A DNA stretch of 64,000 bases. It comes from Hyphomicrobiales bacterium (GTDB taxonomy: Bacteria; Pseudomonadota; Alphaproteobacteria; Rhizobiales; Beijerinckiaceae). A program made the position numbers and the translations under genes. This document shows positions 1 to 64,000 of the stretch, piece by piece. The notes below the pieces were generated by a model. That model was not told the DNA's origin, did no database searches, and was given only the letters and a program-made list of their open reading frames with translations. Each line of letters opens with the position of its first letter. Within the stretch, counting starts at the first letter, position 1. The stretch is from assembly GCA_947455995.1 (NCBI GenBank), contig CANGQA010000001.1, forward strand, positions 1 through 64,000. Reading direction: 5' to 3'.

Positions 1-83
1 AAATGGGTGACAAGGTTTCTGACCTCCAGAATGACGGAGTTGTCTTCTGTCCGCTCGGTCGTGCTCATGCTGGTCGTGCTCAT
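1..83 (-). CDS. ABC transporter ATP-binding protein, N-terminus only
   Basis: Only the first 27 codons lie in the window; the gene runs off the left edge. The reading starts with ATG at 83 and ends in ILEVRNLVTHF, the opening beta-strand that Opp/Dpp ATPases (DppD/OppD type) show before the Walker A loop. The start overlaps the stop of the upstream permease by 4 bp (ATGA), the same coupling seen elsewhere in this window, so this is the next gene of the importer operon at 80-4269. It would energise import in the cytoplasm. A second in-frame ATG at 68 gives a five-residue shorter protein; the sequence does not decide between them. The family is inferred from position and this short motif. Confidence 0.7.
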   Translation of the reverse strand, partial: MSTTSMSTTERTEDNSVILEVRNLVTH

Positions 84-1207
84 TTGTTATACGGATCGGC
101 GGCGTCGCGCAGACCGTCTCCCAGAAAATTGAGGGCTACAACAGCCAGCACAACAGCCCCGCCGGGAATGAACAGCCAGGGCGCGGTTGCAATGGAACGG
201 ATATTCTGGGCCTCGCGCAGCAGCACCCCCCACGAGATGCTCGGGGGCTGCAAGCCAAGGCCGAGGAAGGACAGCGACGTTTCGGCTAGAATCATTGCCG
301 GAATGGCCAGTGTGATCGAGGCAATGATGTGGCTGGCAAAACTGGGCAGCATGTGGCGGAAAATGATGCGGCCTTCGGACGCGCCGTCGAGGCGGGCCGC
401 CATCACGAATTCTTCGGTGCGCAGGCTCAGGAAGCGTCCGCGCACCACACGCGCCAGTTGCGCCCATCCTGTCAGCGACAGGATCAGTGTGATCATGAAA
501 TAATTCAGCACCGCGGGCCAGTCATGCGGCAAAGCGGCGGCCAGCGCCAGCCAGATCGGAATGGTCGGCAAAGCCAGAACAAACTCGATGGCACGTTGGG
601 CGACAAAATCGATCCGTCCGCCGTAATAGCCCGATACGCCTCCGATCAGGATGCCCAGTGTCAGCGACAGCAACACGCCGACCAGACCGACCGACAGTGA
701 AATCTGCGCGCCCTGAATGATGCGGCTATAGACGCAGCGGCCCAACCGGTCCGCGCCGAAAATGAAAATCGGCTGCGTGGTGTTTTCGGCGGCCAGCAGA
801 TGCAGGCGGGTTTTGAACAGGCCGAACAATTCATATTCATAGCCCGAACCCAAAAACTGAAGATAGATTTTCTTGCTAGTATCCTCGGTGAAAATCGCGG
901 CCAAAGTCTGCGGATCACGCTTCAGGACCGAGGCATGGATATAGGGTTTAAAGGTCCAGCCGCCGTCAGCCAAAGTGTCGATGAAATGCAGGCTCTGGGG
1001 CGGATGATAGGCCGCGCGGCCGTTTTGGGCGGAAGGATTATTGGTGGCAAAAAAGCCTGGCGCCAGCGCGATCAGATAAAGAAAGGCTGTGATATACAAG
1101 CCGACCATTGCCAGATGGTGACGCTTGAACGCCCACCAGACCAGTTGCCATTGCGAGGCCACTGCCAGTTGTTTGTTCTCGGCCTGTCCTAAAACTGCTT
1201 CAGACAT
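80..1207 (-). CDS. Opp/Dpp-type ABC permease with large periplasmic insertion
   Basis: Inner-membrane permease (375 aa) of the OppC type. A first membrane helix lies near residues 32-52. It is followed by an insertion of about 110 residues containing the stretch HFIDTLADGGWTFKPYIH, then FGADRLGRCVYSRI and the usual block of five helices with the EAA-like loop (AARLDGASEGRIIFRHMLP) that contacts the ATPase. The insertion is also present in the permease at 51949-53079 and marks a subfamily usually paired with very long binding proteins, as here (2311-4269). It is transcribed after the OppB-like gene and overlaps the next ATPase gene by 4 bp. The substrate is inferred to be an oligosaccharide or sugar acid from the neighbouring epimerase and uronate dehydrogenase; a peptide is not excluded. 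Confidence 0.85.
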   Translation of the reverse strand: MSEAVLGQAENKQLAVASQWQLVWWAFKRHHLAMVGLYITAFLYLIALAPGFFATNNPSAQNGRAAYHPPQSLHFIDTLADGGWTFKPYIHASVLKRDPQTLAAIFTEDTSKKIYLQFLGSGYEYELFGLFKTRLHLLAAENTTQPIFIFGADRLGRCVYSRIIQGAQISLSVGLVGVLLSLTLGILIGGVSGYYGGRIDFVAQRAIEFVLALPTIPIWLALAAALPHDWPAVLNYFMITLILSLTGWAQLARVVRGRFLSLRTEEFVMAARLDGASEGRIIFRHMLPSFASHIIASITLAIPAMILAETSLSFLGLGLQPPSISWGVLLREAQNIRSIATAPWLFIPGGAVVLAVVALNFLGDGLRDAADPYNK

Positions 1208-1264
1208 TGTATCAATCCGCTTTCTGAAATGTGATCGCCGCCGCGTGTCAAACCGCTGTCGGGC

Positions 1265-2251
1265 CTATTCGAGCCTGATGCGGGGATCGGCCAGAGCCAG
1301 CAAAATATCGCTGATCAGCGATCCTACCAGCGTCAGCGCGCAGATCAGCAGCACGAAGGCGCCCGCCAGATACATGTCCTGACTCATCAGCGATTGCAGC
1401 AGCAAAGGCCCTGCCGTGGGCAGGCTCAGCACAATTGCCACGATGATCGAGCCCGACACCAGATTGGGCAGCAACCAGGCGATGGTGGAAATGAACGGGT
1501 TCAGCGCAATCCGCACCGGATATTTCATCAAGAGATGGAATTCCGACAGGCCTTTGGCGCGGGCGGTGGTGACATAGGGTTTGGACAACTCGTCGAGCAG
1601 ATTGGCGCGCATCACGCGGATCAGACTGGCCGTGCCCGAGACCGCAAGGATGATCACCGGAATCCACAAATGCCCGAGCATGTCGACGATCTTGTCGAAG
1701 CTCCACGGCTCGTTCATGAAACGATCCGAAAACAGCCCGCCGACATCCTGTCCGAAATGCACAGCCGCGATATACATCAGCACCAGCGCCAGCAAAAAGC
1801 TCGGCACGGCCAGTCCGATGAAAGACAGGAAGGTGACGACATAATCCATCACCGAATATTTCTGCACCGCCGAGAAAATTCCGATCGGCAAGGCAATGGC
1901 CCATGTCGCCAGCAATGTGGTGAATGTCAAAACCAGCGTCAGGGCCATGCGCTCCCAGATCAGCTCGCTGACCGGTTGTTGCCATTCGAAACTGAGGCCG
2001 AAATCGCCGTGCAGCACAATGCCGGTGATCCATTTCCAGTATTGCACAATCATCGGTTGATCGAGCCCGAAGCGGGCGCGTAACTCATTGGCTGTATTGA
2101 TGTCGACCACCTCGTTGGAGGCAGCGAGCGTGGCAATATAGGTGGTGACATAATCGCCGGGCGGGAGCTGGATCAAAACAAATGACAGGAAGCTCACCAC
2201 GATAAGCGAAGGGATCATCCATAACAGACGTTTGGCAATGAAGCGCAGCAT
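1265..2251 (-). CDS. Opp/Dpp-type ABC permease, OppB-like
   Basis: Inner-membrane permease of 328 aa. It opens with MLRFIAKRLLWMIPSLIVVS, the typical N-terminal helix of OppB/DppB proteins, followed by FVLIQLPPGDYV. The EAA-like loop (TARAKGLSEFHLLMKYPVR) and the C-terminal DILLALADPRIR are typical of the family. I chose ATG 2251 because an upstream extension in the same frame lacks family similarity and runs through the hairpin at 2276-2303. It lies between the binding protein gene and the OppC-like gene (57-bp gap to the latter) and forms the translocation pore with it. Confidence 0.88.
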   Translation of the reverse strand: MLRFIAKRLLWMIPSLIVVSFLSFVLIQLPPGDYVTTYIATLAASNEVVDINTANELRARFGLDQPMIVQYWKWITGIVLHGDFGLSFEWQQPVSELIWERMALTLVLTFTTLLATWAIALPIGIFSAVQKYSVMDYVVTFLSFIGLAVPSFLLALVLMYIAAVHFGQDVGGLFSDRFMNEPWSFDKIVDMLGHLWIPVIILAVSGTASLIRVMRANLLDELSKPYVTTARAKGLSEFHLLMKYPVRIALNPFISTIAWLLPNLVSGSIIVAIVLSLPTAGPLLLQSLMSQDMYLAGAFVLLICALTLVGSLISDILLALADPRIRLE

Positions 2252-2275
2252 GGGTCCGGCTTTCAAACAATAGTA

Positions 2276-2303
2276 AGGCGAGAGGGTCTTATCCCTCCCG
2301 CCT
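2276..2303. other. Hairpin between binding-protein and permease genes
   Basis: AGGCG-A-GAGGG pairs with CCCTC-C-CGCCT around a 6-nt loop. It sits between the stop of the binding-protein gene (2311) and the permease start (2251). There is no T-run, so it is more likely an mRNA 3' stabiliser or an attenuator than a full terminator. Confidence 0.6.
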
Positions 2304-2310
2304 GCCAGGA

Positions 2311-4269
2311 TCAGGAGAAAAAGAACTGTTGCGGCAGTGCAGGGCCGGGATTGGGCCAGGACCACGCACTTGGATATTTCTGCGGCACGTTTTGCAGATT
2401 GGTTTTGACAATGCCGAAGGAATTGACCGCCAGGCAGACACCGATGGTTTCAAAACTATCTGCGCCCAGATCGAACAACTCTTTCATAATGGCCGCGCGC
2501 TTGGTGAGATCGGCCGTGGCGCGGGCATCATCGAACAGTTTCATGCGGCGCTTTTGGCTTTCAGGCGGCTCCTGTCCGTCTTTGCCGTTCGAGACATACC
2601 ACTGCGTCCACGGTACGGCATAGCGGGTGCCTTGGGGATGCTGGGCGAAATAGTCACGCGCATCCAGCATCGGATCGAGACCACCCGGACCCGGCCATAC
2701 AGCCGCATCATGATCATTGTTGTCGCCGCGTGTATAATACAGCGCACGTTCGATGGTGTTGATCTTGATATCAACGCCGATTTCGGCCCAATGGCGTTTG
2801 ATCAATTCAAGGCAATCGACACAATCGGGATAGAGTGTGGGGATCACATCGATCGAGAAAAACACTTTCTGACCATCAGGACGCAGGCGGAAGCCCTGAG
2901 CGTCTTTCTTATCATAGCCCAGTTTGTCGAGAATCGCGTTGGCTTGTTTGGGCTCATGTCCGGTAAACTGGCGGCCCAGCTTCTCGTGATACCAAGGATG
3001 CCCCGGGCGCGGACCAGCCTGGTAGGGCTCGGACTGGCCAAGATAGACAATGTCGATGATTTCCTTGCGGTTCATGCCGAGCGAGAGTGCCTGACGGAAC
3101 TCCTTATTGGCAAACATCTCGCGGATTTTAGGGTCTTTGTGGGTCAGGTTGAGATAGATCTGGCACTGCTGCGAACCGGATGCAACCAGTTCGACCAGAC
3201 GGTAGCCGCCTTTTTGCATGTTCTGCGCCAGTGTCGGCTTGTTCTGTAATGTATCGATATGACGTTCTTGAATATCAAGCTTGCCGGAGATCACATCGAG
3301 CATCAGCGATTCGACATCTTGCGAGATGCTGAAACTCAACCGGTCAACATAAGGTAACTGGTTGCCGGCCTGATCGACCTGCCAGAAGTAGGGATTGCGT
3401 TCAGCCACCACGCGGGTCGCACCGCCCGTATAGGGCTCTTTGATGACCCATGGATCGAGCACGGGCTTTTCGGGATTACTCCAGCGCGATGGGATTTCGA
3501 TGTCCCCGTTTTTGGCACGGAACAGGTCTGGCCAACTCGACAGATTGGCGGCTTTGACCAGATCGGCAACATTCGGGTTATATTTGGGATGGAACTGGCT
3601 TGCATAATGTTTGCAGAACAGGGTCGGGTGCTGGCCCAATGGGGTGGCAAGCATTTCAAGAAACAGTGCATAAGATCCAGCAAAAGTGAATTTGACAGTA
3701 GTCTCGTCGATTTTTGTAACGACCACAGGCTTTGACGCAATGGACAGCAAGGCCGGAACGGATTTGTAGAGATCTGAATTTTTGACACAATCCTCAATCG
3801 AGAACACCACATCATCGGCGGTAAACGGTTTGCCGTCTGACCACTTCATGCCTTTGCGCAGGAAGAAGGTGAATTCGGTCGAATTGTCGTTGACCGTCCA
3901 TTTCTCGGCGACATTGGGCAAAACTTCGGTAAATGCCAGGTTCCAGCGCACCAGACCCTGATTGCCGATCAGACGCAGAATGCCGTTGTGGTCAGCCGAA
4001 CCGCGCAGGCCCCGCCGCATAGAGCCGCCATATTTTCCGACCTTGTCAACCTGAACCACCATCGGGCTGGCAGGCAGACGGTCTGCCAGTTTGGGCAATT
4101 TGCCGTCAGCGACCGCTTTAGCAAGATCGGGGGCTTCTCCTTTGGCACTTTGGGCAAATGCCGGCCCCATCATGACCGAGGCTGTTGCCGCGCCTGCCAG
4201 GCCCTTCAGAATCATGCGGCGGTCCGGTGCCGTTGCACCCAACATATTGCGCTTGTCGAAATGGTTCAT
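2311..4269 (-). CDS. Extracytoplasmic solute-binding protein, family 5, long type
   Basis: Periplasmic binding protein (652 aa) feeding the permeases at 80-2251. The N-terminus carries a twin-arginine signal (DRRMILKGLAG, residues 16-26) and a hydrophobic stretch ending in PAFAQ near residue 40, so it is probably exported folded by Tat. The family 5 (OppA/DppA) signature region is LRKGMKWSDGKPFTADDVVF. At about 650 residues it is some 100 longer than ordinary DppA proteins and clearly related to the protein at 54279-56321 (shared GKYGG, RHI, QKGGY and FRQALS/FRRALS segments). ATG 4269 follows a good ribosome site (GGGAGGACACA). The neighbouring uronate dehydrogenase and epimerase suggest a sugar-type ligand; this is inference. 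Confidence 0.87.
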   Translation of the reverse strand: MNHFDKRNMLGATAPDRRMILKGLAGAATASVMMGPAFAQSAKGEAPDLAKAVADGKLPKLADRLPASPMVVQVDKVGKYGGSMRRGLRGSADHNGILRLIGNQGLVRWNLAFTEVLPNVAEKWTVNDNSTEFTFFLRKGMKWSDGKPFTADDVVFSIEDCVKNSDLYKSVPALLSIASKPVVVTKIDETTVKFTFAGSYALFLEMLATPLGQHPTLFCKHYASQFHPKYNPNVADLVKAANLSSWPDLFRAKNGDIEIPSRWSNPEKPVLDPWVIKEPYTGGATRVVAERNPYFWQVDQAGNQLPYVDRLSFSISQDVESLMLDVISGKLDIQERHIDTLQNKPTLAQNMQKGGYRLVELVASGSQQCQIYLNLTHKDPKIREMFANKEFRQALSLGMNRKEIIDIVYLGQSEPYQAGPRPGHPWYHEKLGRQFTGHEPKQANAILDKLGYDKKDAQGFRLRPDGQKVFFSIDVIPTLYPDCVDCLELIKRHWAEIGVDIKINTIERALYYTRGDNNDHDAAVWPGPGGLDPMLDARDYFAQHPQGTRYAVPWTQWYVSNGKDGQEPPESQKRRMKLFDDARATADLTKRAAIMKELFDLGADSFETIGVCLAVNSFGIVKTNLQNVPQKYPSAWSWPNPGPALPQQFFFS

Positions 4270-4347
4270 TGTGTCCTCCCACAGACGTTTTCTGTTGTTT
4301 TAAGATCCTGACCCGTGCGGGGTTAGGTTTAGATATTTTAATTCTGG

Positions 4348-5295
4348 TTAGATCGGGTTCGTTCGGAGTTGGATTGTCATGCTGCCTGAAAGAGTATGCC
4401 GGGGTGCGAGCAGATGATAACCCGTGTCCTTCACACCTTTCGGATGCAGATTGAAGGCATCAACCACATGGGTTACTGGCTCTATGCAGGTATAGGCGCC
4501 CCCTTGCGGAATATGGAACACCAGCCCGTCGAACTCGGGTGAACTTGTCATGCTGATCTGCGTGCCATCGGCCCGTGAGATCCGGAGATGCCCGCCATAG
4601 CCGGAAAAATGCAGTGTGGCAGTGTGTTCACCATGGATCCAATCATGGTGGATCTGTTCGGCAGGCAACGGCTGCAGATGGTTTATAAATCGGCCTTCAG
4701 TTGGCTGCCACTGGCTGCTGGCCTCAAACTGCACCCGATCACCCAAAGCCAGTTTAAAATAGGGATGCTGGCCCAGCCCTGCAGGCATCGGTTCTAAGGA
4801 CAGGTTTTCTATGCTGATCCGCACAGACAGCCCTTCGGTCCCCAATGTGACGATTTGGCGCACCACGAAAGGCCATGGCCATTGATCGGTTGCATTGGGA
4901 CGATGCTGATAGGCCATGACCAGTTCAGTGGCCGAATGGGTCTCCACCTCCCAGCTGCGCATTTGGCTGAAACCATGCAAGGCGTGAGGTGCAACCAATG
5001 GATGCGGGATGAGGTGGACGTGGTGCCCACCTGATTCAAATGTCGAATTGCTGACCAGATTGGACCACGGAGCCAGCGGATAACAACCCGCTTTGGGCCA
5101 TTTCAACGGATCGAACGGCACACCATCCATCGGCATCAGGGCATCAATGCGTGATCCATCAGGCTGTTCAAGCCAGAATGAACCGATCCGTCCACCTTGC
5201 TGCGGATAGATGTCCGCATGCAAAAATCCTGCATTGAAAGGGCCAGCTTTTAGGGAATAGCTCGCTTCTGCGGACACGCCTTGGGCTTGTTTCAC
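4348..5295 (-). CDS. Aldose 1-epimerase family protein
   Basis: Cytoplasmic galactose-mutarotase-fold protein of 315 aa that would interconvert anomers of an imported aldose or uronate. Family residues are visible: the catalytic-type His in PHALHGFSQ, a second His in GLGQHPYFKL, and the acid in YTCIEPVTHVVDAFN. The start is GTG at 5295, preceded by GGGAGG at good spacing; no ATG fits. It is the first gene of the leftward operon (78 bp before the binding protein) and is divergent from the uronate dehydrogenase at 5528, so the two probably share a control region. The exact sugar is unknown. Confidence 0.85.
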   Translation of the reverse strand: MKQAQGVSAEASYSLKAGPFNAGFLHADIYPQQGGRIGSFWLEQPDGSRIDALMPMDGVPFDPLKWPKAGCYPLAPWSNLVSNSTFESGGHHVHLIPHPLVAPHALHGFSQMRSWEVETHSATELVMAYQHRPNATDQWPWPFVVRQIVTLGTEGLSVRISIENLSLEPMPAGLGQHPYFKLALGDRVQFEASSQWQPTEGRFINHLQPLPAEQIHHDWIHGEHTATLHFSGYGGHLRISRADGTQISMTSSPEFDGLVFHIPQGGAYTCIEPVTHVVDAFNLHPKGVKDTGYHLLAPRHTLSGSMTIQLRTNPI

Positions 5296-5311
5296 AATAC
5301 CTCCCGCATGC

Positions 5312-5399
5312 TGATCATTTGGTCATTATGATCATTTGAAAGTGTGATCACTCTGATTTGTGATTTGCGTCATTCTGAAATTGGTATATTAATATATCA
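5312..5399. promoter_or_regulatory. Candidate operators between epimerase and uronate dehydrogenase genes
   Basis: Two dyads lie in this 232-bp divergent intergenic region. TGATCAT (5312-5318) and ATGATCA (5328-5334) are inverted repeats nine bases apart. TGGTATATTAATATATCA (5382-5399) is a near-perfect palindrome with one mismatch, of the kind bound by GntR- or LacI-type sugar regulators. No regulator gene adjoins, so the cognate factor is unknown. Confidence 0.45.
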
Positions 5400-5527
5400 G
5401 TTATGTCAACTCGCCCTGTCCATTGATCAGGCCTGTGCGGAACGGGCGAAACGACATATCCTATGCCCATAGGCTCGCATGGAAACCCTTATAATGGCAA
5501 TGGAAAGAGAAATAGGAAGGTGGCTGG

Positions 5528-6361
5528 ATGAGAGTGCTGATCACAGGAGCAGCTGGCCGGATCGGACGTAAATTGCGTCATGAATTTCAGGGCCGCTTTG
5601 ACCGGCTTGTCCTGTTCGACCGTTTGCCGATCACGGATTTGAAAGAGTCCGAAATCCAGTTTTGCGGTGAATTGACGGATAAGGCACTGCTGCTGCAGGC
5701 CCTGGACGGGGTCGATGCTGTCGTGCATCTGGCCTCTATCCCCCATGAGGCCCCCATGGAGGATATCATCCAGAATAATGTGATGGGCACATGGACGGTT
5801 TACGAACTGGCTCATTCCGCCGGTGTCAAACGGGTGGTCCATGGCTCGTCCAATCACGCTGTGGGCTTTTATCCACGCAGCGAGATCATCAACGAGTCGG
5901 CACGGGTACGACCCGATACCCGTTACGGGTTGAGCAAATGCTGGGGGGAAGCCGTCGGCCAGTATTATGCCGACAAGCACGGGCTGAAAAGTCTGCATAT
6001 CCGCATCGGCAACGCGGCCGATCGGCCCGAACACGAACGGTCATTGGCACTATGGATTTCCGGGAGGGACCTGGCGCAACTGGTGATGATCGGGATTGAA
6101 CATCCCGCCATCGACAACACCATTGTATACGGTATTTCACGCAATGCGCGTGCCTTTTACGATAATGGAGTGGCCGAGCAACTCGGCTATCAGCCGTTGG
6201 ACAGCGCCGATGATTATGCAACAGACATTCTTCAAAGGACTGGACAATCCAAAGAGCCGTCAAACGAAAACCCTGTTGCCCAATATTATCAGGGCGGGCA
6301 TTTTTGCACGCTAGAATTCAGCAACCCCGAAACAATGGCTCGTTTGAACAAGCAAAGCTGA
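5528..6361 (+). CDS. udh: Uronate dehydrogenase (NAD-dependent epimerase/dehydratase family)
   Basis: Oxidises D-galacturonate or D-glucuronate to the aldarolactone with NAD+ in the cytoplasm, the first step of the oxidative uronate pathway. The 277-aa protein has the short-chain Rossmann motif GAAGRIG (residues 7-13) and the catalytic pair Tyr133/Lys137 (TRYGLSKCWGE). It also has the SSNHAVGFYP segment that resembles known Agrobacterium-type Udh enzymes, a C-terminal GG-F-tail, and the short length of that family (about 265-280 aa). ATG 5528 follows GGAAGG. It is divergent from the epimerase/importer operon, which supports a shared role in sugar-acid use. Generic epimerase annotation is the alternative; I am fairly sure of Udh. 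Confidence 0.82.
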   Translation: MRVLITGAAGRIGRKLRHEFQGRFDRLVLFDRLPITDLKESEIQFCGELTDKALLLQALDGVDAVVHLASIPHEAPMEDIIQNNVMGTWTVYELAHSAGVKRVVHGSSNHAVGFYPRSEIINESARVRPDTRYGLSKCWGEAVGQYYADKHGLKSLHIRIGNAADRPEHERSLALWISGRDLAQLVMIGIEHPAIDNTIVYGISRNARAFYDNGVAEQLGYQPLDSADDYATDILQRTGQSKEPSNENPVAQYYQGGHFCTLEFSNPETMARLNKQS

Positions 6362-6387
6362 TCCCTGACCAGCGAACGGATGGCCTA

Positions 6388-6642
6388 TTAATGGACGTTG
6401 ATGGCCAAGGCTTTGGCGAAGGAGGCGATCCCGTCTTCTTCGACGGCGCGCAGAGCTTCCTCCAACGCGTCTTCCTCGGTTTCAAATCCATCCTCCCAGA
6501 TGGTCGATCCGTCATTGTGATCGAGAATTTCGAGTGTCCACTCATCCTCGTCCGCATCACGGAAAATGATGATTTCAATCGTAATTCCGTCCTCTGTAAG
6601 TGTCTGGCTTAGCGGAGACTGGATGATGCCGAATTGGGTCAT
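6388..6642 (-). CDS. Small acidic protein of unknown function
   Basis: An 84-residue product from ATG 6642, rich in Asp and Glu, with an acidic helix-like segment (ETEEDALEEALRAVEEDG) and a central beta-rich part (ITIEIIIFRDADEDEWTLEI). It looks like a compact soluble protein. No signal peptide or cysteine motif is seen. The start is uncertain: a TTG at 6675 would add 11 residues, and neither start has a clear ribosome site. It converges on the uronate dehydrogenase gene with 26 bp between the stops. I do not recognise the family. Confidence 0.55.
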   Translation of the reverse strand: MTQFGIIQSPLSQTLTEDGITIEIIIFRDADEDEWTLEILDHNDGSTIWEDGFETEEDALEEALRAVEEDGIASFAKALAINVH

Positions 6643-6725
6643 ATGGGCCACGTGAAAGATTGGAAAACAAGACAAAGGGAAACGAAGGATTGGGACTATC
6701 TGTTCAAACAGAGCTCCAAAAAGAA

Positions 6726-6748
6726 AGAGCGCACCTGACGTGCGCTCT
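6726..6748 (-). terminator. Rho-independent terminator, leftward
   Basis: Perfect 9-bp stem AGAGCGCAC / GTGCGCTCT with a 5-nt loop. On the minus strand it is followed by TTCTTTTTGG, giving a T-tract for leftward transcription. The nearest leftward gene to its right is the ABC ATPase ending at 7176, so it may end that operon after a long 3' UTR. The opposite strand lacks a T-run. Confidence 0.6.
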
Positions 6749-6932
6749 GGACTCTTGTGAGTCTCTGTATTCCTCCCCAGACCTGAGCCTTAGCCCACTG
6801 TCAATAAGCTAGCCTAACAGTGCGGAGCAGATATGCAAGTGCTGTTTGAATGAAAATGATAAGGATTATCTCTGTTGCTTAAACTTTTTTCTTGTTTTGA
6901 TTAAAAAATAGGCACAAAAATGAGAATAATCC

Positions 6933-6959
6933 TTGCTTATGTTGCGGCGCACAAATAAA
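6933..6959 (+). promoter_or_regulatory. Promoter of small RNA copy 1
   Basis: TTGCTT (6933-6938) and an AT-rich -10 (AATAAA, 6954-6959) precede the small RNA. The spacer holds TTGC-GGC-GCAC (6942-6952), a dyad that recurs in the promoter of copy 2 and upstream of two other genes. The matching promoter of copy 2 is better formed. Confidence 0.5.
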
Positions 6960-6966
6960 GTGAATG

Positions 6967-7054
6967 TATTGGTGTTGAGGTTTCGATCTCCATCATGCCC
7001 TCCTTGGGCGTTTCCTCCCTAGACTTGGGCCGCCAGCAATGGCGGCCTTTTTTT
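6967..7054 (+). ncRNA. Small RNA copy 1, alpha-r14/suhB-like
   Basis: A short transcript of about 88 nt is predicted. Its last 67 nt (6988-7054) are identical to 28662-28728. It contains a hairpin GCCC-TCCTT-GGGC, an unpaired TTTCCTCCCTAG that is complementary to Shine-Dalgarno sequences, and a strong terminator GGCCGCC-AGCAAT-GGCGGCC followed by seven T. This layout (CCTCC-type loops plus terminator) matches what I remember of the suhB/alpha-r14 RNAs of Rhizobiales, which repress mRNAs by pairing at ribosome sites. The 5' end is inferred from the promoter; the family name is from memory and needs a covariance-model check. Confidence 0.75.
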
Positions 7055-7175
7055 GCTGATTTCGTTTTTGGGGCTATGACCAAGCCATTCAGCCTATCCC
7101 ATCAATCAGCTAGCAATCTAATCGGGACTGGTGTGCTGCACGGTGTCCTCGAGAATGGTGTGCCCGGGGAGACGC

Positions 7176-8270
7176 CTACATCTTTTTGTCCGGACAATCG
7201 TGCACCAGTACCATGCCGGAGACATCAAAATCCAGCATCACCGAACTGCCGACCACAAAGGGCGCGGCGCGTCCGGGAACGGTGACGAACAACGCGCCGA
7301 ATTCGGTCTCGATGGTGTATTCCCACAAGCGGCCAAGGAAAAAGGCCTTGCTGACGACCCCTGCCGTGAGACCGCGATCAGCCGACAGGCTAATCGCATC
7401 GGGTCTGATTGCCAGTTTGGCTGGGCCTTGCCCCAATCCACGCTGAGGCAAGGTGAACCTTAACGGACCCAACTGGATATCGGCCTGCTGGTCTTTGACT
7501 TTATCGATCACCACATCGGTGATATTGGCGTCGCCGATAAAATCGACAATGAACAGATCGGCAGGTTCTGAATACAGTGTGTGTGGTGTGCCACGTTGTG
7601 CAATTTTGGCATTGTTCATGACGATGATTTCGTCTGATACCGCCAATGCTTCTTCCTGATCATGGGTGACATAGGCAACCGTGAGGCTCAGTCGTTGTTG
7701 CAACTCACGGATATCCTCGCGTACGCGGCGGCGCAATTTGGCATCAAGATTGGAAAGCGGTTCGTCGAATAACAGCACATCGGGTTCCAGCACCAATGCG
7801 CGGGCAACCGCGACCCGTTGCTGCTGTCCGCCCGACAGCTCAGATGGCATGCGCTCGCCAAGGCCTTTCAGCCCGACCATCTCAAGCACATGCTTGGCTT
7901 TGTCCTCGGCCATGCTCTTCTTCAGGCCTTGCACCGAGGGGCCATAGGCGACATTTTCCAGTACGCTCATATGTGGAAACAGCGCATAGGATTGGAAGAC
8001 CATCGATACATTGCGATCGGCGGCCGAGCGCAGTGTCACGTCCTCGCCACCGATAAAAATCTGGCCGGCGCTGGGGATTTCCAAACCCGCAATCATGCGC
8101 AAAGTGGTGGTCTTGCCGCAGCCCGACGGGCCGAGCAGTGTCATCAACTGGCCAGGCTGGATGGTGAAGGAGACCTGATCGACGGCCGTGACCTTGCCGT
8201 AAAGTTTGCTGACTGCACGGAATTCAACCGACGCCTTGCGCGGTGAGAGGGGAGCTTGTTGGGTCTGCAT
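7176..8270 (-). CDS. ABC transporter ATP-binding protein, AfuC/FbpC/PotA type
   Basis: Cytoplasmic ATPase of 364 aa powering the permease at 8272. It shows Walker A GPSGCGKTT, Q-loop SMVFQSYALFPHMSV, signature LSGGQQQR, Walker B VLLFDEPLSNLDA and the switch His in VTHDQEEAL. A C-terminal TOBE-like domain follows from about residue 275 (AIRPDAISL). This architecture belongs to the iron(III)/spermidine/sugar-phosphate importer group. Its start lies one base before the permease stop region, so the genes are co-transcribed with the binding protein at 10476. Substrate assignment rests on the AfuA-like binding proteins, not on this subunit. Confidence 0.88.
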   Translation of the reverse strand: MQTQQAPLSPRKASVEFRAVSKLYGKVTAVDQVSFTIQPGQLMTLLGPSGCGKTTTLRMIAGLEIPSAGQIFIGGEDVTLRSAADRNVSMVFQSYALFPHMSVLENVAYGPSVQGLKKSMAEDKAKHVLEMVGLKGLGERMPSELSGGQQQRVAVARALVLEPDVLLFDEPLSNLDAKLRRRVREDIRELQQRLSLTVAYVTHDQEEALAVSDEIIVMNNAKIAQRGTPHTLYSEPADLFIVDFIGDANITDVVIDKVKDQQADIQLGPLRFTLPQRGLGQGPAKLAIRPDAISLSADRGLTAGVVSKAFFLGRLWEYTIETEFGALFVTVPGRAAPFVVGSSVMLDFDVSGMVLVHDCPDKKM

Positions 8271-8271
8271 C

Positions 8272-10464
8272 TCACGAAGCCTTTCTGCGGCCTAGCGCAC
8301 GGTCGCCGACAAACAGTTGGATTAGGATGATCATGGCCAGCATCAGGGCAATCAGTACGCAGGAATAGGCAATTGCTACGCCGTATTCTCCCGCTTCGAC
8401 CCGTCCGACAATATAGGTGGTGGCCATGTTGTATTTGGCAGATACCAGAAAAATGATCGCGCTGACCGAGGTCATTGTCCGCACGAAGGAATAGACCAGC
8501 GCCGTGATGATGGCAGGCCGCAACAGCGGCAGGATCACGCGACGCAATGTGGTCAGCGACGAGGCACCCAACGTCAGCGAGGCCTCGTCAAGCGAGGGAT
8601 CAACCTGTGACAAAGTTGCCATGGTAGCGCGAATACCGACAGGAATATTGCGGAAAACAAAGCATATCACCAGAATCATACCCGTGCCGGTCATTTCAAA
8701 CGGCGGCACGTTGAAGGCCAGAATGTAGCTGACACCGATGACCGTGCCGGGGATAGCAAAGCTCAGCATCGTGCAAAATTCAAATACGGATTTGCCAGAG
8801 AATTTCTGGCGCGATAGCAGATAGCCAATCAGCAATCCCAGAGCGGCGGTAAAGGGCGTCGAAATTGCCGCGACTTCCAATGTTGCGAAAAACGAATTCC
8901 AAGCGCTTCCGGAAAACTGCATGCCGAAATCGCTCGGCGTGATTTTGAAAGCGGTCTCGAAATGTTTCAGCGTCGGCGTGTAATCGCGCCCGAGGCTGAC
9001 CACGAAACCACCGACCACGATGATGCCATAGACGCAGAGCATGAAAAGGCTCCACGGGATCACAAACAGTGCGCAAGACCATGATACGCCAGCAGGCAAG
9101 ATAGCCGCCAGACCTGAATCGCCCTTGCCCGTCAGCGTGGTGTAATTTTTCTTGCCGATCCAGACATTCTGCACCCAAAAGGCTGCAAGGGTCATCACCA
9201 GCAGGATCAGAGCCAGCAAGGCGGCACGGCTTTCATCCACGGCCGAGCCCACGACTGCAAAAAAGATTTTGGTCGATAGCACATCGAAATTACCGCCCAG
9301 GACCAGCGGATTACCGAAATCGGCGAGGCTTTCGACAAAGCCGACCAGAAAGGCATTGGCCAGTCCGGGCCGCAGCAAAGGGAGTGTGATCGTGCGGAAC
9401 GTGGTCCAGCGATCTGCCCGCAAGGTCTGCGCGGCCTCTTCCATCGACGGGCTGATGCCTTGGACGACACCCAGCAAGATCATGAAAGCAATCGGCGTAA
9501 AGGCCAGCAACTGCGCCAGCGTCACCCCGTATATGCCATAGATCCAGCGCGAGCGCGGAATGTCGAACCACTCGGACAGCAAGCCGGTGAAAAAGCCGGA
9601 TCGGCCGAACAGCAGGATCAAGGCCAAACCGATCACGAAAGGCGGTGTGATGATAGGCAGCACGGATAACAACCGGATCACAGGCTTGAACGGCCACTGC
9701 GAGCGTCCGGCAATCAGCGCGAAAGCCAGCCCCAGCAGGGTGCTGCCTGCCCCGACAACGACCCCCAGAAACAGCGTGTTCCAAACCACGCCGCAATTGC
9801 GCGTCGAGGACAGGCAGGCCAGTCCCCAAATGCTCGGGTCATCAAGCTTATGCAGTGCCGCGGCAAAGGCCCATGTTGTGCCGCCACCCGGACCATCGGG
9901 AACCAAAACAGACTGGATCAGGACGCGACTGACCGGAAAAAACACAAACAGCGTGATCAGTCCGAAAGACAGCGTAATAGAGGAGACAATGAACGCATCA
10001 CCCCGACACAGACCGAAACGGGCCAGCCCTTGCGACATCAGCATCAAAGCCGCCAGCAGATAGGCATAGCCGCCAAAGCCAAGACCCTGTTGGATCGGGA
10101 TTGCCCCAAAAACCTGCGTGCCGACGATCTGTCCAACCCATGGCCAATCCCAGCCCCTCAAGCCGATTGCAAATCCCTGACCTAATAACATGACAAGGGC
10201 CAGCAATCCGCCCAGGCTCAGCAGCCAGGCGATCTGCCGTTGGCTCAGCCTGGGTAAGAGCACCAGAGACAGCGTGAACAAAGGCAGCAACAGACCCGCC
10301 AGCCAAACACTCTTGCCATGCGCCACCAGCCAGAAGGCCGCCAGCGAGCCATTGAGAGACGTGGCATCAAAGCTTGAGAGCCAATACCACGGCAGGACCA
10401 GCACAGACGCCCATGCCAGAGCAAGCAAGGCAAGCACGCTGCGTGGGAGGTGAGACAAGAACAT
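8272..10464 (-). CDS. Fused double-domain ABC permease, AfuB/FbpB type
   Basis: Inner-membrane permease of about 730 aa in which two permease domains are joined, each with its own EAA loop (EEAAQTLRADRWTTFRTITLP in the first half and DEASLTLGASSLTTLRRVILP in the second). About twelve helices are apparent. Such fusions are typical of the AfuB/FbpB/CysTW-like iron and sugar-phosphate systems, so one chain replaces a permease pair. I start at ATG 10464 (MFLSHLPRS); an upstream extension overlaps the end of the binding-protein gene and has no membrane character. It lies 11 bp after that gene and directly before the ATPase gene. Confidence 0.85.
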   Translation of the reverse strand: MFLSHLPRSVLALLALAWASVLVLPWYWLSSFDATSLNGSLAAFWLVAHGKSVWLAGLLLPLFTLSLVLLPRLSQRQIAWLLSLGGLLALVMLLGQGFAIGLRGWDWPWVGQIVGTQVFGAIPIQQGLGFGGYAYLLAALMLMSQGLARFGLCRGDAFIVSSITLSFGLITLFVFFPVSRVLIQSVLVPDGPGGGTTWAFAAALHKLDDPSIWGLACLSSTRNCGVVWNTLFLGVVVGAGSTLLGLAFALIAGRSQWPFKPVIRLLSVLPIITPPFVIGLALILLFGRSGFFTGLLSEWFDIPRSRWIYGIYGVTLAQLLAFTPIAFMILLGVVQGISPSMEEAAQTLRADRWTTFRTITLPLLRPGLANAFLVGFVESLADFGNPLVLGGNFDVLSTKIFFAVVGSAVDESRAALLALILLVMTLAAFWVQNVWIGKKNYTTLTGKGDSGLAAILPAGVSWSCALFVIPWSLFMLCVYGIIVVGGFVVSLGRDYTPTLKHFETAFKITPSDFGMQFSGSAWNSFFATLEVAAISTPFTAALGLLIGYLLSRQKFSGKSVFEFCTMLSFAIPGTVIGVSYILAFNVPPFEMTGTGMILVICFVFRNIPVGIRATMATLSQVDPSLDEASLTLGASSLTTLRRVILPLLRPAIITALVYSFVRTMTSVSAIIFLVSAKYNMATTYIVGRVEAGEYGVAIAYSCVLIALMLAMIILIQLFVGDRALGRRKAS

Positions 10465-10475
10465 CGGCGGTTCTA

Positions 10476-11513
10476 CTATTTCGCAGCGTTTCTGACTTCC
10501 GCATCCCAACGCGCCAGCAGACGCTTGCGTTCTGCCGAGGAACCATATTTGGCAAAATCGAAATCAATCAGTTTCATCTCTTCCATCTTGGGAGCTTGCG
10601 CGGGCACAGGCGTCGCCTTGTTGGACTGGATCTGGTAGGACTTTGCCGGCGCTGCCAGTGACTGGGCCTTGGGGGTCAACGCCCAGTCATACCATTTCTT
10701 GGCGGCGTCGAGATTTTTTGCGCCCTTCACAATCGACATCGAGCCGATTTCATATCCGGTCCCCTCGCAAGGCGCGACGATCTTGACCGGTGCGCCTTCC
10801 ACTGCGGTCGCGACATAATCATGCAGGAAGCCGATGCCGATGGTGGTTTCACCCAGACTGGTGGCTTTTGACGGTGCGGCACCGGATTTGGTATATTGGT
10901 TGATGTTTTTGTGCAGGGCTTTCATATAGTCGAAGGCCTTGTCCTCGCCCATCATCTGAACCATGGTGGCAATCAGCGTATAGGCTGTGCCAGACGAGTT
11001 CGGATCGGCTACCTGCACCTCATCCCTGAATTTAGGATTGATCAGATCAGCCCAGCATCTGGGCTCCGGCGTGTTCTTTTGGGCCAGCATCTTGGTGTTG
11101 TAACCGAAGCCGAGCGCACCGGAATAGATGCCGATGGTCCGTCCGTTCGATTGCTTCCAGATCTTGGCCGACCAGTCATGCATCTGCGGCAGCATCGGCG
11201 ATTCATAGGCTTCGGTCAGCCCGTCCTCGGCGGCCTGCAGATGCGTATCACCCGTACCACCCCACCAGATATCCACTTTGGGATTACTGGCTTCCGCCTT
11301 GAGCTGCGCATAGGTTTCACCTGTGCTTTTGCGGGTCATCAGCACCTTGATGCCGGTTTCCTTTTCAAATTGTTCCGCCATCGGGCGGCACCATTCTTCC
11401 TGTACCGAGCAGATCAGTGTCAGCGATTGCTGCGCCGAGGCAGGGGAACTGACAGCTGCAAGCCCCATCACAAAACCAGCCACTGTGCCGAAGTATTTGA
11501 AAGCCTGCCGCAT
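10476..11513 (-). CDS. Periplasmic binding protein, AfuA-like
   Basis: A 345-aa binding protein with a Sec signal peptide ending near residue 28 (SSPASAQQ). Family segments include YNTKMLAQKNTPEPRCWADL, ADPNSSGTAYT, GETTIGIGFLHDY and PCEGTGYEIGSMSI. These closely recall AfuA of Actinobacillus, which was first called an iron(III) binder and later shown to bind hexose phosphates. The paired Cys residues (CSVQEEWC, and CWADL with PCEGTGYE) are also in the paralogue at 11676. It heads the operon with the fused permease and ATPase. Ligand is therefore a sugar phosphate by analogy; iron is the older alternative. The AfuA comparison is from memory. Confidence 0.82.
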   Translation of the reverse strand: MRQAFKYFGTVAGFVMGLAAVSSPASAQQSLTLICSVQEEWCRPMAEQFEKETGIKVLMTRKSTGETYAQLKAEASNPKVDIWWGGTGDTHLQAAEDGLTEAYESPMLPQMHDWSAKIWKQSNGRTIGIYSGALGFGYNTKMLAQKNTPEPRCWADLINPKFRDEVQVADPNSSGTAYTLIATMVQMMGEDKAFDYMKALHKNINQYTKSGAAPSKATSLGETTIGIGFLHDYVATAVEGAPVKIVAPCEGTGYEIGSMSIVKGAKNLDAAKKWYDWALTPKAQSLAAPAKSYQIQSNKATPVPAQAPKMEEMKLIDFDFAKYGSSAERKRLLARWDAEVRNAAK

Positions 11514-11616
11514 CGCCGTGTCCCCGCATGACTAATCGTATTCAATGATCGGTTTTTCTGCCCTTTTTGGCCATGTGGCCATGACAAACGACAGGATTTT
11601 GCCGTATCATGCACTT

Positions 11617-11633
11617 TTGTGACATGATCACAA
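11617..11633. promoter_or_regulatory. Inverted repeat between divergent binding-protein genes
   Basis: TTGTGA-CATGA-TCACAA is a perfect 6-bp inverted repeat with a 5-nt centre, roughly central in the 162-bp gap between the genes starting at 11513 and 11676. It resembles a CRP/FNR-type half-site pair but with N5 rather than the usual N6 (TGTGA-N6-TCACA), so another regulator is possible. Both genes could be controlled from it. Confidence 0.45.
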
Positions 11634-11675
11634 TAGCTCACTATGACACTTCGGGCGTAAAATAAGGGGAATGGC

Positions 11676-12749
11676 ATGACCAGTATTTATAACCGGGCAA
11701 CGGGAATTGCGCTCCTTTCATGGGCATTTTTATCGGGCGGTGTTGTGGCTGGTTCGGGGTCTGCCACGGCCCAAACTGCCGCACCGTCTGCCAACAGCGA
11801 GGTGACGATCTATTGCAGTGCCATTGCCGATTGGTGCGAGAAAATGCGTCAGGCTTTCGAGACCAAAACCGGCATCAAGACGTTGATGACCGTGAAAAGT
11901 GCAGGCGAGACCCTGGCTCAGCTCAAGGCGGAAGCTAGCAATCCCAAGGCCGATATCTGGTGGGCTGGTGGAGGCGACCAGCATTTGCAGGCCGCCGAAT
12001 TGGGGCTCAGCCAGGACTATCGCTCTCCGATGCTGGCCAAATTGCATCCTTGGGCGGTCAAACAGGCCGAACAGGCCCAATGGCGTACGGTCGGCATTTA
12101 TGCGGGCACCTTGGGCATTGTCTGGAACACCGAGCAACTGGCCAAGCGCACATTGCCAGCCCCCAAATGTTGGGCCGATTTGCTGAAGCCCGAATACAAA
12201 GACGAGGTGCAGATGGCGAATGCCCAATCCTCGGGCACGTCCTATGCCTTTATCGCCACTCTGGTGCAGATGATGGGCGAGGAGCCTGCTTTTGCCTATC
12301 TCAAGACGCTGCACCGTTCGGTCAACCAGTATCCACGCTCGGGTGCCGCACCGATGCAGAACGTGGCGCGGGGAGAGTCCACGATCGCGATCACCTGGAT
12401 GTTTGCCGCTGTGGCAGAGGCCGAAGCGGGTTTTCCCGTCACCAACATCGCCCCTTGCGAGGGGACGGGATATGAAATTGGCTCGATGTCGATCATCAAG
12501 GGGTCCAAAAACCTTGATAACGCCAAACGCTTTTATGATTATGCCCTAACCTCGGAGGCGCAGGCGACAGGGGCTACGGCCAAATCCTACCAGATCCCCT
12601 CCAATGTCGAGGCCCCGCTGCCGCCCAAGACCCCCTTGCTGAACGAGGTCAAACTGATCAATTACGATTTCGCGACCTACGGCTCTGATGCCGTACGCAC
12701 CCGCTTGATCAAGCGGTGGGAAGCCGAGGTACTCAACAGCCCGAAATGA
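11676..12749 (+). CDS. Second AfuA-like periplasmic binding protein
   Basis: A 357-aa paralogue of the divergent protein at 10476, with a signal peptide ending near ATAQTA. It keeps CSAIADWC, PAPKCWADLLKPEYKDEVQMA, SSGTSYAF, and PCEGTGYEIGSMSI. The segment GIGFLHDY of the paralogue is replaced by AITWMFAA, a change in a region likely to face the ligand. ATG 11676 follows AGGGGAATGGC. It has no permease or ATPase of its own on its strand and ends 9 bp from the convergent phnE, so it probably docks on the fused permease at 8272, giving one pore two specificities. That sharing is inference. Confidence 0.82.
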   Translation: MTSIYNRATGIALLSWAFLSGGVVAGSGSATAQTAAPSANSEVTIYCSAIADWCEKMRQAFETKTGIKTLMTVKSAGETLAQLKAEASNPKADIWWAGGGDQHLQAAELGLSQDYRSPMLAKLHPWAVKQAEQAQWRTVGIYAGTLGIVWNTEQLAKRTLPAPKCWADLLKPEYKDEVQMANAQSSGTSYAFIATLVQMMGEEPAFAYLKTLHRSVNQYPRSGAAPMQNVARGESTIAITWMFAAVAEAEAGFPVTNIAPCEGTGYEIGSMSIIKGSKNLDNAKRFYDYALTSEAQATGATAKSYQIPSNVEAPLPPKTPLLNEVKLINYDFATYGSDAVRTRLIKRWEAEVLNSPK

Positions 12750-12758
12750 GTTTCTCTA

Positions 12759-13562
12759 TCAGATCAACCGCGCCCTGATGCTGCTGGTGATCATTTCGAC
12801 GATGATCACCACCACAAAAATCACGGCCATGATCAACCCCACCTGATCCCAATAGAGATTGCTCAGCGCATTATCGAGGGCCACCCCGATGCCGCCCGCG
12901 CCCACCAGTCCCAGCACGGCCGATTCGCGGATATTGATATCCCAGCGCAGCAGGGCCACCGACCAGAATGACGGTTCAACCTGCGGCCAGATGCCCTTGG
13001 CCAGCACAACCGCATGCGGCGCTCCGGTGGCCACCAGCGCATCGACCGGGCCTTTTTGTGCCTCCTCGAGAGCCTCGCCGAACAGCTTGCCGATGAAGCC
13101 GATGGAGCGGAAGGCGATCGACATCACACCTGCCAATGCGCCGGGTCCGAAAATGGCGACGAACAGCAGCGCCCAGATCAGCGAATTGACCGAGCGGGAG
13201 GATACAAACAGCACCTGCGCCAGCCAATTCAGCACCGGAGAACGGGTGATGTTGCGCGCTGACAGAAAGGCCAGCGGCATGGCCAGCACCAGCGCCAACA
13301 GCGTGCCCAGCGTGGCGATGTGGAAGGTCTCGATCAGGGCCTCATGCACGGCCTTGGGATAGAAGGCCCAATCGAACGGCCACATCCGCACAAACAGATC
13401 GGCGGCCTGTTCGGGTGCATCATAGAGAAATTCGGGGATGATCTCGATGGTTTTGAAGGACCAGACCAGAGCCGTCACGCCGATGATCATCAGCATCGAA
13501 CGGACAATGCGCTGGAAAGGCGTAAAACGCTGCCATTGACGGGTCGGTGTGGGGCTGCTCAT
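12759..13562 (-). CDS. phnE: Phosphonate-type ABC permease PhnE (second)
   Basis: Inner-membrane permease of about 267 aa, PhnE family. The EAA-like region (GKLFGEALEEAQKGPVDAL) and INIRESAVLGLVGAGGIGVA are diagnostic for PhnE/PtxC proteins. I start at ATG 13562 because it overlaps the stop of the upstream phnE by 4 bp (ATGA); an extension to 13601 would lie inside that gene. It is the last gene of phnDCEE and converges on the binding-protein gene at 11676. The system would import phosphonates, phosphite or a related phosphorus ester; no C-P lyase or other phn catabolic gene is in the window. Confidence 0.88.
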   Translation of the reverse strand: MSSPTPTRQWQRFTPFQRIVRSMLMIIGVTALVWSFKTIEIIPEFLYDAPEQAADLFVRMWPFDWAFYPKAVHEALIETFHIATLGTLLALVLAMPLAFLSARNITRSPVLNWLAQVLFVSSRSVNSLIWALLFVAIFGPGALAGVMSIAFRSIGFIGKLFGEALEEAQKGPVDALVATGAPHAVVLAKGIWPQVEPSFWSVALLRWDINIRESAVLGLVGAGGIGVALDNALSNLYWDQVGLIMAVIFVVVIIVEMITSSIRARLI

Positions 13563-14362
13563 TGCGTCACCGTGCGGATGCGGCTGGAGGCGATTTCGCA
13601 CAGGATGATCAGTGCGATGATAATCAGCAGAATGGTTAGCACCACATCATAGTCGAAACGCTGATAGGCGGTAAACAGAGCCGCCCCGATACCGCCGCCG
13701 CCGACAATGCCCACCATGGTGGAATTACGCAGATTGGAATCGAATTGATAGACCGACAGCCCGATGAAGCGGCCGATCACTTGCGGCACTACCGCGAAAA
13801 TCAGCACATTGATAAACGAGGCCCCCGTCGCCCTGATGGCTTCGATCTGCTTCAGACTTATTTCTTCGAGGATTTCGGCAAACAGTTTCGACACAAAACC
13901 CATGCTGGAAATAACCAGTGCCAGCATCCCCGCCAGTGCGCCGAAGCCGACTGCTTTGACAAACAGGATGGAGATGATGATCGGGTGAAAGCTGCGGCAT
14001 ACGGCAATCACCATGCGCGCGGTGGAGGCCAGCCACAGCGGCACCAGATTTCGGGCGGCGGCAAGGCCGAGCGGCAGGGATAGCAGCGTGCCGAAAAAGG
14101 TGGAAAGGATAGCGATCTGGATGCTCTCTATCATGCCGTCAGCAATCAGTGACAGCTTGTCGGGCGCGCTATTGGGCGGAAACATCCGCCCGAACAACTT
14201 GGCCGCATGGTCCAAGCCGCTGAGCAATCGCGCCAGACTGACATCGAGGATCGAGCAGACATAGAGCGTGTAGACAAGCAGGCCCGCATAGGCGATCCGC
14301 ACCGGCCAGTTGGCGGGAAAAGCCGCTGGGCGTGACGGGGGGGCCGGACCTGTCATAGCCAC
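13559..14362 (-). CDS. phnE: Phosphonate-type ABC permease PhnE (first)
   Basis: A 267-aa inner-membrane permease paralogous to the product at 12759. It has the loop [24 protein letters not shown] and [22 protein letters not shown] near the C-terminus, both characteristic of PhnE. Two PhnE subunits encoded in tandem usually form a heterodimer. The gene overlaps the end of phnC by 10 bp and the next phnE by 4 bp, indicating translational coupling. Confidence 0.88.
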
Positions 14363-15141
14363 ATCTCGCCGCCGTAAATGGTTTTGAGATGGTGATCGGT
14401 GAGACCGTCGGGCGCACCGTCATAGACCACCTGTCCGCCCGTCATGCCGATAATGCGGCCGGCATAGCGTTTGGCCAGCTCGACATTGTGGATGTTGATC
14501 ACCACCGGAATCCCGCGATCCGCGGCAATGCCGGTCAGCAATTCCATGATTTCGACCGAGGTTTTCGGATCGAGCGAGGAGGTGGGTTCATCCGCCAGTA
14601 TCAGGGCTGGGTTCTGCATGATGGCGCGGGCGATGCCGATGCGTTGCCGCTGTCCGCCCGACAACTGATCGGCGCGGCGCGTGGCAAAATCGGCACTCAG
14701 GCCCACCGCCTCGACCAGCTCGAAAGCCCGCGCGATGTCGGTTTCGGAAAATTGCCGCAACAAGGCCCGCCAGACCGGCAGATAGCCCAGCCGTCCTGAC
14801 AGGACATTCTCGATCACGCTCAGGCGTTCAACCAGGTTATATTCCTGAAACACCATGCCGATGCGCCGTCGCGCCATCCGCAGCGCATGGCCTTCAAGAC
14901 TGGCGAGATCGCGCCCCTCGAACCAGATTTCGCCGGAAGTCGGGTTGACCAGCCGGTTTATGCAGCGAATCAGCGTCGATTTTCCGGTGCCCGACGGTCC
15001 GATAATCGCGGTCACACCACGCGCATCAATCTCAATCGTGATGTCTTTGAGCACAGGTTCGCCCGGCCGGTATTCTTTCCGCAAATGGCGGATGGACAGC
15101 AGGGCCTGTTCCTGCATGGCTTGAGGCATGGCAGATATCAC
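14353..15141 (-). CDS. phnC: Phosphonate ABC transporter ATP-binding protein PhnC
   Basis: Cytoplasmic ATPase of 262 aa. Walker A is GPSGTGKST, the Q-loop region is [20 protein letters not shown] (PhnC-like wording), the signature is LSGGQRQR and Walker B is [13 protein letters not shown]. The spacing and the VLSGRLG segment after the Q-loop are typical of PhnC. The start overlaps the phnD stop by 4 bp. It would drive import through the two PhnE proteins. Confidence 0.88.
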
Positions 15142-16211
15142 TGTTTTGGTGCTGCCTGCTGTTGTTGCTCCAGTGCTTTTTTGGTGGCGGCATCTGCCTC
15201 GCGCTTGGCCTCGGCATCATAGGCATTCTTGTTATAGGGCGTCCCGGTCTTTTCCGCGACATCGCGCACCACAGCCCAGTCTTTCTGGTAGTTGATCGGC
15301 AAGAAGCGGTCATCGCCGTTGAATTCTTTCTGCATCTCCGGCGTGAAGTGGAACTGATAGAAACAGGCTTTGAGCTTTTCGGCCAATTCCGGTTTCAGAT
15401 CATGGGCATAGGCAAAGGACGAGGTCGGGAAAACCGGGCTTTTATAGAGAATCCGGAAATCCTCTTTCTTGACCGTGCCGCGAATGATCATGCGATCATA
15501 GACATCTGAAGCCACGGGTGCCATGTCGTAATCGCCGGAGGCCACGCCTAGGGTGGATTTGTCATGTCCGCCCGACATCAACGGCTTGTAATCCTCCTCT
15601 GGCTTGAGACCCAGGTCAGGAAACAGCACGCGCGGGGCCAGATTGCCTGAATTCGAGGACGGCGAGGTATGGGCCACCCGCTTGCCCTTCAGATCGGCCA
15701 TCGTGTTGAACGGGCTGGAGGCTTTGACAATGGCCAGCAGATTGTACCCCTGCACCTCGTCTCCGCGACCTTTGGCAGCAAACGGCACAGCCCCTGCCAG
15801 ATTCACGGCAAAGCCGGTCGGTCCGGTCGAGAACCCCGCAAAATGCAGACGGCCCGAGCGCATGGCTTCGATTTCAGCCGAATTGGACTGGACGGGATAA
15901 TAGATGATTTTCTTGCTCACGCATTTTTCGAGAAAATCGGTGAAAGGCTTGAACACATTGGCATAGATGGCGGGGTCTTCGACCGGCGTATAGGCCCAGA
16001 CCAGTGTGCTCGGATCACGCCATTTCTTGGGGTCTTTGGGGGCGTCGGCCACCAGATCACGGTTCTCGTCGCAATATTGCGTATCGAGCTGGCCGCGATG
16101 GCTGCATTGGTCAGCCGTTTGCGCCTGTGCCTGTGGCTGGAGCCCAATCCATGCCGACAGCGCAACAGCACCGAACAGCATGCCGCGTGTGGCTCTCAAT
16201 GATGCGCGCAT
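15138..16211 (-). CDS. phnD: Phosphonate-type periplasmic binding protein PhnD
   Basis: A 357-aa secreted binding protein with a signal peptide ending near QPQAQAQTA. PhnD-family features are the sequence [40 protein letters not shown], and [17 protein letters not shown], which shapes the phosphonate pocket. An unusual Cys-containing N-terminal extension ([16 protein letters not shown]) precedes the domain and a Gln/Ala-rich tail ends it. It is the first gene of the phnDCEE operon, with 104 bp between it and the preceding leftward gene. The ligand could be phosphonate, phosphite or phosphate ester; sequence alone does not tell. Confidence 0.88.
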
Positions 16212-16315
16212 CGTGTCTACTCCCGAATTTTTATAGCATTGATTGAGAGAAAGTTTGCGCCGCTTTTAGGGATGTTTCAAGCCAGTAAATGGAACTAGCG
16301 TATGCTTTTGCCGGT

Positions 16316-17116
16316 TCAATGCGCCAGATGCAGTGACTGGGCAGGATCGACATCGGGAATGGCGGCGATCAGGCGGCGGGCATAATCGCTTCGGGGGTGG
16401 TCGAACACCTGATCAACCGGCCCTTCCTCGATCACTTTGCCGTGCAGCAGCAGCAAGGCGCGGTCGCAGATATAGCGCACCACACCGAGATCGTGGGAGA
16501 TGAACAGATAGCTCAGCTTCAGACTGTCTTGCAGTTCGGCCAGCAGGTTCAGAATTTGCGCCTGCACCGAGACATCAAGCGCGGAGGTTGGTTCGTCCAG
16601 GATCAGCATGTCCGGTTTCACCGCCAAAGCCCGGGCGATGCCGATGCGCTGGCGTTGCCCGCCCGAAAATTCATGCGGATAGCGGTGCAGATGCCGCACG
16701 CCCAAGCCGACCCGCTCGAGCAATTCCACCACCCGATCGGTGCGCGCGGGGGCCGAGAGTTGCAGGCGGTCGTGATGGATGAGCAAAGGCTCGCCGATAA
16801 TGTCCTGCGCACTCATCCGCGGATTGAGCGAGGCATAGGGATCTTGAAACACAATCTGGATTCTGGCGCGCATTTCGCGCAGTTGAGCAGGGGACAGCCG
16901 CGCAATATCGCGGCCCTCAAACAGCATTTCGCCGGAGCTCGGCTTTTCCAGTCCGATCAGGCAGCGCGTCAGCGTGGTTTTGCCCGATCCCGATTCCCCG
17001 ACCACGCCGAAGGCCGAATTGGCGGCGATGGTGAAGCTGACATCGTCCAGCGCCGTCACTGCAGGACTGCCGCGCCGTGCCGGATAGATTTTGCTCAAAC
17101 CTTTGACCTGCAACAT
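16316..17116 (-). CDS. Dpp-type ABC transporter ATP-binding protein (DppF-like)
   Basis: Cytoplasmic ATPase of about 266 aa, shorter than most DppF proteins because it lacks the C-terminal cysteine-containing extension. Walker A is GESGSGKTT, then IVFQDPYASLNPRMS, LSGGQ-type [10 protein letters not shown] and LILDEPTSALD. I start at ATG 17116 (MLQVKGLSK), which overlaps the stop of the preceding ATPase by 4 bp. It ends the long operon 26378-16316. Confidence 0.87.
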   Translation of the reverse strand: MLQVKGLSKIYPARRGSPAVTALDDVSFTIAANSAFGVVGESGSGKTTLTRCLIGLEKPSSGEMLFEGRDIARLSPAQLREMRARIQIVFQDPYASLNPRMSAQDIIGEPLLIHHDRLQLSAPARTDRVVELLERVGLGVRHLHRYPHEFSGGQRQRIGIARALAVKPDMLILDEPTSALDVSVQAQILNLLAELQDSLKLSYLFISHDLGVVRYICDRALLLLHGKVIEEGPVDQVFDHPRSDYARRLIAAIPDVDPAQSLHLAH

Positions 17117-18105
17117 CACGCGGAAACTCCCGCTTTGATGCAGGCCACACCATGGCCATGGCCGAGATCGGCCTCGGGCGGTACGGCCTCGCGGCAACGG
17201 GCTTCGGCCAATGCGCAACGCGGCGCAAAGCGGCAACCCTCATGCGGCAGATAGGGATCCGGCACGCTGCCGCCCAGCCCCTGCAGGGTGCCCTTGCGGG
17301 TCTTTTGGGTGGGCACTGCACCCAGCAAGGCCTTGGTATAGGGGTGACTTGGATTGTTGAACACATCGGCCATGATCCCGCGCTCGATGATGCGTCCGGC
17401 ATACATCACCGCCACATGGGTGCACAGCCGTGCCACAACCCCCAGATTATGGGTGATCAGCAATACGGCGATATTGTCTTCGCGCACAATGTCGAACAGC
17501 AATTTCAGAATTTGCGCCTGCACCGATACATCCAGCGCTGTGGTGGGTTCATCGGCGATCAGCAGATCGGGGCGGCCAATCAACGCCATGGCGATGAGGA
17601 CTCTTTGGCGCATGCCGCCTGAAAACTGGTGGGGATAATCATCCAGCCTGTTGTGTGCATCATGAATACCGACGCGCTCCAGCATCGCTATGGACCGCTC
17701 GCGCGCCTCGCGCTGTGCGCTCCGGCTCCAGCGATTGGCTCCCATGCTGTGCAAGGCAACATCAATCATCTGTTCGCCGATCCGGAACAGCGGGTTCAGA
17801 TTGGTGGTCGGATCCTGGAAGATCATGCCGATCCGGCGGCCTCGCAAAGCACGCATGGCATTTTCGGAATGACCGAGAATATCATGCCCGTCAAAATGGA
17901 TCGCGCCTTGCCCGTAACGCGCTGGCGGCGACGAGACCAGTTTGGAGACCGATAGGCCGGTCAGTGATTTTCCGCACCCGGTTTCACCGACCAGCCCGCA
18001 AATCTCGCCGCGTTCAAGCGTCAGATCGACGCCGTTCAAAATCTGCGCTTCGCCGTCAAAGGATTGGATACTCAGATGAAGGTTCTCGATCGACAACAAG
18101 GCCAT
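17116..18105 (-). CDS. Dpp-type ABC transporter ATP-binding protein (DppD-like)
   Basis: Cytoplasmic ATPase of 329 aa. Walker [42 protein letters not shown] and [12 protein letters not shown] are standard. The C-terminal oligopeptide/dipeptide extension ([15 protein letters not shown]), which holds an iron-sulfur-like Cys motif in this family, is present here but missing in the partner at 16316. ATG 18105 lies one base after the stop of the permease gene. It works with the DppF-like subunit to power the importer. Confidence 0.88.
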
Positions 18106-18106
18106 G

Positions 18107-18988
18107 TCAGCGCCTCGCTTTCGGGTCGAACAGATCACGCAGGCCGTCACCCAACAGGTTGAAACCCAAGACAGCAAAGAAAATCGCCAGTCCCGGAAAA
18201 ATCGCAGTCCACCAGTAATCGGGCAGATAGCCGCGCGCCAGTGAGAGAAGTGACCCCCATTCCGGTGTCGGCGGCTTTACACCGATGCCGATAAAGCCGA
18301 GTGCCGCCACAGCGAGAATCGCAAAGCCCATATCCAGTGACATTTTGATGATGATCGGTGACATCACATTGGGGAGCACATGCCGAAGCAGAATACGGCT
18401 ATCTGATGCCCCCAAAGCGCGGGCAGCCTGGACGAACAGGTCTTCTTTCTTAGCGATCACCTCGCCACGCATCAAGCGCGCAAATCCTGGCCACCAGGAC
18501 ATCGAGATCGCAAACACCATATTGTCGAGACCGGCGCCAAGGGCGGCGGCAATCGCCATGGCGAGAATAAGTGAGGGCAGTGTCAGCATCAGATCGGTCA
18601 GCCGCATCAGCACATCATCGATCCAGCCGCCGGCATAGCCCGCCAAAGCACCGATCAGACCGCCGATAATGGCCGCAATCATGACAACGCCAAATCCCGC
18701 GATGAGCGAGACGCGGGCCCCTGCCATCACCAGCGAAAACACATCCTGTCCCAATTCATTGGTGCCGAACCAATAGAGGGAGGAGGGTGGTTTGAACCGT
18801 GCCGCGGTATTGATGCCACCACTGATATGCTCGGGAAAAGGCACGATCCACGAACCGGCAACAGCAATCAGCATGAGCACCAGCACAATGGCCAGCCCTG
18901 CTATCGACAGGCCGCTTTGGCGGAACCGATAGATGCTGCGCTGCCAGTTCTGCCAGCGGGAGGGATGGGCGCCGTTATGATTGGTCAT
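18107..18988 (-). CDS. Dpp-type ABC permease (DppC-like)
   Basis: Inner-membrane permease of 293 aa. It has the FGTNELGQDVFSLVMAGARVS segment of DppC proteins, the loop QAARALGASDSRILLRHVLPN and the C-terminal FNLLGDGLRDLFDPKAR. ATG 18988 (MTNHNGAHPS) is chosen because it overlaps the DppB-like stop by 4 bp; a longer reading would run far into that gene. It pairs with the product at 18985-19992. Confidence 0.88.
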   Translation of the reverse strand: MTNHNGAHPSRWQNWQRSIYRFRQSGLSIAGLAIVLVLMLIAVAGSWIVPFPEHISGGINTAARFKPPSSLYWFGTNELGQDVFSLVMAGARVSLIAGFGVVMIAAIIGGLIGALAGYAGGWIDDVLMRLTDLMLTLPSLILAMAIAAALGAGLDNMVFAISMSWWPGFARLMRGEVIAKKEDLFVQAARALGASDSRILLRHVLPNVMSPIIIKMSLDMGFAILAVAALGFIGIGVKPPTPEWGSLLSLARGYLPDYWWTAIFPGLAIFFAVLGFNLLGDGLRDLFDPKARR

Positions 18989-19992
18989 TGATAGCGCACC
19001 TTGGGATTGATGACGCCATAGAGCAGGTCGATTGCCAGATTGACCAGAACGAAAATAAAACCAATCGACAAGGTCACACCCATTACAGGCATGAAATCCT
19101 GTGTCACGATCGCCTTGGTGGCATAAAGCCCGATGCCAGGCCAATCAAATACTGTTTCAACCAGAACCGAACCGCTCAACAGCCAGCCGATATAAAGGCC
19201 GATCACTGTCAGGGTCGATGAAAAGGCGTTTCGCAGCACATATTTCAGAATGATCAGAGATTGCGACAGGCCCAGTGCGCGCTCGGTCAGCACAAAATCC
19301 TGCTGCAACACATCCAGGGTCGAAGCACGCATCATGCGGGTGATGGTGGCCAGCGGCGAGAGGCTCATCGCCAAAGCAGGCATCAGCAAATGCTCGCAAC
19401 TGGTGGTGAATGCCAGCCAGTCCCCCGCCAGCAGGCTGTCGAGGGTCAGCATGCCGGTGACGGTAGGCGGTGGAAGGTCGATGATCGGAAAACGCCCGTT
19501 GAGGGGCAACCAGGCCAGCGACATTGCAAAGACCAGTTGCAGCACAAGCGCCAGAAAAAAGCGCGGCATGGCAATCGAGGCCAGCGAGAGAATCCGGATC
19601 AGATAATCGGGCCAGCGATTGGCGGTAATGGCCGACAGCAAACCCGCCGGAATACCAATTACAATGGCCAGGATGATTGCTGCAAAAACCAGTTCGAGTG
19701 TTGCCGGCAGATAGATTTTCAGATCGGCCGCCACTGGCCTGCGGGTCAGAACCGATTGCCCCCAATCGCCTTGCAACAGGCCGCTGGCATAGTGCCAATA
19801 TTGCTGGGGCAGGGGTCTATCCATCCCGAATTCGCGGGTGAGCGAGGCTATTTCTTCGGCACTGGCCTGTGGTCCGGCTGCCAGCTTGACAGGATCACCC
19901 GGCAAGATATGCGAAATTGTAAAGACAAGCAGCGTCAGCCCGATAAATACCGGAACAAGCAGGACAAGACGACGGATAATGAATCTGATCAT
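18985..19992 (-). CDS. Dpp-type ABC permease (DppB-like)
   Basis: Inner-membrane permease of 335 aa. It begins MIRFIIRRLVLLVPVFIGLT, the usual DppB N-terminal helix, then SHILPGDPVKLAAG. The EAA-type loop is LTERALGLSQSLIILKYVLR and the C-terminus is LLYGVINPKVRY. It follows the binding-protein gene after a 57-bp gap that contains a hairpin. Confidence 0.88.
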   Translation of the reverse strand: MIRFIIRRLVLLVPVFIGLTLLVFTISHILPGDPVKLAAGPQASAEEIASLTREFGMDRPLPQQYWHYASGLLQGDWGQSVLTRRPVAADLKIYLPATLELVFAAIILAIVIGIPAGLLSAITANRWPDYLIRILSLASIAMPRFFLALVLQLVFAMSLAWLPLNGRFPIIDLPPPTVTGMLTLDSLLAGDWLAFTTSCEHLLMPALAMSLSPLATITRMMRASTLDVLQQDFVLTERALGLSQSLIILKYVLRNAFSSTLTVIGLYIGWLLSGSVLVETVFDWPGIGLYATKAIVTQDFMPVMGVTLSIGFIFVLVNLAIDLLYGVINPKVRYQ

Positions 19993-20015
19993 CTGGCGAT
20001 TATGGTCCGGCAGCA

Positions 20016-20037
20016 GGGGCGCGACAAACCGCGCCCC
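20016..20037. other. Hairpin between binding-protein and permease genes
   Basis: Perfect 8-bp GC stem GGGGCGCG / CGCGCCCC with a 6-nt loop in the 57-bp gap between the genes ending at 20050 and starting at 19992. No T-run follows on the minus strand, so transcription probably continues. Confidence 0.65.
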
Positions 20038-20049
20038 CCGCCTTTGAGC

Positions 20050-21621
20050 TTATTTCAGGGACAGCGGAAAAAATTCGACTGCATTGCTTGCCACGGGTGT
20101 GAAGATGAAGCCCTGCACATCGCTGCGCAAAGCCAGCTTGCGCTTTTCCAGCACGCCAAAAATATCTGGTGCATCTTCCACGATCTGCTTTTGCATATCC
20201 AGATAGATGGTTTGGCGTTTGGCTTGGTCTGTTTCCGCGCGACCAGCCAGAATCAGAGCATCGACTTTTGGATTCTTGTAGACAGGATTCTGCCAGTTGC
20301 CGTTGCGCGAGGAGTGGTAGGCAGCAAACGCGATATTATCAGGATCGCCGTAATTGGCGGTCTGATAGACGGGGAAGAAATCAGCCATCTTGTCGGGAGA
20401 GGCGGTCGAAGCCACCATATCGGGCCAGACCATCGGCTTGATATCCAGTTCGATATTCAGCTTTTTGAGGCTATCGAGCAGAACCAGCGCAATACGGCGT
20501 TGCTGTTCAAGTCCAGACACATGCACCATGGTCAGCTTGATGCCGCCATTGGGAACTTTGGATTTGGACAGAAACTCCTTGGCCTTGTCCAAATCGGTGG
20601 TTGGCACCACCAGCTTGGGGTCATGCCCGAAAATACCGTTGGGCAGCGGGCCAACCATCAACTGGGCATAGCCTGCCGAATCCAGCATGGCCTGATAGTT
20701 GAAGGCATAGGAAATCGCCTTGCGCAGATTGATGTCGGCCAGCGGACCATGCTCGGTGTTGAGCTTGATCGAGAAGGTGCGGAATTCGGGCTCGATGATG
20801 GAGACAACACCGGGCTTGTCTTTGAGTGCATCCATATCTTCGCTGGTCAGATCCAGAGCCATATGCGCTTCGCCGCGCTGAACGGCCAGACGCTGGTTTG
20901 ATGTTTCACGAATAATGCGCCATATCGCGCCAGTCAGATTGCCGCCACCACTTTTCCAGGGGCTTGCCACTTTTTCCAACTCGTAGAGATTGCCCGGCTC
21001 GGCCCGTTTCAGCATGAAAGCGCCTGAACCCGCAATGTTGGATTTCAGCCATGTCTGGCCGTCATCCGAGCCTTTGTTGTCCTCGACCAGTTTCGGATTG
21101 ATGATCCACAACCATGGCAGAACATGCGGGAAAGCGACGAAGGGTTTGGCCAATTTGATCTTGACGGTCTTGGCATCGACAACGCTGACCGAATTTTCAT
21201 CCACAATGCCGGCAATCATCCAGGCATTGCCCTTTTTCAGCCGCACCAGACGGTCGAAAGAATATTTGACCGCGTCCGCTGTGACAGGCGAGCCATCGTT
21301 GAACTTGGCTTTGCCATCGAGTTTGAAGATATATTCCATGCCATCGGGAGAGACCGAGAAGGATTCTGCCAGATGCGGCTTGACCTGTGGCGGGTTCCCT
21401 TCCACGCGGACCAGCGGATCATAGAGATTGCGCAAGAGCGCCGAGGCGGAATAGCCGGTGGCCACATGCGGATCGAAATTAGGGACATCCTGATTGCTGG
21501 CTACAACCAGAATTTTACGCGGCGCGGTTTGCGCCTGCGCATGGGGGACAACAGCTGTGTTGATGGCACCCAACACCGTGGCCATGGCAACCCATCGCAA
21601 TAATGACTTGAACTGTTTCAT
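20050..21621 (-). CDS. Extracytoplasmic solute-binding protein, family 5 (DppA type)
   Basis: Periplasmic binding protein of 523 aa, with a Sec signal ending near PHAQAQTAP. Family 5 segments are PHLAESFSVSPDGMEYIFKL, KFNDGSPVTADAVKYSFDR and DINLRKAISYAFNYQAML. Its length is that of standard DppA/OppA proteins. It lies between the hydantoinase gene (78 bp upstream) and the dppBCDF-like genes, so its ligand is probably the hydantoinase/oxoprolinase substrate, such as a cyclic amide or a peptide-like compound. That link is from context only. Confidence 0.87.
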   Translation of the reverse strand: MKQFKSLLRWVAMATVLGAINTAVVPHAQAQTAPRKILVVASNQDVPNFDPHVATGYSASALLRNLYDPLVRVEGNPPQVKPHLAESFSVSPDGMEYIFKLDGKAKFNDGSPVTADAVKYSFDRLVRLKKGNAWMIAGIVDENSVSVVDAKTVKIKLAKPFVAFPHVLPWLWIINPKLVEDNKGSDDGQTWLKSNIAGSGAFMLKRAEPGNLYELEKVASPWKSGGGNLTGAIWRIIRETSNQRLAVQRGEAHMALDLTSEDMDALKDKPGVVSIIEPEFRTFSIKLNTEHGPLADINLRKAISYAFNYQAMLDSAGYAQLMVGPLPNGIFGHDPKLVVPTTDLDKAKEFLSKSKVPNGGIKLTMVHVSGLEQQRRIALVLLDSLKKLNIELDIKPMVWPDMVASTASPDKMADFFPVYQTANYGDPDNIAFAAYHSSRNGNWQNPVYKNPKVDALILAGRAETDQAKRQTIYLDMQKQIVEDAPDIFGVLEKRKLALRSDVQGFIFTPVASNAVEFFPLSLK

Positions 21622-21699
21622 GCTTTACTCCTGCCTTCACCAGAGGGATTGTCAATTGCTGCTCCGAATATGCCTCTTCACATCCGGGCTTTGCATGGT

Positions 21700-24600
21700 T
21701 CATTCTTGCACGCCGTAATCGCGCAAGGCCGTATCCTTCGAGATCAGGCCATTGGCCAGATCATTGATCACCAATTCTGTCTTGCGTTGACGAGGGTCGC
21801 CGAAACCGGCTCCGCCTGCAATGACAATTTCAACCACTTCATCAGGATTATTCAAACTGACCAGATCGCCGGTCCCGCAATCATGCAACAGCTTGCCTTG
21901 CAGGTCCATGACAACGCCACGCGCTTCTCCTCCTGCGTGACCGCCGAACAAGCCATCGGTCGGGTTGCCCACCCCTTCGGGATAGACCGAGACCAGCGTG
22001 GTTTGCTGGTCGGCTTCAAGCTTCCTGAAACGGATGCGCTGTCCAAGCCCGCCGCGTTGCTGGCCGGAGCCGCCTGAATCTTGAAGATAGGATTTCTCCA
22101 GGACCAGCACCGGCACGCGCGTTTCAAACAATTCGATCGAGGTATTAGCTGCCGAGGTTGGCCACAGCAGTCCTGACTTGCCATCATGCTGCGAGGAGGC
22201 CCCCTGACCGCCGCCGACAAACAATAAATCGCTATAGATCGTCCCATCGGCGGTCTGGCCATAAATGTTTGCCGCCACCGGCAGGCCAGTAAAGGCCTGC
22301 ACCTGATCGGATGCCGCATCAGCCAGCGCGCGGAAGATGTTGGGGGCGATATACCACCCCGTCCGCGTACGAATATTGACGGATGCCGGACGCTTGGGAT
22401 TGAGGATCGAGCCTTCGGGCGCCTTGACGGTGAAGGGCCTGTAGCAACCGGCATTGCCGCGCACCGATGGGGTCAGCATGCATTTCAGTGGATAGGTTGC
22501 ATGCGCCGCGGTGTAATTCAGCGTCGAATTCAGCCCTCCACGCGGCAATTGCGGCGGGGCGCCGGCGAAATCGACTTCGATCTCGTCATCTTTGACGGTT
22601 ACCGCCACCGGATAGGTCAGCACCTCGCCCAACGGATTGTTCTGGATCGTCGAATGGTAAACCCCATCGGGAATGGAACGAATGGCTTGGCGCATTGCCT
22701 GTTCGGAACGGTCCTGCACGACATGGGCAAGGGCACGCAAATCCTCCATGCCGTAATCATCCATGAAGGACAACAGACGTTCCGCGCCCAGGCGGTTGGC
22801 ACCCACGAAAGAGTTCAGATCACCGATCACCTGATCGCTGTTGCGGACGTTTTCGGCGAGCAGGCGATACAGCGATTCATTGGGGACACCCGCCTCAAAC
22901 AGCTTCATCGGCGGGATCTGGAAACCTTCCTCGTAGATCTCGCGGGCACGCAGCGAATCCTTGGTGCCGCCGATATCGGACACATGGCCAACCGTGCCGA
23001 GCAGCCCGACCAACTTGCCCTGCCGGAAGCATGGCGTGACCACTGCAATATCAAACAGATGACCAGCACAGAGCCAAGGGTCATTGGTAATAAGAACATC
23101 CCCTTCGCGCAGCGTTTCGGGCGGGTAGCGTTCCAGCAGCGCTTTGACGGCGAGTGGTAAAGTCAGATTGAACACCGGCATAGCGCGCGGCGAATGGGCC
23201 AGGGTTTCACCCGTGGCATCGAGTAACTCGCAGGCAAAGTCCTGGGATTCTGAAATCACCAGCGAGAAGGCCGTACGACACACCGTCAGCCACATTTCTT
23301 CCACGACATTGACGAGACGGCTCCACATGATTTCGAGCGCGATCGGATCGCGTTCGATCACGTTGATTGCATCAACCATCGGCATATCGGCACGGATCAT
23401 AATCGGTGCCTGATCTTGCGCGCCAATGCTGATGCGAAGATTGCCAACCTCATCGACACTGACCCGATCGCGCGGCGGAATCACCGTCGTGGCCTCGCGC
23501 TCCTCGATAATCGCCGGACCCTCGATAGTGGTGCCGGTTTTCAGGGCATAGCGGTCATAGACCGGCGTGGTGACAAAGGCATGATCGAAATAGGCTTCGC
23601 GCGTGCCCTTGAGCGCCGTGGTCCGGGTTGCGTCCTGCTCCGCGACCAGCGAAAGCTGCGGTGTCGGACCCGAACAGCGCACACGAAAATTGATGGCCTC
23701 AATGCGCGCATCTTCCGGCGGCTCGGTGAAGCGGCGGGAATAGACATCGATAAAGGCGTTGCGAATGGCCTTGAGGCTGTCATCGCCCAACTGGCCTGCG
23801 GGCAGGGGAACAGCAATATCGTGCATCTGTCCGACCAGACGCATATCGGCGCTGCGCTCGGTGATGACGCTATCTTGCGCAATGCCTGCGTCCACCAGAT
23901 TGGCTGTGGCCTGTGCGGCAAGGCCGTCCAGAATGTCGTTGACTGCCGCGCTGTTCCAGCCTGCCTTGAATTCGACAGGCATCGAGCGGGCGTTTTCAAA
24001 ACTGAGAGGGGCTGCCAGAAAGCCCAAAGCGGATGCTGCGCCCGATGCTGGCGGAATAATGACTTCGCGCACACCCAAGGCCGCTGCCACTTCGGCAACA
24101 TGGGCAGGGCCTGCCCCACCAAAACCGACCATAGCGTAGCTTCGCGGATCCTTGCCCTTCTCGACCAGATAGACGCGGGCGGCTGAGGCCATGCTTTCGA
24201 CGACGACCTTGTGAATTCCTGCCGCTGTCTCCTCAACGGACAGGCCGAGCTGCAAGCCTACCCGTTCCATCGCCGCGCGTGCGGCGGGCTGATCGAGCGA
24301 CATCCGGCCACCAAGAAAAAATCCGGGATCGTAATAGCCCAGCAGCAAATTAGCGTCTGTCACGGTGGGCTGAAGGCCACCCATGCCATAGCAGGCAGGG
24401 CCGGGATCGGAACCTGCCGATTGCGGACCAACCCTTAGCAGCCCCACTTCGTCGATGGCGGCAATCGAACCGCCACCCGCACCGATTTCAATCATATCAA
24501 TGACCGGTGCCTTGATCGGCAGGCCGGATCCTTTTTTGAACCGGTGAATACGCCCTGCTTCCATCATCGGGGCGATTTCGGCTTGCCCGTCCTCGATCAT

Positions 24601-25578
24601 ACAGGCCTTGGCGGTGGTGCCGCCCATATCGAAGGAAATGATATCGCGTTTGCCGGCGCGCAAGCCGAACAAAGCGGTGGCAAGCCCACCTCCTGCCGGT
24701 CCGGATTCCAGCAGCCTGATCGGAAAACGCCGCGCGGTATCAAGGGACGTCAGCCCGCCCGCTGAATGCATCAAGCGCAAGGCGCCGCCAAAGCCCCTTT
24801 GGCGCAGTTCTCTTTCCAGCCGCGTCAGATAACTGTCCATGAGAGGTTGCACATAGGCATTGGCGCAGGTGGTGGCGCAGCGTTGATATTCCCACAATTC
24901 CGCGACCACATCATGCGATAGCGACAAGGCCAGCTGCGGATAATGCCGCTTGGCCAATTCCGCCACCCGCAATTCATGGTCGGGATTGGCATAGGAATGG
25001 AGAAAACACACCGCCACGGCGGTGACATCCTGTGCGGCCAATTCACCCAGTCTTGCCAGCACATCGTCGTCACTCAGGTTGACAATGATCTTGCCGTCTC
25101 GGTCCATCCGCTCCCTGACTTCGAGCCGCAAGGCGCGCGGCACCATCGGTTCGGGAAAGCCCAAAAACAGATCATAAATATCGTAACGCTGTTCGGTGCC
25201 CATTTCGAGAATGTCACGAAAGCCAAGGGTGGTGATGAGCCCGACTTTGGCGCCGTTGCGCTCGATGATCGCGTTGGTCACCAAAGTAGTGCCATGGATC
25301 ATTTCGCTGACATCCGACAGCGAGATACCGGCCATGGCGACCAGCTCCTGCAAGCCGGTCAGCGCTGATTCTGACGGGTCGTGCGGTGAGGTCAACCGCT
25401 TGTGCAGTGTGACAGCCCCATGGTCATCGTCATAGAGAATGAAATCGGTGAATGTACCGCCAATATCGAAACCGATGCGCCAGCGGCCAATTGATCCCGA
25501 ACCCTTTGATCCAGAGGCCTTTATTTCTGGGGCCTGTGATGGCGTGGATTGCTTTGATCCCGAGATGTGTCGGTTCAT
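21700..25578 (-). CDS. Fused hydantoinase A/B (5-oxoprolinase family)
   Basis: A 1292-aa cytoplasmic enzyme in which the ATP-binding hydantoinase A part (about residues 33-710) is fused to hydantoinase B (about 745-1285). The A part has the actin-like phosphate loop FDIGGTFTDFILYD, a second one at SFDMGGTTAKACMIEDG, and IEIGAGGGSIA. The B part has FNLTLPLAVKA, NDPWLCAGHLFDIAVVTPCF and GTVGHVSDIGG. The family opens cyclic amides (5-oxoproline, hydantoins, related imides) using ATP. An N-terminal Ser/Gly/Lys tail of about 30 residues is low in complexity. The start overlaps the IclR stop by 4 bp. Whether the substrate is oxoproline, a hydantoin or acetophenone-like cannot be read from sequence. 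Confidence 0.9.
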   Translation of the reverse strand: MNRHISGSKQSTPSQAPEIKASGSKGSGSIGRWRIGFDIGGTFTDFILYDDDHGAVTLHKRLTSPHDPSESALTGLQELVAMAGISLSDVSEMIHGTTLVTNAIIERNGAKVGLITTLGFRDILEMGTEQRYDIYDLFLGFPEPMVPRALRLEVRERMDRDGKIIVNLSDDDVLARLGELAAQDVTAVAVCFLHSYANPDHELRVAELAKRHYPQLALSLSHDVVAELWEYQRCATTCANAYVQPLMDSYLTRLERELRQRGFGGALRLMHSAGGLTSLDTARRFPIRLLESGPAGGGLATALFGLRAGKRDIISFDMGGTTAKACMIEDGQAEIAPMMEAGRIHRFKKGSGLPIKAPVIDMIEIGAGGGSIAAIDEVGLLRVGPQSAGSDPGPACYGMGGLQPTVTDANLLLGYYDPGFFLGGRMSLDQPAARAAMERVGLQLGLSVEETAAGIHKVVVESMASAARVYLVEKGKDPRSYAMVGFGGAGPAHVAEVAAALGVREVIIPPASGAASALGFLAAPLSFENARSMPVEFKAGWNSAAVNDILDGLAAQATANLVDAGIAQDSVITERSADMRLVGQMHDIAVPLPAGQLGDDSLKAIRNAFIDVYSRRFTEPPEDARIEAINFRVRCSGPTPQLSLVAEQDATRTTALKGTREAYFDHAFVTTPVYDRYALKTGTTIEGPAIIEEREATTVIPPRDRVSVDEVGNLRISIGAQDQAPIMIRADMPMVDAINVIERDPIALEIMWSRLVNVVEEMWLTVCRTAFSLVISESQDFACELLDATGETLAHSPRAMPVFNLTLPLAVKALLERYPPETLREGDVLITNDPWLCAGHLFDIAVVTPCFRQGKLVGLLGTVGHVSDIGGTKDSLRAREIYEEGFQIPPMKLFEAGVPNESLYRLLAENVRNSDQVIGDLNSFVGANRLGAERLLSFMDDYGMEDLRALAHVVQDRSEQAMRQAIRSIPDGVYHSTIQNNPLGEVLTYPVAVTVKDDEIEVDFAGAPPQLPRGGLNSTLNYTAAHATYPLKCMLTPSVRGNAGCYRPFTVKAPEGSILNPKRPASVNIRTRTGWYIAPNIFRALADAASDQVQAFTGLPVAANIYGQTADGTIYSDLLFVGGGQGASSQHDGKSGLLWPTSAANTSIELFETRVPVLVLEKSYLQDSGGSGQQRGGLGQRIRFRKLEADQQTTLVSVYPEGVGNPTDGLFGGHAGGEARGVVMDLQGKLLHDCGTGDLVSLNNPDEVVEIVIAGGAGFGDPRQRKTELVINDLANGLISKDTALRDYGVQE

Positions 25579-26378
25579 ATCTGCTGTACTCCAGATGGAC
25601 TCTTTTTTGGACGCATCCTGTCAATGAGCGGCTGCCCATGATCATTGAATTGCCGGGCGAGACGGCTTGTGATCTCTTTCATTCTTGTGATGATGTGATC
25701 GCGTTCTAGCTGGGATATTGTGGCAGCCGGAAAGGCGATACAGAGACTGAGGGCCAGATTTTTGGCAGGATCGACAACCACGGTTGCCAGGGCTCCCACG
25801 CCATGATTGGTCTCGTCATAGGCCTCGGAATAGCCGGATTGGCGCACCTGATTGATCCGTTTCATCAACTCTTCCAAAGTGGGAGGTGCGCGTTCGGTCG
25901 GGACATCCATTCCTTTGGCGTAAAGCAACTGAATGGCTCTGTCATCCATGCGTGACAGCAAAGCGCGGCCCGTTGCACTTGCCGAGGCCTGCAGGCGCCT
26001 TCCAATAACGGTGGCGACCCGAAGAACCTGTCGGCCCTCATGCCCTGTCAGTCCGATGACATCTTGATGGTCGAGTGCCGAGACATAGCCGGTGTGGCCC
26101 GTCTCCTCGACCAATTCGCTGACGGCTGCATCGGCGCGCGCGAGCAGGCTCATATCCACTTTATTGATTTGTGCGAGGTGAATAAGGAGTGGAGCAGGAC
26201 GGTATTTGCGTCCGACTTTCGAGACTTCAAGAAATCCCGCATCGCGCATGGCATTCAATAGGCGCGAGGTTGAGCTTTTGGGGGCGCCACGCAGCGCCAC
26301 AATATCGGTCAGCGTCAATTCCGGACGTTCGTCTGAAAAGCACCGCAACACGTGCGATGCTGAATGGAGAATCGTCAT
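25575..26378 (-). CDS. IclR-family transcriptional regulator
   Basis: DNA-binding regulator of about 267 aa. An N-terminal winged helix-turn-helix (LTLTDIVALRGAPKSSTSRLLNAMRDAGFLEV) is followed by the IclR effector domain with RVATVIGRRLQASASATGRALLS. I start at ATG 26378 since AGAGG precedes it at good spacing. The alternative ATG at 26399 lies inside the palindrome 26394-26408 and has no ribosome site. It is the first gene of the operon with the fused hydantoinase and the importer, overlapping the hydantoinase start by 4 bp, so it very likely controls this operon and itself. The effector is unknown. Confidence 0.85.
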   Translation of the reverse strand: MTILHSASHVLRCFSDERPELTLTDIVALRGAPKSSTSRLLNAMRDAGFLEVSKVGRKYRPAPLLIHLAQINKVDMSLLARADAAVSELVEETGHTGYVSALDHQDVIGLTGHEGRQVLRVATVIGRRLQASASATGRALLSRMDDRAIQLLYAKGMDVPTERAPPTLEELMKRINQVRQSGYSEAYDETNHGVGALATVVVDPAKNLALSLCIAFPAATISQLERDHIITRMKEITSRLARQFNDHGQPLIDRMRPKKSPSGVQQI

Positions 26379-26393
26379 CGCTACCTCTAAGAA

Positions 26394-26408
26394 TTCCATT
26401 TAATGGAA
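26394..26408. promoter_or_regulatory. Palindromic operator candidate for the IclR regulator
   Basis: TTCCATT-T-AATGGAA is a perfect 7-bp inverted repeat with a single central base. It ends 16 bp upstream of the chosen IclR start. IclR-family proteins bind palindromes of about this size near their own promoters, so autoregulation is likely. Confidence 0.6.
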
Positions 26409-26598
26409 CTAAGGTTTCATTAATCAAAAAGCTAACACAGAGATGGCTGATCGACAAGCGTGAGCATTGTTTGCTGTGCACTTGTGAATCATGCAACTCG
26501 GGTTGATCTTGTTCCTGTTAAAAGAGCATGCAACCTGCCACACTCAGGCAGGCTAACAATCGGGCCTTTCGGGGCAAACTGGTTTGGAGGAGAGAGTG

Positions 26599-27228
26599 AT
26601 GGGTAAAGTGCATGTGGTGAATCATCCGCTGATCCAGCACAAGCTGACCTTGATGCGCGATGTGTCGACTCCGACCCAATCTTTCAGGCAATTGCTGAAC
26701 GAAATCGGCATGATGCTGTGTTACGAGGTCACGCGCGATCTGCCGACCGAACTGGTCGAGGTTGAAACGCCGCTTGGGCGCACCATGAAGCCGCAACTCT
26801 CCGGTAAAAAGCTGGTTTTTGCGCCCATTTTACGGGCCGGAGTGGGTTTTCTTGATGGAATGCTTGAGCTGGTGCCCGCTGCTCGTGTTGCCCATATCGG
26901 GCTTTACCGCGATCCAGCCACGCTGCAGGCAGTTGAATATTATTTCAAGGCTCCCAGCGATGTGGTAGAACGGCTCGTGATTGTGATGGATCCGATGCTT
27001 GCCACGGCCCATTCGGCCATTGCTGCGATTACCCGTTTGAAAGAACGCGGTGTTCACGACATCCGGTTTGTCTGTTTATTGGCTGCCCCTGAAGGGCTTG
27101 CAACTTTTCAAGCCGCCTTGCCCGAGGTGCAGATCTGGACGGCAGCGATTGATGACCACTTGAACGATCATGGATATATCGTGCCGGGTTTGGGTGATGC
27201 GGGTGATCGCATCTATGGTACCAAATAA
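26599..27228 (+). CDS. upp: Uracil phosphoribosyltransferase
   Basis: Converts uracil and PRPP to UMP in pyrimidine salvage. The 209-aa protein has the N-terminal [13 protein letters not shown], the segment [19 protein letters not shown] and the C-terminal uracil loop [16 protein letters not shown]. The PRPP loop reads [11 protein letters not shown], where most family members have ATGGS or ATGNS; the two substitutions are unusual. ATG 26599 follows GGAGGAGAG. It is divergent from the IclR operon and 38 bp before the EamA gene, so those two may be co-transcribed. A small hairpin (CCTGCC / GGCAGG, 26534-26552) lies in its leader. Confidence 0.9.
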
Positions 27229-27266
27229 GCCCGTCCCGGTTTGATCCTTCTTTTTGAAAGCGTGCA

Positions 27267-28190
27267 ATGACCACTCCGACACCCGCTTCTGCGGCTCAAG
27301 ACACGCATCCTGTCAAAGCTCCTGAAACCCTGACCGCTGCACCCGCTGCATCCGTGATGATGGGTGCTCTGTTGATGGTGCTGGCTACCGTCTGCTTCGT
27401 GTGTCTGGATGCGACGCTTAAAATGCTGGTGCGCAGCCATGATGTGTTGTTTCTGTCGTGGGCGCGCTACTTGTTTCAAGTAGTTTATTTGCTGATGCTG
27501 CTTCCGTTTTTTGGAGGGACCAAGCTGCTTCGTACCCGGTTTTTGCGCGTGCACATGTGGCGCGGTGCTTTGATGCTGGGGTCGACGGTCTTCATTGTGC
27601 TGGCCCTTAAATTCATGCCGATGGCACAAACTTATGCCATCACCTTCTCGACCCCTTTTCTGGCCGTGATCCTTTCAACCGTTTTTCTGAAAGAAACGGC
27701 ATCCCTGTTGCGGTGGGGGCTGATTGTGCTGGGCTTTGCCGGCGTGATGCTGGCAATCCAGCCGCAAGCGCCCGACGCCGGTCTCTTTCTGGTGTTTCCT
27801 CTGTTGATGGCGCTGTCGAGTGCAGGATTCCAGGTGACCACGCGGGCCATCGGCGTGCGCGAGCATCCTTTGACCATGATGCTGTTTAGCGGTTGTGTCG
27901 CCGTGGCTCTGACCGGCGTGCTGCTCCCCTGGACGTGGAGTGATTTGACATGGCCGGAATGGGGATTGCTGGCCGGTGGGAGCCTGTTCGGCACCATGGC
28001 GCATTTGTTGCTCACACAGGCATTGCGATTGGCCCCGACATCCATTGTTTCGCCGATGAGCTATGCGCAGATCATTTCTGCAGGGCTGATCGGCTATTAT
28101 GTGTTCGGTGAAACACCAACCACCGCGACCTTGTTGGGTGGCCTGGTTGTGGTCGCAAGCGGCATTGCCTTGCTGCAGACGAAAAAGTGA
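27267..28190 (+). CDS. EamA-family (DMT superfamily) transporter
   Basis: Inner-membrane protein of 307 aa with about ten hydrophobic helices arranged as two EamA repeats (first about residues 30-160, second about 170-300). Signals are the MAQTYAITFSTPFLAVILS segment and the PTSIVSPMSYAQIISAGLIG repeat counterpart. Members export metabolites or amino acids; substrate is unknown. The N-terminal 25 residues are Ala/Pro/Thr-rich and probably cytoplasmic. It follows upp on the same strand and converges on the DUF1127 gene. Confidence 0.82.
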   Translation: MTTPTPASAAQDTHPVKAPETLTAAPAASVMMGALLMVLATVCFVCLDATLKMLVRSHDVLFLSWARYLFQVVYLLMLLPFFGGTKLLRTRFLRVHMWRGALMLGSTVFIVLALKFMPMAQTYAITFSTPFLAVILSTVFLKETASLLRWGLIVLGFAGVMLAIQPQAPDAGLFLVFPLLMALSSAGFQVTTRAIGVREHPLTMMLFSGCVAVALTGVLLPWTWSDLTWPEWGLLAGGSLFGTMAHLLLTQALRLAPTSIVSPMSYAQIISAGLIGYYVFGETPTTATLLGGLVVVASGIALLQTKK

Positions 28191-28272
28191 GATCAGTCTG
28201 GATTACGGTCATTCTCATGCGTCATCCAGCAGATGGCGCGCTCGACCGCAGAAAGAAGACAAGCGAGCATCA

Positions 28273-28434
28273 TCAAAAACCCGAAGCGTTGCGAGAGACA
28301 CGATCGATCTCGCCCCGGTCAAGGCCCAGATCATACAGATCGCGATCTGTCAGCAGGGACAATTCACGCACGGTCTGGCGATAGCTCCACCAGCGGTTCA
28401 GGCGTTCGAACAAGGCAGTTAACAGCAACATCAT
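28273..28434 (-). CDS. DUF1127 (YjiS-like) mini-protein
   Basis: A 53-residue Arg-rich protein. The family pattern is clear: FERLNRWWSYRQTVRELSLL followed by TDRDLYDLGLDRGEIDRVSR, matching the conserved R-E-L-x-x-L-x-D-x-x-L-x-D-I/L-G-L-x-R-x-x-I core. A ribosome site (GGAG) precedes two tandem ATG codons at 28434 and 28431. In Rhodobacter a DUF1127 protein binds RNA and is encoded with CCTCC-type small RNAs; here the gene is divergent from such a small RNA at 28643. Function in this organism is inferred only. Confidence 0.82.
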   Translation of the reverse strand: MMLLLTALFERLNRWWSYRQTVRELSLLTDRDLYDLGLDRGEIDRVSRNASGF

Positions 28435-28487
28435 TTCGCTCCAGAGGCAGGAAGATTATATTTCTGATATGTGATTGATACCGGTAT

Positions 28488-28500
28488 ATTGCGGCGCAAT
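28488..28500. promoter_or_regulatory. ATTGC-GGC-GCAAT dyad upstream of the DUF1127 gene
   Basis: A perfect 5-bp inverted repeat around GGC, 54 bp upstream of the DUF1127 start. The same core appears in the promoter spacers of both small RNAs and upstream of urtA (49315-49325), pointing to a common DNA-binding protein. Confidence 0.5.
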
Positions 28501-28607
28501 AATGACAAAACAGTGAAAAATGCTTGATTTTGACGGGTTTCAAAATTTAACAACGCTATTTCTCAAATTTTTTTATAAAAATAATGAAAAAAATAGGTCA
28601 ATATCAC

Positions 28608-28636
28608 TTGCCTTTTGTGCGGTGCATCAATATAAA
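28608..28636 (+). promoter_or_regulatory. Promoter of small RNA copy 2
   Basis: TTGCCT (28608-28613) and TATAAA (28631-28636) are separated by exactly 17 bp, a good housekeeping sigma promoter. The spacer contains TGTGC-GGT-GCAT (28616-28627), a weaker version of the TTGC-GGC-GCAA dyad. The region 28501-28607 is very AT-rich and otherwise empty. Confidence 0.65.
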
Positions 28637-28642
28637 GAGGAA

Positions 28643-28729
28643 GTGATGTCGAGGTTCATTCCTCCATCATGCCCTCCTTGGGCGTTTCCTCCCTAGACTT
28701 GGGCCGCCAGCAATGGCGGCCTTTTTTTT
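28643..28729 (+). ncRNA. Small RNA copy 2, alpha-r14/suhB-like
   Basis: A predicted transcript of about 87 nt whose 3' 67 nt match copy 1 base for base (28662-28728). The 5' parts differ but keep GAGGTT and a CTCC box. The terminator is GGCCGCC-AGCAAT-GGCGGCC with eight T. Both the CTCC and TTTCCTCCC segments are exposed and complementary to ribosome sites. Identity stops at the end of the terminator, which argues that the RNA, not the flanking DNA, is what is conserved. The stretch 28730-28935 after it holds no gene I can support. Confidence 0.78.
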
Positions 28730-28935
28730 CGCGCCCACTGAACATGCGCACACAGGGGAGGGCCTTCGGCATGCCGTGCAGACATCCCACCCCTTTTGGG
28801 CCTATCGCGACCCCCCACTGGGTACAGATTTCCATTTTTCGGGATCAATTTCATACGCTTGCCAAGGGCAGATCAATCGGTCATGCTACGTTTGACCAAT
28901 GAGTCAGTGTTGACTTTTTCAGGGGGACTAATCCA

Positions 28936-30195
28936 ATGGTTACGGGCTCTAAACACAAAAAGGCGGCTGTCGCAGCTGTTGTCGGCAATGTGATGGAATG
29001 GTATGATTTTGCCGTTTATGCTTATGTGGCTAGCATCATCGCCAAGAAATTCTTTCCCGGTCAGGACGAGGTCGCCGCGCTGTTGTCGGCCTTTCTGGCT
29101 TATGGCCTGGGCTTTGTCGCCCGTCCGCTAGGTGGCATCATTATTGGACGCTTCGGCGACACCAAGGGTCGCAAGGCGGCTTTGTTGCTGACCATTTTCA
29201 TGATGGCCGGCGGTACGGTGATGATCGGTCTTCTGCCGACCTATGAACAAATTGGTTTTTACGCTCCCTTGTTACTGGTTGCCGCGCGTCTGATGCAGGG
29301 CTTTTCGGCAGGTGGCGAATGGGGCACATCAACCGCCTATCTGGTGGAATGGGCTCCGAGCAACCAGCGCGGCTATTACGGCAGCTTCCAGCAAATGAGC
29401 GTGGTTGCGGGCCTGTTGTTGGGGTCTGGCATCGCCGCTTTGATGAATACCGTGCTGACGGCAGAGGATATGCAGGGTTGGGGCTGGCGCGTGCCGTTCC
29501 TGATCGGCGGCATTCTTGGCCCGATCGGCCTCTATATGCGCCGTGAGATGGAAGAAACTCCCGCTTATGTCGCCGCGATCGAAGCGGCACCGGAGGCCGA
29601 TCAGCCTTCGGGTCTGGTACTGGCGATACGGGCTTTCGGTTTCACCATTGTCTGGACCGTTTGCTTCTATGTCTTGCTGAACTATATGCCGACATGGACC
29701 CAGAAATATCTGAAACTGACGGCTGCGCAGGCCTTGTGGGCCAATACGATCGGCCTTTTGGTGCTGGTGGTGGCCATTCCGTTGATGGGCCATCTGTCGG
29801 ACAAGTTAGGCCGCAAGCCTTTGTTGCTGGCCTGCTGTGCCTGTTTCGTCGTTGTCCCGCTGCCGGTGTTCAACTTCCTTATATCGGGTTCGGTCTCCTA
29901 TATGGAGCTGATTGCGGTACAGGTGGTTTTTGCCTTGATGATCTCGATGTTCTCCGGTGCTGGTCCGGCGGCGATTTCGGAAATTTTCCCGACGCGTAGC
30001 CGTTCGACATGGATGACTTCGGGTTATGCGCTGGCAGTGGCGATCTTCGGCGGCTTTGCACCGTTCATCGCAGTCTGGCTGATTACGACCTTCGATTCAC
30101 CGATTGCCCATAGCTATTATCTGATGGGTTCTGCTGTGATTTCGACCGTGGTGATCTGGGGTCTGAAGGAAACAGCCTTTACGGACCTGAAATAA
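28936..30195 (+). CDS. MFS transporter, MHS (metabolite:H+ symporter) family
   Basis: Inner-membrane symporter of 419 aa with about twelve helices. Family marks are GNVMEWYDFAVYAYV near the N-terminus, RPLGGIIIGRFGDTKGRKAALL (loop 2-3) and the later DKLGRKPLL repeat, as in ShiA, KgtP and ProP relatives that carry organic acids, shikimate or betaine. ATG 28936 follows AGGGGGAC. It is followed after 3 bp by an SDR gene and then a NodB-fold hydrolase, so it probably imports their substrate or exports the product. Confidence 0.87.
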   Translation: MVTGSKHKKAAVAAVVGNVMEWYDFAVYAYVASIIAKKFFPGQDEVAALLSAFLAYGLGFVARPLGGIIIGRFGDTKGRKAALLLTIFMMAGGTVMIGLLPTYEQIGFYAPLLLVAARLMQGFSAGGEWGTSTAYLVEWAPSNQRGYYGSFQQMSVVAGLLLGSGIAALMNTVLTAEDMQGWGWRVPFLIGGILGPIGLYMRREMEETPAYVAAIEAAPEADQPSGLVLAIRAFGFTIVWTVCFYVLLNYMPTWTQKYLKLTAAQALWANTIGLLVLVVAIPLMGHLSDKLGRKPLLLACCACFVVVPLPVFNFLISGSVSYMELIAVQVVFALMISMFSGAGPAAISEIFPTRSRSTWMTSGYALAVAIFGGFAPFIAVWLITTFDSPIAHSYYLMGSAVISTVVIWGLKETAFTDLK

Positions 30196-30198
30196 GCC

Positions 30199-30984
30199 AT
30201 GCAGATCAGGTTCGACGGCCAAACCATTCTTGTCGTAGGGGCAGCCAGAGGCATTGGCAGGGCCATTACCGAGGCATTCGCCCGCGATGGCGGAACGGTT
30301 TTTGCCGCCGACCTGCTGGCTGATGAGGTGCGTCACTATGCCGGGGCCTTCAACAAGGCCCCGGCAGCATCAGGCCAAGGGCATATCGAGGCGCGGGGTG
30401 TCGATGTGACCGACCGTGCAAGCCTGTCGGTCTGTGTTGCGGATATTGTCCGGCAACAGGGGCGGATTGATTGTCTGATCTATGTGGCGGGCGGGGTTCG
30501 TGGCCAATCGCCGAAACCGATCGAGGAGGTCGCGGCCGACGATTTCGCCGCGATCGTCGATGCCAATCTGACCGGCGCTTTTCTGACCGCTCAATCGGTG
30601 GTGCCGATCATGAAAAAGGCTGGAAAGGGGCGGATCGTGGTGATTGCGAGCCGCGCCGGTCTTGCCCCCAGCCTGACAGGGATACAAAGCTATGCCGCCG
30701 CCAAACACGCGCAAGTCGGGCTGGTCAAACAGTTAGCCCACGAGTTGGGCCAGTTCGGCATTACCGTCAATGCGGTGGCTCCGGGTTTTATGGCGACCAG
30801 CCCCGATTATGTCCGGCAATGGAACAGCTATTCGGATGAAACCCGCGCCAATTTTACCAAAACCATTGCAGTCCGCCGGATGGGGCAACCTGAAGATATT
30901 GCGGATGCGACATTGTTTCTTGCCTCTGACCACGCCTCGTTCATTACAGGCCAGACCCTGCCGGTAACAGGATCGCCACTTTGA
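30199..30984 (+). CDS. Short-chain dehydrogenase/reductase
   Basis: Soluble NAD(P)-dependent oxidoreductase of 261 aa. It has the cofactor motif GAARGIG (residues 14-20), the YVAGG counterpart of NNAG, and the catalytic Ser (VIASRAG), Tyr and Lys (SYAAAKHAQ). PGFMATSP is the typical segment after beta-strand 6. It lies 3 bp after the MFS gene and 30 bp before the hydrolase gene, clearly one operon. Substrate unknown. Confidence 0.86.
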   Translation: MQIRFDGQTILVVGAARGIGRAITEAFARDGGTVFAADLLADEVRHYAGAFNKAPAASGQGHIEARGVDVTDRASLSVCVADIVRQQGRIDCLIYVAGGVRGQSPKPIEEVAADDFAAIVDANLTGAFLTAQSVVPIMKKAGKGRIVVIASRAGLAPSLTGIQSYAAAKHAQVGLVKQLAHELGQFGITVNAVAPGFMATSPDYVRQWNSYSDETRANFTKTIAVRRMGQPEDIADATLFLASDHASFITGQTLPVTGSPL

Positions 30985-31014
30985 TCCGGTGACATTTTTG
31001 AAGGAGAACCACTC

Positions 31015-31911
31015 ATGACCACAACAGCAATGGAACCTTGGCAGTGGCCTGAACCTCATTGGCGCAAACTTGTGAATCAGGTGCGTGCGGGACGCTCCTA
31101 CCGGCCCGCTGGCTGGAAGAATGGCGCACGCTGTGCTTTTGCTTTGTCCTTCGATGCCGATCATGAAACCAATGAATTGCGCGATGGCGGAAAATCGATC
31201 GGGCGGATGGCTTGGGGTGAATATGGCACCCGCGTCGGTGTGCCCCGTATTCTGAAACTGCTCAAAAAATATGATGTTCCTGCCACCTTCTATGTTCCCG
31301 CAGTGGCTGCGATGCTGCACCCTGAAGAACAGCGGCAGGTGATTGCCGAAGGCCATGAAATTGGTATCCATGGCTGGATCCACGAATTGAATTCTGTGTT
31401 GCCCTACGAGGTCGAGCGCGATCTGATGATGCGTTCTGCCGACGAGCTGGAAAAGATCACCGGGGTCAGGGCTGTCGGGCTGCGCACACCTTCATGGGAT
31501 TTTAGCCCCAATACGCTTAAAATCGAGCGTGACATGGGGCTGCTTTATGATTCCTCGCTGATGGCTGATGAGGATTGTTACGAATTACTGCTCGATGGCA
31601 CGCCCTCCGGTGTGGTCGAATTGCCGGTAGAGTGGGTACGTGATGATGCGGTCTATTTCATGATGCACCGTTTCCAGTCCCTGCGCCCCCATACGCCACC
31701 CGCCTCTGTGCTTGATATTTTCCGGCGTGAGTTTGAAGCGGCATATGAGGAAGGCGGTATTTTCCAGCTGACCACCCATCCCCACATCATCGGCTATCGG
31801 TCGCGCATCTGGATTATTGAGGAATTGATCCGCATGGCCAAGGCCAAGGGCGATGTTTGGTTTGCAACCCATGCTGATGTTGCACGCTTCGCCAAAGAAA
31901 ATGCAGCCTGA
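31015..31911 (+). CDS. NodB-fold polysaccharide deacetylase-like hydrolase
   Basis: A 298-aa protein without signal peptide, so cytoplasmic. NodB motifs are SFDADHE (Asp47, Asp49), HGWIH (His119, His123) for the metal, RTPSWDF and THPHIIGY. This subgroup (near Helicobacter PgdA and PuuE) contains both peptidoglycan deacetylases and amidohydrolases acting on cyclic amides; a Pseudomonas cyclic-imide hydrolase of similar length belongs here as far as I recall. Absence of a signal and company of SDR, MFS and a racemase-like protein favour a cyclic amide or imide over a glycan. Its stop directly abuts the stop of the convergent gene. Confidence 0.75.
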   Translation: MTTTAMEPWQWPEPHWRKLVNQVRAGRSYRPAGWKNGARCAFALSFDADHETNELRDGGKSIGRMAWGEYGTRVGVPRILKLLKKYDVPATFYVPAVAAMLHPEEQRQVIAEGHEIGIHGWIHELNSVLPYEVERDLMMRSADELEKITGVRAVGLRTPSWDFSPNTLKIERDMGLLYDSSLMADEDCYELLLDGTPSGVVELPVEWVRDDAVYFMMHRFQSLRPHTPPASVLDIFRREFEAAYEEGGIFQLTTHPHIIGYRSRIWIIEELIRMAKAKGDVWFATHADVARFAKENAA

Positions 31912-32577
31912 TCAGCTTGATTGACTCTGCACCATCAGGCCGATGCGCCTGATGGCAGCCGGCACAGGCTCGATCAGCCTGACAGGCAGACGGGGAGCCA
32001 AAGCGCGGGCGGCCAAAGCCAGCGGCCCGCCGCCGATGATCAACGAGGCCGTATCGATGCCTGTCTGTTGTATCGCCGCGTGGCAGGCCTCCTCCAGGCG
32101 TTCGACCAGCAAAGCCGGATCACGGGTCACTGCAACGGGATCGCCGCGCGTCAGAAAAACACCGTGAAAGAGCGGGCGTAACCCTAGCCGATCGGCCATT
32201 GACTGGATTGAATCTGCCAGATCGGGCGTTGTGGTGACGACAGCAAACCCGCCTGTCTCAGACGCTTCCAGCATGCTGGCTTCGCCAATTCCGGTGACGG
32301 GACAGTCAAGCCCGGCCTGCAAGGCTTGCAAACCAGGATCACCATAGGCGGCAGTGATAACGCCGTCCCATGTTTGCGCCCGCAGATCGGGGATCATGCG
32401 GGCCAGCACCTCGCCGGCTTGCTGCAAGGCATGGGGTTCGGTAATCATCGCCACACCCTCGGGGGCAGTGATGGCTTCGATGTGCAGCCAATCAGATGCC
32501 GCCTCGCGGCCAATTTCAAGCATGCTTGCTGTGGTAGCCGCATTGGTATTGGGATTGATCAGCAGGATACGCTTCAT
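31912..32577 (-). CDS. Asp/Glu/hydantoin racemase-family protein lacking both catalytic Cys
   Basis: A 221-aa cytoplasmic protein of the hydantoin racemase type: INPNTNAATTASM at the N-terminus, DGVITAAYGDPGLQAL in the middle and LIIGGGPLALAA near the C-terminus. Known hydantoin racemases use two cysteines, in A-C-F-G-D-P and L-G-C-A-G. Here the matching positions are Ala77 and Gly183, so a two-base racemase mechanism is unlikely. Other Cys (92, 165) are not at these places. It may be a decarboxylase-like, isomerase or binding relative. It lies 6 bp after the ATPase gene of the importer at 32584-38175, so it is the last gene of that operon. Confidence 0.78.
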   Translation of the reverse strand: MKRILLINPNTNAATTASMLEIGREAASDWLHIEAITAPEGVAMITEPHALQQAGEVLARMIPDLRAQTWDGVITAAYGDPGLQALQAGLDCPVTGIGEASMLEASETGGFAVVTTTPDLADSIQSMADRLGLRPLFHGVFLTRGDPVAVTRDPALLVERLEEACHAAIQQTGIDTASLIIGGGPLALAARALAPRLPVRLIEPVPAAIRRIGLMVQSQSS

Positions 32578-32583
32578 AACCCG

Positions 32584-33543
32584 TCACGCATGGATGCAGG
32601 CAACGGCATTATCGTAGTCTCCGGTCACAAGCGGCGGGACCTGTTGATGGCAGGCTTGCGTCGCCATATCGCATCGTGGAGCAAAAGCACAACCGGGCGG
32701 CAGGGCCGTCAAATCCGGCGGCGAACCGGGAATGGTTTTCAGCCTATCGCCTTTTTGTGCCCGTTCAACGCGCGAGGCCAGCAAGCCACGCGTATAGGGA
32801 TGGCGCGGTGAGTGCATAATATCGGCAACCGATCCTGTTTCCACGATACGGCCAGCATACATCACAGCGATCTTGTCGGCGATTTCAACCGCTACCCCGA
32901 TGTCGTGCGTGACAAAGATAATCGACAGACCCAGTTCACGCTGCAAGGCACGCAGCAACAGCAGAATTTGGATTTGTACTGTCGCATCGAGCGCCGTTGT
33001 CGGCTCGTCGGCCAGCAGCACTTTGGGACGGCAAGCCAGTGCCAGCGCAATCATCGCCCGTTGGCGCATCCCGCCCGACATTTCATGCGGATAGGCATTG
33101 AGGCGGCGTTCGGGTGAGGGGATTTGCACCTTCTCGAATAGCGCAAGGGCGCGGGCATGGGCCTGTTCGGGCGTTACATCCTCATGCCGCAAAATCGCCT
33201 CGCAAATTTGCTGGCCCAGCGTATAGACCGGATCCAATGCCAGCATTGGTTCCTGGAAGATCATCGACACAGTGCGTCCGCGAACCGTACCGATCTCGGT
33301 TTTCGACAATGCCATGATGTCATGGCCATCCACCACAATGCGGCCTTCGACCTTCGAGGTTTTTTCCGGATGAAGACGAAGCAGCGAGCGCAGGGTAACG
33401 CTTTTGCCCGACCCGGATTCCCCGAGCAAAACGAGTACGGAACCTTTTTTCACCTCCAGCGACACATGGTCGACGGCTCGAACGGGTTTCCCACGTCCGG
33501 TGAATGTGACGGTCAGTCCTTCAATCGAAACCAGATTGCTCAT
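32584..33543 (-). CDS. Dpp-type ABC transporter ATP-binding protein (DppD-like)
   Basis: Cytoplasmic ATPase of 319 aa. Walker A is GESGSGKSVTL, followed by SMIFQEPMLALDPVYTLGQQ, MSGGMRQRAMIA and [11 protein letters not shown], and the C-terminal Cys motif GCAFAPRCDMATQAC. ATG 33543 overlaps the partner ATPase stop by 4 bp (ATGA). It serves the importer headed by the binding protein at 36571. Confidence 0.88.
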   Translation of the reverse strand: MSNLVSIEGLTVTFTGRGKPVRAVDHVSLEVKKGSVLVLLGESGSGKSVTLRSLLRLHPEKTSKVEGRIVVDGHDIMALSKTEIGTVRGRTVSMIFQEPMLALDPVYTLGQQICEAILRHEDVTPEQAHARALALFEKVQIPSPERRLNAYPHEMSGGMRQRAMIALALACRPKVLLADEPTTALDATVQIQILLLLRALQRELGLSIIFVTHDIGVAVEIADKIAVMYAGRIVETGSVADIMHSPRHPYTRGLLASRVERAQKGDRLKTIPGSPPDLTALPPGCAFAPRCDMATQACHQQVPPLVTGDYDNAVACIHA

Positions 33544-34610
33544 GCGTGCGCCTCCGGCATAGCCACTCTTGCGGCGTGCGAATGTCCCGATTGCGGCACG
33601 AGAACAAGACAGGCCGCCTGACTGGTGCCCGAGGCACTGGCTGTCAAAGGAGGAACAATGGTCTGGCATGCCGGTTCTGCCAATTTACAGCGCGGGTGGA
33701 ACCGGCAACCCGATGGCGGATTGATCGGGTTGGGTGGATCGCCCGTCAAAGGTGCTTCCATGGTCCGGTCGGAAGGGTCCATTTTCGGCATCGATGCCAG
33801 CAAAGCTGCGGTGTAGGGATGCGAGGGTGCGGCAAACACCGCTTCGCCGTCGCCAAGTTCGGCAATGGTGCCCAGATACATCACCATCACCCGATCGACC
33901 ATGAACCTCACGACATTCAGATCATGTGAAATAAAGATATAAGTGAGGCCGAAATCGGCTTTGAGGTCCTGCAAAAGATTGAGCACTTGCGCTTCGACCG
34001 ACTTGTCGAGCGCCGAAACCGCTTCATCCAAAATCAACAGGCGCGGGTCAAGGGCCAAAGCCCGCGCAATATTGACGCGTTGGCGCTGGCCACCCGATAA
34101 TTCATGGGGATAGCGTCCGGCAAATCGTGAGGGATCAAGCCCGACCCGTGCTAGCAGATCATGCGCCTTGGCGCGCGCCGCCGTTTCCGCCATGCCATGG
34201 ATGCGCGGCCCGAAGGTAATAGAATCTTCAATGGTCAAACGAGGATTAAGCGAGGCATAGCTGTCTTGAAACACCATCTGCACCTGACGGCGATACTCAG
34301 CGAGAGGTAAATCGATCCCGACCATCTCGCCGTCGAAAATAATCTCGCCTTGATCCGGTTTAATCAGATGCATCAGCAGCCGTGCGGTTGTGGATTTGCC
34401 GCAGCCGCTTTCTCCGACCACACCGAGTGTTTCGCCTTTTCGGATGTCGAAGCTGACCCCGTCAACCGCACGAACCACTCCGCCACGTCCGAAAAACCCG
34501 CTGCTTTTGACCGGAAAATGCTTGATCAACCCGTTGACACTCAACAGGCTTTGAGCCGGACCGCCCCTGTCGCGTTCGTCAAGAGCAGAATGATGGGGTG
34601 TGGTGATCAT
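33540..34610 (-). CDS. Dpp-type ABC transporter ATP-binding protein (DppF-like)
   Basis: Cytoplasmic ATPase of 356 aa. It has Walker [57 protein letters not shown] and the C-terminal [15 protein letters not shown]. In the Walker B region the usual DEPVSALD reads DEAVSALD, a small deviation after the catalytic Glu. The gene overlaps both neighbours by 4 bp. Confidence 0.88.
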
Positions 34611-35497
34611 GATTTGACATCCATGGCTGAGCGCAAGCCATCTGCCAGCACATTAAAGGCAATCGAGGTAATAAAAATCATCGCTCCAGGCAGGGCGGCG
34701 ACCAGCGGTTGATTGTAAATGGCGGTACGCAGGGTGTTCAGCATGAGACCCCATTCGGGCTCTGGCGGCCTGACACCAAGCCCGAGAAAGGACAAGCCTG
34801 AGGCCAAAATCATCGAGACCGACACCAGACCTGTGGCATATACAAAAATAGGTCCGAGCACATTGCCCAACACATGCACGCGGATGATGGTCCAGGCATG
34901 TGCACCGGAAGCGCGAGCGGCATCGATATAATCGAGCGATCGCACTTGTGTGGTTACGCTTTCGGCCACCCTTGCAATGGGCGGAATAAACACCAAGGTG
35001 ATCGATACCAGCGCATTGGTCAGTCCCGCTCCCAGTGCTCCCGACAAGGCTACCGCCAACAGAACGGACGGAAAGGCATAAAAGACATCAATGGTCCGCA
35101 TGATCAGTGTATTGGTCAGGCCGCCCGTATAGCCTGCTGTGATCCCCAATGCTGAACCGATCACAAAGGCAATTGGCACCGGTGTCAGGCCCATCAGCAA
35201 TGACAGACGTGCACCGTAAATCAGACGCGATAGCATGTCGCGACCCAACTCATCTGCTCCCAGAGGAAAGCCCGGCGTACCGATCGGCTTCAGACGGCGC
35301 AGCATTGAGCTTTTGAACGGATCGGAAGGGGCAATCGAGGAAGCAAAAACCGCCATCAGAATAAGCGAGACAATCACCAGTAAGGCTGTCATTGCCACCG
35401 GATCACGTGACACACGCCGGACAACGCCGCTCCAGTAGCCAGGGGATCGGGCGATCGGCTGCAAGACGGAGGCTGTCGAAAGCTGCAAAACAGACAT
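34607..35497 (-). CDS. Dpp-type ABC permease (DppC-like)
   Basis: Inner-membrane permease of 296 aa. FPLGADELGRDMLSRLIYGARLS, the loop DAARASGAHAWTIIRVHVL and FNVLADGLRSAMDVK mark the DppC type. ATG 35497 (MSVLQLSTAS) is preceded by GAGGAGAG; a longer reading would overlap the upstream gene by 160 bp with no membrane character. It is the partner of the DppB-like protein at 35512. Confidence 0.88.
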   Translation of the reverse strand: MSVLQLSTASVLQPIARSPGYWSGVVRRVSRDPVAMTALLVIVSLILMAVFASSIAPSDPFKSSMLRRLKPIGTPGFPLGADELGRDMLSRLIYGARLSLLMGLTPVPIAFVIGSALGITAGYTGGLTNTLIMRTIDVFYAFPSVLLAVALSGALGAGLTNALVSITLVFIPPIARVAESVTTQVRSLDYIDAARASGAHAWTIIRVHVLGNVLGPIFVYATGLVSVSMILASGLSFLGLGVRPPEPEWGLMLNTLRTAIYNQPLVAALPGAMIFITSIAFNVLADGLRSAMDVKS

Positions 35498-35511
35498 GTG
35501 ATGCTCTCCTC

Positions 35512-36465
35512 TCAAGTACGCTGGACGCGGGGATCGATCGCCGATTGCACGACATCGACAGCGAGATTCAAGAACACAAAAAACAAAGCAAGCACCAAAA
35601 TTGTCCCTTGCAGCAAAGGCAAATCGCGCTGGAAAATAGCGGCATTGAGCAAAAAGCCGGTTCCCGGCCATGAGAACACGGTCTCGATCAGGATCGAGCC
35701 GCCTAACAGATAACCGAGTTGCAGGCCCATCACGGCAAAGGCCGTCGGAGCGGCATTTTTCAAAACGTGGCGAAACACGCCACGCTCTGTCAGTCCTTTT
35801 GCGGCGAGGGCCTGCACAAATTCCTGTGTGAGGATTTCACCCACCAGCGCGCGGACACTGCGCGCGATAATCCCCATGGGAATGACCGACATTGTTACCG
35901 CAGGCAATATGAGAAAGCGCAGGTAATTCCAATCGAACGATCGGTTCGCCGATCCATCCGGTCCGCCGCCGGTGGCAGGCAGCCAGCCCAGCTGCACCGA
36001 AAACACAATGACCAGAACCATACCGAGCCAGTAGTGGGGAACCGACACGCCAAGGCTGGAGATCAGCGAAGCGGCGCGATCAACCCAGGTCCCTTGATAA
36101 TAGCCCGCAACGATGCCCAGCAGACTGCCCAACACAAAGCCGATCAGTGTGGCTGCTGCCGCAATGACAAGCGAGTTGGTTACGGCATTGAACACTTCGC
36201 TAACAACTGGACGGCCAGTTGCAATGGATTGGCCGAGATCGCCATGAAGAACCCGCCAGATCCATAATCCATATTGGACAGGGAGTGGCTTGTCGAAGCC
36301 ATAGAGTGTGCGCATCTGCGCTTGCAATTCTGCAGAAGCATCGGTGGGAAGCACAGCCGTGAGCGGATCCCCGGGCGCCAGATGGACAAGCATGAAACAG
36401 ACTAGGCTGACGCCGATGGCAACCGGCACGGTCAGGATGAAACGCTTCAATGTATAAAACAGCAT
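35512..36465 (-). CDS. Dpp-type ABC permease (DppB-like)
   Basis: Inner-membrane permease of about 317 aa starting MLFYTLKRFILTVPVAIGVS, then LVHLAPGDPLTAVLP. The EAA-like loop is LAAKGLTERGVFRHVLKNAAP. A GTG at 36480 would add five residues; neither start has a strong ribosome site. It follows the binding-protein gene after about 100 bp containing a hairpin. Confidence 0.86.
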   Translation of the reverse strand: MLFYTLKRFILTVPVAIGVSLVCFMLVHLAPGDPLTAVLPTDASAELQAQMRTLYGFDKPLPVQYGLWIWRVLHGDLGQSIATGRPVVSEVFNAVTNSLVIAAAATLIGFVLGSLLGIVAGYYQGTWVDRAASLISSLGVSVPHYWLGMVLVIVFSVQLGWLPATGGGPDGSANRSFDWNYLRFLILPAVTMSVIPMGIIARSVRALVGEILTQEFVQALAAKGLTERGVFRHVLKNAAPTAFAVMGLQLGYLLGGSILIETVFSWPGTGFLLNAAIFQRDLPLLQGTILVLALFFVFLNLAVDVVQSAIDPRVQRT

Positions 36466-36517
36466 GATTGTCACCGACACTTTTTGTAACGATTTCTGAT
36501 GATCGAATTGGGTGTCT

Positions 36518-36545
36518 GGCCCTCGCCACCGGTGCGGCGGGGGCC
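36518..36545. other. Hairpin between binding-protein and permease genes
   Basis: Ten-base arms GGCCCTCGCC and GGCGGGGGCC pair with one wobble around an 8-nt loop. It lies between the binding-protein stop (36571) and the permease start. Next to it is the palindrome TTGTTTTAAAACAA (36548-36561). No terminator T-run is in the right place for leftward transcription. Confidence 0.55.
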
Positions 36546-36570
36546 TTTGTTTTAAAACAACTCGCCGGGA

Positions 36571-38175
36571 TTACTTGTCCATCGAGATCGAGGAAAAGTC
36601 CTGGAACCAGTTTTGGGCCTGGATAAAGCCTTTGACTTTCTTGCTCATGGCACGTGGATTGACATCATGCGTCACCATCAGGAAAAGGGCATCATCGACA
36701 TATTTCTCGTGGATTTTTTCCAAAATAGCTGTCTGTCCAGCTTTGTCGAAGGTGTTGCGGACCTGCTGGAACAACGTGTCCATTTCGGCATCGCAATAAT
36801 AGCCCCAATTCGTGCCGGCAGGTGGTGCCAGATCACATTGCAGATGGCGGATGAAGCCGGTGAAGGGATCCTGAATGAAATAGGTATAGTTCATTCCGGT
36901 CGCCCCGCGTGCGCTCTCATGCTTGGCACCGGCACGCCAGATATTGATCAGCGTGTTCCATTCCACGACTTCAAAGTCGATCATGATGCCGATTTCAGCC
37001 AGATTTTGCTGGACGAATTCGTTCATCGGCAAAGGCTGCATCTGACCTGAGCCCGATGCCGAGATCAGTATCTTGGTCTTGAGCGGTTTGCCAGGACCAT
37101 AGCCTGCCTCAGCCATCAGCTTTTTTGCCTCGGCAACATTATGGCTCAGCTTGAACTTTGGTGTGCCAAACCATTGGTGACCTGGCGGGAAAAAGCCCTG
37201 GGCCGGAATCATCATGCCGCTCAGCAATTCTTTCAAACCATCGCGGTCAATCGCCAGATTGGCCGCTTTGCGGACACGGATATCATTCCAGGGCGAACCC
37301 TCGATGCGTGACAGATGCCATGTCCAATTGTGCGGATAGGAATTGGTGATGATGTCGAACCCGGCTTGCTTGAGCGAGGGAATGGCATCGGGGGTGGGCG
37401 ACTCGATCCAGTCCACCTGACCCGACCGCAAAGCCGCAACGCGGGCATTGGCTTCAGGGAGTGGAATCAGGACCATCTTGTCGAGTTTGGGCACACGCGC
37501 CTTTTCCCAATAATCCGCATTGGGGACCATTTCAACGCGCTCGCGCGGAACAAAATTGGTGATTTTCCAAGGCCCGGTGCCCGATGGGCTCTTGGCTACC
37601 GCATCCCAACTCTTACCCTGCTTTTCCCAGTTGGCGGGTGAAGAAATCATGATCCATGCGAGTTGGTAAGGCAAAGTCGCATCTGGAGTTTTTGTTGTAA
37701 TTTCGAGAGTCAGCGGATCAATCGCCCGATAGGTGGCCACCGCAGGAATGCGCGAACGGCCCTGTGCGGATTGGCGTGGATCAAACTGCGGAGATTCTTT
37801 GACCAACAGCTTATCGAGGTTCCAGACAATCGCATCAGCGGTGAGCAGGCTGCCATCGTGGAATTTCACGCCATCGCGCAATTTGAAAATCCACTTGGTC
37901 TTGTCGCTCGCATCCACAGTCCAGGACACGGCAAGGCCGGGTACAAGGTCGGATGGTTTGGTGGCACTGGTCAGATCCCAATTGACAAGGGAATCATAGG
38001 CGGTGAAGCCGAGGAAGCGTTGGCCTTCGCCGCCATTGTCGGTTTGGCCGGTGGTCAGCGGAATGTCGGATGCCGTCATGCCGATCCGCAAAGTGCCTTG
38101 TGCCCATGTGGCTGTGGTAGAGGCCAGCACCATCATGGCAGTGAGACAGGTGGCTAATTTTAACTTACTCATCAT
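36571..38175 (-). CDS. Extracytoplasmic solute-binding protein, family 5 (DppA type)
   Basis: Periplasmic binding protein of 534 aa with a Sec signal ending near TTATWAQG. Family 5 marks are LVPGLAVSWTVDASDKTKW, GVKFHDGSLLTADAIVWNLD and RVRKAANLAIDRDGL. Tandem ATG codons at 38175 and 38172 follow GGAGGGTAC. It is the first gene of the operon ending with the racemase-like protein at 31912. A candidate sigma-54 promoter lies 30-44 bp upstream, which suggests nitrogen control and a nitrogen-containing ligand. Confidence 0.87.
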   Translation of the reverse strand: MMSKLKLATCLTAMMVLASTTATWAQGTLRIGMTASDIPLTTGQTDNGGEGQRFLGFTAYDSLVNWDLTSATKPSDLVPGLAVSWTVDASDKTKWIFKLRDGVKFHDGSLLTADAIVWNLDKLLVKESPQFDPRQSAQGRSRIPAVATYRAIDPLTLEITTKTPDATLPYQLAWIMISSPANWEKQGKSWDAVAKSPSGTGPWKITNFVPRERVEMVPNADYWEKARVPKLDKMVLIPLPEANARVAALRSGQVDWIESPTPDAIPSLKQAGFDIITNSYPHNWTWHLSRIEGSPWNDIRVRKAANLAIDRDGLKELLSGMMIPAQGFFPPGHQWFGTPKFKLSHNVAEAKKLMAEAGYGPGKPLKTKILISASGSGQMQPLPMNEFVQQNLAEIGIMIDFEVVEWNTLINIWRAGAKHESARGATGMNYTYFIQDPFTGFIRHLQCDLAPPAGTNWGYYCDAEMDTLFQQVRNTFDKAGQTAILEKIHEKYVDDALFLMVTHDVNPRAMSKKVKGFIQAQNWFQDFSSISMDK

Positions 38176-38204
38176 GTACCCTCCTATGGTCTGGGAAGGG
38201 CAAC

Positions 38205-38219
38205 GCAAGAAGCCTGCCA
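38205..38219 (-). promoter_or_regulatory. Candidate sigma-54 promoter for the importer operon at 31912-38175
   Basis: On the minus strand TGGCAG-GCTTC-TTGC has GG and GC exactly 10 nt apart, as sigma-54 promoters require; it differs from the TGGCAC-N5-TTGC consensus at one base. Its distance to the start codon is right for a short leader. No upstream activator site could be assigned. Confidence 0.5.
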
Positions 38220-38329
38220 AAGCCGGAAAAGACTTTTTCTCTTGGAATAATATAGCCGAAAATCAGATAAATTCCGGTGTTTTTTAGACTATTACCCTGA
38301 TTTTACATTCATTTTTTTAATTTACTTAT

Positions 38330-38365
38330 TGCAAGAGGTGGCATTTTAAGATGCAACCTCTTGCA
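38330..38365. other. Long inverted repeat after the urease operon
   Basis: TGCAAGAGGTGGCAT pairs with ATGCAACCTCTTGCA with a single mismatch over 15 bp and a 6-nt loop. It lies about 100 bp beyond the end of the leftward hupE gene. No T-tract follows in either direction, so it is better seen as a 3' processing or stabilising structure than a classical terminator. Confidence 0.5.
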
Positions 38366-38461
38366 GAAGAATTGGTTAATAATTCAGCATCCATTCAAAG
38401 GATGATTATTTTATGGGCAATCAAAAAGAATGCTGGTTTACACATACTCGCCTGTTGAGGC

Positions 38462-39040
38462 TCACAATGAGCCGGCCAGCAATCCAGCACCGATGACCGC
38501 AAGGCCCAATCCAGTGGCCTTGCCGATGAGCGGATTGGCTCTGAGTCCCAGTCCCAAGCCGCATGTATGAAGCAGGCCGGTTGCGGTCAAAAAGCCGAGC
38601 CCATAGGCCAGACCATTGGCATCGGATGGCATTTCAACGCCATGGGCCATGCCATGCGCCAAGCCGAAAAAAGCGGACAGCGACAAGCCCGCGATAACCG
38701 GAGCCTGCCAGCCCGAAGCCACCACCAGACCCAAGCCGGCCACCGAGGCGGCAATCATCAATTCGGTTGCGGGCAGGCTCACGCCCTGCACGCCGAAAAA
38801 CGCACCTACAGCCACAAAGGCCACAAAGCCCAGCGGCCAGATAAAGCGGGCATTTTGCCCAACCAGTGCCGCCCAAAAACCGACAGCCAGCATCGCCAGA
38901 ACATGATCAATCCCGCCGAGCGGATGGACAAATCCTGCCAGAAAATCATGGTCGTGCCAGCCTGTTCCGGTATGGGCAAATGCTGGTAATGTGAAGCCCA
39001 GCATCAGGCTGGACAGAGTGAGCATTCTTAAAGTGCGCAT
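38462..39040 (-). CDS. hupE: HupE/UreJ family nickel-permease-like protein
   Basis: Inner-membrane protein of 192 aa with a signal-like first helix and about six further helices. The diagnostic motif is HPLGGIDH near residue 39, preceded by the His-rich HTGTGWHDHD; a second His cluster is FFGLAHGMAHGVEMP. Members take up nickel for hydrogenase or urease. It is the last gene of the urease operon, 40 bp after ureG. ATG 39040 (MRTLRMLTL) fits a signal peptide start; a longer reading overlaps ureG and is rejected. With no ureE in the cluster, this is the only nickel-handling candidate besides UreG. Confidence 0.85.
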   Translation of the reverse strand: MRTLRMLTLSSLMLGFTLPAFAHTGTGWHDHDFLAGFVHPLGGIDHVLAMLAVGFWAALVGQNARFIWPLGFVAFVAVGAFFGVQGVSLPATELMIAASVAGLGLVVASGWQAPVIAGLSLSAFFGLAHGMAHGVEMPSDANGLAYGLGFLTATGLLHTCGLGLGLRANPLIGKATGLGLAVIGAGLLAGSL

Positions 39041-39080
39041 GGAATAAGCCTTTCTATAAGCAAGGAAAATTTCAGTATTT

Positions 39081-39704
39081 TCAGCGCGAGGCAAGTCCGC
39101 CCGCCTGTTCGATAAAATCGATGACGGTTTGGACACCTTCGCCTGTCCGCATATTGGAAAAGACATAGGGCCGACCCCGCCGCATCAGCTTGGTGTCGTG
39201 ATCCATGACCTCAAGACTGGCCCCGACATGCGGAGCAAGGTCGATCTTGTTGATGACCAGCAGGTCGGAACGGGTAATGCCCGGCCCCCCTTTCCGAGGT
39301 ATTTTTTCACCGCCGGCGACGTCGATCACATAGACAGTCAGATCAGCCAATTCGGGTGAAAAGGTTGCGGCCAGATTGTCGCCACCCGATTCAATCAGGA
39401 TGAGATCGAGATCGGGAAACCGCGCGTTCATGGTGGCAATCGCTGCCAGATTAATCGAGCAATCCTCGCGAATAGCGGTATGCGGACAACCGCCGGTTTC
39501 AACTCCCATGATCCGATCTTCCGGCAGCGCGCCCGAGATGGTCAGCAAGCGGGCATCTTCCTTGGTATAGATGTCATTGGTAATAGCACACAGCTTGATG
39601 CGATGAGCCATCGCTTTGCACAAAGCTTCCATCAAAGCCGTTTTGCCGGATCCGACCGGTCCGCCGATGCCAACGCGCAAAGGTCCGTGGGAAGTATGGG
39701 TCAT
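39081..39704 (-). CDS. ureG: Urease accessory GTPase UreG
   Basis: Cytoplasmic GTPase (207 aa) that drives nickel delivery to urease with UreD and UreF. P-loop GGPVGSGKT (residues 14-22), the nickel-binding Cys-Pro-His of [30 protein letters not shown] and the base motif [12 protein letters not shown] are all intact. The N-terminus (MTHTSHG) is short and has no His-rich extension, which some bacteria use to replace UreE. Its start overlaps the ureF stop by 4 bp. Confidence 0.95.
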
Positions 39705-40381
39705 GAGCGGAAAAGCCTCGTATATTGGGTTTCATGGCGCATTGAAGCGATGTCTGAACGAAAGGCGCAAGTGCCTAAATCGGCAAGGGTGGCGTTGGTC
39801 GTTTCACAGCTGATGCTCTCTATCAGCGGCAGCAGGGCTGCAATCACCCGTTGTCCGTCGGATTGGCCCAATGGCCCCAGCCGGATCAGGGCAGAGACCA
39901 GATTGCTGATAAAGGATAAAGCAAAAGCCGAGACGGTTTGCTCAATTGGGATATCGTGGCTGGCTGCCACCAACCCCAAGGCAACCGGATAGGTCACTCC
40001 ATCGGCAAGAGCGGGTTTCAATGTCAGCAAGGTCGGGCGCGACCAAGCCGACATGGCTGCCAGCATGAAGGCCTGCCCCTGCATGGTGGCTTCCAGCCAC
40101 CGCTCGGATGATGGCTGCAAAGCGCAGGTCAGTTCGGCGAGGTCACGAAGTTGCGCCAGATCGTGTTTGGAAGCGGCTTGCCAGGCAATTGCCACAGTGC
40201 AGCAATCGCTATAACCCGAACCATGTTGCAGCAGGTCCCTGAGCCACAATGTCGCGCTGTCAGCATCATGGATGTCGCCCGCTTCCACTGCCCATTCCAG
40301 CCCGTGCGAAAAGGCAAATGCTCCCACCGGAAATGACGGTGATAGCCAGACCAGCAAAGGCAGGGTTGCGGGATTGATCAT
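39701..40381 (-). CDS. ureF: Urease accessory protein UreF
   Basis: A 226-aa helical protein that acts with UreD and UreG in nickel insertion. The N-terminal [25 protein letters not shown] is the UreF hallmark, with [14 protein letters not shown] and [20 protein letters not shown] further on. It follows ureC after 14 bp, where many clusters have ureE; no ureE is present. It is translationally coupled to ureG. Confidence 0.93.
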
Positions 40382-40395
40382 TGCAAAAGACCGGA

Positions 40396-42105
40396 TCAGA
40401 ACATGAAATAGCGTTGGGCCATCGGCAATTCGCTGGCAGGTTCGCAGACCAGCAATTCCCCGTCGGCATGCACAGCATAGGTTTCAGGATCGACATGGAT
40501 GTCGGGCTGGGCGTCATTGTGGATCATCGATGATTTAGAGATGCCACCGCGCACATTTTCAACGGCCACAAATTGTTTCTCCACACCCAGCCGATCGCGC
40601 AAGCCGTTTTCCATCGCCGCTTGCGATACGAACACCAGGGAGGAGGCCGTCAGCGCCTTTCCGAAGGCAGCAAACATCGGGCGGTAATGGACAGGTTGCG
40701 GTGTGGGAATCGAGGCATTGGGATCACCCATCGGTGCGGCTATGATCGAGCCTGCTTTGATAATCATGTCGGGCTTGACCCCGAAAAAGGCCGGTGACCA
40801 CAAGACCAGATCGGCGAGCTTGCCGGTTTCGACCGAACCGATATGTTTGGACACACCATGTGCAATGGCGGGATTGATGGTGTATTTGGCTATATAGCGC
40901 TTGACGCGGTTGTTATCGGCGCGCCCATCACCTTTGAGCGAGCCGCGCTGTTTTTTCATTTTATCTGCTGTTTGCCATGTCCTCATGATGACCTCGCCCA
41001 AACGACCCATCGCTTGAGAATCCGACGACATCATCGAAAGCGCGCCAATGTCGTGCAGAATGTCTTCGGCTGCAATGGTTTCGCGGCGGATACGGCTTTC
41101 GGCAAAGGCCAGATCCTCGGGAATCGAGCTGTCGAGATGGTGGCAAACCATCAGCATATCGAGATGCTCGTCGAGCGTGTTGACGGTGAAAGGACGAGTC
41201 GGGTTGGTGGAGGAGGGCAGGACATTCTTCAATCCTGCAACCTTGATAATATCGGGGGCATGCCCACCCCCCGCGCCCTCGGTATGGAAGGCGTGGATGG
41301 TCCGGCCCTTGAAGGCGGCGATCGTGTCTTCAACAAAACCCGATTCATTGAGCGTATCGGTGTGGATCATCACCTGCACATCATGGTCATCGGCAACCGA
41401 CAGGCAGTTGTCGATGGCTGCAGGCGTAGTGCCCCAATCCTCGTGCAATTTGAGCGCACAGGCACCAGCTTCGACCATCTCGATCAGACCTTCTGGACGC
41501 GAGGCATTGCCCTTGCCTGAAAAACCGAGATTGACCGGAAAGGCATCGGCAGCCTGCATCATGCGGCCCAAATGCCAAGGACCCGGGGTGCAGGTCGTGG
41601 CATTGGTTCCTGCTGCCGGACCCGTACCGCCGCCCAGCAAAGAGGTGACGCCGGACATCAGAGCCTCTTCGATCTGCTGAGGGCAGATGAAATGGATATG
41701 GGTGTCAAATCCACCAGCGGTCAAGATTTTGCCTTCACCCGCAATCACCTCGGTCCCGGGTCCGATGATGATGGTGATGCCAGGCTGGATATCGGGATTG
41801 CCCGCCTTGCCGATCGCATGGATTTGGCCATTTTTGAGACCGACATCGGCTTTGACAATCCCCCAGTGATCAACAATGACGACATTGGTGATGACGGTGT
41901 CGACAGCCCCTTGGGCATTGGTGATCTGCGATTGGCCCATGCCATCACGGATCACTTTGCCGCCGCCGAACTTGACCTCCTCGCCATAGGTGGTGAAGTC
42001 CTTCTCGATCTCGATCACCAGATTGGTGTCTGCCAGATGCACGCGGTCTCCGGTGGTCGGGCCGAACATGTCGGCATAAGCGCGGCGCGTCAGTGTTGTT
42101 GCCAT
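40396..42105 (-). CDS. ureC: Urease alpha subunit UreC
   Basis: Catalytic subunit (569 aa) of urease, hydrolysing urea to ammonia and carbamate in the cytoplasm. All active-site residues are found two positions beyond the Klebsiella numbering: nickel ligands His136 and His138 (DTHIHF), carbamylated Lys219 ([10 protein letters not shown]), His248, His274 ([11 protein letters not shown]), Asp362 ([11 protein letters not shown]), flap Cys321 and catalytic His322 (MVCHHLDSS). ATG 42105 follows GGGGAG. It is preceded by the fused ureAB and followed by ureF. Confidence 0.97.
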
Positions 42106-42130
42106 GATCTTCTACTCCCCGATCGCTCGC

Positions 42131-42751
42131 TTACAGCTTGCCCATGATTTTTTGCTGGAACCCGTAGACCTCGCGTTTGCCCGCCAGCGGTATCAGATTG
42201 ACCTCGCGTGTCTGGCCGGGTTCGAACCGCACAGCGGTGCCTGAAGCAATATCAAGGCGCATGCCGTGGGCTTTGGCGCGGTCAAAATCGAGTCCCGCAT
42301 TGGTTTCGGCAAAGTGGTAATGACTCCCCACCTGGATCGGGCGATCACCGGTATTGGAGACGGTCAGCGTGATCACCTCGCGCCCTTCATTGATGATGAT
42401 GTCGCCAGGTTCGGTTTCAATGGCGCCGGGCTGCACTGCACCCGAGGCTCCCCGGATCGGCTCGTGCACGGTCACCAGTTTTGTGCCATCCGGAAAGGTG
42501 GCTTCGACCTGGACATCATGGATCATTTCGGCAATGCCGGGCATAACCTGATCAGCCGTCAGCACCTTTGCTCCGGCCTGCATCAGATCGGCTACAGAGC
42601 GGCCATCACGCGCACCTTCCACAACAAAATCGGTAATCAGCGCAATCGCTTCGGGATAGTTGAGTTTGACGCCACGCTCCAATCGCTTGCGTGCCACAAT
42701 AGCCGCCATGGCGATCAGCAGCTTGTCCTTTTCGCGGGGGGTTAATTGCAT
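42131..42751 (-). CDS. ureAB: Fused urease gamma/beta subunit
   Basis: A single 206-aa chain. Residues 1-100 are UreA ([12 protein letters not shown] at the start, [20 protein letters not shown] at the end); about 110-206 are UreB ([39 protein letters not shown]). A short linker (GASGAVQPG) joins them with no internal stop or start in the right context. Such fusion is best known from Helicobacter UreA; most proteobacteria have separate genes. It is placed between ureD and ureC in the operon. Confidence 0.94.
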
Positions 42752-42785
42752 GGGAAGTGATCCTGCTGTTTGGAAAATTGCGGTT

Positions 42786-43643
42786 TCAGCATTGCCACAC
42801 GCGCGGCAACAGATAGGGACGGAAGCGGTTCAGAAAAAGTGCGGTCTGGCGGCGTAGCGCGCTGGGATCCGGACAGACCCCACGGATGCACAGCAGACCA
42901 TTCCATGCGCTGGCTCCCCATTCGACAGGAGAGCTATCATCGGGTTTCAGCAAAGCGCGGGTTTCATCCAGCCGTGCTTCGGCATCGGGGGCGACATAGA
43001 GCATCGTGGCAATCGCGCGCGCACCGGCCCCCAGACTGCGCCGGTCCAGCAGGGCCTGCACATTGCCAGCCATCCGTAATCGCTCCGCAAAGATCAGTTT
43101 GCCGTTACGGCGAATATCCCAACGATCCCTCAGGTCGGCATTGTGCACGGTTTCACCCATAGCCGAGCGGCCAAATACAACAGTTTCACAGGCCATGAAG
43201 GTCGCAGTAGCGGCCATTTCGACAGTGAGTTGCCGATTGAGTAGTGAGCCATCGAACAAAATGGTTTCTTGCGGAAGCCATGCCAGTTCCGCCGCGTCTT
43301 CCAATGTGAGAGTGACGGAAATCTCCGCATGGTCACGTTCGGCGCGATAGATTTTTTCGGCTGATTGCGTGCTGCAAACGGCCACTGCCTGCGGGCCGAG
43401 CGACAGCGACAGGGCAAGATGGTCCCCACCTGCCATGCCGCCACCCGTATTGACGATCATGGCTTCACATTGTTCGGCATGGGGAAATTTGAGGCGATAG
43501 CCACCTGCTTCCGATAGGTCGAAAACACGGGTGCCGCGCCCGCTGTCCTGCAAACGGGCGGCAATCACTCCGCGTGCCCTGATATAAGCGGGGAGTTGGC
43601 TTTTCAGGGTCAGCGGGTCAGACGGAGAGATGACGTCTAACAT
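42786..43643 (-). CDS. ureD: Urease accessory protein UreD
   Basis: Accessory scaffold of 285 aa that binds apo-urease and channels nickel from UreG/UreF. Family segments are [20 protein letters not shown] (the GG-(M/V)-xGD core GGMAGGDHL), [24 protein letters not shown] and AERLRMAGN. Its start lies 26 bp inside the 3' end of urtE, which physically couples urea uptake genes to urease genes. Confidence 0.93.
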
Positions 43644-44319
43644 CGGCCTCGTTCATCTCCGTTCTCAATCCTGACAACACGACCTGTCCACGGTCCATCA
43701 CAGCATAGGTGTCGCACAGGTCGCGGGCGAATTCAAAATATTGTTCCACCAAAATGATAGCCATACCACCCCGATGCCGTAAAAAATCAATGGCACGGCC
43801 AATATCCTTGATAATCGAGGGCTGGATGCCTTCGGTCGGCTCATCAAGCACCAGCACTTTCGGACGCATGACCAAAGCACGGCCAATCGCCAATTGCTGT
43901 TGCTGCCCTCCAGACAAATCGCCCCCACGCCGATGGAGCATGGATTTGAGCACCGGAAACAGATCGAACACATCTTCGGGGATATAATGTTCAGATCGTG
44001 GTAAAGGAGAAAACCCAGTTTCGAGATTTTCGCGGACAGTGAGCAACGGAAAAATCTCTCGGCCCTGCGGCACAAAACTGATGCCGCGCCGCGCCCGGTC
44101 ATACGAGGCCAGCTGGTCGATGACGGTATCGCCGAGCATCATCGAACCTGCCTTGATCGGGGCTTGGCCGACAATCGCCCGCATCAGAGAGGTTTTGCCG
44201 ACACCGTTGCGCCCTAGCACGCTGGTGACCTTTCCTGGCTCGGCGACGAGAGATACACCTCGCAGGGCCTGAGCAGCACCATAGTAGAGATCAATAGAAT
44301 TGACAGTCAATGTGCTCAT
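43618..44319 (-). CDS. urtE: Urea ABC transporter ATP-binding protein UrtE
   Basis: LivF-type ATPase of 233 aa. Walker A is GRNGVGKTSLM, the segment ISFVPQGREIFPLLTVRENLETG is typical of LivF/UrtE, then LSGGQQQQLAIGRAL and VLVLDEPTEGIQPSI; the EGIQPSII wording is characteristic of UrtE. ATG 44319 is preferred to an upstream TTG. It acts with UrtD. Confidence 0.92.
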   Translation of the reverse strand: MSTLTVNSIDLYYGAAQALRGVSLVAEPGKVTSVLGRNGVGKTSLMRAIVGQAPIKAGSMMLGDTVIDQLASYDRARRGISFVPQGREIFPLLTVRENLETGFSPLPRSEHYIPEDVFDLFPVLKSMLHRRGGDLSGGQQQQLAIGRALVMRPKVLVLDEPTEGIQPSIIKDIGRAIDFLRHRGGMAIILVEQYFEFARDLCDTYAVMDRGQVVLSGLRTEMNEADVRRHLSV

Positions 44320-44321
44320 GA

Positions 44322-45086
44322 TCAACGCCCCAGATAGACTTCAATCACGCGGTCATCTTTGGACACCGCATCGATATGCCCTTCAGCAAGCACCGAGCCC
44401 TCATGCAGGCAGATAACGCGGCAGGCCAGAGCCCTGACAAAGCTCATGTCATGCTCGACCACGATTACCGCATGATCTTTGGCAATGTCTCTGAGCAGCA
44501 GCGCCGTCTGTTCGGTCTCGTGATCTGTCATTCCGGCCACAGGTTCGTCGACAAGCAGGACCTTCGGATCCTGGGCTAGCAACATGCCGATTTCGAGCCA
44601 CTGCTTCTGACCGTGCGACAAATCGGCTGCCATGCGTTTGCGGTGATCCGCCAGCCCGACGGTTTCGAGAATCTTTTCAATGTCGTGTTGTGGCACACGA
44701 TTGCGCCAACCCCAAAGGCTCGAAAAAGGCCCGCGTGCGCCCCGCAAGGACAACACGATATTGTCCTCGACGGACTGGCTTTCAAAAACCGTCGGTTTCT
44801 GGAATTTACGGCCAATACCCAATTCGGCTATCGCCGCCTCGTCGAGCTTCGTCAGATCGATGCGTCCTTCATAAAGCACATCGCCAGTATCAGGCTTGGT
44901 CTTGCCCGTCATTACATCCATCATGGTCGTCTTGCCGGCACCGTTCGGACCGATGATCGCCCGCATCTCCCCTGCGCCGATGGTCAGGGAGAGATTGTTG
45001 AGCGCTCTGAAGCCGTCAAACGATACCGACACGCCGTCAAGATAGAGCAGGGAGCTGGTCAATTCGCTGGAATGGGCCATGTTCAT
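44322..45086 (-). CDS. urtD: Urea ABC transporter ATP-binding protein UrtD
   Basis: LivG-type ATPase of 254 aa. Walker A GPNGAGKTTMMDVMTGKTKP, LGIGRKFQKPTVFESQSVEDN (UrtD wording), LSHGQKQWLEIGMLL and VLLVDEPVAGMTD are visible. ATG 45086 shares a base with the urtC stop (TGATG); a second ATG at 45080 is possible. It partners UrtE on the UrtBC pore. Confidence 0.92.
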   Translation of the reverse strand: MNMAHSSELTSSLLYLDGVSVSFDGFRALNNLSLTIGAGEMRAIIGPNGAGKTTMMDVMTGKTKPDTGDVLYEGRIDLTKLDEAAIAELGIGRKFQKPTVFESQSVEDNIVLSLRGARGPFSSLWGWRNRVPQHDIEKILETVGLADHRKRMAADLSHGQKQWLEIGMLLAQDPKVLLVDEPVAGMTDHETEQTALLLRDIAKDHAVIVVEHDMSFVRALACRVICLHEGSVLAEGHIDAVSKDDRVIEVYLGR

Positions 45087-46228
45087 CAGCGGGCCTCCCC
45101 GATCGGGTGACCAGCGGGCAACACATTGTGTCTGTCGCGCCGCTGCTTGAGATAGTGGCTTGCAGTGCCAACCAGCCCTTTAGGCAGGAACAGAGTCACC
45201 ACAATAAAAAGTGCCCCCAGTGCGAACAACCAGACTTCGGGCATCGCTCCCGTCAGCCATGTCTTGGAGAAGTTGACCAGCACGGCCCCAAGGGCTGCGC
45301 CCACCAGTGTGCCGCGACCGCCAACCGCGACCCATATCACGGCTTCGATCGAATTGCCGGGGGCGAATTCAGATGGATTGATGATGCCGATCTGCGGGAC
45401 ATATAGCGCGCCTGCCAGCCCTGCCATCGAGGCCGAGACCGTGAAGGCGAGCAGCTTGAAATGCTCGACCCGGTAGCCCAGAAACCGCGAGCGGCTTTCG
45501 GCATCACGAATGGCTATCAGCACTTTTCCATAAGCCGAATGGACCATAAAACGCGCCAAGAGATAGCATCCTGCCAGTGCGATAATCGAGGCGATGAACA
45601 GGCAGGCACGGGTGCCTTGCGACTGGATATTGAAGCCAAGAATATCCTTGAAATCGGTCAGGCCGTTATTGCCGCCAAATCCCATGTCATTGCGGAAAAA
45701 AGCCAGCATCATCGCATAGGTCATTGCCTGGGTAATGATCGACAGATAAACGCCGGTGACACGCGAGCGGAATGCAAACCAGCCGAATACAAAGGCCAGC
45801 AGGCCGGGCACGAGGATGACCATCAGCATGGCATAGCCGAAGGAGGAAAAACCGAACCATGTCAGAGGCAGTTCTTTCCAGTTCAGAAAAACCATGAAAT
45901 CGGGCAGCTGCGGATTGCCATAGACCCCGCGCGTGCCGATCTGCCGCATCAGATACATGCCCATCGCATAGCCGCCGATTGCGAAAAAAGCGCCATGGCC
46001 GAGCGAGAGAATCCCGCAAAAACCCCAGACCAGATCGAGTGCAACAGCCAACAAGGCATAGCAGACATATTTGCCCATCAAGGACATGGCATAAGTCGGA
46101 ACATGCCAAGCCGAGGAGACTGGTAATGCCAGATTGAGCACGGGCACCAGCACGCCCAGGGCGCACAGGACCAGCAGAAAACCAAGACCCAGCCTGTCGT
46201 GACGGAGATACAGCGCGCGCGACATCAT
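45086..46228 (-). CDS. urtC: Urea ABC transporter permease UrtC
   Basis: LivM-type inner-membrane permease of 380 aa with about ten helices. It has WGFCGILSLGHGAFFAIGGYAMGMYLMRQ, the loop AIRDAESRSRFLGYRVEHFK and VWVAVGGRGTLVGAALGAV. The start overlaps the urtB stop by 4 bp. It forms the urea channel with UrtB. Confidence 0.92.
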   Translation of the reverse strand: MMSRALYLRHDRLGLGFLLVLCALGVLVPVLNLALPVSSAWHVPTYAMSLMGKYVCYALLAVALDLVWGFCGILSLGHGAFFAIGGYAMGMYLMRQIGTRGVYGNPQLPDFMVFLNWKELPLTWFGFSSFGYAMLMVILVPGLLAFVFGWFAFRSRVTGVYLSIITQAMTYAMMLAFFRNDMGFGGNNGLTDFKDILGFNIQSQGTRACLFIASIIALAGCYLLARFMVHSAYGKVLIAIRDAESRSRFLGYRVEHFKLLAFTVSASMAGLAGALYVPQIGIINPSEFAPGNSIEAVIWVAVGGRGTLVGAALGAVLVNFSKTWLTGAMPEVWLFALGALFIVVTLFLPKGLVGTASHYLKQRRDRHNVLPAGHPIGEAR

Positions 46229-47826
46229 GCCTCCACTGCCCGACCCTTCAAGGCGAACAGGCCCCGTGGTCTTTTCTGGATGAATAGGATGATAAACACC
46301 AGCACGACAATTTTGCCCAAAACGGCACCGGCCAGCGGTTCAAGGAATTTGTTGGCAACCCCTAAAGTCAGCGCGGCCACCAGTGTGCCCCACAAATTGC
46401 CGACCCCGCCGAACACAACCACCATGAAACTGTCGATGATATAGCCTTGTCCCAGGTTGGGGGACACATTGTCGATTTGCGACAGGGCAACTCCTGCTAT
46501 ACCGGCAATGCCCGAGCCGAGCGCAAAGGTCAGCGAGTCAATCCACGGGGTGCGGATGCCCATTGAAGCCGCCATACGACGGTTTTGAGTGACAGCCCGC
46601 ATTTTCAGTCCGAAAGAGGTCGCACGCAGCACCAGCGACAATACCACAAACACCACCAGCGAGAACACGATGATCCACAACCGGCCCGAGGTGATGGTGA
46701 GACCGAACAGATCAACCGAACCCGACATGAAGGCCGGAGCCCCAACCTCGCGGTTGGTCGGCCCGAAAATCGAGCGCACAGCCTGTTGCAGCATCAAGGA
46801 CACGCCCCATGTCGCCAAAAGGGTTTCCAGCGGCCGACCATAGAGAAAACGGATGATCGAACGTTCCAGCACCAGGCCGACCGCCCCGGCTGTTAAAAAG
46901 GCCAAGGGCAGAGCGATCAGCAAGGACCAGTCGAACAAGGCCGGATATCTGGCACGGACCACCTCTTGAACCATGAAGGTCGTGTAGGCGCCGATCATCA
47001 CCATTTCTCCATGCGCCATGTTGATGATGCCCATCACGCCGAAGGTGATCGCCAACCCGATGGCGGCCAGCAAAAGAACAGAACCGAGCGACAAACCATA
47101 AAGCGCATTCTGAACGGACGAGAGCAAAGCCAACCGCCGCTCGATGGTATTGATTGCGGTGTCAATGGCCTGTTTGACACTGGCAGGTGCGGTGGTTTTA
47201 ACGGTGCTGAACAGGGCCAACACATCCTGATCGCCTTTTTCTGCCAGCACATCGATTGCATTGATGCGCTCAAGATCGGCGGCATCGGACGAGGCCAGCA
47301 CAATGGCTGCGCGTGCCCGTACCATGGCCTCCTTCACCCCGGCATCGCTTTCCCTCGACAGGGCTTGTGTGATCAACGGCAAGGCTAACGGATCGCGCGC
47401 CTTGAAGACAGCTTCGGCAGCAGCTTTGCGTTTGGCGGGATCGGGCGAAATCAGGGTCAGCGATCCCAAAGCGGATTCAAGAGCGCGGCGGACGCGATTG
47501 TTGATGCGGACCTGCTTCAATCCGGCGGGAGCAGCACTGAGGACCATCCCAGAAGGGCTGACAAGCTGGCTCTCGCTTTTCTTGATCACAAGACTTTTGT
47601 CGGGCGCGTAAAAGAGTTTTGTTTCGCTCAATGCTTCCAGAACTGTGGCGGCTTCTGGGGTACCGATGGCGGAGAGTTCGACAATGCCTTGTTCGATCTG
47701 GGCGAATTGGTCACTTGCCAGTTTGGCAAAGGCTTCGTCGGTGGGCGCTGCCGAAGCACCCATCCCGATCGCGGAGGCCAGAAGGGCCAACATCGCAACA
47801 ATCGGGAGTAAAATTCTGGACGTCAT
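46225..47826 (-). CDS. urtB: Urea ABC transporter permease UrtB
   Basis: LivH-type permease of 533 aa. A signal-like helix (residues 1-26) and a periplasmic Ala-rich helical domain of about 210 residues (DLERINAIDVLAEKGDQDVL) precede the membrane part, as in other UrtB proteins. The core shows GVMGIINMAHGEMVMIGAYT and VFGGVGNLWGTLVAALTLG. ATG 47826 (MTSRILLPIV) starts the signal peptide. A strong hairpin lies between it and urtA. Confidence 0.92.
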   Translation of the reverse strand: MTSRILLPIVAMLALLASAIGMGASAAPTDEAFAKLASDQFAQIEQGIVELSAIGTPEAATVLEALSETKLFYAPDKSLVIKKSESQLVSPSGMVLSAAPAGLKQVRINNRVRRALESALGSLTLISPDPAKRKAAAEAVFKARDPLALPLITQALSRESDAGVKEAMVRARAAIVLASSDAADLERINAIDVLAEKGDQDVLALFSTVKTTAPASVKQAIDTAINTIERRLALLSSVQNALYGLSLGSVLLLAAIGLAITFGVMGIINMAHGEMVMIGAYTTFMVQEVVRARYPALFDWSLLIALPLAFLTAGAVGLVLERSIIRFLYGRPLETLLATWGVSLMLQQAVRSIFGPTNREVGAPAFMSGSVDLFGLTITSGRLWIIVFSLVVFVVLSLVLRATSFGLKMRAVTQNRRMAASMGIRTPWIDSLTFALGSGIAGIAGVALSQIDNVSPNLGQGYIIDSFMVVVFGGVGNLWGTLVAALTLGVANKFLEPLAGAVLGKIVVLVFIILFIQKRPRGLFALKGRAVEA

Positions 47827-47875
47827 GGCTGTGTCCTGTTGTCTTGGTACGTACAAGATCGTCTTATTGTTTGAT

Positions 47876-47899
47876 CCGGACGGGGGTGCCCCCGTCCGG
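47876..47899. other. Hairpin between urtA and urtB
   Basis: Perfect 11-bp stem CCGGACGGGGG / CCCCCGTCCGG with a minimal loop. It lies 23 bp after the urtA stop. On the minus strand no T-run directly follows, although partial termination to lower urtB expression relative to urtA is plausible. Confidence 0.7.
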
Positions 47900-47921
47900 T
47901 ATTGTCGGGGTCAGGCGCGGC

Positions 47922-49208
47922 TTACTTGCCTGCGCCGCCGCACTTGCCGGTCTTGACGTTGAAATTGCCGCAAGACATCGGAGCGCGCCAATCGGAGATC
48001 AGATCCTTGGAACCTTCGAGGAAATCGGACCATTCGTCACCGACCACCAGACCAGCGGTCTGCGAGACGATCGAGAACTGGCCGTCAGCCTTGATTTCGC
48101 CGATCAGCACAGGCTTGGTAATATGGTGGTTCGGCATCATGGTGGAATAGCCACCGGTCAGGTTGGGGACCGACACGCCGACCAGAGCATCGATCACGGC
48201 TGATGGATCGGTGGTGCCGGCCTTTTCGACAGCCTTCACCCACATGTTGAAGCCAATCACATGCGCTTCCATCGGATCATTGGTCACACGCTTTGGATTC
48301 TTGGTGTAGGCTTTCCACTTTTCAATGAAGGCCTTGTTATCGGCGTTTTCAACCGACTGGAAGTAGTTCCATGCAGCCAAATGGCCAACCAGTGGCTTGG
48401 TATCGATGCCGGCCAGTTCTTCTTCACCGACCGAGAAGGCCACAACCGGAATATCGGTTGCCTTGATGCCCTGGTTGCCAAGTTCCTTATAGAAAGGCAC
48501 GTTGGCATCGCCATTGATGGTGGAAACCACGGCAGTCTTTTTGCCGGTCGAACCGAACTTCTTCACATCCGAGACAATGGTCTGCCAATCGGAATGGCCG
48601 AACGGGGTGTAGTTGATCATGATGTCTTCGGACTTGACGCCCTTGGCCTTCAGATAGGCTTCGAGAATCTTGTTGGTGGTGCGAGGATAGACATAATCCG
48701 TGCCGGCCAGAACCCAACGCTGGACCTTCTCGTTTTCCATCAGATAATCAACTGCAGGGATCGCCTGCTGGTTGGGCGCTGCGCCCGTGTAGAAAATGTT
48801 CTTGGAGGATTCTTCGCCTTCATACTGGACGGGGTAGAACAGCACGCCGTTCAACTCCTCGAACACCGGAAGAACCGACTTGCGCGATACCGATGTCCAG
48901 CAGCCGAATGTTGCAGCCACTTTGTCCTTGGTCAGCAATTCGCGGGCTTTTTCAGCAAATAAAGGCCAGTTGGAAGCGGGATCGACCACCACGGCTTCGA
49001 GCTTTTTGCCCAAAATACCGCCTTTTTTGTTCTGTTCTTCGATCAGCATCAGCATCACGTCTTTCAACGTGGTTTCGCTGATGGCCATCGTGCCGGACAG
49101 CGAGTGAAGCACGCCGACCTTAATGGTATTTTGTGCCTGTGCGGCAAAAGAGCTCAAAGCCAAGCCACCAGCAAGCGCAGCAGCAAAAAGTGTTTTCATC
49201 GGTTTCAT
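47922..49208 (-). CDS. urtA: Urea ABC transporter substrate-binding protein UrtA
   Basis: Periplasmic urea-binding protein of 428 aa with a Sec signal ending SSFAAQAQ. UrtA features include IKVGVLHSLSGTMAISETTL, NGVLFYPVQYEGEESSKNIF, AWNYFQSVENADNKAF and DPMEAHVIGFNMWVKAVEKA. It is the first gene of the leftward urea operon urtABCDE-ureD-ureAB-ureC-ureF-ureG-hupE and follows a sigma-54-type promoter, so nitrogen limitation should induce it. Amide or urea binding in the periplasm feeds cytoplasmic urease. Confidence 0.94.
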   Translation of the reverse strand: MKPMKTLFAAALAGGLALSSFAAQAQNTIKVGVLHSLSGTMAISETTLKDVMLMLIEEQNKKGGILGKKLEAVVVDPASNWPLFAEKARELLTKDKVAATFGCWTSVSRKSVLPVFEELNGVLFYPVQYEGEESSKNIFYTGAAPNQQAIPAVDYLMENEKVQRWVLAGTDYVYPRTTNKILEAYLKAKGVKSEDIMINYTPFGHSDWQTIVSDVKKFGSTGKKTAVVSTINGDANVPFYKELGNQGIKATDIPVVAFSVGEEELAGIDTKPLVGHLAAWNYFQSVENADNKAFIEKWKAYTKNPKRVTNDPMEAHVIGFNMWVKAVEKAGTTDPSAVIDALVGVSVPNLTGGYSTMMPNHHITKPVLIGEIKADGQFSIVSQTAGLVVGDEWSDFLEGSKDLISDWRAPMSCGNFNVKTGKCGGAGK

Positions 49209-49250
49209 AGGGGGCCATCTCCAGACCAGTGTTGCACCGAGAGAGGTAAC

Positions 49251-49265
49251 GCAACGTCTGTGCCA
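49251..49265 (-). promoter_or_regulatory. Sigma-54 promoter of the urt-ure operon
   Basis: On the minus strand TGGCAC-AGACG-TTGC matches the -24/-12 consensus exactly, including the GG-N10-GC spacing. The expected transcript start gives a leader of about 30 nt before urtA. This implies RpoN with an NtrC-like activator. Confidence 0.75.
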
Positions 49266-49314
49266 ACCGAGTATTCTATTGAATTATAATGCTTTTTTAA
49301 CTTTTCAGGATTTG

Positions 49315-49325
49315 TTGCGGCGCAA
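49315..49325. promoter_or_regulatory. TTGC-GGC-GCAA dyad upstream of urtA
   Basis: Perfect 4-bp inverted repeat around GGC, about 80 bp upstream of the expected urtA transcript start, a position normal for an activator of a sigma-54 promoter. The same core occurs at 6942, 28488 and (weaker) 28616. It is not the classical NtrC site (TGCACC-N5-GGTGCA). Confidence 0.5.
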
Positions 49326-49440
49326 AAATTAGGCAAAGGGCGCTAAAAAATCAGCAAAATAGAAGTTGTGCATTTTTATTGTGCAATTAAGCCGTGTAAC
49401 CCTTGCGACCGCTTACGAGAGACATACGGCCAAGACAAAA

Positions 49441-49471
49441 GCGGCACCAACGGGCTGACCATTGGTGCCGC
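49441..49471 (-). terminator. Rho-independent terminator of the small gene at 49500
   Basis: Ten-bp stem GCGGCACCAA / TTGGTGCCGC with an 11-nt loop. Read leftward it is followed by TTTTGTCTT. It lies about 30 bp after the stop of the gene at 49500-49772. Confidence 0.7.
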
Positions 49472-49499
49472 CTGGCTGGAAAGGTGAATTATCGGGTGA

Positions 49500-49772
49500 T
49501 TAATCCCTGAAAATAAATTCGCAGTCGGATCGTCCAAAAGCGATGTCGTCATTGTCCTCGCTATGCTCGTCCACAAGACCGGCGAGCTTCTGGCTGACAA
49601 GGATTGAGGCCTGCCGGATCAGCGCCTCGCGCGAGTGGCTCAGGCTTGGAAATTGCGGGGATGCAATGATTTCATCGAACACCATATCAGCCAGTAGGGC
49701 GATACTGGAGTCTGACAAGTCTATCCCGTTGATAGCGGGGATTTCTGCTGCATGCGGTAAGTTGATCATCAT
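49500..49772 (-). CDS. Small protein of unknown function (90 aa)
   Basis: A 90-residue acidic protein with no signal peptide. The segment LADMVFDEIIASPQFPSLSHSREALIRQASILVSQKL looks mainly helical and the C-terminus is DDIAFGRSDCEFIFRD. An excellent ribosome site (GGAGGTGGTT) precedes tandem ATG codons at 49772 and 49769, and a terminator follows, so it is a genuine single-gene unit. I do not recognise the family. Confidence 0.72.
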   Translation of the reverse strand: MMINLPHAAEIPAINGIDLSDSSIALLADMVFDEIIASPQFPSLSHSREALIRQASILVSQKLAGLVDEHSEDNDDIAFGRSDCEFIFRD

Positions 49773-49902
49773 AGAACCACCTCCGAATCATTAACAAATC
49801 CTTAATGATTCTATTCGGTATTCTTGACTTGTGAAGACCTGATTTTTTATTCGGTTATTCATAGCATTTGATGATTTCCGGGATGCCAATATCTCAGAAA
49901 CA

Positions 49903-50910
49903 TCAAGCCAAAGAGCCGACACCTTTCAGATCCAGCTCATGTGCGTGGTGGCAGCGGACCTGATGGCCTTGGCCTAAATCGACCAGTGCGGGCCTTTGTT
50001 GTTTGCACAGGTCGGTGGCATGGGCGCAGCGCGGGTGGAAGGCGCAGCCTGAAGGCGGATTGGCGGCATCGGCGACTTCACGCTGCAAGATGATCCGCTC
50101 GGTCTTGGCACGCGGATCGGGCTTGGGCACCGCCGACAAGAGCGCTTCAGTATAGGGATGTTTCGGGCGGTGGAACAGATCCTCCGTCGAGGCGATTTCG
50201 ACCAGCTGACCAACATACATCACCGCCACGCGGTCGGACACATGTTTGACAACACTGAGATCATGGGCGACGAACAGATAGGTCAGGCCGAGTTGGTCCT
50301 GCAAATCCAGCAACAGATTGATGATCTGTGCCTGGACCGAGACATCAAGTGCCGAAACCGGCTCGTCTGCGACAATCAGGCTGGGATTGAGCGCGAGCGC
50401 GCGGGCGATGCCGATGCGCTGGCGTTGCCCGCCACTGAAGGCATGGGGAAAGCGGTTCATATATTCGACAGGCAGTTGCACTACATCAAGCAATTCGCGC
50501 ACCCGCTTGCGCCGCTCTGCCGCATCACTCATGCCATTGATGAGCAAAGGCTCTCCGATCAGATCGCCCACCATCATGCGTGGGTTGAGCGAGGAGAAGG
50601 GATCCTGAAAGACCATCTGCAAATGGCGGCGGAACGGTTTTAATCCTTTGCCGTCCAGCGTTGCCAGATCGGTTGTTCGGCCGTCCAATGTGAAATTGAC
50701 CTCGCCCGCACTGGGGTCAAGCGCACGCATGATGCAGCGCGATACGGTGGTTTTGCCGCAGCCGCTTTCACCCACCAGCGCCAAAGTCTCGCCGCGTTTG
50801 ACAGAGAAACTGACATCGTCAACGGCCTTCACATGGCCGACAACCTTTCGCAGCAAGCCTTTGCGGATAGGAAAATATTTCTTGAGTCCCTTGACCTCTA
50901 GCAGAGTCAT
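49903..50910 (-). CDS. Opp/Dpp-type ABC transporter ATP-binding protein (DppF/OppF-like)
   Basis: Cytoplasmic ATPase of 335 aa. Walker [57 protein letters not shown], and the C-terminal motif [15 protein letters not shown]. It overlaps the partner ATPase stop by 4 bp and is the last gene of the operon running from 56321. The region 49773-49902 to its left is AT-rich and has no gene. Confidence 0.88.
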
Positions 50911-51971
50911 GACGCGTCTCCATAGAGGAAGCAGCTCACAGCGCGATCAGGACGCAAGGCATGGGTCGGCGGTTCCGTCACATCGCACAGCCCCTTGATG
51001 GCATCGGGGCAGCGCGGGTGGAACGGGCAGCCGCTGGGCCGCGCGAAGGGATGCGGAATTGACCCCTCGATAGTGGCCAGTTTGGTGCGCGGCTTGGCCA
51101 TGATGCTGGGGATCGAGCGCAACAGGGCTTGGGTATAGGGATGTTTGGGATCGTGGAAAATCTCGTCGACGGGACCTTTTTCGACAGCTCGGCCCAAATA
51201 CATCACCACCACGTCATCAGCCATTTCAGCAACCACGCCCATGTCATGTGTAATCAGGATCACCGACAGGCCACGCTCTTTCTGGATGCGCTGCAACAGG
51301 TTGAGCACCTGTGCCTGTGTGGTGACATCCAGCGCGGTGGTTGGTTCGTCGGCGATCAGAATACGGGGATCGCAGGCCAGTGCCATCGCCATCATCACGC
51401 GCTGGCGCAATCCGCCGCTGAGCTGGAACGGATATTCATCGACCCGTCGTTCGGGATTGGGTACGCCGACCATGCCGAGCAGTTCGATCGCACGGGCGCG
51501 CGCTGCGGCGTCGGATGCTGTCGAATGCAGCAGGATCGCTTCCATGATCTGGTTGCCGATGGTGTAATAATGGCTGAACGAGGCCATCGGTTCCTGAAAC
51601 ACCAACGCGATTTCCTTACCGCGAATGGCCCGCATTTCAGCCCCCTCATGCGGCAGTTGCAACAGGTCGATAGCCGGCGAGTCTTCGCTTTCTTGTTGCA
51701 GCCAGATTTCCCCGCCCTCGATCTTGCCCGGACGGTCGACAATGCCGAGAATGGAGCGCGCGGAAATACTCTTGCCGCAACCGCTCTCCCCGACAATGCC
51801 CAATGTCCGGCCCGCAAACAGATCGAAGCTCACGCCATCGACTGCCCGCACGATGCCTTCGTCGAGTTTGAAATAGGTTTTCAGCCCACGCACGGACAGC
51901 AAGGGAGAGGTGGCAGACGGTGAGCGGCCAGCCTCATGATCGGGGTGATCAACCATAGGGGTCTGCGGCAT
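50907..51971 (-). CDS. Opp/Dpp-type ABC transporter ATP-binding protein (DppD/OppD-like)
   Basis: Cytoplasmic ATPase of 354 aa. Walker A is [11 protein letters not shown], then [32 protein letters not shown] and [13 protein letters not shown], with C-terminal [16 protein letters not shown]. The FSHYYTIG wording differs from the LNPxxxxG of peptide systems and is shared by sugar-type members as I recall. ATG 51971 overlaps the permease end by 23 bp; ATG 51956 is an alternative. Its N-terminus should resemble the partial ATPase at 1-83. Confidence 0.88.
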
Positions 51972-53079
51972 CGCGTAATCCGTCTCCGAGGAAGTTAAAG
52001 GCCAGAATCACCAGAATGACCGGCACGGCGGCTGTCAGCAGCCAAGGAGCCAGAGCCAGCGTTTCGATGTTCTGGGCGTCCTGCAGCAAAATCCCCCAGC
52101 TGATCGCCGGTGGCCGCAAACCAAGCCCGAGAAAGCTGAGCGAGGTTTCGCTGATGATCATCGCAGGCAGTGCAAGGCTGGTGGCTGCAATGATATGGCT
52201 GAGGAATGAAGGCAGCATGTGGGTGAAAATGATCCGGTATTGACTGGCTCCTGCCAGTTCCGCGGCCGTCACAAAATCTTCCGATCGCAGGGCCAGAAAT
52301 TTACCGCGCACCACACGCGCCAGATCGGTCCAGCCAAGAAAAGAGATGATGATGGTAATGGCGAAATAGACCTGAATCACACTCCAGCTGTTGGGCAAGG
52401 CCGCTGCCAGTCCCATCCATAGCGGAATGGTCGGCATCGAGCGCAAAATTTCGATGACACGTTGGATGACCGTATCAACAATGCCCCCATACACCGCCGA
52501 CATGCCACCAAGCAAAATCCCTAAAAACAGGCTGACTGTCACCCCCGCCAGCCCGATCGTCAGCGAAATACGGGTCGCCACCATGATGCGCGACCAGAGA
52601 TCACGTCCCACCAGATCGGTGCCGAGTATGAAGATACCGTCTTCAGGCCGGGCATCAACCAGGCCGACCAGATGCTTGTTTGAGGGGAAAAGACCAAGAA
52701 AATTATAGCTGTAGCCTTCGGTGTAGAAGGCCAGATAGACCTTGCGGTCCAGACTCGGCTGGTAGCTGAGTTTGAACGTGCGCAGATCGCGCTTTTGTGT
52801 CAGCCCATAGACATAGGGTTTGAACACTCCATTATCGAAAAAATGGATGTCTTGCGGCGGAATATGGCTGCGCTTGGAATCGGTCGCATGGGGATCGGCA
52901 TAGGCCAAAAAATCGGCCAATACGACGATCACATAAAAGGCAATCACAATAATGCCGGAGGCCACCGCCAATTTATGCTTGCGAAACCGCCACCACGTGA
53001 GCTGCCATTGCGTGGCAACGGCAAAGCGATCCTCTGCGGTTTGGGTCGGTTTGGGAGTGGAAATGGATCCGCTGGACAT
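51949..53079 (-). CDS. Opp/Dpp-type ABC permease with large periplasmic insertion
   Basis: Inner-membrane permease of 376 aa, a paralogue of the product at 80-1207. After a first helix (near residues 36-56) comes an insertion of about 110 residues (HFFDNGVFKPYVYGLTQKRD, then LAFYTEGYSYNFLGLFPSNK) before GTDLVGRDLWSRIM. The loop TAAELAGASQYRIIFTHMLPS and [16 protein letters not shown] are conserved with the paralogue. ATG 53079 follows GAGG and removes a 13-residue extension. It lies 7 bp after the partner permease. Confidence 0.88.
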   Translation of the reverse strand: MSSGSISTPKPTQTAEDRFAVATQWQLTWWRFRKHKLAVASGIIVIAFYVIVVLADFLAYADPHATDSKRSHIPPQDIHFFDNGVFKPYVYGLTQKRDLRTFKLSYQPSLDRKVYLAFYTEGYSYNFLGLFPSNKHLVGLVDARPEDGIFILGTDLVGRDLWSRIMVATRISLTIGLAGVTVSLFLGILLGGMSAVYGGIVDTVIQRVIEILRSMPTIPLWMGLAAALPNSWSVIQVYFAITIIISFLGWTDLARVVRGKFLALRSEDFVTAAELAGASQYRIIFTHMLPSFLSHIIAATSLALPAMIISETSLSFLGLGLRPPAISWGILLQDAQNIETLALAPWLLTAAVPVILVILAFNFLGDGLRDAADPYG

Positions 53080-53086
53080 CAGAACC

Positions 53087-54076
53087 TCAATCCATCTGGA
53101 AACGGATACGGGGATCAACCCACATCAAAACAAGATCGGAAATAAATGTGCCGATCACGGTCATCACCCCCAACAGCAGCACGATCGTACCCGCCAGAAA
53201 CATGTCCTGGGCAATCAGTGCTTTCAGGAGCAGCGGCCCGACAGTCGGCAGGCTTAAAACCAGCGAAATGATGATGCTGCCCGATACCAGATAGGGAAAC
53301 AGATAGGCGATGGTACTGGCAAACGGGTTGAGTGCCGCGCGCACAGGATATTTCCAGATGACACGAGCCTCCGGCATCCCCTTGGCGCGGGCCGTGACAA
53401 CATAGGGCTTGCGCAATTCATCCAGCAGATTGGCGCGCATGATGCGGATCAGCTGCGCTGTACCGGCCAATGCGAGAATCACTGCCGGCAGAGGCAGATG
53501 CTTCACCAGATCCCACACTTTGGCGACGCTCCACGGGGCGAGGTCAAATTCGCTGGAGAACAACCCGCCGACATTGGCGCCAAACAGCACGAAGGAAAAA
53601 TACATGATCACCAGCGCGAGCAGAAAATTGGGCACGGCCAGCCCGATGAAGCTGATGGAGGTGAACAGATAATCGAGAGCCGAATATTGGCGCACTGCCG
53701 AATAGATACCGATCGGCAAGGCAATGCCCCATGTCAGCAGCAAGGCGGATAATGACAGGACGATAGTCAGCCATAACCTGTCGCCGATCACTTCGGCAAC
53801 GGGGCGGTGCCATTCCATCGATTCCCCGAAATCCCCGACCAGCACCCGCGACATCCATTTCATGTACTGGACATAAATAGGCTGGTCGAGCCCGTACAGG
53901 GCACGCAGGCTTTTGGCCTCCTCCATCGAAACGGAGGAGCCCGACGCTGACAGATTGGCAATATAGGCATCGACGAAATCACCCGGCGGCAATTGGATGA
54001 TGATGAATGCGAAAACGGAAATCGCAGCCATTGTCAGGATCGCCAGCACCGCGCGCCTTGCAATATAGGCCAGCAT
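53087..54076 (-). CDS. Opp/Dpp-type ABC permease, OppB-like
   Basis: Inner-membrane permease of 329 aa starting MLAYIARRAVLAILTMAAIS, then IIIQLPPGDFVDAYIANLSA. It is a close paralogue of the product at 1265-2251 (shared YGLDQPI/GLDQPM, GDFG, FIGLAVPNFLLAL, and TARAKGMPEARVIWKYPVR). ATG 54076 is chosen since an upstream extension runs into the gap with no family match. About 200 bp with a hairpin separate it from the binding-protein gene. Confidence 0.88.
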   Translation of the reverse strand: MLAYIARRAVLAILTMAAISVFAFIIIQLPPGDFVDAYIANLSASGSSVSMEEAKSLRALYGLDQPIYVQYMKWMSRVLVGDFGESMEWHRPVAEVIGDRLWLTIVLSLSALLLTWGIALPIGIYSAVRQYSALDYLFTSISFIGLAVPNFLLALVIMYFSFVLFGANVGGLFSSEFDLAPWSVAKVWDLVKHLPLPAVILALAGTAQLIRIMRANLLDELRKPYVVTARAKGMPEARVIWKYPVRAALNPFASTIAYLFPYLVSGSIIISLVLSLPTVGPLLLKALIAQDMFLAGTIVLLLGVMTVIGTFISDLVLMWVDPRIRFQMD

Positions 54077-54209
54077 CGGGACAGTTCTTTCTCTCGTAAG
54101 ATGGCAAAATGCCAAAAGGTATCATCACACGCGTGATGTCCGGATAAGGCTTAACCCAAGCAGCGCTGGCCAGACAGCGTGATCATTCAACCCTATTGAA
54201 AATCTCCCG

Positions 54210-54243
54210 CCAGGCAGCCCCTGTAATAGGGAAGTCTGCCTGG
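54210..54243. other. Hairpin between binding-protein and permease genes
   Basis: CCAGGCAG pairs with CTGCCTGG around an 18-nt loop that itself contains CCCT/AGGG. It lies in the 202-bp gap between the binding-protein stop (54279) and the permease start (54076), the same position as hairpins in four other importers here. Confidence 0.6.
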
Positions 54244-54278
54244 GCGGAAGAAGAGGGGTTATGGTTTGTATGGAGCCG

Positions 54279-56321
54279 TTACTGCTTGAAGTACCATGTC
54301 TCGGCATGCGAGCTCGATGGGGTGCGGCAATGCTGGGCGATACAGGCACGCGCGGGGATATTGCCCAGCTTCGTGCTGACAATGCGCACACCGAACTGGG
54401 CCGGGGATTCCCCGACCGTGCCGATGGCATATTGTTGATCGACCAGAATTTTCCAGATTTCCTGAGCTGTCTTGTCACGGTCGCCCGCCTCGCGTTGGCC
54501 GGAAGCGGATTTGAACAGGTCATAAATCTTGAGCATTTGCGGATCGGTCGGGGCGCGACCCTGTGCGCCGTTCGAGGCATACCATGTGGCAAATTCGGGT
54601 GCCATATAGGCCTCAGTCGGATCAACGGGGATAGCATGGCGGGGGAACAGATAAAGCAGTTCCGTGCCACCATTGGTCCAGACCATGATCTGGTGCTCGT
54701 TGTTTCTGGTGCGGGTTGTTGCCAATGTCCGCTCCATTTCGCGCACATCGGCCTGAATGCCGATCTTGCGCCACTGTTCACCAATCATTTCAGCCTGTTG
54801 CGGCCATGGCAGCAGGGCTTTGACTGCCTGCACCTGAATACGCAACCTCTCGCCATTATCCGTGCGGACACGATAGCCTTCGGCATCCTTCTTGGTCAGG
54901 CCGATGCCGTCGAGCAGCTGGTTCGCCTTGGCAATGTCGAGAGTGGAATATTTGTCACGATATTCCTTGCCGGGGCTTTGCGGCATCTGGACAGAGGGCG
55001 CCACTGAACCGGGCGTGCCAATCCCCAACCAGAATGTGTCGTTCAACTGGTTGCGATCGATCCCCATCGACAAAGCGCGGCGGAAATCGGCATTGGTAAG
55101 CCACTTGGCCACTTCCGGATCAGCCTTGAAGGACTGGTTGATGAACAAGGTGGTATCAGATCCGTGCAAAGCCAGATCGAGATGGACCTTATAGCCGCCC
55201 TTTTGCTGGTTTTCGAGGATCACAGGCAATTTCGAGAGGCTGATATGGCGTTCCTGCATGTCATAATTGCCGCCGATAGCGCGCAGATTGATGACTTCGG
55301 AATCTTCGGCAAGTGTCAGGACGACTTTGTCGATATAGGGCAACTGGTTACCGGCTGAATCCACCGCCCAGTAATAGGGGTTTCGTTCGAGCACCCAGGT
55401 CGGGGTGTTGATCGGACGGGTGGTCTTCCATGGGCCAAGGGTTGGCAGTTCTGTATTGAACGACCAGTCCTTCTTGAAATGCAGCATCTTCACCCAATTC
55501 TCGAACCCTTCGGCCTTGGCCTTTTCGTTGACCTGAGCCTCGGAGGAATATTTGGGCAAAAACTGCTTGAGATAATGCTTCGGTGCATAGGCCCCGTAGG
55601 TGGTTCCCTGCGACTGGCGAACCGACTGGCCGCCACCGATCAGCGTGTCACCAGCGAGAAAGTCGACGAACAGGAAGTGTGGGTTCTCGAACTGGAATTC
55701 GACGGTGTTCTCGTCAACCTTCACCACCTTGCCCGGCTTGCCACCGGGGGACATATCGGCAATAGGCGCCGAGACGATGTCCTTGTTTGAATAGAGGTCC
55801 TCGAACCAGAACACGAAATCATCTGCAGTGAATGGCGCGCCATCCGACCATTTCATGCCCTTGCGCAGATTGACGCGGATGACCTTGCCATCAGCGCTCT
55901 GTTCCCATGATTTAGCGACACTTGGGACGATCTTGGTGCCAGTCGGATCCCAAAACAGCAATTTATCGGAGGCGTTCAGACGGTTGCCGTTTTCCCAGTC
56001 ACCCGGTCCCAAAAATCCGCGACGCCATGTGCCGCCATATTTGCCCACTTCGGACAAAGGCTTCATCACCAGCGGCTCGGCTGGAATACGGTCCTTGACG
56101 GGGGGGAGTTTGCCGGCCTTGACCAATTCTGCAAGCTCGGGAGCTTCGCCGAATGTTTTTGGCCATTTGGAAGCATCGAGAATCAGCTCAGGTCCTTCTA
56201 GTTTGCCGACAAGACCCGAAGCCATAAGATTGGCAGATGGTTGTTGTGCCTGAACAGGTGTAAAGGCCGAAACCCCCACCAGCAGCGACGCGCAAATACC
56301 CAGTAAAACTGACTTCTTCAT
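54279..56321 (-). CDS. Extracytoplasmic solute-binding protein, family 5, long type
   Basis: Periplasmic binding protein of 680 aa with a Sec signal (MKKSVLLGICASLLVGVSAF, ending PVQAQQ). Family marks are LRKGMKWSDGAPFTADDFVFW, YDMQERHISLSK, QKGGYKV and FRRALSMGIDR. It resembles the Tat-exported protein at 2311 in length and sequence but uses Sec. Binding proteins of this size often take oligosaccharides in related bacteria; ligand not determinable here. Its gene heads the importer operon and is divergent from the RraA-type aldolase gene, which may act on the imported compound. Confidence 0.87.
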   Translation of the reverse strand: MKKSVLLGICASLLVGVSAFTPVQAQQPSANLMASGLVGKLEGPELILDASKWPKTFGEAPELAELVKAGKLPPVKDRIPAEPLVMKPLSEVGKYGGTWRRGFLGPGDWENGNRLNASDKLLFWDPTGTKIVPSVAKSWEQSADGKVIRVNLRKGMKWSDGAPFTADDFVFWFEDLYSNKDIVSAPIADMSPGGKPGKVVKVDENTVEFQFENPHFLFVDFLAGDTLIGGGQSVRQSQGTTYGAYAPKHYLKQFLPKYSSEAQVNEKAKAEGFENWVKMLHFKKDWSFNTELPTLGPWKTTRPINTPTWVLERNPYYWAVDSAGNQLPYIDKVVLTLAEDSEVINLRAIGGNYDMQERHISLSKLPVILENQQKGGYKVHLDLALHGSDTTLFINQSFKADPEVAKWLTNADFRRALSMGIDRNQLNDTFWLGIGTPGSVAPSVQMPQSPGKEYRDKYSTLDIAKANQLLDGIGLTKKDAEGYRVRTDNGERLRIQVQAVKALLPWPQQAEMIGEQWRKIGIQADVREMERTLATTRTRNNEHQIMVWTNGGTELLYLFPRHAIPVDPTEAYMAPEFATWYASNGAQGRAPTDPQMLKIYDLFKSASGQREAGDRDKTAQEIWKILVDQQYAIGTVGESPAQFGVRIVSTKLGNIPARACIAQHCRTPSSSHAETWYFKQ

Positions 56322-56469
56322 TATTTCCCCCTGTTTTGTCTCGCAAGCTCCAGCCCGTTATCACGGATCATTGAATAAGCTTGGGTGACCATATTGACCA
56401 AGCCTAGGTCGGCATGGCCGATCAGGTCAACAGTTATTGTGCCTTTCCCACGTGATTGGGGATAACAGA

Positions 56470-56491
56470 CTTGCAATATAGTTGTTGTAAG
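56470..56491. promoter_or_regulatory. Candidate operator in the divergent region 56322-56576
   Basis: CTTGCAA and TTGTAAG form an inverted repeat with one mismatch and an 8-nt centre, between the divergent binding-protein and RraA-type genes. No regulator gene is adjacent. The rest of this 255-bp gap shows nothing I can name. Confidence 0.35.
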
Positions 56492-56576
56492 AGAGGGCGA
56501 TTGCAGCCTAATCTGCATACCAGCCTATAATAAACGAATAAATTCAACGACAAAGCCTGACGAGGGAGCAGCAAGA

Positions 56577-57266
56577 ATGATCGAGGATCCACCACTGATT
56601 ACCATGCGGCGGCAGGTGCCGCGCCCGACCCCGGCGCAGATTGCAGCTCTTGAAGGCACGCCGACCGGCTTTCTGGTCGATGCCATGCAGGGACGTGGCG
56701 CGTTGGCTCCGGCCATCAAGCCGGTGATCCCCGAACAGGATGTCTTTTGTGGGGTAGCCCTTCCGGTGCATGTCGGACCGGCCGATAATCTGGCGGTAAT
56801 GGTGGCCTTGGGTATTGTTCAACCGGGTGATGTCATTGTGGCGGCCGCAGATGGCTATCTCGAAACCGCTGTGACCGGTGATCTGGTCTTGGGCATGTTG
56901 AAAAACAACGGTGCGGTCGGCTTTGTCACCGATGGGTGCGCACGTGATGTGGTGGGTATCCGCGATATGGGCCTGCCATGCTTTGCAGCGGGTATCACGC
57001 CCAATTCACCGGTGCGCAACGGCCCCGGCACGGTCAATCTGCCGGTGGTATGCGGTGGGGTGGCTGTCGGACCAGGTGATCTGGTCATTGCCGATTGTGA
57101 CGGGGTGGTGATTGTGCCTTATGCACGGATCGATCAGGTGATCGAGAGCTTGAAAGGCGTGAAAGCCGCCGAAGCCGCTTTGCTGCCGCGTGTCAAAGCC
57201 GGCTTGCGCAAGCCCGATTGGCTAGACGGCATGATGGCGAGCAGCGCGATCAAAACCATTGATTGA
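56577..57266 (+). CDS. RraA-family protein, probable 4-hydroxy-4-methyl-2-oxoglutarate-type aldolase
   Basis: A 229-aa cytoplasmic protein of the RraA/HMG-CHA aldolase family, class II pyruvate aldolases that split branched 4-hydroxy-2-oxo acids. The catalytic Arg123-Asp124 (DGCARDVVGIRD) have the same numbers as in the Pseudomonas aldolase, and GDLVLGML and PVVCGGVAVGPGDLVIADCDG are conserved. The RNase E inhibitor RraA is a close relative but is shorter and usually alone; the catabolic setting here favours an aldolase. ATG 56577 follows GAGGGAGCAGCAAG. It is coupled to the metallo-hydrolase gene 17 bp on. Confidence 0.82.
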   Translation: MIEDPPLITMRRQVPRPTPAQIAALEGTPTGFLVDAMQGRGALAPAIKPVIPEQDVFCGVALPVHVGPADNLAVMVALGIVQPGDVIVAAADGYLETAVTGDLVLGMLKNNGAVGFVTDGCARDVVGIRDMGLPCFAAGITPNSPVRNGPGTVNLPVVCGGVAVGPGDLVIADCDGVVIVPYARIDQVIESLKGVKAAEAALLPRVKAGLRKPDWLDGMMASSAIKTID

Positions 57267-57283
57267 TACAGGAAAACCACACC

Positions 57284-58165
57284 ATGATGACGATTGGAAA
57301 AGCCAGCATTAAACGGCTGGTCGATATTGAAACTTTTGCTATGCCTTTGTCGATCATTCTGCCGCAAGCCGATCTGGCTTCTTTGGAACCGCATCGGGAT
57401 TTGCTGGCACCGGACCATATCGATTTCGATGCCCAGGCCGTCTTGCTGACGGTGCAAAGCCATATTGTGCAGGTCGATGGTTTGACCATTCTGGTTGATA
57501 CCTGTGTGGGAGAGGAAAAACACCGCCCCTTGCGACCTGTCTGGCACCAACGTAAGCAGACAGGCTATCTTGAGCGCTTGGCTGGATTGGGTTTGCGCCC
57601 GGAAGATATCGACATGGTGATGTGCACCCATCTGCACCCGGATCATGTCGGCTGGAACACCCGTCTGAGCAATGGCAAATGGGTTCCAACCTTTCCCAAT
57701 GCCAAATATGTGATGGGCAAGGTCGAGTTCGAGCATTGGCATGCACTGGCCCAAACTCAGCTTGATCCACCCGTCAATCAGGGCTCGTTTGCCGACAGTG
57801 TCCTGCCGATTATCGAACGTCAGCAGGAGCAATTTGTTGGTGTTGGTGATGGTCTGGCGGCTGGCCTGTCGATCATCGATCTGGAAGGGCATACCAAAGG
57901 GCAGATTGGGCTAGACATCGACGGCGGCACCGGTACGCGGGCCATCATTTGCGGGGATGCAGTGCACACACCCGCTCAGGTGCTGTTTCCGCAATGGTCG
58001 AGTGCGTTCTGTCTGGATGGGGCTGCCGCGGCCCAAACCCGCCAGCGCTTGTTCACTTGCGCAGCCAGCGAGGATGTTGTGCTGGTGCCCAATCACCTGC
58101 GGGGTGAAGGGATGCGCATCGAGGCCAAGGGCCATGGTTTCATGCCCCGCTTCTGCAACTGCTGA
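57284..58165 (+). CDS. Metallo-beta-lactamase-fold hydrolase
   Basis: A 293-aa hydrolase, likely cytoplasmic. The zinc motif THLHPDHVGW supplies His116, His118, Asp120 and His121; later ligands are in LEGHTKGQ, ICGDAVH and VPNHLRG. The overall pattern is that of lactonase/arylesterase-type members (AHL lactonase, methyl parathion hydrolase relatives). With an aldolase upstream and sugar-acid genes nearby, a lactone substrate is plausible but inferred. ATG 57284 follows AGGAAA; a TTG at 57263 inside the aldolase end is less likely. Confidence 0.8.
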   Translation: MMTIGKASIKRLVDIETFAMPLSIILPQADLASLEPHRDLLAPDHIDFDAQAVLLTVQSHIVQVDGLTILVDTCVGEEKHRPLRPVWHQRKQTGYLERLAGLGLRPEDIDMVMCTHLHPDHVGWNTRLSNGKWVPTFPNAKYVMGKVEFEHWHALAQTQLDPPVNQGSFADSVLPIIERQQEQFVGVGDGLAAGLSIIDLEGHTKGQIGLDIDGGTGTRAIICGDAVHTPAQVLFPQWSSAFCLDGAAAAQTRQRLFTCAASEDVVLVPNHLRGEGMRIEAKGHGFMPRFCNC

Positions 58166-58194
58166 GGCGGCCTTAGACGGTCAGGACCCCGTTT

Positions 58195-58350
58195 GGGAGT
58201 GGAGAATATTTGATCATGGGGATCATATTGCTCCACTCCCGCACGGCGACGGGTGAACGGACGGTAAACCCCCTCCGTGATCTGTCTGGCTGTGATGCCA
58301 GCCGTCAGTCTTTAATAACGGTCGTCCGGGGGTTTGCTGTAGCGGTCCGA
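58195..58350. other. Highly structured intergenic segment, possible cis-acting RNA
   Basis: The 287-bp gap 58166-58452 has no gene but strong folding. GGGAGTGGAG (58195-58204) pairs with CTCCACTCCC (58231-58240), and the inner part also pairs (AATAT, GATC). Next, ACGGTAAACCCCC (58261-58273) pairs over 13 bp, two of them wobbles, with GGGGGTTTGCTGT (58328-58340). Inside that stem are CTGGC/GCCAG (58286-58300) and CCGT/ACGG (58302-58321), so the whole forms a multi-branch fold. No T-run follows either stem. It precedes a lipoprotein gene by about 100 bp. I cannot assign a known riboswitch class. Confidence 0.5.
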
Positions 58351-58452
58351 AACTGAATTTTATGGCATGGGCGGTTGGTGGTGTATCATTGCAGGGTTTT
58401 TTTGCGGGCGCTCAAACGCTGCAATCGGGATGGTGAACGGCGGAGGTGTGTG

Positions 58453-58731
58453 ATGGGCCATTGCGGCAAAACCGTATCAATAATGGTTGTCGGCTTGGGT
58501 TTGACGGCGTGCCAATCGGCCAGTCCTCCGAGTTCCGCCTTTCAAGCATTGGGCCCCAATACCTATGCGGTGACCAGTTCCAGCACATCGCCTGCTGCTG
58601 CCAATGCGCTGGCCCTGCAAAATGCACAGCGGTTGTGCCAAAGCCAGGGCAAGCAAAGCCAGACCCAGACGGGGCACGCACAATTTGTAAACTCGATCCA
58701 TCAATTCGTTCTTGAATTCACCTGTGTCTGA
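58453..58731 (+). CDS. Small lipoprotein of unknown function
   Basis: A 92-aa protein with a lipoprotein signal: a charged start, a hydrophobic core and lipobox LTAC (Cys20). The mature part is Ser/Ala/Gln-rich (SSSTSPAAANALALQNAQRLC) and ends in FVLEFTCV, so it has two further Cys that could form a disulfide. ATG 58453 follows GGAGG; longer readings upstream run into the structured segment. Short lipoproteins of this kind with a conserved C-terminal Cys are common in alphaproteobacteria, but I do not know a function. It lies 14 bp before the dehydrogenase gene. Confidence 0.78.
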   Translation: MGHCGKTVSIMVVGLGLTACQSASPPSSAFQALGPNTYAVTSSSTSPAAANALALQNAQRLCQSQGKQSQTQTGHAQFVNSIHQFVLEFTCV

Positions 58732-58745
58732 CACGGAGATCCGCC

Positions 58746-59732
58746 ATGCTGCCCGATAAAGACCATCTGACCCTGTGCTTTGCCCATGCGGCTTATCGAT
58801 TGGCTGATCGCTTCGCTCTGCGCGACACTGGAATTCGCCATTTCGAGGTCCGCACCTATGATGATTTACAGGCACGGTTGGCTGAAGCCGATGTGCTGGT
58901 TGTCTCCGGCTTGTGGAAAAACGACCTTCTCAACCATGCACCGAACTTGCGGTTTATCCAGTCGATCAGCGCGGGCACCGACCAATTCTCCAGACCCCTG
59001 TTCAAGGAGCGCGGTGTCAGACTGGCCAGCGCATCGGGCGTCAATGCGCGGGCGGTGGCAGAACATGCCGTTGCTTTGATGCTGGCGCTTAGCCGCCGCC
59101 TGCTTGAAGCGCGCGATAACCAGCACAAACATCACTGGCGTGGCATGATCGGTGATCTGTCACGGCGGGAAGATGAATTGGGCGGTAAGACTGTGCTTGT
59201 GGTCGGAATGGGAAAGATCGGACACCATTTCAGCACGTTGTCGCGCGCTTTCGGCATGAAGGTGATCGGAATCAGACGGCATCCCGAACAGGGGACCAAC
59301 GGGGCCGACACGATCCATGCCATCGGCGAGTTGTTGGCGCTGCTGCCGCAAGCTGACTATGTCGTGCTGACCTGTGCTCTGACACCAGAGACAGAATCCC
59401 TGATTGATCAGGCCGCTTTCACGGCGATGGCACCACATGCTCGTCTCATCAATGTGGCACGCGGGCGGGTTGTTGATGAAGCGGCCTTGATCAAGGCTAT
59501 CCAGGACGGACGGATTGACTCGGCGGGGCTGGATGTCTGTGTCGAAGAGCCTTTGCCGGCCTCATCGGCATTGTGGGATTTGCCGAATGTGCTGATCACG
59601 CCCCACAGTGCCGGTGAAACGCGACGTTATGAAGACAATGTGATCGATCTGCTGATGGGTAATCTTGAGCAGCTATGGGCGGGTGGAGACGATCAAGCGG
59701 ATCCCGCCGCTTTGAGCAACCAGATCGTATGA
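58746..59732 (+). CDS. D-2-hydroxyacid dehydrogenase
   Basis: NAD(P)-dependent enzyme (328 aa) interconverting 2-hydroxy and 2-oxo acids in the cytoplasm. The cofactor loop is GMGKIG (residues 154-159); the catalytic triad is Arg239 (NVARGRVVDE), Glu268 (CVEEPLP) and His287 (TPHSAGE). A Trp/aromatic pattern for a specific substrate is not evident; glyoxylate/hydroxypyruvate reductase-like activity is the safe guess. It may process products of the aldolase upstream, but a structured gap separates the two groups. Confidence 0.86.
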   Translation: MLPDKDHLTLCFAHAAYRLADRFALRDTGIRHFEVRTYDDLQARLAEADVLVVSGLWKNDLLNHAPNLRFIQSISAGTDQFSRPLFKERGVRLASASGVNARAVAEHAVALMLALSRRLLEARDNQHKHHWRGMIGDLSRREDELGGKTVLVVGMGKIGHHFSTLSRAFGMKVIGIRRHPEQGTNGADTIHAIGELLALLPQADYVVLTCALTPETESLIDQAAFTAMAPHARLINVARGRVVDEAALIKAIQDGRIDSAGLDVCVEEPLPASSALWDLPNVLITPHSAGETRRYEDNVIDLLMGNLEQLWAGGDDQADPAALSNQIV

Positions 59733-59760
59733 AATGGAGTGTTGACCGCAAAGCTGGCCG

Positions 59761-59792
59761 AGGTCTCACGGACAAGGCCTTATGATTTTTTT
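59761..59792 (+). terminator. Possible terminator after the hydroxyacid dehydrogenase gene
   Basis: A modest 6-bp stem AGGTCT / AGGCCT (one wobble) with an 8-nt loop is followed after a few bases by seven T (59786-59792). It lies 28 bp after the stop at 59732 and before the probable trhO start. Confidence 0.4.
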
Positions 59793-59921
59793 GTTTATCT
59801 GCTTGGGTGTTTCGGGATAGATAGGCCTTCCATCCAGACTGGAACAGGGTTTGCCTTGGGGGCTTGTTGCGAGCCCCTCTATATGTTGGGCCTCTTTCGT
59901 CATTCGAGCCGGATAAACAAC

Positions 59922-60953
59922 GTGGACGTATCTTTGTCAGATCAGGCCAATCGAGATCATGCCGGTGCCGGTTTGGACCCATCCGGCCCTTTTGACGTCG
60001 CTGCCTTTTATCATTTTGGACAACTGCCCGATTATGCGTCCTTGCAGGCACCGCTGACGGCCCTGTGCGAAAGCCGCGGTGTGATGGGCATTTGCCTTTT
60101 GGCCAATGAAGGCATCAACGGCACGCTGGCGGGATTGCCGCAGGATATGCAGGTCGTTATATCCGAGATCCGTGCGCTGACCGGGTTTCCCGATCTGGAA
60201 CACAAATTGTCTTATGCCGAGACAATGCCGTTTTTGAGACTGAAAATACGCCTCAAGAAAGAAATCGTGACGCTTGGTGTGCCGTCGGTTGATCCCACAC
60301 GTCTGGTTGGCACCTATGTTGAGCCCGAGGATTGGAACACGCTGATTGCCGATCCCGATATCGTGCTGATCGACACCCGGAATGCCGATGAGGTCAGAAT
60401 CGGCACCTTCGAAGGAGCGATTGATCCGCAAACCAAATCTTTCAGCCAGTTTCCCGATTATGTCAAAACCCAGCTTGACCCCAAAAAACACCCAAAAATC
60501 GCCATGTTCTGCACAGGTGGTATCCGCTGCGAAAAAGCCTCCAATTACATGTTGCAACAAGGTTTTTCCGAGGTCTATCATCTCAAAGGCGGCATTTTAA
60601 AATATCTTGAGCTCATTCCTGAAGAGCAAAGCAAATGGCATGGCGATTGTTTCGTATTTGACCGACGCGTGGCCGTTGGACATGGCCTGAAAGTCGCCAG
60701 CCATCTGCATCTGTGCGCGGGTTGTCGCGCACCCTTGTCTCTGGAAGAGCGGCAATCCAACGCTTATGAAGAAGGTGTTTGCTGCCCCTATTGCGTGACG
60801 GTGCTGTCTCCGCAGCAAAAGGCTTCTGCCCGCGAACGCCACAAGCAGATGATTTTGGCCGAGCAGCGCGGCACCAATCATCTTGGCCCGCGCCATGCCT
60901 CCCATCGGCACGAAGACGGGCGGGATGAATCAATTTTGGACGGCTCCTCATAG
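59922..60953 (+). CDS. trhO: tRNA uridine(34) hydroxylase TrhO (rhodanese-like YceA)
   Basis: Oxygen-dependent enzyme that makes 5-hydroxyuridine at the tRNA wobble position, acting in the cytoplasm. An N-terminal acylphosphatase-like domain (FYHFGQLPDYASL, LLANEGINGTLAG) is followed by a rhodanese domain with LIDTRNADEVRIGTFEGA and the active loop FCTGGIRCEKASNYM. The C-terminal Cys pairs CAGC and CCPYC complete the family pattern. GTG 59922 gives 343 aa, near the usual 320-350. ATG 59883 would add 13 residues, and a much longer reading from 59739 passes through the terminator-like sequence, so I reject it. The Shine-Dalgarno site is weak. Confidence 0.86.
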   Translation: MDVSLSDQANRDHAGAGLDPSGPFDVAAFYHFGQLPDYASLQAPLTALCESRGVMGICLLANEGINGTLAGLPQDMQVVISEIRALTGFPDLEHKLSYAETMPFLRLKIRLKKEIVTLGVPSVDPTRLVGTYVEPEDWNTLIADPDIVLIDTRNADEVRIGTFEGAIDPQTKSFSQFPDYVKTQLDPKKHPKIAMFCTGGIRCEKASNYMLQQGFSEVYHLKGGILKYLELIPEEQSKWHGDCFVFDRRVAVGHGLKVASHLHLCAGCRAPLSLEERQSNAYEEGVCCPYCVTVLSPQQKASARERHKQMILAEQRGTNHLGPRHASHRHEDGRDESILDGSS

Positions 60954-61032
60954 TTTGAAAAGCATCGCGGGGCTGTGGCCAATCGGGCCGAACAGAGTCA
61001 CACTGCTCATTACGCAGCGCGAGATGTGAATT

Positions 61033-62238
61033 GTGTTATCCCTGATCCTGCTTCTGGTGCCGGTTTTTGCGGCCATTTTCTTTTTGATCGTCGGCAATGG
61101 CTTGCTGACGACACTGGTGCCTTTGCGCGCGGCGGTCGAGGGATTTTCGCACAGCGATATCGGCTGGATCGGTTCGGCCTACTTTGTCGGCATGATTGCC
61201 GGAACATGGATGACGCCGGTTATCGTGCGTCGTATCGGCCATATCAGAGCGTTTTCGGCCTATGCATCTGTGGTGGCGATTGCCGCTTTGGGATTTCCAT
61301 TGGTCAACAATGTCTGGTTATGGATGGCATTGCGCGGATTATGTGGTTTCGCCTTTGGCGGGCTTTACGGCATCGTTGAAAGCTGGATTACCTATAAGTC
61401 CGGCCAAAATTACCGCGGGCGGATGCTCGGCCTCTATAATATCATTCATTTCGCCGGTTCCGCTTCAGGCCAGCAATTCCTGCGAATTTTCGATCCCCGC
61501 CAGTTCCAGTTGTTCAGTGTTTCAGCGGCTTTTTTAATGGCGGCGTTGTTGCCGATGGCCGTCAGTAAAGTTGAACCACCACCTTTACCCCCGAAAGGAC
61601 GACTGATTTTTAGGCGTATCCATCAAGTGGCTCCGATCGGGCTGATCACCATCGCACTGGTCGGGGTCGCCAATGGGAGTTTCTGGTCGCTGGCTCCGGC
61701 CTATATCGAGCATCTCGGCTTGGGGGCCAGTACGGTAGCGAGTTTCATGACGGTTGTCATTTTGGGCTGTGCGACCGGCCCCTATCCCCTGGGTCGGATT
61801 TCCGATCTGATTGACCGGCGCGGTGTGATTGTCGTGGTCTCTATTGTGGCGGTGCTGGTAGAACTGGCTTTGGCAGGCATCGGTGCCAAGCGTGTTGAAT
61901 TGCTGTATATTTTCGGCTTTCTCCTCGGGATTGTCATTCCTGTAATCTATCCGCTGACCGTGGCGCATGTGATGGACCGCTTCAGCGGCGAGGAAGCTGT
62001 TGTTGTCTCCAGCACCTTGTTGTTTTTCTATTGTATCGGTGCAGTGGTCGGGCCGGTTATCGCCGCGGCCTTGATGCAATGGCTCGGGGATCGTGCACTG
62101 TTTGTCCATAATGCGGTGGTGCATGCCGGATTGGCAGGCTTTGTGGTGTGGCGGATGCTGGATCGTCCACCGCCACCACGACAGGTTGATCAACCTGAAC
62201 TGCCGGATGGTGAGCCAACAAGCGCCCCTAAATTGTAA
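61033..62238 (+). CDS. MFS transporter, YcaD-like
   Basis: Inner-membrane transporter of 401 aa with about twelve helices. FGGLYGIVESWITYKSGQNYRGRMLGLYNI is the hallmark of the YcaD group, with GNGLLTTLVPLRAAVEGFS at the N-terminus. The start is GTG 61033; the only near ATG (61024) is followed by a stop. Substrate unknown. It follows trhO after 79 bp and converges on the GntR gene. Confidence 0.84.
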   Translation: MLSLILLLVPVFAAIFFLIVGNGLLTTLVPLRAAVEGFSHSDIGWIGSAYFVGMIAGTWMTPVIVRRIGHIRAFSAYASVVAIAALGFPLVNNVWLWMALRGLCGFAFGGLYGIVESWITYKSGQNYRGRMLGLYNIIHFAGSASGQQFLRIFDPRQFQLFSVSAAFLMAALLPMAVSKVEPPPLPPKGRLIFRRIHQVAPIGLITIALVGVANGSFWSLAPAYIEHLGLGASTVASFMTVVILGCATGPYPLGRISDLIDRRGVIVVVSIVAVLVELALAGIGAKRVELLYIFGFLLGIVIPVIYPLTVAHVMDRFSGEEAVVVSSTLLFFYCIGAVVGPVIAAALMQWLGDRALFVHNAVVHAGLAGFVVWRMLDRPPPPRQVDQPELPDGEPTSAPKL

Positions 62239-62317
62239 GGGTCTCCTTGTGTGACTTGCCGGATGCTTTGATCCCCGAGGATCTGGCTTTGGAAGTCCGC
62301 TAATACTGGCCCTTGGT

Positions 62318-62992
62318 TTAGCGCGTTTCGCGCAAGGCCCTGACAGCAGCGAATTTAATGCTGGCCACATGGTCCCGCATCAGGGTTTCGGCCTTGGTTG
62401 CAGAGCGCGCCAGCAGTGCCTCATAAATCAGATAATGCTCATCGTGGCGCTGGCGCAATTCATCAAGACTGAACGCAATAATGTTCCGGTTCGACACGCG
62501 CGGGATTTGAAACGACATCTGTGCCATCTGGCTCAACAATCGGTTGAGCGACGCCTCCATGATCGTGTCATGAAAACTGGCATTGGTTTCACCGATAATT
62601 GCCAGAACATGATCATTCATCAAGTCCGAAGCCGTTAGAATATCGCGGCCCTTGGTCAGGGATTGCCCGATCACCAGACGCTGGTTGTCGCCCAGTCCCC
62701 GTTCTGCCGTAAAGCGGGCAGCCAGTCCCTCAAGTGCCCCACGAATTTCGTAAGCGTCAACCAACTCAGAAATCGGGAATTCACGCACCACATAACCGCG
62801 ATTTGGCGCATAATCGAGCAGGCCTGCGGCGGATAGTGTCTGCAAAGCGGCGCGGATGGGTGTGCGCGATACGCCCAGCTCCTCACTCAAGCGGACCTCT
62901 TGCAGTTTAGTGCCGGCAGGCAAGCCGCCTGACAGGATCGACTCGCGCAGATGATCGGTGACAGATAATGAGCGCGTGGCATTGCTGATCAT
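62318..62992 (-). CDS. GntR-family transcriptional regulator, FCD (FadR) type
   Basis: Regulator of 224 aa. The winged helix domain (LRESILSGGLPAGTKLQEVRLSEELGVSRTPIRAALQ) occupies residues 12-70. The all-helical FCD effector domain follows, with metal-site-type residues in ENxxFHDTI (ETNASFHDTIMEAS) and in RHDEHYLIYEALLARS and MRDHV. FCD members sense small acids. It is divergent from the hydrolase gene at 63314, and TGTATACA dyads lie between them. Likely a repressor of that gene and its own. Confidence 0.87.
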   Translation of the reverse strand: MISNATRSLSVTDHLRESILSGGLPAGTKLQEVRLSEELGVSRTPIRAALQTLSAAGLLDYAPNRGYVVREFPISELVDAYEIRGALEGLAARFTAERGLGDNQRLVIGQSLTKGRDILTASDLMNDHVLAIIGETNASFHDTIMEASLNRLLSQMAQMSFQIPRVSNRNIIAFSLDELRQRHDEHYLIYEALLARSATKAETLMRDHVASIKFAAVRALRETR

Positions 62993-63134
62993 TACAGGGC
63001 AACCTTCATTCCATTTAACCTATTGCTGGTTTCAGTCTGATCATGATGCAGATGGTGCCCTAATAAAGGGCATATGCCCATAGCCGGCAACATTCGCAAC
63101 CTCACGTGGAAAATATCGCAAGACAATTTGAAAA

Positions 63135-63173
63135 TGTATACAAAATTAATTGACTCATTTGTTGATGTATTCA
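63135..63173. promoter_or_regulatory. Candidate GntR/FCD operators
   Basis: TGTATACA (63135-63142) is a perfect 8-bp palindrome of the type FCD regulators bind, and TGTATTCA (63166-63173) is a near copy 31 bp away, three helical turns. A TTGACT -35 hexamer lies between (63150-63155). Both sit in the 321-bp gap between the regulator and the hydrolase; the rest of the gap shows no gene. Confidence 0.5.
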
Positions 63174-63313
63174 ATCATTCCCCATCTAAAGTCGAACAGG
63201 CTTTTAAAAACTGATCGGGACAAGGGTTCGCATCAGGCTGAAACGCAATAATCGTGTCTGTGTCCGCAGCGTCGCGTGACAAGGCCCAGGAGAGAGAGAC
63301 AGGGAGACATCGG

Positions 63314-64000
63314 ATGATTGATATTGCCAGCGGCGATGCAGCGATTGAACAGATCACGGCCAACAAGAACGCCCATTATCAACCCTATGGCTGGCATCAT
63401 TGGCCGGAAAGTCCTTGGTTCGCCTATCAGTTCCGGCGGGGCTTGGGAGAGACGCAAGAAGGCGGCGGCTCTGTATCCGAAGTTTTTTTGGCTGCTTCGC
63501 GCATTGTCGCAGGTGATGAAGAAAGTTGGCACAAAGAATGGAAGGTGATCGGTGATGCCAACCGCCACCGGGCCATTGATGCGGAAAAGACCGGCCATAT
63601 CCGCACGGCGATGAATTGCTATTTGCGTGCTGCCGATTATTACCGTCAGGCCGAGTTCTTTTTGCTCCCCGACGATCCACGTCGTTTGCCGACATTTGAA
63701 CTGATGGAATCCTGCTCGCTCGGTTTTCTGTCGCATTTGAACCCGCCAGGCTATGCGGTCGATATTCCTTACGAGGATGGCAAGCCGATCTGCGGCTATT
63801 TTGTTCGCGCGCCTTACCCGGGTGATAAAATGCCGGTGCTGATCTGCATGGGTGGTCTGGATTCGATCAAGGACGAGATGTGGTTCATGCAGGCGCATGG
63901 CGCTTTACAGCGTGGCATTTCAGTGTTGATGATCGACGGTCCGGGCCAAGGCGGCACGTTGCGCCGTCACAAGGTCTATAGCCGTCATGATACCGAGGTG
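63314..64000 (+). CDS. Alpha/beta hydrolase (FrsA / DHPON-hydrolase-like), 3' end outside
   Basis: The first 229 codons of a cytoplasmic hydrolase; the reading frame is open to the window end. After an N-terminal helical part comes CMGGLDSIKDEMWF, the oxyanion-type region, and LMIDGPGQGGTLRR. Both are typical of the group containing 2,6-dihydroxypseudooxynicotine hydrolase and FrsA, which cut C-C or ester/amide bonds. The nucleophile Ser elbow lies beyond the edge. ATG 63314 follows AGGGAGACATCGG. It is probably the first gene of an operon repressed by the divergent GntR protein. Confidence 0.78.
   Translation, partial: MIDIASGDAAIEQITANKNAHYQPYGWHHWPESPWFAYQFRRGLGETQEGGGSVSEVFLAASRIVAGDEESWHKEWKVIGDANRHRAIDAEKTGHIRTAMNCYLRAADYYRQAEFFLLPDDPRRLPTFELMESCSLGFLSHLNPPGYAVDIPYEDGKPICGYFVRAPYPGDKMPVLICMGGLDSIKDEMWFMQAHGALQRGISVLMIDGPGQGGTLRRHKVYSRHDTEV

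Follow-up and report, generated by a model that had tools for sequence, protein, structure and literature searches.

A hydantoin/allantoin-racemase-like protein without either catalytic cysteine at the end of an importer operon

Gene content of the locus

The window, the whole stretch of 64,000 nucleotides that has been analysed, encodes at 31912..32577 on the minus strand a hydantoin/allantoin-racemase-like protein of 221 amino acids without a cysteine dyad. The open reading frame, a match to PF01177, a structural model and structure matches identify the protein, for which we will use the name RacG. The reading frame starts with ATG and contains no internal stop codons. RacG is the last gene of an apparent peptide-type (oligopeptide) importer operon and is preceded by five importer genes on the same strand. 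Domain searches identify a solute-binding protein (SBP_bac_5; 36571..38220), two permeases (BPD_transp_1, 35512..36480; BPD_transp_1 with OppC_N, 34607..35671) and an ATPase (ABC_tran with oligo_HPY; 32584..33669), the gene of which lies 6 bp upstream of RacG. A second ATPase (33540..34610) has been recognised from its sequence and clusters with importer ATPases across loci.

Domain searches also place three genes on the plus strand, facing RacG. The nearest encodes a NodB-fold hydrolase (Polysacc_deac_1; 31015..31911) whose relatives include 3rxz and the PuuE allantoinase 3cl6. It is convergent with RacG, and the two genes stand tail to tail with their last bases adjacent (31912/31911). The original prediction had described RacG as part of an importer operon facing a NodB-fold hydrolase, and this is the arrangement found. 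The similarity of the NodB-fold protein to PuuE is remote (72.4 bits against a cut-off of 424.6), and the genome that encodes it holds eight matches to the protein, itself included. Next to it lie genes for an SDR oxidoreductase (30199..30984) and an MHS-type MFS transporter (28936..30195), which occupy the same places in the two loci closest to this one.

HupE/UreJ, UreG-type and UreF genes lie directly beyond the importer (38462-40381, minus strand), so that the cluster adjoins urease accessory genes. On the other side, beyond the MHS transporter, are EamA and UPRT genes, an IclR regulator and a fused hydantoinase A/B. The last of these (21700-25578, minus strand) joins hydantoinase A and B domains in 1292 amino acids, and the nearest NCBIfam model, a caprolactamase subunit, scores well below its cut-off. 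A further two NodB-fold proteins related to the one at 31015-31911 are encoded 2-4 kb past the window end (G000:C1:66115-68406).

Fold and family membership of RacG

RacG matches PF01177, the Asp/Glu/hydantoin racemase superfamily, with 115.6 bits against a cut-off of 31, over profile positions 1-210 of 211. No NCBIfam family matches it at E 0.1. Among solved structures, a sequence search at E 0.01 finds the allantoin racemases of K. pneumoniae (KpAllR) and P. fluorescens (PfAllR), and a profile of 49 sequences adds the hydantoin racemase 2eq5 and then the epimerase OpaE. Together with the GDPGL motif, which RacG has in common with KpAllR, the PF01177 score bears out the original reading that the family fold signals remain.

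A structure prediction had been suggested as a check and has been carried out. The AlphaFold2 model of RacG has a mean pLDDT of 96.0 and a pTM of 0.92, and Foldseek aligns it with both allantoin racemases, with TM scores of 0.91 to KpAllR (3qvk) and 0.90 to PfAllR (5lg5). The VIA-align Z scores are 28.7 for 5lg5, 27.9 for 3qvk, 24.1 for 2eq5 and 21.2 for OpaE (9qbx), and lie at ~14–17 for maleate isomerases, aspartate/glutamate racemases and arylmalonate decarboxylases (2xed, 17.4). By pLDDT, TM score and Z score alike, the model has the two-lobed racemase fold.

Absence of both catalytic cysteines

The racemases of this superfamily usually carry two cysteines that face each other, and altering either of them usually kills or redirects the enzyme. 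Maleate isomerases have catalytic cysteines at the equivalent sites. In KpAllR, the catalytic pair is given as Cys79 and Cys184 in an excerpt of PMC12661438; in the numbering of the chain sequence they are residues 77 and 182. A phmmer alignment of RacG with KpAllR (3qvj, E 1.5e-14) places Ala77 (codon 32347..32349, minus strand, counted from the start of the reading frame) opposite the first cysteine and Gly183 (codon 32029..32031, minus strand), which lies in the motif GGGPL, opposite the second. The sequence of 3qvk and 3qvl, which has serine at both catalytic sites, gives an identical alignment. The alignment with the allantoin racemases therefore confirms the central claim of the original prediction, that RacG has neither catalytic cysteine. 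RacG is not a two-cysteine racemase, and the loss of both thiols excludes a two-thiol mechanism.

Two other cysteines of RacG have been considered as hidden catalytic residues, since either of them in the active site would overturn this reading. Cys92 stands opposite a glycine of KpAllR and is a cysteine in just 19 of the 101 proteins of RacG's own class (class I, defined below). Cys165 stands opposite a non-catalytic cysteine of KpAllR and is a cysteine in 36 of the 101. Neither aligns with a catalytic cysteine, and both have been rejected.

RacG is similar to KpAllR (3qvj, 3qvk, 3qvl) in fold (29% identity), in the NPN and TT contact positions and in GDPGL, but it has Ala77, Gly183 and GGGPL where KpAllR has Cys79, Cys184 and GCGGM. 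PfAllR (5lfd, 5lg5) shares the fold as well (Z 28.7). Like RacG, it lacks the first cysteine and has an acidic residue three positions further on, the columns of Ala77 and Asp80 being occupied by Gly75 and Glu78 (5lfd); unlike RacG, which has Gly183 there, it keeps the second cysteine. Glu78 is said, in the 2016 work of Cendron and colleagues, to replace the missing cysteine of PfAllR. Members with a single cysteine are thus already known, in arylmalonate decarboxylase and, reportedly, in PfAllR. No report on a member that lacks both cysteines has been found in the titles and abstracts listed by searches of the open-licence literature.

Arylmalonate decarboxylases share the superfamily fold of RacG (3ixl, 2vlb, 3dg9), and one of their catalytic cysteines is naturally glycine. 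They differ from RacG in keeping Cys188, described as the proton donor in an excerpt of PMC4996985. RacG has been rejected as a member of this group: their motif ILLSCGGL (same excerpt) stands against LIIGGGPL at what is probably the corresponding stretch of RacG. OpaE, an epimerase of a peptide-derived compound, and NozR, a diketopiperazine isomerase, belong to the fold family of RacG as well, but excerpts of PMC12661438 and PMC10156859 describe two cysteines as required in these enzymes.

A class of relatives without the cysteine pair

The relatives of RacG have been sorted into four classes. Class I, RacG's own kind, has alanine or glycine at position 77 together with GGGPL; class II has Ala77 and Gly183 without GGGPL, mostly with GAPL; class III has Cys77 and Gly183; and class IV has Cys/Cys, as in KpAllR. 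The non-redundant sets hold 101 (window included), 15, 14 and 8 proteins, respectively, and one further protein (L037, Gly77/Cys183) falls outside all four. The classes are set by residues 77 and 183 themselves, and class counts at these positions describe the classes and do not test them. Five comparisons are independent of the class rule: GGGPL against residue 77, Ala/Gly77-Gly183 against Pro185, a motif-free HMM search, a score-ranked sample of 398 genomes, and a tree.

Residue 77 is alanine in 100 of all 101 non-redundant GGGPL proteins, glycine in one and cysteine in none. All 116 proteins that combine Ala/Gly77 with Gly183 have Pro185, and none of the 22 with Cys77 does. The motif-free HMM search, run on 110 loci that had been picked as RacG relatives, returned 119 racemase-like genes, comprising 116 Ala/Gly, one Gly/Gly, one Cys/Gly and one Cys/Cys. 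The profile search of 398 genomes of the phylum (E 1e-20) gave matches in 88, and residues were read from 30 loci, one each from 30 of these 88 genomes; some of the resulting rows repeat genes from earlier sets. The nine best rows (213–296 bits, RacG included) all have A77, D80 and G183. There are 32 rows, two of which are other genes of RacG's own genome, and 30 align at both sites; L220 failed to align and L006 is without the second site. The aligned rows divide into 16 with Ala77, each of which has Pro185, and 14 with Cys77, from which Pro185 is absent.

Relatives of any of the four classes occur in 49 of 385 genomes of RacG's taxonomic class (E 1e-10 or better) and in 39 of 199 genomes of its order (E 1e-15 or better), its own included in both counts. 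For genes of RacG's own kind, called by motif from the loci read and with L017 excluded, the lower bounds are 6 genomes out of the 385 and 20 out of the 199. A contig scan adds, among the matches listed, Sinomonas, Arthrobacter and Streptomyces from the Actinobacteria and many Burkholderiales. The scan pattern contained IGGGPL, so Gly183 is selected for in its at least 80 loci, while Ala77 was in neither pattern.

In a quick unrooted tree, 65 of 66 motif-assigned class-I rows lie on one branch (SH-aLRT 100, stem 0.97), which holds no rows of classes II, III or IV. L017 carries the class-I motif yet groups with class II, which makes the motif rule imperfect, and the support for class-II monophyly is just 19. 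Conservation of the Ala/Gly pair in a subfamily had been named as a check, and it is answered here by the 101 GGGPL proteins without Cys77 and by their clade in the tree. On this sequence evidence, the loss of the cysteines is a family trait of a clade.

These data also bear on whether RacG is a decaying or mis-aligned gene. Nothing beyond the missing cysteines speaks for decay. The two closest relatives are 79% and 74–75% identical to RacG, and comparison with them gives dN/dS values of ~0.18 (dN 0.146, dS 0.795) for one and ~0.23 (dN 0.178, dS 0.779) for the other. Purifying selection at this level, the same residue pair in all GGGPL relatives, an intact reading frame and a pLDDT of 96 refute decay, which keeps practically no probability. 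RacG had originally been judged probably functional, and this judgement is upheld by the conserved clade, the dN/dS of ~0.2, the retained substrate-contact positions and the recurring importer operons.

Retained pocket residues

The substrate contacts of KpAllR are listed as Asn12, Thr118 and Thr119 in an excerpt of PMC12661438. They correspond to N10, T115 and T116 of RacG, which are kept in 101, 99 and 87 of the 101 class-I proteins, so at these positions RacG has the residues of a two-thiol racemase. Conservation of 80% or more in class I is seen for the polar residues N8, N10, T15, T16, T37, D80, E99, T115, T116, T117 and D146, of which only N8, N10 and D80 are invariant. The same residue is commonest in all four classes and in KpAllR at N8, N10, T16, D80, P81, G96, E99 and A105. 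Thr117, Pro185 and Pro204 are specific to class I.

Asp80 (codon 32338..32340, minus strand) occupies the position of Glu78 of PfAllR, and no other acidic or basic residue is invariant among the 101 class-I proteins; E99 is kept in 96, D146 in 84 and R210 in 73. We propose Asp80 as the putative single acid/base of class I. Asp80, three residues after Ala77, is also conserved in the Cys/Cys enzymes, and for this reason its invariance alone shows no catalytic role. Arg210 is, from its conservation, an alternative candidate for the catalytic residue. It is present in 46 of 49 rows of alignment A2, against 73 of 101 in the wider set, and its position is occupied by lysine in KpAllR and by threonine in PfAllR.

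Genomic context of the relatives

The two closest relatives (L100 and L101) show the same gene order as the window, with the importer followed by RacG and with the NodB, SDR and MHS genes facing it. At L100, one permease gene has not been recognised, and a gene for a protein related to HupE/UreJ of the window stands before the importer. Neighbouring genes have been called by conservation across loci, a procedure that still misses genes. Of 115 class-I genes, 37 have a NodB gene no more than 600 bp away and 51 have one no more than 6.5 kb away. The corresponding numbers are 2 and 5 of 15 for class II, 0 and 2 of 9 for class III and 0 and 0 of 6 for class IV, all from sampled stretches that differ in length. 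The 115 class-I genes represent at most 112 places, as L080/L130, L076/L161 and L077/L124 look like duplicates. No NodB gene has been found at seven stand-alone Ala/Gly loci outside class I (L186-L192, where L191 is the L017 gene).

The families found within 5 kb at the 80 named-genome loci listed are this ABC ATPase family (33), NodB (31), amidohydrolase (12), RpiR regulator (11), two MFS families (11 and 9) and amidase (10). The enzymes near class-I genes include a PuuE-like NodB, a TRZ/ATZ-type amidohydrolase, an amidase (NF006169, over cut-off), an FAA-hydrolase fold, an allantoate-amidohydrolase-type enzyme (NF006769, over cut-off), a ureidoglycolate-lyase-like protein (below cut-off), and SIS and PfkB proteins; some genes have none. 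The neighbouring enzymes vary among loci and so do not point to one common substrate.

Plasmid contexts have been read at nine annotated loci, out of 87 plasmid records with a match, and all nine genes are class I by motif. At six of the nine, the apparent operon encodes no enzyme besides RacG, and the remaining genes are transport genes and a regulator. An RpiR-MFS-RacG operon is found on plasmids of Aminobacter, a Comamonadaceae strain and Shinella, and an importer-RacG-regulator operon on plasmids of Neorhizobium, Rhizobium and Agrobacterium, one of the regulators being annotated only as a DNA-binding protein. The importer faces RacG on the Haematobacter and Chelatococcus plasmids, and in Palleronia the regulator and importer diverge from it. 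These three of nine loci count against the picture of a shared operon. The Chelatococcus cluster also carries an allantoate-amidohydrolase-type enzyme and a ureidoglycolate-lyase-like protein.

Pairs of the HpxA-HpxB type are a known case of a racemase-family gene that adjoins the gene of a PuuE-type allantoinase of the NodB fold. The RacG locus differs from such pairs in that RacG has no catalytic cysteine and the NodB-fold protein is a remote relative of PuuE. Since NodB is not next door in most relatives, and since some operons contain only transport genes and a regulator besides RacG, RacG appears to act as an enzyme in its own right and not as a helper of the NodB hydrolase. Alternatively, RacG could have no catalytic function and, by holding what the importer brings in, tune the transporter, the hydrolase or a regulator. 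In favour of such a binder, the pocket is kept without either catalytic residue, and the gene is found among transporters, in many cases together with an RpiR or GntR regulator. Asp80 and the pocket positions are, however, very strictly kept, the partners change between loci without a constant partner being seen, and the MFS-RacG operons leave no other enzyme for the chemistry. We consider a binding role improbable.

It has also been considered that a second subunit might contribute the missing acid in trans, for example a class-II paralogue encoded in the same cluster. Class-I and class-II genes do share a stretch in eight loci, two of which are the same contig (L080/L130), but class II is also without both cysteines and only those eight loci showed a class-II gene beside class I. 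RacG's own genome has no class-II gene in a profile search at E 1e-20, the two matches being RacG itself and a Cys/Cys gene. The probability of this arrangement is very small.

Cysteine-less genes of classes I and II lie on one stretch at L073, L074, L080, L096, L127, L144 and L154, and each of these stretches has a NodB-fold gene. At four other loci (L104, L109, L110 and L116), a class-I gene is accompanied by SIS-domain proteins, a PfkB-type protein and two NodB-fold genes, and three of the four also have a TRZ/ATZ-type amidohydrolase. We read the latter clusters as reminiscent of amino-sugar or Amadori-compound catabolism.

Proposed mechanism and competing readings

Three features suggest that RacG is still an enzyme and acts on a small imported ring compound: the frame of the pocket, the invariance of Asp80 and the operons. 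RacG would then be a working cytoplasmic enzyme of a clade within the hydantoin/allantoin racemase family that has given up both catalytic thiols. Its substrate, as far as the class can be inferred, would be a small cyclic amide, imide or ureide with a hydantoin-like ring, delivered by the adjacent transporter. The ring would be held by the retained contact residues Asn8/Asn10 and Thr115/Thr116. On one face, the carboxylate of Asp80 would replace the thiol and act as a single base, taking the acidic ring proton and leaving an enolate. On the other face, there would be no second acid but the main-chain NH groups of Gly183, Gly184 and Pro185 at the start of a helix. The outcome would be a one-base isomerisation to an epimer or tautomer, in which form the compound could be used by an enantioselective ring hydrolase such as the NodB/PuuE-like protein encoded beside RacG.

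Some precedent exists for such chemistry. Hydantoin racemase exchanges deuterium via an enolate, and substrates with an acidic C-H are described as suited to stepwise chemistry in an excerpt of PMC8142540. A cysteine-free isomerase is plausible because Asp80 sits where PfAllR, which is without the first cysteine, has Glu78. PfAllR keeps its second cysteine, and RacG does not, which counts against the Asp80 model. Mutants of two relatives are also relevant. Cys-to-Ala mutants of NozR have no detectable activity (excerpt of PMC10156859), and OpaE retains 4.8% activity when the first cysteine is changed to serine and at most 0.3% when the second or both are changed (excerpt of PMC12661438). In those relatives, the loss of the thiols alone leaves no good isomerase.

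RacG could instead catalyse a reaction of another type, namely ring opening, elimination or decarboxylation. Water or a larger group would then enter the room vacated by the thiols, and the reaction would be assisted by Asp80 and the Thr115-Thr117 and Gly182-Pro185 loops. Changes at the catalytic positions have gone along with changed reactions before. Arylmalonate decarboxylase, with Gly74 and Cys188, has a changed base and a changed reaction (excerpt of PMC4996985), and an excerpt of PMC8142540 connects a Cys-to-Thr exchange in one Asp/Glu racemase with irreversible conversion and, in a hydroxyproline epimerase of a different family, with dehydratase activity. The class-specific Thr117, Pro185 and Pro204 suggest retuned chemistry, and RacG as the sole enzyme at six of the nine plasmid loci points the same way. 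On the other hand, the arylmalonate decarboxylases retain one cysteine for proton donation, the maleate isomerase structure 2xed has, by its title, a succinyl-cysteine intermediate, and the positions that contact the ring in racemases are kept in RacG. A hydrolytic, eliminating or decarboxylating reaction is doubtful, and is nearly as likely as isomerisation. The original prediction named another reaction or a binding role and made no mention of the match between Asp80 and Glu78 of PfAllR, by which a cysteine-free isomerase is as plausible as a wholly different reaction.

We tentatively prefer the one-base mechanism, in which Asp80 forms the enolate and the reaction is most likely an isomerisation that feeds ring hydrolases, although its probability is somewhat below one half. 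A slightly better chance, still just short of even, is given to the broader proposal that class I is a widespread uncharacterised family with a thiol-free racemase pocket. In such a family, a lone Asp80 would face an anion cradle of glycine and proline and catalyse the first step of many importer-linked pathways for cyclic amides or ureides, an activity that would be new to the superfamily.

A clade that extends across two classes of Proteobacteria and into the Actinobacteria, with both cysteines replaced and the contacts kept, is a natural experiment on a thiol-free scaffold. Where its genes carry the annotation 'aspartate/glutamate racemase family protein' or 'hydantoin racemase', the names are probably misleading. 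The linked solute-binding proteins offer a direct route to the substrate of RacG.

The 14 non-redundant proteins of class III (L063, L020, L024, L029 and others) form one further branch with a support of 98. They have the first cysteine only (LACFGDPGL with LGGAGLAGLA) and are in this respect the mirror image of arylmalonate decarboxylase, which has the second cysteine only.
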